Source: an uncultured Collinsella sp.
GTDB lineage: Bacteria > Actinomycetota > Coriobacteriia > Coriobacteriales > Coriobacteriaceae
Assembly: GCA_900554135.1 (NCBI GenBank)
Contig: USFU01000018.1
Location: 1 to 17,708 of the forward strand
Length of the DNA stretch: 17,708 nucleotides
Reading direction: 5' to 3'
Shown: positions 1 through 17,708 of the stretch, piece after piece
Position numbering within the stretch: the first letter of the stretch is position 1
How the letters are laid out: each line of letters starts with the position of its first letter
The notes under the pieces: model-generated
Told to the model about the DNA's origin: nothing
What the model saw: only the letters and a program-made list of their open reading frames with translations
Databases searched by the model: none
Made by a program: the position numbers and the translations under genes

Positions 1-741
1 GACCACTTCCAGGGCGGCGCGCACGAGTTCCCCATGATGCATGCCGCCGAGGTCTCGCAGTTTAGCGTGCCCGGTTTTGACCAGGTCACCGGCACTGTGC
101 TGCAGTGGCCGCTCTCGGTGCTGCGCCTGCGCTCGCATGACCGCGCTCAGCTGCTCGACGCTGCCGAGAAGATTATCCTCGCCTGGCGCGAGTGGACCGA
201 CGAGTCTGTGGGCGTTATCGCGCACACGGCCGACGGCGTAGCGCACAACACCGTGACGCCCGTCATCCGCCGCGTCGACTCCCGCGGCAACGCCGGCGGC
301 GAGATTTACGAGGCCTACCTGGCGCTTCGCTGCAACATCACGACCGACGAGCATCCGCTGGGCGTTTTCCACCCGCATGCCGAGTACCATCACATTAAGA
401 AGGAGAACATCGGCCTGATCGAGGTCATGGGCCTGGCCATTCTGCCGCCGCGCTTGGTTCCCGAGCTCGGCGCTGTCCGCGAGCACCTGCTGGCGGCCAA
501 GGCCGATGCCAGCTACGATCTCGCCGGTGCGCTCGAGAGCGATGATCTTTGCCGCAGCCACGCTGCATGGGCCGAGGACGTTTTTGCCCGCCGCGCCGAC
601 GAGCTTACGGCTGACAACGCCATCGATATCCTGCACGAGGAGGTCGGCGTGGTGTTTGGCCACGTACTCGACAACGCCGGCGTCTTTAAGTGGGACGAAG
701 CCGGCCGCGCCGCCCAGCAGCGCTTTATCGACTCGCTGTAG
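1..741 (+). CDS. galT: UDP-glucose--hexose-1-phosphate uridylyltransferase (class II GalT), 3' part
   Basis: The reading frame is open from the first base (DHFQGGAHEFPM...), so the gene is cut by the left window edge and the ATG at 34 is internal. About 246 C-terminal residues are present. GalT swaps UMP between UDP-glucose and galactose-1-phosphate in the Leloir pathway in the cytoplasm. The DHFQGG..FPM stretch and the block FHPHAEYHHIKKENIGLIEV followed by MGLAILPPRL are hallmarks of the class II (Gram-positive type) enzyme, which differs from E. coli GalT. A strong terminator follows 50 bp after the stop, so it is the last gene of its operon and separate from the lac genes downstream. Its presence means the cell can handle free galactose as well as galactose-6-phosphate. 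The family call is firm; the N-terminus cannot be seen. Confidence 0.93.
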   Translation, partial: DHFQGGAHEFPMMHAAEVSQFSVPGFDQVTGTVLQWPLSVLRLRSHDRAQLLDAAEKIILAWREWTDESVGVIAHTADGVAHNTVTPVIRRVDSRGNAGGEIYEAYLALRCNITTDEHPLGVFHPHAEYHHIKKENIGLIEVMGLAILPPRLVPELGAVREHLLAAKADASYDLAGALESDDLCRSHAAWAEDVFARRADELTADNAIDILHEEVGVVFGHVLDNAGVFKWDEAGRAAQQRFIDSL

Positions 742-791
742 CATACGAGTTCGAGCCTCATCAGCGACCACGACACAACCGCCCACACGAC

Positions 792-831
792 AACGGCGCC
801 CGCCGGCAACATCGCCGACGGGCGCCGTTTT
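792..831 (+). terminator. Rho-independent terminator of galT
   Basis: An 11-bp perfect stem (792-802 with 819-829) has an inner 4-bp helix (804-807 with 814-817) and runs into TTTT at 828-831. It lies 50 bp after the galT stop codon. Confidence 0.88.
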
Positions 832-863
832 CTGATGCAAGGGTAGCTAATTTGCACCAAAAC

Positions 864-897
864 AAGGAGTGTTCCAAATTGCCGGCAGAGAAGGAGC
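864..897 (+). repeat. 34-bp direct repeat, left copy
   Basis: This 34-bp stretch (AAGGAGTGTTCC... with the palindrome TGCCGGCA) recurs in the same orientation at 2373-2406, with 29 of 34 bases identical by eye. The two copies bracket the AAA ATPase gene and its upstream repeats. All five differences are purine-purine or pyrimidine-pyrimidine transitions. It may mark the edges of an inserted module or be a dispersed genomic repeat. Confidence 0.7.
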
Positions 898-919
898 ACC
901 CCAGGTGCCGACCTAAACC

Positions 920-1011
920 ACACATTATTCGATGGAAAAACGTGGTTACCTCCCACATTATTCGATGGAAAAACGTGGTTTACTCCCACATTTTTCGATG
1001 GAAAGACCAAG
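920..1011. repeat. Three tandem 33-bp repeats containing imperfect palindromes
   Basis: Units start at 921, 954 and 987 with an exact 33-bp period. The first 27 bases of units 1 and 2 are identical; unit 3 diverges after about 18 bases. The best unit, at 953-978, is an imperfect 26-bp dyad (CCACATTATTCGA then TGGAAAAACGTGG) with 10 of 13 positions symmetric. Only 6 bp separate the repeated cores, so this is not a CRISPR array. The third unit lies just upstream of a TATACT -10 box and 37 bp before the ATPase start codon, which fits tandem operators for a dimeric DNA-binding protein. Confidence 0.8.
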
Positions 1012-1018
1012 ACGGTCT

Positions 1019-1024
1019 TATACT
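1019..1024 (+). promoter_or_regulatory. Candidate -10 box for the ATPase gene
   Basis: TATACT matches the TATAAT consensus at four of six positions and lies 23 bp before the ATG at 1048. The expected -35 position (about 995-1001) falls inside the third tandem repeat and has no good TTGACA match, so a repeat-bound protein could either activate or block this promoter. A 5-bp hairpin (1004-1008 with 1014-1018) overlaps the spacer. Confidence 0.4.
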
Positions 1025-1047
1025 AACCATGATCGTTAGGGGGCAGT

Positions 1048-2349
1048 ATGCAGCGACAGCTAATGGACGAACTCATCGCTTGGAAATCTAGGGCAAACCG
1101 CAAGCCCCTCCTGCTTAAGGGGGCCCGCCAGACGGGAAAAACCTGGCTTCTCAACGAATTCGCAGGCCAGCAGTATCAAAACGTCATCCGTTTTGACTTT
1201 ATGCTCGAACCGGGCGCACGTTCGCTGTTCGACGGAAGCCTTGACCCCAAACGCATCATCTCCCAGATAGAGCTCCTGCACGGCCAGACTATAACGCCGA
1301 CAGACACGCTCATCATCTTCGACGAAATCCAAGAGGCACCGCGTGGCATCACCTCGCTCAAATACTTCAACGAGCTGGCGCCGGAATACCATATCGTGGC
1401 AGCCGGCTCCTATATGGGGCTCGCGCTCCGACGCGAAAACGAGTCGTTCCCCGTCGGCAAGATCGACCAGCTCACCATGCGCCCCATGGGGTTTGTTGAG
1501 TTCGTTCGTGCCGTCGATGGCGATCCACTCGCAGATGCCATCCTTGCCGCAGACATGGACCTGCTGGCAAACGTTTCCGAAAAGCTCGAGCGCCTGCTCA
1601 AGGAATACCTCGTTGTCGGTGGCATGCCAGAAGTTGTCTCCGCTTTCGCCGCCTCCCACGATTTCATCGAGGCCCGCAGGCTTCAGCAGCAAATCATCGA
1701 AGCTTACGAATCCGATTTTGGCAAGCATGCGCCAGCCCGCATCGTCGAGCGCATGAGGCTGGTTTGGAAATCCCTTCCCGGCCAGCTCGCAAAGGAAAAC
1801 AAGAAGTTCGTCTACGGCGCGCTTCGTCCTGGGGCGCGCGCACGCGATTTTGAGGAAAGCCTCCAGTGGCTCATGGACTACGGAATCGTTCATAAGGTAC
1901 CACGTGTTTCCGCCCTAAGAGCACCGCTCACAAGCTACGAGGATCTCTCGGGCTTCAAGCTGTTCTGCATCGACACCGGCATCCTCGGAGCACTCTCCGG
2001 CCTCTCGCCAGCCATTGTTCTGAACGGGCCCGCTGTTTTTACGGAGTTCAAAGGCTCGCTGACCGAGCAATACGTCGCACAGGAGCTTTTGCTCCAAGGC
2101 AATACCCCCGCGTATTGGTCATCCTCCTCCGGCAATGCAGAGACTGACTTTGCCGTCGACCATGCGGGGACCGTGCTTCCGCTCGAGGTCAAGGCGGCAG
2201 AGAATCTCAAAGCAAAGAGCCTGAGGATTGCCTGCGAGAAGTTCAAGCTCGAGCGCTGCGTGAGAACATCGTTAGCGGCATATAGAGACGAAGGCACGCT
2301 CGTCAATATTCCGCTCTGGGAGATTGGGCAAATCGACAAGCTGGCATAG
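1048..2349 (+). CDS. AAA family ATPase with C-terminal DUF4143 domain
   Basis: The protein has 433 residues. Walker A GARQTGKT is at 25-32, Walker B TLIIFDEIQE at 87-96, and a sensor-like AAGSYMG at 118-124. The C-terminal part carries ETDF at 365-368 and LEVKA at 379-383, the D...ExK arrangement of the PD-(D/E)xK-like fold usual in DUF4143 proteins. No membrane segment is seen. These ATPases are common and often strain-variable in gut bacteria; their role is not established, and defence or toxin-like functions are only proposals. The start is supported by AGGGGG at 1038-1043. The gene stands alone between galT and the convergent lac operon, flanked by direct repeats and preceded by tandem dyads. 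It uses AGA/AGG arginine and ATA isoleucine codons several times, unlike the nearby PTS genes, which is consistent with acquisition by transfer. The family is firm, the function unknown. Confidence 0.88.
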   Translation: MQRQLMDELIAWKSRANRKPLLLKGARQTGKTWLLNEFAGQQYQNVIRFDFMLEPGARSLFDGSLDPKRIISQIELLHGQTITPTDTLIIFDEIQEAPRGITSLKYFNELAPEYHIVAAGSYMGLALRRENESFPVGKIDQLTMRPMGFVEFVRAVDGDPLADAILAADMDLLANVSEKLERLLKEYLVVGGMPEVVSAFAASHDFIEARRLQQQIIEAYESDFGKHAPARIVERMRLVWKSLPGQLAKENKKFVYGALRPGARARDFEESLQWLMDYGIVHKVPRVSALRAPLTSYEDLSGFKLFCIDTGILGALSGLSPAIVLNGPAVFTEFKGSLTEQYVAQELLLQGNTPAYWSSSSGNAETDFAVDHAGTVLPLEVKAAENLKAKSLRIACEKFKLERCVRTSLAAYRDEGTLVNIPLWEIGQIDKLA

Positions 2350-2372
2350 GCGCTGTGGAGGGGGTGCCCCGT

Positions 2373-2406
2373 AAGGAGTGTCCCAAACTGCCGGCAAAAA
2401 AGGAAC
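2373..2406 (+). repeat. 34-bp direct repeat, right copy
   Basis: This is the second copy of the 864-897 sequence, beginning 24 bp after the ATPase stop codon, in the same orientation and again containing TGCCGGCA. Together the copies delimit about 1.5 kb holding one gene and its upstream repeats. Confidence 0.7.
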
Positions 2407-2465
2407 GTCTCTATCTGCCGCATTCCCGAAGCAAGGCGACGCCGATGTTTTGGCAACGGCAGCGA

Positions 2466-2605
2466 GCGGGCCGCATTTGAGACAAGGTGACGTGAAACGA
2501 AAGGGCGCTGACCTTCTGGTCGCGCCCTTGAAGTTGAACGTCAGATTGTCCAAATGCGGCCCGCGCAGCGTCGGCTGGTTACGGCGTTTGGCAAAACGCC
2601 GTAAC
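2466..2605. ncRNA. Structured intergenic element, copy A (candidate RNA)
   Basis: A long interrupted hairpin forms from nested helices: 2466-2479/2551-2564 (14 bp), 2481-2484/2547-2550, 2488-2493/2538-2543, 2496-2498/2533-2535, 2501-2508/2522-2529 and a tip 2510-2513/2518-2521 with loop TTCT. A second hairpin, 2578-2589/2594-2605, ends one base before the lacC stop codon. Copy B at 4794-4932 keeps the internal-loop positions and the tip while most helices change sequence on both sides. The internal loops are purine-rich on the plus strand (GA opposite GA, AGG opposite GAT, GA opposite GAA), which hints at plus-strand function, but the lacC transcript would make the complement. There is no T-run, so it is not a typical terminator. 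It could belong to the Collinsella-1 candidate RNA motif, which I cannot check here. Confidence 0.55.
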
Positions 2606-2606
2606 T

Positions 2607-3542
2607 CTAAAGTTCGGTCACCTCGACGCTGTTGTAGATCTCGTCCCAGCGGTCCATGACCAGGTGGCCGGTCTTGGGATCCATGGCATTGAGCTTGCCA
2701 CAGGTATTGGCAGTCTTGAGCACGGTGACATCGTCGGCGCCCGCAGCAATGGCATGCGCAAAGCCGGCGATGGTCGAGTCACCGGAACCCGTCGCGTTCA
2801 CAGCCGCAATCGCGGGCGTCTTGGCGCGGAACGCGCGGCCCTCATGGAAGCCCACCGAACCGGCAGCGCCCATCGAGACGACGACCCAGGGAATACCGGC
2901 AAAGCGGCCATCGGCGGCAAGCGCCTCGCGCAGGGCATCGACATCATCGGTCGTAAAGGACGTACCCAGCAGGCCGTTAATCTCGGTCAGGTTGGGCTTC
3001 ACGAGCTCAGGCTTAGCGTCAGATTCCAGCGCAGCCTCCAGCGATGCACCCGAGGTGTCGAGCAGCACCTTGGCGCCCGCCTCCTCGGCGATCTTGACGA
3101 GCTCGGCATAGTAGCCAGCATCGACGCCGCGCGGCAGCGAGCCCGAAAGCGTCACAACATCCGCCTTCGCTGCAAGCTCGGCGAACTTAGCCGTAAAGGC
3201 CTCGAGCTCGGCCGGGGCGATCTGCGGACCGCTCTCCAAAAGCTCGGTCTGATTGCCCTCGTGCAGGATATTCAGGCAAATGCGCGTCTCACCGGCGATG
3301 GGCACAAAGTCGTTCTTGACGCCGTCGGCATCCATAAGCTCAGCCATATAGGCACCCATGTGGCCGCCGAGCAGGCCGGTCGCGAGCACGTCGTCGCCCA
3401 GCTGCAGCAGCACACGGCTCACGTTGAGGCCCTTACCGCCAGCGGTCTTTTCGGGCGTCACGCGGTTAACGTCGTCGATGATCAGCTTGTCGAGTTGATA
3501 GCGCGTATCGATCGACGGGTTCATGGTAACGGTCAGAATCAT
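2607..3542 (-). CDS. lacC: Tagatose-6-phosphate kinase (PfkB family)
   Basis: This 311-residue sugar-phosphate kinase is of the ribokinase/PfkB family and is expected to phosphorylate tagatose-6-P to tagatose-1,6-bisP with ATP. Visible motifs are GGKGLNVSRV at 35-44, SGSLPRG at 133-139, KPN at 182-184 and NATGSGDS at 249-256, with D255 as the catalytic base and the GSG as anion hole. The open frame extends to 3584, but AGGAG sits six bases before the ATG at 3542 and the protein then starts MILTVTMNPSID as in the family, so that start is chosen. It is the last gene of the lacA-lacB-lacX-lacC run. 1-Phosphofructokinase is the close alternative from sequence alone; the lacAB neighbours favour LacC. 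Confidence 0.87.
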   Translation of the reverse strand: MILTVTMNPSIDTRYQLDKLIIDDVNRVTPEKTAGGKGLNVSRVLLQLGDDVLATGLLGGHMGAYMAELMDADGVKNDFVPIAGETRICLNILHEGNQTELLESGPQIAPAELEAFTAKFAELAAKADVVTLSGSLPRGVDAGYYAELVKIAEEAGAKVLLDTSGASLEAALESDAKPELVKPNLTEINGLLGTSFTTDDVDALREALAADGRFAGIPWVVVSMGAAGSVGFHEGRAFRAKTPAIAAVNATGSGDSTIAGFAHAIAAGADDVTVLKTANTCGKLNAMDPKTGHLVMDRWDEIYNSVEVTEL

Positions 3543-3558
3543 ATTGAACTCCTGTTCC

Positions 3559-3578
3559 GGGGCGGCATGACCCGCCCC
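3559..3578 (-). other. Intergenic hairpin between lacX and lacC
   Basis: A 7-bp GC-only stem (3559-3565 with 3572-3578, loop 3566-3571) lies in the 53-bp gap between the lacX stop and the lacC start, ending just before the lacC Shine-Dalgarno. No T-run follows, so an mRNA stability or translation-tuning hairpin fits better than a terminator. Confidence 0.5.
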
Positions 3579-3595
3579 AAACATACGATAACTCG

Positions 3596-4477
3596 TTAAA
3601 GGATCTCGATCTCAAAGCCGCGGGTAACGGTCTCCCCCGGCTTGGCAACCAGGCAGCCACGCTTGTGCTCCAGAATATCGTCCTCGTCGGAGCAGGTGGA
3701 CAGGCCGCCCCACGGTTCAACAGCCACAAAGTCGCCCTCGGGCTTGCTCCACACAATCAGGTACGGCATATCGGGGAACGTCAGGCGCACGCCCTTGTCC
3801 TCAGTTTTCTTGGTCAGCGTAACCACGCGGCTCTCAAGCACGTCAAAGATGGTCTCCGCGAAGTCGAAGAGTTCGTGGGTAAGCGGCAAGTCGTGGCCGA
3901 CCATCGGGTTCTTGCTGCGATGCTCAACATCAATCAGGCCCGTCGAGGGAACGGCAGTACACAGCTCGTCGGCCTCGCGCTGCTCAAAACGGAGCTCATA
4001 GTCGTCATAGGACTCACCCTCGTCGAGCGGGCACTTAAAGCCGGGGTGACCGCCCACAAAGAATGGCATGTCCTCGGTGCCCTCATTGGTCACCTCGTAG
4101 GACACGTTCACCTTTTCCGAATCGATCGTGTAACGAGCAACGATCTTAAACGGATACGGGTACTGCTCGAGCAACTCGGCATGGTCGGCAGAGCTTAGGC
4201 TCAGCGCAACCATGTTGTCGCTCTGTTCCTCGAGCTTCCACTCCTGCTTGCGCGCAAAACCGTGGCGGGCGAGCTTTACCTCGCGGCCGCCCATGGTCAT
4301 TGCGTGACCGTCACGAAGGCCGCCGCAGATCGGGAAGCAAATGGGTGCCTGGCCCGACCAGACCGCCGGGTCGCCCTGCCACAGGTACTCGCGACCGTTG
4401 GCTTTAATCGAAGTGAACGATCCGCCAGCCGTGCTCAGTGCCACACGAATAGAACCGTTATCAAGAACAAACTCCAT
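3596..4477 (-). CDS. lacX: Aldose 1-epimerase family protein, LacX type
   Basis: This 293-residue protein of the galactose mutarotase superfamily resembles the LacX/YihR branch often found at the end of lac operons. Expected catalytic residues are visible: H72 in ARHGFAR, H144 in VGGHPGFKCP and E254 in VAVEPWGG. It probably interconverts the anomers of a hexose or hexose-6-phosphate to feed the isomerase or kinase; the true substrate of LacX is not settled. The frame opens from a GTG at 4495, but AAGGAG lies nine bases before the ATG at 4477, so that start is preferred. It lies between lacB (459 bp upstream) and lacC (53 bp downstream). The long upstream gap suggests it may have its own promoter or be affected by the structured element in that gap. 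Confidence 0.85.
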   Translation of the reverse strand: MEFVLDNGSIRVALSTAGGSFTSIKANGREYLWQGDPAVWSGQAPICFPICGGLRDGHAMTMGGREVKLARHGFARKQEWKLEEQSDNMVALSLSSADHAELLEQYPYPFKIVARYTIDSEKVNVSYEVTNEGTEDMPFFVGGHPGFKCPLDEGESYDDYELRFEQREADELCTAVPSTGLIDVEHRSKNPMVGHDLPLTHELFDFAETIFDVLESRVVTLTKKTEDKGVRLTFPDMPYLIVWSKPEGDFVAVEPWGGLSTCSDEDDILEHKRGCLVAKPGETVTRGFEIEIL

Positions 4478-4793
4478 GGGAATCTTCTCCTTCACATATC
4501 ATCTTGCACGATCCATTGCGAACGCCGTGCCTTTAGCACAAAGGTAATGAGGCGGCGCCGCACGCAAAAGAACAATGCACGCCAAGCCCGCCAAGCCAAT
4601 TGGGCTGATAGAAAACTGACCCGCGCCCCATTACAGAAACGCGAGCCGTCAATTGAAAAGCTGCAGAATGCCGAGTACCGCCAAGAGCGAAGCACACAAG
4701 CTCAGCAAGCAAACGTGTTATCGGAGCAGCTTACTGAACCAGAAAGCTTCGCAACAACAGGGGCGACCCCACAGGTCAGCTCAACGTCAGCGA
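4478..4793. other. Upstream half of the lacB-lacX gap, no clear feature
   Basis: I see no gene in this non-coding part of the 459-bp gap. On the minus strand it would be the leader or promoter region of lacX. It holds a small hairpin (4530-4534 with 4540-4544) and a GC palindrome GCGGCGCCGC around 4552-4561. A TTGACG occurs on the minus strand near 4647-4652, but no -10 box lies at a proper distance. The rest of the gap is the structured element at 4794-4932. Confidence 0.4.
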
Positions 4794-4932
4794 GAAGCCA
4801 GCTGGCGAGGCAAGGTGCCGTGAAGCGAGGCGGCATTGACCTTCTGGTCATGCCGTCGAAGCTGAACGGCAGATTGCCCGTCAGATGGCTTCGCAGCGTC
4901 GACGCGTTACGCGGTTTGGAAAACCGCGTAAC
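4794..4932. ncRNA. Structured intergenic element, copy B (candidate RNA)
   Basis: This is the homologue of the element at 2466-2605. Helices: 4794-4800/4886-4892, 4809-4812/4875-4878, 4816-4821/4866-4871, 4824-4826/4861-4863, 4829-4836/4850-4857 and tip 4838-4841/4846-4849 with loop TTCT. A final hairpin, 4906-4917/4921-4932, ends four bases before the lacB stop codon. Relative to copy A, the third helix changes TGACGT/ACGTCA to TGCCGT/ACGGCA, the next outer helix GACA/TGTC to GGCA/TGCC, and the 8-bp helix below the tip changes almost wholly on both strands while staying paired. The unpaired AGG/GAT, GA/GA and GA/GAA loops and the TGACCTTCTGGTC tip are unchanged. This pattern indicates selection on the fold. 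Confidence 0.55.
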
Positions 4933-4936
4933 CTCC

Positions 4937-5461
4937 TTAGTCGTGATACTCGCCGCGGTCCCACTTCTCGAGGAACTCGTCAAAGAAGTGCGGGTCAGCC
5001 TGAGCCTCGGCGTCGGCCTTATTGCAGGCATCGATCTTGGCGATCAGGGCATCGTGCTCGGGGGTCTTCTCGTAGGGCTCCTCCAGGAAGGCAAGCATGA
5101 TATCGGCCATCAGGAACTCGCCGGTGATCTTGCCGCCAAAGCCCACGATGTTGGCATTGAGCTCGCGACGGGCATACAGGGCAGAGGTCATGTCGCGGAC
5201 CAGGGCGCAGCGGGCGCCGGGAACCTTGTTGACGGCGTTGGTGATGCCGATGCCGGTACCGCACAGGGCCACGCCAAAGTCGGCCTTGCCGCTGGCAACA
5301 GCCTCGCCCACGGCCTTACCGTAGATGGGATAGTGCGTACGGGTGTGGCTGTAGGTGCCGCAGTCGAGCACCTTGTAGCCAGCCTGCTCCAGGCGGTCGG
5401 CCAGATAGATCTTCTCGTCCGTAACGATATGGTCGCAACCGATTGCTATGGTCTTCTTCAT
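4937..5461 (-). CDS. lacB: Galactose-6-phosphate isomerase, LacB subunit
   Basis: This 174-residue member of the RpiB/LacAB family pairs with LacA to convert galactose-6-P to tagatose-6-P. Diagnostic stretches are [10 protein letters not shown] at 8-17, HTRTHYP at 39-45 and the active-site [11 protein letters not shown] at 65-75, with C67 as the expected general base. The length matches LacB (about 171) rather than RpiB (about 150). The start has AAAGGA ten bases upstream. It lies 63 bp after lacA on the same strand and is surely co-transcribed with it. A structured element begins right after its stop codon. Confidence 0.93.
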
Positions 5462-5524
5462 CAGAACGTCCTTTCGTCTGAATTCACAAGTTGAGGTAGA
5501 AGTTCGAGTTCTCGGTGGCTCTCG

Positions 5525-5953
5525 TTAGGCCATCTTGTTGAGCATGTCGACACGGATCTGGTGACGGCCGCCGGCGTACTGTGCACGCAGGAACTCGCGG
5601 GCGATCTTCTTGGCGACCTCGGTGCCCACAACGCCCGGGCCCATGGTGACCATGCGCGAGCCGTTGTGCTCGCGGGTCATGTAGGCGGAACGCTCGTCGG
5701 AAATGTTGGCGACGACCATGCCCTTGATCTTGACGGCGGCCATATAGGAGCCGACGCCGTACTTATCGAATGCGAAGCCCTGGGAATCCTTGTGCTCCAG
5801 CAGGTCCTTGGCAACGGCGGTCGCGGAATCGACAAAGTCCGCGGCAGGGGTCTCGGAATAGTCGACGACCTCGTGACCGTCGGCGATGAGCATCTCCTTG
5901 ATGGACTCCTTCATCGACATACCGTCGGCATCGGAAGCGATTACAACCCTCAT
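5525..5953 (-). CDS. lacA: Galactose-6-phosphate isomerase, LacA subunit
   Basis: This 142-residue LacA is the partner of LacB. FDKYGVGS replaces the catalytic-cysteine segment of RpiB/LacB, as is normal for LacA, and the ending GGRHQIRVDMLNKM is the family signature that supplies active-site residues to the neighbouring subunit. The start is clear: AGGAGG lies six bases before the ATG. It is the first gene of the minus-strand lacA-lacB-lacX-lacC run, preceded by an AT-rich region full of TGTTC/GAACA motifs that probably contains the operon promoter. Confidence 0.94.
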   Translation of the reverse strand: MRVVIASDADGMSMKESIKEMLIADGHEVVDYSETPAADFVDSATAVAKDLLEHKDSQGFAFDKYGVGSYMAAVKIKGMVVANISDERSAYMTREHNGSRMVTMGPGVVGTEVAKKIAREFLRAQYAGGRHQIRVDMLNKMA

Positions 5954-6047
5954 GACATCCTCCTTGAGAGATACGCAGGTGCGTAGTTTCTGTTTGGAAG
6001 TGTTGAATCGCGTTCAGGTCCGGGCATCTGAATGTGCGGTTCTTCAC

Positions 6048-6131
6048 TGTTCATGTTTATTTGAACACATTCGAACAGTAACTGCAACAACTATTTGTTT
6101 ATCTTTGTTCTTTTTTGAACAAATACCGTTC
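6048..6131. promoter_or_regulatory. Probable lacABXC control region with TGTTC palindromes
   Basis: Upstream of lacA, an unusually AT-rich stretch holds five TGTTC/GAACA boxes in about 75 bp. Two pairs form palindromes: TTTGTTC-N6-GAACAAA at 6104-6123 and TGTTCA-N8-TGAACA at 6048-6067; a further GAACA is at 6073-6077. CCGTTCAC follows at 6126-6133. I cannot place -35 and -10 boxes with confidence. The palindromes differ from those of the two LacI-flanked promoters, so a different regulator probably acts here. Confidence 0.5.
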
Positions 6132-6191
6132 ACAGATGATTGCTGACCGTTTGGACTGGGCACGGACGTAGCGACCATGTGTTCAACAAAC

Positions 6192-6226
6192 AAAAGGGCG
6201 GCCGAGAACGTGTCTCGTACGCCCTT
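6192..6226 (-). terminator. Terminator of the membrane-protein gene
   Basis: A 7-bp stem AAGGGCG/CGCCCTT (6194-6200 with 6220-6226) and an inner 5-bp helix (6203-6207 with 6213-6217) are followed on the minus strand by a TTTTGTTTGTT tract. It lies 35 bp past the stop codon of the gene at 6261-7283 and separates it from lacA. Confidence 0.8.
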
Positions 6227-6260
6227 CTCACGGTTGATCTTACAAAGATCGCTTTGCCGC

Positions 6261-7283
6261 CTACTCAGACTGCCCGCTCTTCTTGGCATGTCTGGACGGA
6301 GCGCTCAAGAAACGACCCGTCAGATAGTTCGCGGGACCGGAGATATCGATCCCCAGCAGCACGTGTCCTAGCCATAGGAACGCCACGAGCACCAGTAGAG
6401 GAATCACACACGAGGTCACGATCATCACGATGACGCCTTCGATGAGGTCGGTCACCTGCTGCACGATCTCGTCGGTCATCTGCTTGGCACCGCTGGTTAC
6501 CGACGTGACCAGGCTCGATGCCCCATCAGTCAACTGCTCGAGCACGTTTTTGGACTCCGTGGCCTCGGATTTTTTCTTGTTCGATTTTGAGCTGGTCTCG
6601 GCTGACTTGTCCGTGGTGTCGACCGCGTCCGCAGCCTTTTGCTCAGCTTGCTCAATACTTACGCGATACGTTTCATCGACCTTCTGCGACACCCATACGC
6701 TCGCGGGCACGAGCGCCATGCCAATCACGGCAACCACCAGCACGCGTGTCGCCACACGGCGCAGAACAGCGCTCGTGCTCCAGCGCCCGTGAATGCCGAG
6801 CGACACCGCAAAGAGCACCAACGCAGACGGGATTAAGATGCCCAAGCCAACCGACCACAAAATCGTGAGCAAATATTTCTCTAGGTATAGCACGGCAAGC
6901 ACGATACCAAGGTTGCCTGAAAGCTGTGCGAGCTGCTCGGCAACCGGCGTTCCCGTATCACCAGGCAGCGCGGTAATGCCCGCAGATAGAGCAACGCATG
7001 AAGCCGTGAGCGCCAAAACGTTGCCTTTCTTTTGGTCGATAACCTCGATGGTGGAGTCCCAAGTTTTGGTATCGGCGAAATGCGGACGAGCTACAAAGCC
7101 CGACAGCAACGCCAGCACCACGAGCGCAACGATGATACCGATCTGCAGCTTTTTGTTTGCGCACACGACATCGGACAGGCTGGGCTGCAGCTCGGTTACC
7201 GTCGTGTGCTCGGTTATCTGGACAGGACGCCCATGAACTATCTCGTGCGCGCCTCTTTTTTGTATTGACCCGTTATCCGGCAT
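6261..7283 (-). CDS. Uncharacterised multi-pass membrane protein
   Basis: I do not recognise a family in this 340-residue protein. The N-terminal 45 residues are hydrophilic. Likely membrane segments are at about 47-66, 88-106 (weak), 124-164 (probably two), 178-198 and 284-312. Between the last two lies an 85-residue soluble stretch rich in Ala, Ser, Lys and Glu (about 200-283), including low-complexity SSKSNKKKSE, with coiled-coil-like EQAEQKAADA. No signal peptidase site, ATPase or enzyme motif is seen. The start is supported by GAGGAGG eight bases before the ATG. It has its own terminator and a TATACT box upstream, so it looks independent of the lac genes that flank it. A role in sugar uptake cannot be claimed. 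Confidence 0.75.
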   Translation of the reverse strand: MPDNGSIQKRGAHEIVHGRPVQITEHTTVTELQPSLSDVVCANKKLQIGIIVALVVLALLSGFVARPHFADTKTWDSTIEVIDQKKGNVLALTASCVALSAGITALPGDTGTPVAEQLAQLSGNLGIVLAVLYLEKYLLTILWSVGLGILIPSALVLFAVSLGIHGRWSTSAVLRRVATRVLVVAVIGMALVPASVWVSQKVDETYRVSIEQAEQKAADAVDTTDKSAETSSKSNKKKSEATESKNVLEQLTDGASSLVTSVTSGAKQMTDEIVQQVTDLIEGVIVMIVTSCVIPLLVLVAFLWLGHVLLGIDISGPANYLTGRFLSAPSRHAKKSGQSE

Positions 7284-7321
7284 TTGGATACCTCCTCATT
7301 CCGGCGTTTAATGCGAAAGGA

Positions 7322-7327
7322 AGTATA
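7322..7327 (-). promoter_or_regulatory. Candidate -10 box for the membrane-protein gene
   Basis: The minus strand reads TATACT here, 38 bp before the ATG at 7283. No convincing -35 box lies 16-18 bp upstream. Confidence 0.35.
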
Positions 7328-7400
7328 CCCACCGAGCAAAAATCGAACGGGAGGACCAACGGAGCGCACCAAGACTGTCCCCAATGACTATCTCGGGATG

Positions 7401-7467
7401 AGTTGCGGTGGAATAGGGATTGTTTTGCGCCCGCCGGCTCCTATTCAGTCCCTATTTCACCGCAACT
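7401..7467. repeat. 22-bp inverted repeat in the gap upstream of the membrane-protein gene
   Basis: Arms 7401-7422 and 7446-7467 are reverse complements at 20 of 22 positions (AGTTGCGGTGgAATAGGGA on the left), separated by 23 bases. It lies between the membrane-protein gene promoter and the lacF terminator. The T-run and length expected of a terminator are missing, so a dispersed palindromic repeat or small MITE-like element is more likely. Confidence 0.7.
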
Positions 7468-7480
7468 TGGAGGAGGACAG

Positions 7481-7512
7481 AAAAAGCCCTGCTGCGGATA
7501 GCGGCAGGGCTT
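7481..7512 (-). terminator. Terminator of lacF
   Basis: The stem AAGCCCTGCTGC/GCGGCAGGGCTT (7484-7495 with 7501-7512, one G-T pair, 5-base loop) is followed on the minus strand by TTTTT. It lies about 30 bp after the lacF stop codon. Confidence 0.88.
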
Positions 7513-7541
7513 ATGGAAGGGGACTAGGTTGTGAGGGCTCG

Positions 7542-7880
7542 TTAGGCGAGCTTGGCCTCGAGTTCGGCGATGCGCTTGTAGGCGTCGATGGTAAAGCGGG
7601 CCTGCTTCTCCAGGATCATGGTGGTCATGAGAGTATCCTGAGCATGGGCCATGATGAAGGTCATCTCCATCTCGCCACCGCCGGCCTCCTGCGAAAGCAG
7701 CTTGGTCTGCGTGTCGTGAGCGCCGATGAGTGCATCGCTCGCATCCTTGTGCAGCTGCTCGGCCTTCTCAAAATCGCCCTCGCGAGCAGCATCGAGCGCT
7801 GCAAGCAGATCGGTCTGGGCGTCGCCCGCGTATGCGACAATCTCGAATCCAACCATCGAGATTTCTTCTTTGGTTGCCAT
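7542..7880 (-). CDS. lacF: PTS lactose-specific EIIA component
   Basis: This 112-residue EIIA of the lactose/cellobiose family receives phosphate from HPr on a histidine and passes it to EIIB. The signature MEMTFIMAHAQDTLM contains the phospho-acceptor H79 and D82, the conserved metal-ligand aspartate of the trimer. The all-helical composition and length fit the family (about 105-115). AAAGGA lies eight bases before the ATG. It is monocistronic in appearance: its own terminator follows, and it is separated by 214 bp from the LacI-1 gene upstream on the same strand. It is the only EIIA in the window, while two EIICB genes lack one, so it probably serves both. Confidence 0.93.
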   Translation of the reverse strand: MATKEEISMVGFEIVAYAGDAQTDLLAALDAAREGDFEKAEQLHKDASDALIGAHDTQTKLLSQEAGGGEMEMTFIMAHAQDTLMTTMILEKQARFTIDAYKRIAELEAKLA

Positions 7881-7945
7881 ATTGCGTTCCTTTCACATAT
7901 GAACCAACGGAGAGCATCGCGTCCGGGCATACGCGCTGCGCTGTG

Positions 7946-7966
7946 TATGGCAAAAACAGTAACATT
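7946..7966 (-). promoter_or_regulatory. Possible degenerate LacI-1 site upstream of lacF
   Basis: On the minus strand this stretch has the two half-sites AATGTTA and GCCATA, as in the sites at 9257-9274 and 9377-9394, but with 8 instead of 5 bases between them. It is 66-86 bp upstream of the lacF start. The wrong spacing makes function doubtful. Confidence 0.25.
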
Positions 7967-8094
7967 CAAACAAAAAAGAACAGCGCAAAACGCAATTTCG
8001 AGCTATGAACGGTTGCTTTTCACCCGTGAACGGCTTTTAAGCCAGTCCGAACAATATCAAACACAATTATCGGCAACCCAAACAGGTCCGCACC

Positions 8095-9099
8095 CTAGCG
8101 TACATCGCGCACCGTATCGCCCTCGACGAGCACGCCCGGAAACAGCCTGTGCTCCACACCGGGCGCAACGCCCTCGGCGCCGGCAATCTTGTCGACCGCC
8201 CACATGCCGACGCGCTTGTTGTCAAAGCGCACCGTGGCCAGGCGACGGTCGGGCACGATATCGCCCAGACTATCGTCAACACCCACCACGCTCACGTCCT
8301 GGGGCACGCGCTTTCCGCGCGACTCGAGTCCGCGAATGCAGCCGTAGGCCATGGCATCGTTGGAGGCATAAATGGCCGTGCAGGTCGGATCATCCGCAAG
8401 CACCTGGCCGGCGGCATATCCGCTCTGTGCCGTCCAATCGCCACGGACGAGTCGCGGCGGCTCAATACCATGCGCACGCAATGTCTCACGCCAGCCCTCC
8501 TCGCGCCGCATGCCCGAAAGCGAGCGCTCGGGACACGAGATAAAGTGCACGGTCTTGTGCCCCTGCCCCAGCAAGTACTCGACCACCTGGCGCGAGCAAT
8601 CGAACTGGTCGTTATCGACCGTCGAGCACAGCGGGTGCTCCAGCATGGTAACGAGCACCGTCTGCATACCGGGCAGCGGCTCAAAGGTGCCAAAGTCCGC
8701 CGGCATGCGGTTCATGATCACGACCATACCGTCCACCGGCAGTGCGCTCATACGCGACGATGCGCTCTCGAGGGTATAGGGGTGTCCATCTACTTTCGTG
8801 AGGGTGATGGCATAGCCGTGTTTGTCGGCGGCGGCGGCAAAGCCCTCCATACGGTCGAGGTTGCCGGTGCCGGTAATGTTGAACATGGCGACGCCGACGG
8901 TCTTAAACTTACCGCGGCGCAGCGATCGACCGGCAAAATTGGGGCGATACCCCAGCTCGCGCATGGCGGCACGCACGCGCTCCTTGGTCTCGGGGCGCAC
9001 GCTGGGCGAATCGTGCACCGTACGCGAGACTGTCTGCTCCGAGACGCCCGCGAGACGCGCCACATCCTTAACGGAAACCGATTTTTTAACAGCGGCCAT
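8095..9099 (-). CDS. LacI-family transcriptional regulator (LacI-1)
   Basis: This 334-residue repressor-type protein has a helix-turn-helix at about 9-28 (VSVKDVARLAGVSEQTVSRT), a hinge helix at 53-61 ending in RSLRRGK with L60 as the expected minor-groove leucine, and then a periplasmic-binding-protein-like sugar domain (about 65-330). Residues E21-Q22 occupy the LacI Y17-Q18 specificity positions. It is divergent from EIICB-1, 356 bp away, and upstream of lacF on its own strand, so it probably controls EIICB-1/lacG-1 and perhaps lacF. The effector is probably a sugar or sugar phosphate from the pathway. The Shine-Dalgarno is weak. A full-length paralogue lies at 13076-14086. Confidence 0.9.
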   Translation of the reverse strand: MAAVKKSVSVKDVARLAGVSEQTVSRTVHDSPSVRPETKERVRAAMRELGYRPNFAGRSLRRGKFKTVGVAMFNITGTGNLDRMEGFAAAADKHGYAITLTKVDGHPYTLESASSRMSALPVDGMVVIMNRMPADFGTFEPLPGMQTVLVTMLEHPLCSTVDNDQFDCSRQVVEYLLGQGHKTVHFISCPERSLSGMRREEGWRETLRAHGIEPPRLVRGDWTAQSGYAAGQVLADDPTCTAIYASNDAMAYGCIRGLESRGKRVPQDVSVVGVDDSLGDIVPDRRLATVRFDNKRVGMWAVDKIAGAEGVAPGVEHRLFPGVLVEGDTVRDVR

Positions 9100-9256
9100 A
9101 GGTCGATCTTTCTATGTCGACGATGCCATTGTGGCACCCTACGCAGTCATTTTTAACGCCTTCAAGTATATCCAACGCCTCCCCCACCATACGCTCACCA
9201 CCCAAAACCTACCGTTCACCGACATTTTTGCTTCCCCAAACGGCTTTTGGCGCCCA

Positions 9257-9274
9257 AATGTTAACGTTGCCATT
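9257..9274. promoter_or_regulatory. Candidate LacI-1 operator O1
   Basis: AATGTTAACGTTGCCATT has outer AATG/CATT arms around a perfect AACGTT centre with a central CG, typical of LacI-family operators. Its reverse complement differs by one base from the site at 9377-9394, and it shares the framework with the perfect palindrome upstream of EIICB-2. Confidence 0.6.
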
Positions 9275-9302
9275 GTGCAAACACAGAGCCACCGGGCGGC
9301 TC

Positions 9303-9310
9303 AAACGTTT
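9303..9310. promoter_or_regulatory. AAACGTTT core, possible extra regulator site
   Basis: This perfect 8-bp palindrome with a CG centre lies between the two longer candidate operators. The flanks are only weakly symmetric, so it may be chance. Confidence 0.25.
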
Positions 9311-9376
9311 ACGCATAAGGAATCGACGGTTCACAGGCACAGGAACCACCGGTTCGCGTCTATTTTTGTGTCGCAA

Positions 9377-9394
9377 AATGGCAACGTCAACATT
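9377..9394. promoter_or_regulatory. Candidate LacI-1 operator O2
   Basis: AATGGCAACGTCAACATT, read on the minus strand, matches O1 at 17 of 18 bases. The centres are 120 bp apart, O2 lying 62 bp before the EIICB-1 ATG. The inverted arms CAAAATG/CATTTTG and TTTTGGC/GCCAAAA overlap it. Two matching sites flanking a divergent promoter would allow looping. Confidence 0.6.
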
Positions 9395-9455
9395 TTGGCA
9401 ACCGAACGCCAAAAGCTACCATCGTTGCTAACCCACCGACTCTTAGGAGCATTGC

Positions 9456-11231
9456 ATGGAGCAACTCATCGCCATTATCGAAAAGGGCCAGCCCTTTTTC
9501 AACGCGATCGCCCGCAACAAGTACCTCAAGGCGATTCGCGACGGCTTTATCTCCGTCATCCCCATCATCATCTTCTCGTCCATCTTCTGCCTGGTAGCCT
9601 CAGTCCCCAACATCTGGGGTTTCTACTGGCCCGATGACATCAACAACGCCCTGTGGAAGTGCTACAACTACTCCATGGGTATCCTGGCCATCGCCTGCGC
9701 TGCCACCACAGCCAAGCACTTCGCCGACGCGCAGAACCGCGACCTGCCCAAGAACAACCAGATCAACTTTATCTCATGCATGTGCGCGGCCATCATCGGT
9801 TTCTTGCTCCTTTCGAGCGACACGATCGCCACGGACGCTGCCAGCGGCTTCAACACCACTTACCTTGGTTCCAAGGGCCTGCTGACCGCCTTCATCGCTG
9901 CGTTTGTGACCGGCATCATCTACAAGTTCTTCATTAAGCGCAACATCACCGTCAAGATGCCCGAGCAGGTTCCGCCCAACATCTCGCAGACCTTTAAGGA
10001 CATCATCCCCTTCTCCGTCTGCATCACCGTCTTTTGGGTCTTTGACATCGCCTTCCGCGCTGCCTTTGGCTTCTGCTTTGCCCAGGGCGTCATCCAGGTG
10101 TTCCAGCCCCTGTTCACCGCTGCCGACGGCTACATCGGCCTCGCTGTGATCTACGGCGCCATGAGCCTGTTCTGGTTCGTGGGCGTCCACGGCCCCTCGA
10201 TCGTCGAGCCCGCCATCGCCGCCGCTCTCGTTGCCAACATGACCGACAACCTGGCTGCGTTCCAGGCCGGCCAGCACGCTTCCGCTGTCCTGACCCAGGG
10301 TGCCCAGTACTTCGTCGTCTGCATGGGCGGCACCGGCGCCACGCTCGTCCTGGTCTTTATGTTCTGCTTCCTGGCCAAGTCTCAGGAGATGCGCGCCGTC
10401 GGTAAGGCTGCCATCGTCCCGGTCTGCTTTGCCGTCAACGAGCCGCTGCTGTTCGCCGCGCCCATCGTGCTCAACCCCGTCTTCTTTGTCCCGTTTGTCT
10501 TTGCCCCGATCGCCAACATCTGGATCCTCAAAATCTTTATCGACTTCTTGGGCATGAACGGCTTTATGTACACCCTGCCTTGGACCGTCCCCGGCCCCAT
10601 CGGCACCATCATGGGTCTGGGCTTCCAGCCGCTCGCCTTTGTGATGCTCGCCCTTATCCTGGTCGTCGACTTCGTCCTGTACTACCCGTTCTTCCGTGCC
10701 TATGACGCCCAGAAGTGCGCCGAGGAGGCCGAGATCTCCCAGGAGGAGCTCGCCGCCAAGAACGCCGAGAAGGCCGCCAAGCTCAACGATGCCTTCCAGG
10801 GCAAGGCTGACGCCAAGAGCGTTGCTGCCGGCGCTGCCGCCGAGGCCGTGAAGGCTGACGCCCCCGCCGCTTCTGCAGCACCCGCTGCCGAGGCAACGAC
10901 CACCAGCGACCTCAACGGCAAGCGCGTGCTCGTGCTCTGCCAGGGTGGCGGTACCTCGGGCCTGCTCGCTAACGCGCTGGCCAAGGCCGCCAAGGAGCGC
11001 GGCATCAATCTTGAGACCGCTGCCGAGGCCTATGGCAACCACGTCGACATGCTCCCCGACTTTGATTTGGTCGTCCTGGCCCCGCAGGCTGCCAGCTACC
11101 TGGCCGACCTGCAGAAAGACTGCGAGCGCGTGGGCAACAAGTGCGTCGCCTGCCGCGGCAAGCAATACATCGAGCTCTCCCAGAACGGCGATAAGTCTCT
11201 CGCCTTCGTCTCCGAACAACTTTCGAAGTAA
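9456..11231 (+). CDS. lacE: PTS lactose-type EIICB component 1
   Basis: The 591-residue fused permease and phosphotransferase would transport lactose or a related beta-galactoside and phosphorylate it at the 6-position. The EIIC domain (about 1-420) has multiple membrane segments and the family motifs GVHGPSIVEP (H245) and FAVNEPLLFAAPIVLNP (E329). An Ala/Glu-rich linker (about 420-487) leads to the EIIB domain, where C495 in VLVLCQGGGTSG is the phosphorylated cysteine. AGGAG lies six bases before the ATG. It is the first gene of an operon with lacG-1, divergent from LacI-1. It carries no EIIA domain and needs LacF. The lactose/cellobiose family is firm; the exact sugar is inferred from lacG and lacAB. 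Confidence 0.92.
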   Translation: MEQLIAIIEKGQPFFNAIARNKYLKAIRDGFISVIPIIIFSSIFCLVASVPNIWGFYWPDDINNALWKCYNYSMGILAIACAATTAKHFADAQNRDLPKNNQINFISCMCAAIIGFLLLSSDTIATDAASGFNTTYLGSKGLLTAFIAAFVTGIIYKFFIKRNITVKMPEQVPPNISQTFKDIIPFSVCITVFWVFDIAFRAAFGFCFAQGVIQVFQPLFTAADGYIGLAVIYGAMSLFWFVGVHGPSIVEPAIAAALVANMTDNLAAFQAGQHASAVLTQGAQYFVVCMGGTGATLVLVFMFCFLAKSQEMRAVGKAAIVPVCFAVNEPLLFAAPIVLNPVFFVPFVFAPIANIWILKIFIDFLGMNGFMYTLPWTVPGPIGTIMGLGFQPLAFVMLALILVVDFVLYYPFFRAYDAQKCAEEAEISQEELAAKNAEKAAKLNDAFQGKADAKSVAAGAAAEAVKADAPAASAAPAAEATTTSDLNGKRVLVLCQGGGTSGLLANALAKAAKERGINLETAAEAYGNHVDMLPDFDLVVLAPQAASYLADLQKDCERVGNKCVACRGKQYIELSQNGDKSLAFVSEQLSK

Positions 11232-11240
11232 GTAACGCCC

Positions 11241-11274
11241 AGGGCCAGCCGACCATCCAAGACCGGCTGGCCCT
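11241..11274 (+). other. Hairpin between EIICB-1 and lacG-1
   Basis: An 11-bp perfect stem (11241-11251 with 11264-11274) with a 12-base loop lies in the 70-bp gap. Only TTCGATTT follows, so it is a leaky terminator or a stability hairpin that could lower or protect lacG-1 mRNA. The second module has an unrelated hairpin at the same junction (16156-16182). Confidence 0.6.
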
Positions 11275-11301
11275 TCGATTTAGACGATTGGATATTTCAT
11301 C

Positions 11302-12741
11302 ATGTCCGTTAACCCTGCTAGCGTCACCAACCCGCCCGCGCAGTTTCCCGAGGACTTTGTCTTTGGCGGCGCCACTGCTGCCTACCAGGTAGAGGGCGAG
11401 ACCCGTACTCACGGTAAGGGCAAGGTTGCCTGGGACGAATTCCTGGAGGCCCAGGGGCGCTTCTCCCCCGATCCCGCTTCCGACTTCTACAACCAGTACC
11501 CCGTCGATCTGGAGCTGTGCGAGGAGTTTGGCATCAACGGCATTCGCCTCTCCATCGCCTGGAGCCGCATCTTCCCCAACGGCACCGGCAAGATCAACCC
11601 CGAGGGTGTCCAGTTCTACCACGACCTCTTCGCCGAGTGCCATAAGCACCATGTTGAGCCGTTCGTCACGCTGCATCACTTTGACACGCCGCTTCCCCTC
11701 TTTGAGAAGGGCGACTTCCTCAACCGCGAGACCATCGATGCCTTTGTGGACTTTGCCACCTTCTGCTTTAAGGAGTACGCCGACCAGGTGACCTACTGGT
11801 TCACCTTTAACGAGATCTGGGCCGACGCCTCCAACACCTACATCGAGGGCACCTTCCCCGGTGGCGTCAAGGCGCATCTGGCCGAGGCCTTCCAGTGCGA
11901 GCACAACATGATGCTCGCCCACGCCAAGGCAGTACTGGCCTTCCACAACGGCGGTTTTAAGGGCAAGATCGGCGTCATTCAGTCGCTGGAGTTCAAGTAC
12001 CCGCTCAACGAGAACGATCCCGCCGACATCAAGGCCGCCAACAACGAGCACGTGCTGCAAAACCAGTTTTTGCTCGACGCCACCTTCCGCGGCGACTACG
12101 CGCCCGACACCCTCGAGTGCGCCAACCGCCTGGCTGCCGTCTCGGGCGGCACCATCCAGATCCTAGACGAGGATCTGGAAATCATGCGCGAGGCCGCGCT
12201 CTACAACGACTACCTGGGCGTTAACAACTACCAGTGCCGTTTCTTGAAGGCTTACGATGGCGAGAACGACCTGCACCACAACGGTACGGGCGAGAAGGGC
12301 ACCGGCCGCTGGCGCGTCAAGGGCATTGGCGAGCATGTGAACAAGCCCGGCATCCCCACCACCGACTGGGACTGGATCATCTATCCCGAGGGCCTGTTCG
12401 ATCTGCTCGTCTACATTAAGCAGCGCTACCCCAACTACAAGCAGATCTTCATCACCGAAAACGGCATGGGCTATAAGGACCCCTACAAGGACGGTTTTGT
12501 GGACGACCAACCGCGCATCGACTACATCGAGCAGCACCTGCGCTGGCTGCTCAAGGCCATGGAGGTGGGCGTCAACGTGGGCGGCTACTTCCTGTGGAGC
12601 CTGCAGGATCAGTTCTCCTGGACCAACGGATACAACAAGCGTTACGGCTTCTTCTACGTTGACTTTGAAACCCAGAAGCGCACGCCCAAGGCAAGCGCAT
12701 ACTGGTATAAGCACGTGGCGCAGACCCGTCGTCTGGACTAG
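11302..12741 (+). CDS. lacG: 6-phospho-beta-galactosidase 1 (GH1)
   Basis: This 479-residue GH1 enzyme hydrolyses lactose-6-phosphate to galactose-6-P and glucose in the cytoplasm. The acid/base is E171 in TFNEI, the nucleophile E386 in ITENGMG. The phosphate-binding set is S439, K446 and Y448 in SWTNGYNKRYG, and W440 corresponds to the tryptophan linked to galactoside rather than glucoside preference in LacG. VTLHHFDTP holds the usual GH1 histidine. It has about ten more residues than L. lactis LacG, partly an N-terminal extension (MSVNPASVTNPPAQ). The Shine-Dalgarno is poor (only TTGGA at 11288-11292, far upstream), so its translation may depend on the preceding hairpin or on EIICB-1. Confidence 0.93.
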   Translation: MSVNPASVTNPPAQFPEDFVFGGATAAYQVEGETRTHGKGKVAWDEFLEAQGRFSPDPASDFYNQYPVDLELCEEFGINGIRLSIAWSRIFPNGTGKINPEGVQFYHDLFAECHKHHVEPFVTLHHFDTPLPLFEKGDFLNRETIDAFVDFATFCFKEYADQVTYWFTFNEIWADASNTYIEGTFPGGVKAHLAEAFQCEHNMMLAHAKAVLAFHNGGFKGKIGVIQSLEFKYPLNENDPADIKAANNEHVLQNQFLLDATFRGDYAPDTLECANRLAAVSGGTIQILDEDLEIMREAALYNDYLGVNNYQCRFLKAYDGENDLHHNGTGEKGTGRWRVKGIGEHVNKPGIPTTDWDWIIYPEGLFDLLVYIKQRYPNYKQIFITENGMGYKDPYKDGFVDDQPRIDYIEQHLRWLLKAMEVGVNVGGYFLWSLQDQFSWTNGYNKRYGFFYVDFETQKRTPKASAYWYKHVAQTRRLD

Positions 12742-12833
12742 TTAACGTCATCGGCCGCCGTGAGCATCACGCTGCCGTGCACCTTACCATTCCCGATCGC
12801 ATGGGCGCTGCGTCCATGCACCTCTTTCCGTGT

Positions 12834-12896
12834 GGCGGATACGACCTTCCCGGTGGATGCTTCTGCATCCTTGGTCGTATCCGCCGTTTTGTTTTT
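12834..12896 (+). terminator. Terminator of the EIICB-1/lacG-1 operon
   Basis: A 13-bp perfect stem (GGCGGATACGACC at 12834-12846 with 12873-12885) encloses an inner hairpin GGATGC-TTCT-GCATCC (12855-12870) and is followed by GTTTTGTTTTT. It lies 93 bp past the lacG-1 stop; the bases between hold nothing I recognise. Confidence 0.92.
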
Positions 12897-12915
12897 GGGC
12901 AGGCTGGGCCGCGTT

Positions 12916-12982
12916 CGTTTGTCTCGATCTGTAACATGTAGACCACTTTTGACCGTCTAGTTGTTACAAATCGAGACAAACG
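12916..12982. repeat. Long inverted-repeat element, copy 1
   Basis: 28-bp arms (12916-12943 and 12955-12982) match at 25 of 28 positions around an 11-base centre. The arm core is GTCTCGATCTGTAACA. Copy 2 follows at 13003-13057. It lies in the convergent gap between the lacG-1 terminator and the 3' end of LacI-2. Confidence 0.8.
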
Positions 12983-13002
12983 GAATAAGCCGGGCCGAAT
13001 TG

Positions 13003-13057
13003 TCTAAATCTGTAACATCTAGCCGAGTTTTTGGGTCCCACCTGTTACAGATTGAGA
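13003..13057. repeat. Inverted-repeat element, copy 2 (diverged)
   Basis: Arms TCTAAATCTGTAACA (13003-13017) and TGTTACAGATTGAGA (13043-13057) match at 14 of 15 positions with a 25-base centre. It is related to copy 1 in the arms and partly in the centre, in tandem about 87 bp later. It ends 18 bp before the LacI-2 stop codon region. Confidence 0.72.
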
Positions 13058-13075
13058 TGAACGAGCCGAGCACGT

Positions 13076-14086
13076 CTACGCCCGCAGATCCCGCACGCTC
13101 GAGCGCTCGACCAACACGCCCGAGACAAGCGTACGGCTTCTGGAGCTCGGAGCTTCTAGGCCCGCAACGACCTCGTTGAGCGCACGGACGCCCAGCTCAC
13201 GATGGCGAAACTTTACCGACGTCAGAATCGAGTTGGGAATCGTCTTGTAAAGCTCATCGTCGAAGCCGATCACGGACACGTCGTCGGGCACACTGAGCCC
13301 TTTGTCACGTAGGGCCATCATAACGCCGTTTGCCATGCAGTCGTTAGCAGCCAGGACTGCCGTGCAGTCGGGTTTATCGGCAAGTACAAGGCCCGCAGCA
13401 TACCCGCTATCCGCATTCCAATCGCCTTGCAGAGGCTCGGGCGGCTCAATGCCACGCGCCTCGAGTGCCGCACGCCAACCTTTCATACGGCACTGGCTCG
13501 ACAGCGACTCTTTCTTACCCGAAACGAAATACACGTTCTTGTGACCATGATCCAAAAAGTACTCGCACGCCATGCGCGCGCCGCCCTCTTGGTCGTCACT
13601 GACGGTGGAGCAGGTAGGATGTTCCATCGGTGTGATAATCACCGTCTTGAGGTCTTTCGGCGCCTCAAAGGTATCAAAGTCATCGACCATCTGGCGCAGG
13701 TTGAAGATCATGCCATCAACAGGCAGCTGCGACATCCTGCGCGCCGCATCGGCAAGGGTCATCTTCTCCCCTGCGCGCTTCTTAATCATCGTGAGCGCAA
13801 AGCCGCGTTCTTCGGCGGCATCGGCGATACCGTCAATCATGTCCACGGCACCGCCCGACAAGTGGAACAGCACGACGCCGATGCACCCGTAACGGCCCAA
13901 CTTGAGCGAACGCGCGGCAAAGTTGGCTCGAAACCCGAGCGCCTCCATGGCCGAATGAACCTTATCGCGTGTTGACTCTCGCACGCTATCGGGCTCGTTG
14001 ATCACACGCGAAACCGTCTTGAGAGAAACACCCGCGGCAATCGCCACATCGTTCATCGAGACATTTTTCTTGTCCATCGTTGCCAC
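13076..14086 (-). CDS. LacI-family transcriptional regulator (LacI-2)
   Basis: The protein is a paralogue of LacI-1. HTH VSMNDVAIAAGVSLKTVSRV is followed by the hinge ANFAARSLKLG and a sugar-binding core (about 68-330). The specificity positions are L-K instead of E-Q. The open frame extends to 14137, but the protein family begins near MDKKNVSMNDVA. The GTG at 14086 has GGAG five bases upstream; the ATG at 14077 is the alternative, with GGAG 14 bases upstream. It is divergent from EIICB-2 with a perfect LacI-type palindrome between them, so it most likely represses EIICB-2/lacG-2. Which sugar releases it is unknown. Confidence 0.88.
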   Translation of the reverse strand: MATMDKKNVSMNDVAIAAGVSLKTVSRVINEPDSVRESTRDKVHSAMEALGFRANFAARSLKLGRYGCIGVVLFHLSGGAVDMIDGIADAAEERGFALTMIKKRAGEKMTLADAARRMSQLPVDGMIFNLRQMVDDFDTFEAPKDLKTVIITPMEHPTCSTVSDDQEGGARMACEYFLDHGHKNVYFVSGKKESLSSQCRMKGWRAALEARGIEPPEPLQGDWNADSGYAAGLVLADKPDCTAVLAANDCMANGVMMALRDKGLSVPDDVSVIGFDDELYKTIPNSILTSVKFRHRELGVRALNEVVAGLEAPSSRSRTLVSGVLVERSSVRDLRA

Positions 14087-14223
14087 TGCTTCTCCAGTCG
14101 GTTTTGCATCGCTTGCTTTTTGCGTTCTAGCATACACTACCTGCCTGACTGATAAATCAACCGTTTACCGGACAATATCGACCACTCACCCCTAAATCCT
14201 TGTTGCTCTTCCAAAAATGTCTT

Positions 14224-14260
14224 ACGTTGTCATTAACGAAATGACAACGTTGTCATTTCG
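14224..14260. promoter_or_regulatory. LacI-2 operator with overlapping palindromes
   Basis: A perfect palindrome runs from 14237 to 14260, with core AATGACAACGTTGTCATT at 14240-14257 and a CG centre. A third half-site ACGTTGTCATT at 14224-14234 forms a second perfect 11-bp inverted repeat with 14240-14250. TTGTCA at 14250-14255 could act as a -35 box, with TAAACA at 14273-14278 as a weak -10 (17-bp spacer), so a bound repressor would cover the promoter of EIICB-2. Confidence 0.75.
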
Positions 14261-14361
14261 CAATGCCCTCCTTAAACAGGAAGGTTTCCGGGCAGTCCTG
14301 ACCATCCATCGACGACCAGTTCCATCCACATGCATCGCGCATCAAGCAGCAAAGGAGCTCT

Positions 14362-16140
14362 ATGGACGCCATCGTAAAGATGCTCGAAAAGCATCAACCG
14401 TTCTTTGAGAAGATCTCGAGGAATATCTACCTACAGGCCATCAAGGACGGATTCCTTGGGTGCATGCCCATTGTCCTCACCTCTTCGATCTTTCTGCTCA
14501 TTGCCACCCTTCCCGGCGTAGTCGGCATCACGCTGCCCCAGCCGCTCATCGACTGGTGCAACAAGCTCTACAACTTCACCATGGGCGTCATGGGCATCAT
14601 GGTTGCCGGCACCACTGCCAAGAACTTCACGGCATCTATGAACCGTCGTATGCCCGCCGGCAAAGTGCTCAACGACGGTTCCACCATGGTGGCCGCCCAG
14701 TGCAGCATGCTGCTGCTCGCAGTCACGCAGTTCACCACCAAGTTCAACGGCTCCGAACTTTCGGTCTTCGATTGCACCAGCATGGGCACGCGCGGTCTGT
14801 TCTCGGCCTATATCGCCGCGTTCATCACCGTGTGGGTCTACAAATTCTGTGTCTCGCGCGATCTGACCATTAAGCTGCCCAAGGAGGTCCCGGGCGCCAT
14901 CGCTCAGAACTTCCGCGACATCATCCCCTTTGGCGGCGCCGTCATCATCTGCGGCATCATCGATGTCGTCGTGCGCAACCTCATGGGCGTTCCGTTCTCC
15001 GAGCTGCTTATCAAACTGCTCTCCCCGCTCTTCACCGCTGCAGAAACCTATCCTGGCCTTATCCTTATCCAGGCAGCCACCGCGTTCTTCTGGTTCATCG
15101 GCGTCCACGGCCCCTCGATCGTCCAGCCGGGCATCGACCCCATCCGTCTTGCCAACCAGGCCGAGAACCTGCAGGTTCTGCTGGCAGGCGGCCACCCCGC
15201 CCATTCCCTCACCTTTAACATGTCGCTCGTAGGTGAGTTCGGCGGCACCGGCGCCACGTTCATCGTGCCGCTTCTGCTGATTCTCTTTATGAAGTCCAAG
15301 CAGCTCAAAGCCGTCGGTAAGGCCTCGATTGTTCCTGTTGCCTTCGCCGTCAACGAACCGCTGCTCTTTGGCGCGCCGATGATCCTTAACCCCTACATGC
15401 TCATCCCCTTTGTTGCCGCCGGTTGCGTCAACGTGAGCGTTGCCAAGTTCTTTATCGATAACGTGGGTATGAACGGCTTCTCCTTCGTGGTGCCTTGGGC
15501 CACCCCCGCCCCCATCGGCATTTTCATCACCACGAACTTCCAGCTCATTGCCTTGGTGTTCGTCGCGATCATCATCTTGCTGGACGCCGTCATCTACCTA
15601 CCGTTCTTGAAGGCATACGATAAGCTGCTCTGCGACCAGGAAGCCGAGCGCGCCGCCGAGCTGGGTCTCGAGTCCGATGGTGCTGCCACCATCGCTGCCA
15701 GCACCCCTGCGCCCGCTGTCGAGCAGACCGCCGCTTCCGTCGAGCCGACCGCCGCTGCCGTCGACAGCGAGCCTGTCGCCGATCAGCCCGAGCCCGCCGC
15801 CGACGCATCCGCCAAGAAGGACGTCGATGGCCTGAAGGTCCTCGTCCTGTGCGCCGGCGCCGGCACCTCTGCCATGCTTGCCAACGCCATCAAGGAGGGT
15901 GCCGCACAGACCGGAGAGAACATCGCTTCCTCCGCAGGCGCCTATGGCCAGCACACTGCCATCATGGATCAGTACGACGTCATCGTGCTTGCCCCGCAGG
16001 TTCGTAGCTACTACAACGACATGAAGGCCGACACCGATCGTCTGGGCATTAAGCTGCTCGCCCCGCGCGGTAAGGAATATATCGACCTTACCCGTGACCC
16101 CGCTGGCGCCATCAAGTGGCTCCGCGAGAACCTCGACTAG
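14362..16140 (+). CDS. PTS lactose-type EIICB component 2
   Basis: The 592-residue protein is a paralogue of the EIICB at 9456, with the same plan. The EIIC domain (about 1-420) carries GVHGPSIVQP (H249) and FAVNEPLLFGAPMILNP. A longer Ala/Pro/Glu linker (about 425-488) is followed by the EIIB domain with phospho-cysteine C497 in VLVLCAGAGTSAM. The EIIB loop reads CAGAGTSAML where EIICB-1 has CQGGGTSGLL, so interaction with EIIA may differ. AAGGAG lies five bases before the ATG. It is followed by lacG-2 and probably imports a second beta-galactoside, or lactose under other conditions. No EIIA gene is adjacent; LacF at 7542 is the nearest partner. Confidence 0.9.
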   Translation: MDAIVKMLEKHQPFFEKISRNIYLQAIKDGFLGCMPIVLTSSIFLLIATLPGVVGITLPQPLIDWCNKLYNFTMGVMGIMVAGTTAKNFTASMNRRMPAGKVLNDGSTMVAAQCSMLLLAVTQFTTKFNGSELSVFDCTSMGTRGLFSAYIAAFITVWVYKFCVSRDLTIKLPKEVPGAIAQNFRDIIPFGGAVIICGIIDVVVRNLMGVPFSELLIKLLSPLFTAAETYPGLILIQAATAFFWFIGVHGPSIVQPGIDPIRLANQAENLQVLLAGGHPAHSLTFNMSLVGEFGGTGATFIVPLLLILFMKSKQLKAVGKASIVPVAFAVNEPLLFGAPMILNPYMLIPFVAAGCVNVSVAKFFIDNVGMNGFSFVVPWATPAPIGIFITTNFQLIALVFVAIIILLDAVIYLPFLKAYDKLLCDQEAERAAELGLESDGAATIAASTPAPAVEQTAASVEPTAAAVDSEPVADQPEPAADASAKKDVDGLKVLVLCAGAGTSAMLANAIKEGAAQTGENIASSAGAYGQHTAIMDQYDVIVLAPQVRSYYNDMKADTDRLGIKLLAPRGKEYIDLTRDPAGAIKWLRENLD

Positions 16141-16155
16141 TTACCTCCCTCTGTT

Positions 16156-16182
16156 GGTGCCCGAATCCCCAGTTCGGGCACC
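16156..16182 (+). other. Hairpin between EIICB-2 and lacG-2
   Basis: A 10-bp perfect stem GGTGCCCGAA/TTCGGGCACC (16156-16165 with 16173-16182, 7-base loop) is followed by pyrimidines but no T-run. It occupies the same position as the hairpin in module 1 with a different sequence. Confidence 0.6.
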
Positions 16183-16216
16183 TCTCCCTATTCGTATCCC
16201 ACAGAAAGGATGACTC

Positions 16217-17638
16217 ATGACCAATCCCATGCAGTTCCCCGACGGCTTTGTGTTTGGCGGCGCCACCGCCGCTTACCAGGTTGAGGGCGAGACCCGCACG
16301 CACGGCAAGGGCAAAGTGCCCTGGGACGATTTCCTGGCAGCCCAAGGTCGCTTCTCCCCCGATCCCGCAAGCGACTTCTACAACAAGTACCCGGTCGATA
16401 TCGACCTGTGCCAGCGCTTCGGCATCAACGGCATCCGTGTCTCCATCGCTTGGAGCCGCATCTTCCCCAACGGCACTGGTGAGATTAACCCCGAGGGCGT
16501 TGCCTTCTATCACGAGCTCTTTGCCACCTGCAACAATGCCGGCGTTATCCCCTATGTCACGCTCGATCACTTCGATACGCCCGAGGCCTTCTACCAGGAC
16601 GGCGGCGAGGGCTTTTTGACGCGCACGACCATCGATGCCTTCGTCGAGTACGCCAAGTTCTGCTTTGCCGAGTTCACCGAGGTCAAGCACTGGTTTACCT
16701 TTAACGAGATTCCCGCAACCGCCGAGGGCAGCTTTATCGTCGGCAACTGGCCGCACGGCGAGAAGTATCGCTTGGACAAGGCCTTCCAGCTCATGCACAA
16801 CATGATGGTGGCCCACGCCAAGGCTGTCGTCGCCTTCCATGAGGGCGGCTTTGAGGGCGAGATCGGCATTGTCCAGAACCTGGAGCCCAAGTATCCCCTC
16901 GACCCCAACAACGCCGCCGACTGCGAGGCAGCCCGCATGGCCGACGTCATCAACAACCGCTGGGTACTCGACGCCACCTTCCGCGGCCACTATGCAGCCG
17001 ACACCATGGAGGCTGCGACCAAGCTGGCCCATATCGCCGGCGGCGAGCTCGACGTCCGCGACGAGGACATCGCCGCGCTGACCGCCGCGCTCCCCTACAA
17101 CGATTGCCTGGGCGTCAACACCTACAAGTGTCAGTTCCTGCGTGCCGCCGAGGGCGAAAACGACATCAACCACAATGGCACCGGCGACAAGGGCTCCTCG
17201 CGCTGGTTCCTCAAGGGCGTGGGCGAGTCGTGCGTGCGCGAAGGCGTACCCACCACCGATTGGGACTGGATCATCTATCCCGAGGGCCTCTACGACCTGC
17301 TGCTCCGCATTAAGAACGATTACCCCAACTACAAGAAGATCTACATCACCGAGAACGGCATGGGCTATAAGGACGACTTCGAGGACGGCTTTATCGATGA
17401 CGCCCCTCGCATCGACTATATGCGTCAGCATCTCGCATGGATCCTCAAGGCGATTGACGGCGGCGTAAACGTCGACGGCTACTTTGTGTGGTCGCTGCAG
17501 GATCAGTTCTCCTGGACCAACGGCTACAACAAGCGCTACGGCCTGTTCTACATCGACTTTGAGACCCAGAAGCGCTATCCCAAGGCGAGCGCGTACTGGT
17601 ACAAGAACTTCGCAGAGACCGGCCTGCTCATGGCCTAG
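16217..17638 (+). CDS. lacG: 6-phospho-beta-galactosidase 2 (GH1)
   Basis: This 473-residue GH1 enzyme is closely related to the one at 11302. The acid/base is E164 in TFNEI, the nucleophile E379 in ITENGMG, and the phosphate-binding S432, K439, Y441 lie in SWTNGYNKRYG with the galactoside-associated W433, so 6-phospho-beta-galactosidase is favoured over 6-phospho-beta-glucosidase. Differences from copy 1 cluster near the active-site entrance: VTLDHFDTP instead of VTLHHFDTP, and AFYQDGGEGFLTR instead of LPLFEKGDFLNR, plus a different segment after FNEI (PATAEGSFIVGNWPHG). A shifted aglycone preference is therefore possible. AAGGA precedes the ATG. It is the last gene of the operon, with a terminator directly after. 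Confidence 0.93.
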   Translation: MTNPMQFPDGFVFGGATAAYQVEGETRTHGKGKVPWDDFLAAQGRFSPDPASDFYNKYPVDIDLCQRFGINGIRVSIAWSRIFPNGTGEINPEGVAFYHELFATCNNAGVIPYVTLDHFDTPEAFYQDGGEGFLTRTTIDAFVEYAKFCFAEFTEVKHWFTFNEIPATAEGSFIVGNWPHGEKYRLDKAFQLMHNMMVAHAKAVVAFHEGGFEGEIGIVQNLEPKYPLDPNNAADCEAARMADVINNRWVLDATFRGHYAADTMEAATKLAHIAGGELDVRDEDIAALTAALPYNDCLGVNTYKCQFLRAAEGENDINHNGTGDKGSSRWFLKGVGESCVREGVPTTDWDWIIYPEGLYDLLLRIKNDYPNYKKIYITENGMGYKDDFEDGFIDDAPRIDYMRQHLAWILKAIDGGVNVDGYFVWSLQDQFSWTNGYNKRYGLFYIDFETQKRYPKASAYWYKNFAETGLLMA

Positions 17639-17660
17639 TTTCAGCCACATACCCCTTGTC

Positions 17661-17708
17661 GGCCGCATGCGAATACCCCCACGGGCTCGCATGCGGCCTT
17701 TTTGTTTT
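17661..17708 (+). terminator. Terminator of the EIICB-2/lacG-2 operon
   Basis: A 12-bp perfect stem GGCCGCATGCGA/TCGCATGCGGCC (17661-17672 with 17687-17698) is followed by TTTTTGTTTT up to the window end. Confidence 0.93.

Follow-up and report, generated by a model that had tools for sequence, protein, structure and literature searches.

The lac region of an uncultured species of Collinsella, a genus of the human gut, raises the question of what two similarly folding intergenic elements are doing directly behind lacC and lacB, and on which strand they act. Both elements reported in the initial annotation are present in the window (the whole 17,708-nt stretch analysed), with slightly wider ends according to an RNA covariance model, and both lie immediately 3' of their genes, as had been claimed (Table 1); the complements of the stop codons occupy 2607-2609 (lacC) and 4937-4939 (lacB). 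The gene names are in line with the annotation of a relative (NZ_OY725717.1), in which a hexose kinase lies near lacB/lacA.

Table 1. Positions of the two elements, their parts and the abutting genes in the window.
Feature	Position	Strand	Basis or remark
Copy A element	2460-2605	+	RNA covariance model match, 164.8 bits, E 4.7e-30
Copy A 5' flank, one Collinsella form, CGACGCCGATGTTTTGGCAACGG	2437-2459	+	Seen again upstream of the rod in many f1 copies
Copy A rod	2460-2574	+	Model match and fold; boundary words CAGCGA and GCAGCGTCG
Copy A HP1 hairpin, GTTACGGCGTTTGGCAAAACGCCGTAAC	2578-2605	+	12-bp stem
lacC-like hexose kinase	2607-3584	-	ORF; stop 1 nt from copy A HP1
Copy B element	4788-4932	+	RNA covariance model match, 148.9 bits, E 6.7e-27
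Copy B 5' flank, CGACCCCACAGGTCAGCTCAACGT	4764-4787	+	Flank in CAGGT form
Copy B rod	4788-4902	+	Covered by the model match 4788-4932
Copy B HP1 hairpin, GTTACGCGGTTTGGAAAACCGCGTAAC	4906-4932	+	Covariation with copy A and further copies
lacB	4937-5461	-	ORF; stop 4 nt from copy B HP1

The two copies are members of a family of elements, ~146 nt long and dispersed across genomes, each composed of an imperfect rod and a 28-nt hairpin (HP1). As plus-strand RNA, copy A folds at -98.6 kcal/mol (z -12.3) and copy B at -92.8 kcal/mol (z -8.9); the minus strands reach -89.0 (z -11.8) and -76.8 kcal/mol (z -7.4), and none of the 200 shuffles per sequence folds as well. The helices and constant loops described for the pair are correct, with one refinement: in 'AGG/GAT' the unpaired part is a 2x2 loop, GG/GA, with an A-U and a U-A pair closing it. 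Two families, f1 and f2, are distinguished, in each of which the rod has a nearly constant length (within the limited range that the rod finder accepts by design) and mismatches conserved at fixed places. Many f2 copies carry CGCAGGTTGGCGTAGTAAGT in place of the f1-type flank, and ~25 nt upstream of the element are conserved in f2.

Because two copies are insufficient to prove covariation, alignments of many copies were used, and in both families these bear out the proposed selection on the fold. In 25 copies (picked for diversity from 53 parsed copies plus the two window copies), 94.6% of cells are paired, compared with 75.6% after shuffling, and 33 of 52 pairs show changes on both sides. In a 78-row alignment (74 hand-picked sources, matches with E<=1e-6; one row, L184 on the plus strand, represents the same element in its opposite-strand reading), pairing is 94.8% compared with 66.3%, with compensatory changes in 51/52 pairs and double changes in all 12 pairs of the HP1 helix. 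Sliding the 3' partners out of register lowers pairing to 29-39% (25 copies) and 32-38% (78 rows). An extra stem, CGACGC with a downstream GCGTCG, was dropped, as it is not consistently paired across the alignment. HP1 reads alike on both strands, so that it could not be counted as an independent repeat; by eye, nearly all of the 60 HP1 candidates listed, from 190 flagged, accompany a rod.

Further copies with paired stems, as the initial annotation anticipated, occur in related genomes: the covariance model finds the element in 35 of 149 Coriobacteriia genomes (at most 21 candidates were scored per genome, and at most 10 in another scan, so that per-genome counts are minimum values). Fuller scans of five genomes (G156, G106, G149, G088, and G092) gave 33-56 matches each, fragments included. 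Within the genus, 11 of 13 genomes gave 1-34 blastn matches, some of which are the palindrome matching itself, because both strands were counted. Near-identical copies at different places, hairpin-forming and dispersed as in REP elements, are found in three of the five genomes: rods with a neighbour at least 95% identical in the same genome number 13/33 in G092, 6/28 in G156, and 2/29 in G106, compared with 0/29 in G088 and 0/23 in G149. In another genome (G011), three places are 97% identical to copy A. No match was found in phage records, and the sole match in plasmid records is to C. aerofaciens 'plasmid 6'. In IMG/VR, a loose flank pattern gave at least 120 stretches, and among the 80 taken as loci the best model match has E 0.1; two matches to a 19-mer from the tip are, by our estimate, at about chance level.

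The suggestion that the motif might be new agrees with an Rfam search of the window and 10 loci with copies, which returned nothing at the elements. Identity with Collinsella-1 RNA, the other possibility raised, is not borne out: RF01700 gives no hit at its gathering score in the window, and in four genomes it has two matches in G088 and one weak match in G106, none at the element. The likeness is one of source, in that Collinsella-1 is listed for Actinobacteria and the human gut in the part of the source cited (PMC2864571). A human-microbiome RNA screen also lists palindromic structured candidates that resemble the element, lack a predicted terminator, and may be REP-like; Collinsella appears a single time in the main text of that study, in connection with a candidate of 51 bp upstream of L7/L12, and its supplements may overlap with the family described here (PMC8040213).

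The element is not confined to lac. It is found behind ordinary genes, many of them core genes, including what we take from their translations to be pyrE, tyrS, purC, rpoD, rplS, rplX, and frr, among others. Of 154 copies, 89 have an HP1 that begins within -5 to +1 nt of a stop codon (86 with the best-scoring frame only), compared with 0-8 copies at 13 of 14 control offsets; the remaining offset, +16, has 25. This count used 30 of 33 matches in G156 (omitting two opposite-strand duplicates and one HP1-only match), 34 of 40 in G106 (omitting short fragments), and, mostly as best-scoring matches, 25/40 in G149, 30/48 in G088, and 35/56 in G092. Stops of opposite-strand ORFs at the other end of the element (31/154) carry little weight, because TAGTAAG, a word of the flank, itself provides stop codons at that end. 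For the 34 copies in G106, a crude analysis of reading frames gives 24 tandem and 9 convergent neighbours, and 11 of the 24 tandem cases have a potential start of the next open frame no more than 48 nt away. The gap between rplX and rplE holds the element in G106 and G049 and, as judged by eye on unfolded sequence, other hairpin-like sequences in G092, G073, G088, and G028, with none obvious in G149. In six copies (L106, L368, L420, L210, L414, and L363), the stop codon and the element are separated by an older HP1 that has the core word in whole or in part.

The plus-strand preference proposed for the window, antisense to lac, extends to the family: of 166 rods, 164 by RNA parameters and 165 by DNA parameters have the more stable fold on the plus strand, which is the template for the adjoining gene. 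The conserved mismatches are GA/GA on this strand, and also U.G/G.U in f2. On the sense strand, which still folds at about -64 kcal/mol as RNA, these would be UC/UC, and CA/CA in f2. Wobble variants of f2 outside the conserved tandem likewise favour the plus strand, by about 82:37 among at most six classes listed per position; the raw count of 188:29 is inflated by inclusion of the tandem. The f1 wobbles are split almost evenly (32 to 23); at positions 14-15 of the outer stem, where alignment in an ungapped register starts to break down, the bias is reversed (9 to 36). HP1 has no strand preference (GU 6, AC 8). The element is co-directional with the replication fork in 35/36 cases in G106 (of 40 matches, short fragments left out), 38/40 in G149 (all matches), and 26/30 in G156, which is above the gene background of the same genomes (211/302, 139/247, and 229/325, respectively), weakly so for G156 (p 0.04, Fisher test). 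For G088 and G092, the direction was judged by eye only. The strand with the preferred fold is mostly on the leading-strand template, and this co-direction may partly reflect core genes being co-directional anyway.

Comparison of strains points to turnover. Among 19 strains, the lacC site is occupied in 12, by three rod types (by eye), and the lacB site has four full elements, four cut by deletion, and 11 alleles without the element. In 12 of 23 orthologous pairs (which overlap in the sites they share), rods are at most 0.83 identical while the upstream coding DNA is 0.85-0.98 identical; HP1 and the next 40 nt also differ in many of the 23 pairs, so that exchange extends beyond the rod. Several of the empty alleles at lacC and lacB look like deletion products, retaining a piece that resembles the left arm of HP1. 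Neither a target duplication nor a clean pre-insertion site was found in the lacC, lacB, and rplX-rplE comparisons, and an unsystematic look revealed no autonomous partner with the same ends. Some sites nevertheless persist across genera with compensatory changes, such as that at a purC-like gene in four f2 genomes, which suggests use at the site.

REP and ERIC are dispersed palindromes, possibly mobile and foldable in RNA, and the attC sites of integrons are located behind cassette genes. Correia/NEMIS, RUP, and Rickettsia elements, as described in the passages cited, are likewise dispersed palindromes of ~100-160 bp, possibly mobile and RNA-foldable (PMC2229807). Unlike REP/BIME, ERIC, NEMIS, RUP, and the Rickettsia elements, the present element is mostly locked to stop codons in one orientation, with the template strand preferred, shows compensatory evolution across families, and is not tied to a Y1 transposase. 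Like attC (57-142 nt), which is recognised as a folded single strand and keeps its structure while its sequence is poorly conserved (PMC2727003, in part), the element has a preferred strand, and the folding bottom strand of attC lies on the leading-strand template in 25 of 30 sedentary arrays in the portion of the source cited (PMC5371416). In contrast to attC in cassette arrays, it occurs as single dispersed copies behind core genes and has the extra HP1. The two window copies have no attC R-box pair at their ends; GTTRRRY occurs in the window at chance level and, within the elements, only at 2533-2539, inside the copy A rod.

As the best reading, we tentatively favour, at rather less than an even chance, a non-autonomous mobile palindromic element of the Coriobacteriales that is recognised as a folded template strand, and that would work like integron attC or REP elements without belonging to them. 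The recognised form would most likely be single-stranded DNA, bound by a putative recombinase or transposase; the observed orientation would keep the hairpin off the lagging-strand template and so limit loss of the element, which, once in place, may serve, or be tolerated, as a spacer hairpin following the stop codon. This reading draws on the dispersal and near-identical copies, the turnover between strains, the older HP1 sequences beside six copies, the stop-codon placement, the strand preference, and the direction relative to the fork. It is weakened by the missing target duplication and clean pre-insertion site, the exchange beyond the rod, the sites that persist across genera, the f1 wobble counts, and the U.G/G.U tandem of f2, which would suit RNA as well or better. 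The distribution of three candidate partners gives no support to any of them. Y1 transposase (PF01797) occurs in 15 of 30 genomes and in none of the element-rich G028, G073, G088, G092, G127, G139, and G149; seven of the eight element-rich f2 genomes scanned lack it. Reverse transcriptase (RVT_1; 10/30) is absent from many element-rich genomes (e.g., G156, G008, G092, and G149) and does not track the element, and a group II intron or retroelement was rejected on this basis. Integron integrase (TIGR02249) exceeds the cut-off in none of the 30 genomes, all of which have weaker tyrosine-recombinase matches. We consider unlikely the bolder form of this reading, in which attC-like single-strand sites stand genome-wide behind ordinary stop codons, served by a putative non-integron recombinase that recognises the folded template strand, with loss limited on the leading-strand template and types exchanged between sites in cassette-like fashion.

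Set against the mobile palindrome is a 3'-end or intercistronic mRNA hairpin, comparable to REP, ERIC, or NEMIS RNA, by which the sense transcript protects, separates, or processes cistrons. This reading, possible if doubtful, draws on HP1 adjoining the stop codon on the sense strand without strand preference, the closely spaced tandem neighbours in G106, the hairpin-like sequences in the rplX-rplE gap of most genomes compared, and the fold that the sense RNA still forms; the 3'-end or processing role first suggested for the lac mRNA stays a live rival, burdened by the weaker sense fold of nearly all rods, by the mismatches that strand would have, and by the f2 wobbles. The plus-strand preference favours the other suggested role, an RNA antisense to lac, here as a family of plus-strand antisense RNAs acting through the rod, together with the conserved upstream flank of f2; both GA/GA and tandem U.G/G.U loops form stable motifs in RNA. 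This role is nonetheless improbable, since a sigma-70 consensus scan (which leaves room for other promoter types) finds no promoter-like site in 2340-5000 or around an f2 copy (L097), transcription would oppose most adjoining genes and the replication fork, and TTTT follows HP1 within 15 nt on the plus strand in 1 of 154 copies. A transcription terminator would account for a hairpin directly behind the stop codon, and TTTT follows the rod within 15 nt on the sense strand in 7/154 copies; it is very improbable, given that no copy (0/154) has TTTT in that range after HP1 on the same strand, that the consensus scan finds no terminator at either window copy or the L097 copy, and that one copy sits between rplX and rplE. 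Palindromes can be corrected by template switching, so stems could match by chance or mutation without selection on the fold; this is hardly credible, and already disfavoured, in view of the fixed-place mismatches, near-constant length in two families, single preferred strand, and stop-codon placement.

Collinsella and its relatives thus carry a strongly covarying structured element absent from Rfam, with ~30-50 matches per rich genome at the ends of core genes. Placement at stop codons, a single orientation, and a fold favouring the template strand apply to most copies, and each calls for an explanation. Should the folded single strand be a recombinase substrate, the ends of genes throughout a bacterial order would serve as sites of recombination; should the element act in mRNA, it would be a shared 3'-end device. 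Under either reading, the data on strand and orientation open the question to testing.

The element is a dispersed palindrome of ~146 nt, an imperfect rod followed by a 28-nt hairpin (HP1). The rod consists, in order, of an outer stem, a 2 × 2 GG/GA loop, 6 bp, GA/GA, 3 bp, GA/GAA, 8 bp, a bulge, and the tip GACC-UUCU-GGUC; 3′ of it come GCAGCGTCG, a few bases, and HP1 (GTT...AAC). Here, "plus" denotes the element strand, antisense to the abutting gene, and "sense" the opposite strand. The folds of copies A and B far exceed those of shuffled sequences on either strand, plus being the better one. Rod length including boundary words is 113–117 nt in 135 of 142 rods from five genomes, as collected by a finder that accepts a limited length range.

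Element copies in the window and their position relative to the lac genes
Feature	Coordinates	Strand	Position
Copy A	2460-2605	+	3′ end 1 nt from the complement of the lacC stop codon (lacC on −)
Copy B	4788-4932	+	3′ end 4 nt from the complement of the lacB stop codon (lacB on −)

The fold persists through base changes. Across 25 aligned copies, 94.6% of cells are paired, with both-sided changes in 33 of 52 pairs. The initial annotation had claimed that the stems vary yet stay paired, and this holds in a 78-row alignment (A5), where 51/52 pairs are doubly changed and pairing is 94.8%, vs. 66.3% for shuffled cells (row alignment used the model, which favours agreement with it, and the rows are non-independent); in slid controls of the 78 rows, pairing falls to 32–38%.

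Searches with copy A (blastn, 21 relatives) gave matches in 11 of 13 same-genus genomes and none in genomes of the other eight genera. The covariance-model scan of Coriobacteriia proposed in the initial annotation does return further copies: model R1, built from the 25-copy alignment with its structure set by hand, locates the element in 35/149 genomes, which represent 15/78 genera and three of the order's families. A second model (R2, from the 78 rows of A5) scanned over the phylum at E ≤ 1e-6 identified 11 positive genomes among 296, every one in the same order. Laxer scans of individual relatives (G numbers) yielded 33 matches in G156 and 40 in G106 (E ≤ 0.01), and 48 in G088, 40 in G149, and 56 in G092 (E ≤ 1e-4), short fragments and some double readings being counted throughout. 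Of the carrier families, f1 is the one to which Collinsella belongs, and f2 is probably Eggerthellaceae. Within the open-access main text consulted on Collinsella, Eggerthella, and Coriobacteria RNA motifs and on palindromic or intergenic repeats, we found no description of this family (PMC8040213, PMC2864571, PMC5371416, PMC2229807, PMC1590033, PMC7771070, PMC2727003). REP-like repeats, perhaps linked to Collinsella Y1 (HUH) transposases, occur at 863-900 and 2373-2412 of the window (AAGGAGTGTYCCAAAYTGCCGGCA) and elsewhere (TAGTCATTGGGGACGTTC...), with similar ones downstream of many element copies. Three direct repeats, CACATT(A/T)TTCGATGGAAA, at 33-base spacing (921, 954, 987; span 921-1006) lie a short distance 5′ of the AAA ATPase gene (position 1048).

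In 89 of 154 copies (five genomes), HP1 starts −5 to +1 nt from a stop codon that ends an open frame ≥60 codons long, vs. 0–8 of 154 at 13 of 14 control offsets (−300 to +400) and 25 at the remaining one, +16. This exception is real: some f2 copies form a class in which the frame runs on into HP1 and ends at a TGA, TAG, or TAA within the hairpin loop (e.g., loci L083, L360, L372, L413, L371, and L390); there, the HP1 left arm encodes the last four codons, giving C-termini such as VPFA, VPSA, and VPLS. At one orthologous f2 site, beside a gene that we take from its C-terminus to be purC, the frame likewise terminates within the HP1 loop in four genomes (G088, G092, G106, and G149), and these share one rod type with base changes; this is descent in place and not dispersal alone. 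The conserved f2 flank word TAGTAAG supplies stop codons for frames arriving from the other side, and an opposite-strand ORF stops at the TAGTAAG side in 31 of 154 loci. By frame analysis, neighbours are tandem at 18 and convergent at 11 of 30 copies in G156 (24 and 9 of 34 in G106). Twelve of the 14 upstream genes of the G008 set also occur in that of G156; only two gene families recur between the f1 and f2 sets. Six further copies (L106, L368, L420, L210, L414, and L363) have, within the 75 nt that precede the full element, an older HP1 accompanied by the core word CGACGCTGC, complete or partial; it separates the stop codon from the element, as would result from insertion of a new copy behind an old one.

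Turnover was assessed at 19 C. aerofaciens-group lac loci, with rod types and cuts judged by eye. The lacC end is occupied in 12/19, by three rod types, and unoccupied in 7/19; the lacB end has a full element in 4/19, one cut by deletion in 4/19, and none in 11/19. At lacB, L119 and G008 carry a rod of a type common in f2, with similar flanks. The lac operon of G008 lies on NZ_OY725717.1 (contig C6, 899,693 bp), which is labelled 'plasmid 6' yet bears chromosomal genes and is probably chromosomal DNA under a wrong name. Some element-less alleles begin with sequence resembling the HP1 left arm, such as GTTACGGCG after the lacC stop in L110 and L126, and we read these as putative losses, not untouched sites. 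What appears to be a second repeat family is present directly 3′ of lacC in element-less L110, L126, L116, L123, L125, and L146, as another palindrome of the form GAGCGTGGATAATCTCCC...GGGAGATTTTCCACGCTC or a variant of it. Among 23 orthologous pairs from the G156, G008, and G012 sets, 12 have rods at most 0.83 alike and coding flanks that are 0.85–0.98 alike; rod likeness is 0.90–1.00 in the other 11, and the 40 nt behind the rod frequently differ too. The rplX-rplE gap contains the element in G106 and G049, different hairpin-like sequences in four other genomes, and no obvious hairpin or element in G149. Upstream of an rplE-like gene (L103, L506-L511), a block ATGACCCC...GGGACGCAGGGTCGGAAATCCTGCGTTTAATTCATCGAAAGGA, possibly a ribosomal-protein leader, is whole in five f2 genomes and partial in two more.

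Folded alone under RNA parameters, rods are stabler on plus in 51/52 f1 copies (mean difference 8.3 kcal/mol) and 113/114 f2 copies (16.7 kcal/mol); DNA parameters give 51/52 and 114/114. The rod mismatches that stay constant read GA/GA on plus (UC/UC on sense), and f2 rods additionally conserve a U.G/G.U tandem on plus, in 77 and 67 of 114 copies. Outside this tandem, f2 outer-stem wobbles are ~82 plus-type vs. 37 sense-type; f1 shows a small excess at positions 0–13 (32 vs. 23) and a reversal at positions 14–15 (9 vs. 36), where the ungapped register starts failing. Plus:sense wobbles in the model alignment are 54:32 for f1 and 63:7 for f2 with the tandem counted, and HP1 wobbles have no strand bias (6 vs. 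8).

Fork direction was assigned from an origin at dnaA (in G156, a best match under the family cut-off) and a terminus assumed opposite, with which GC skew is consistent. Element orientation implies a gene strand that is co-directional with the fork in 35/36 (G106), 38/40 (G149), and 26/30 (G156) cases, vs. 211/302, 139/247, and 229/325 background genes (simple frame rule, twenty 20-kb stretches from each genome; Fisher p 8e-5, 3e-7, and 0.04), a bias that may stem either from the element or from the kind of gene. The plus strand is therefore mostly the leading-strand template.

An RNA read from the plus strand, as suggested in the initial annotation, agrees with the better folding of plus, but its transcription would have to oppose that of the abutting genes, and scanning positions 2340-5000 of the window and the surroundings of one f2 copy for the sigma-70 consensus revealed no promoter-like site. 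The main rival to an attC-like site is a hairpin in the mRNA, which we regard as less likely. The integron site attC is recognised through its folded bottom strand, which, as given in the main text consulted, lies on the leading-strand template in 25/30 sedentary arrays (PMC5371416); a folded strand, mostly on the leading-strand template, makes attC the nearest working model for the element. Since no R-box pair was found at the ends of the two window copies and no integron integrase above the cut-off in 30 genomes, the element is not a true attC, and that identity is rejected. The observations are consistent with mobility and with selection for a folded template strand. By analogy with attC, we tentatively propose, as a real possibility at somewhat under even confidence, that the element works like a folded-strand recombination site with a protein other than those tested: its template strand would fold, and some non-integron protein would recognise the fold.
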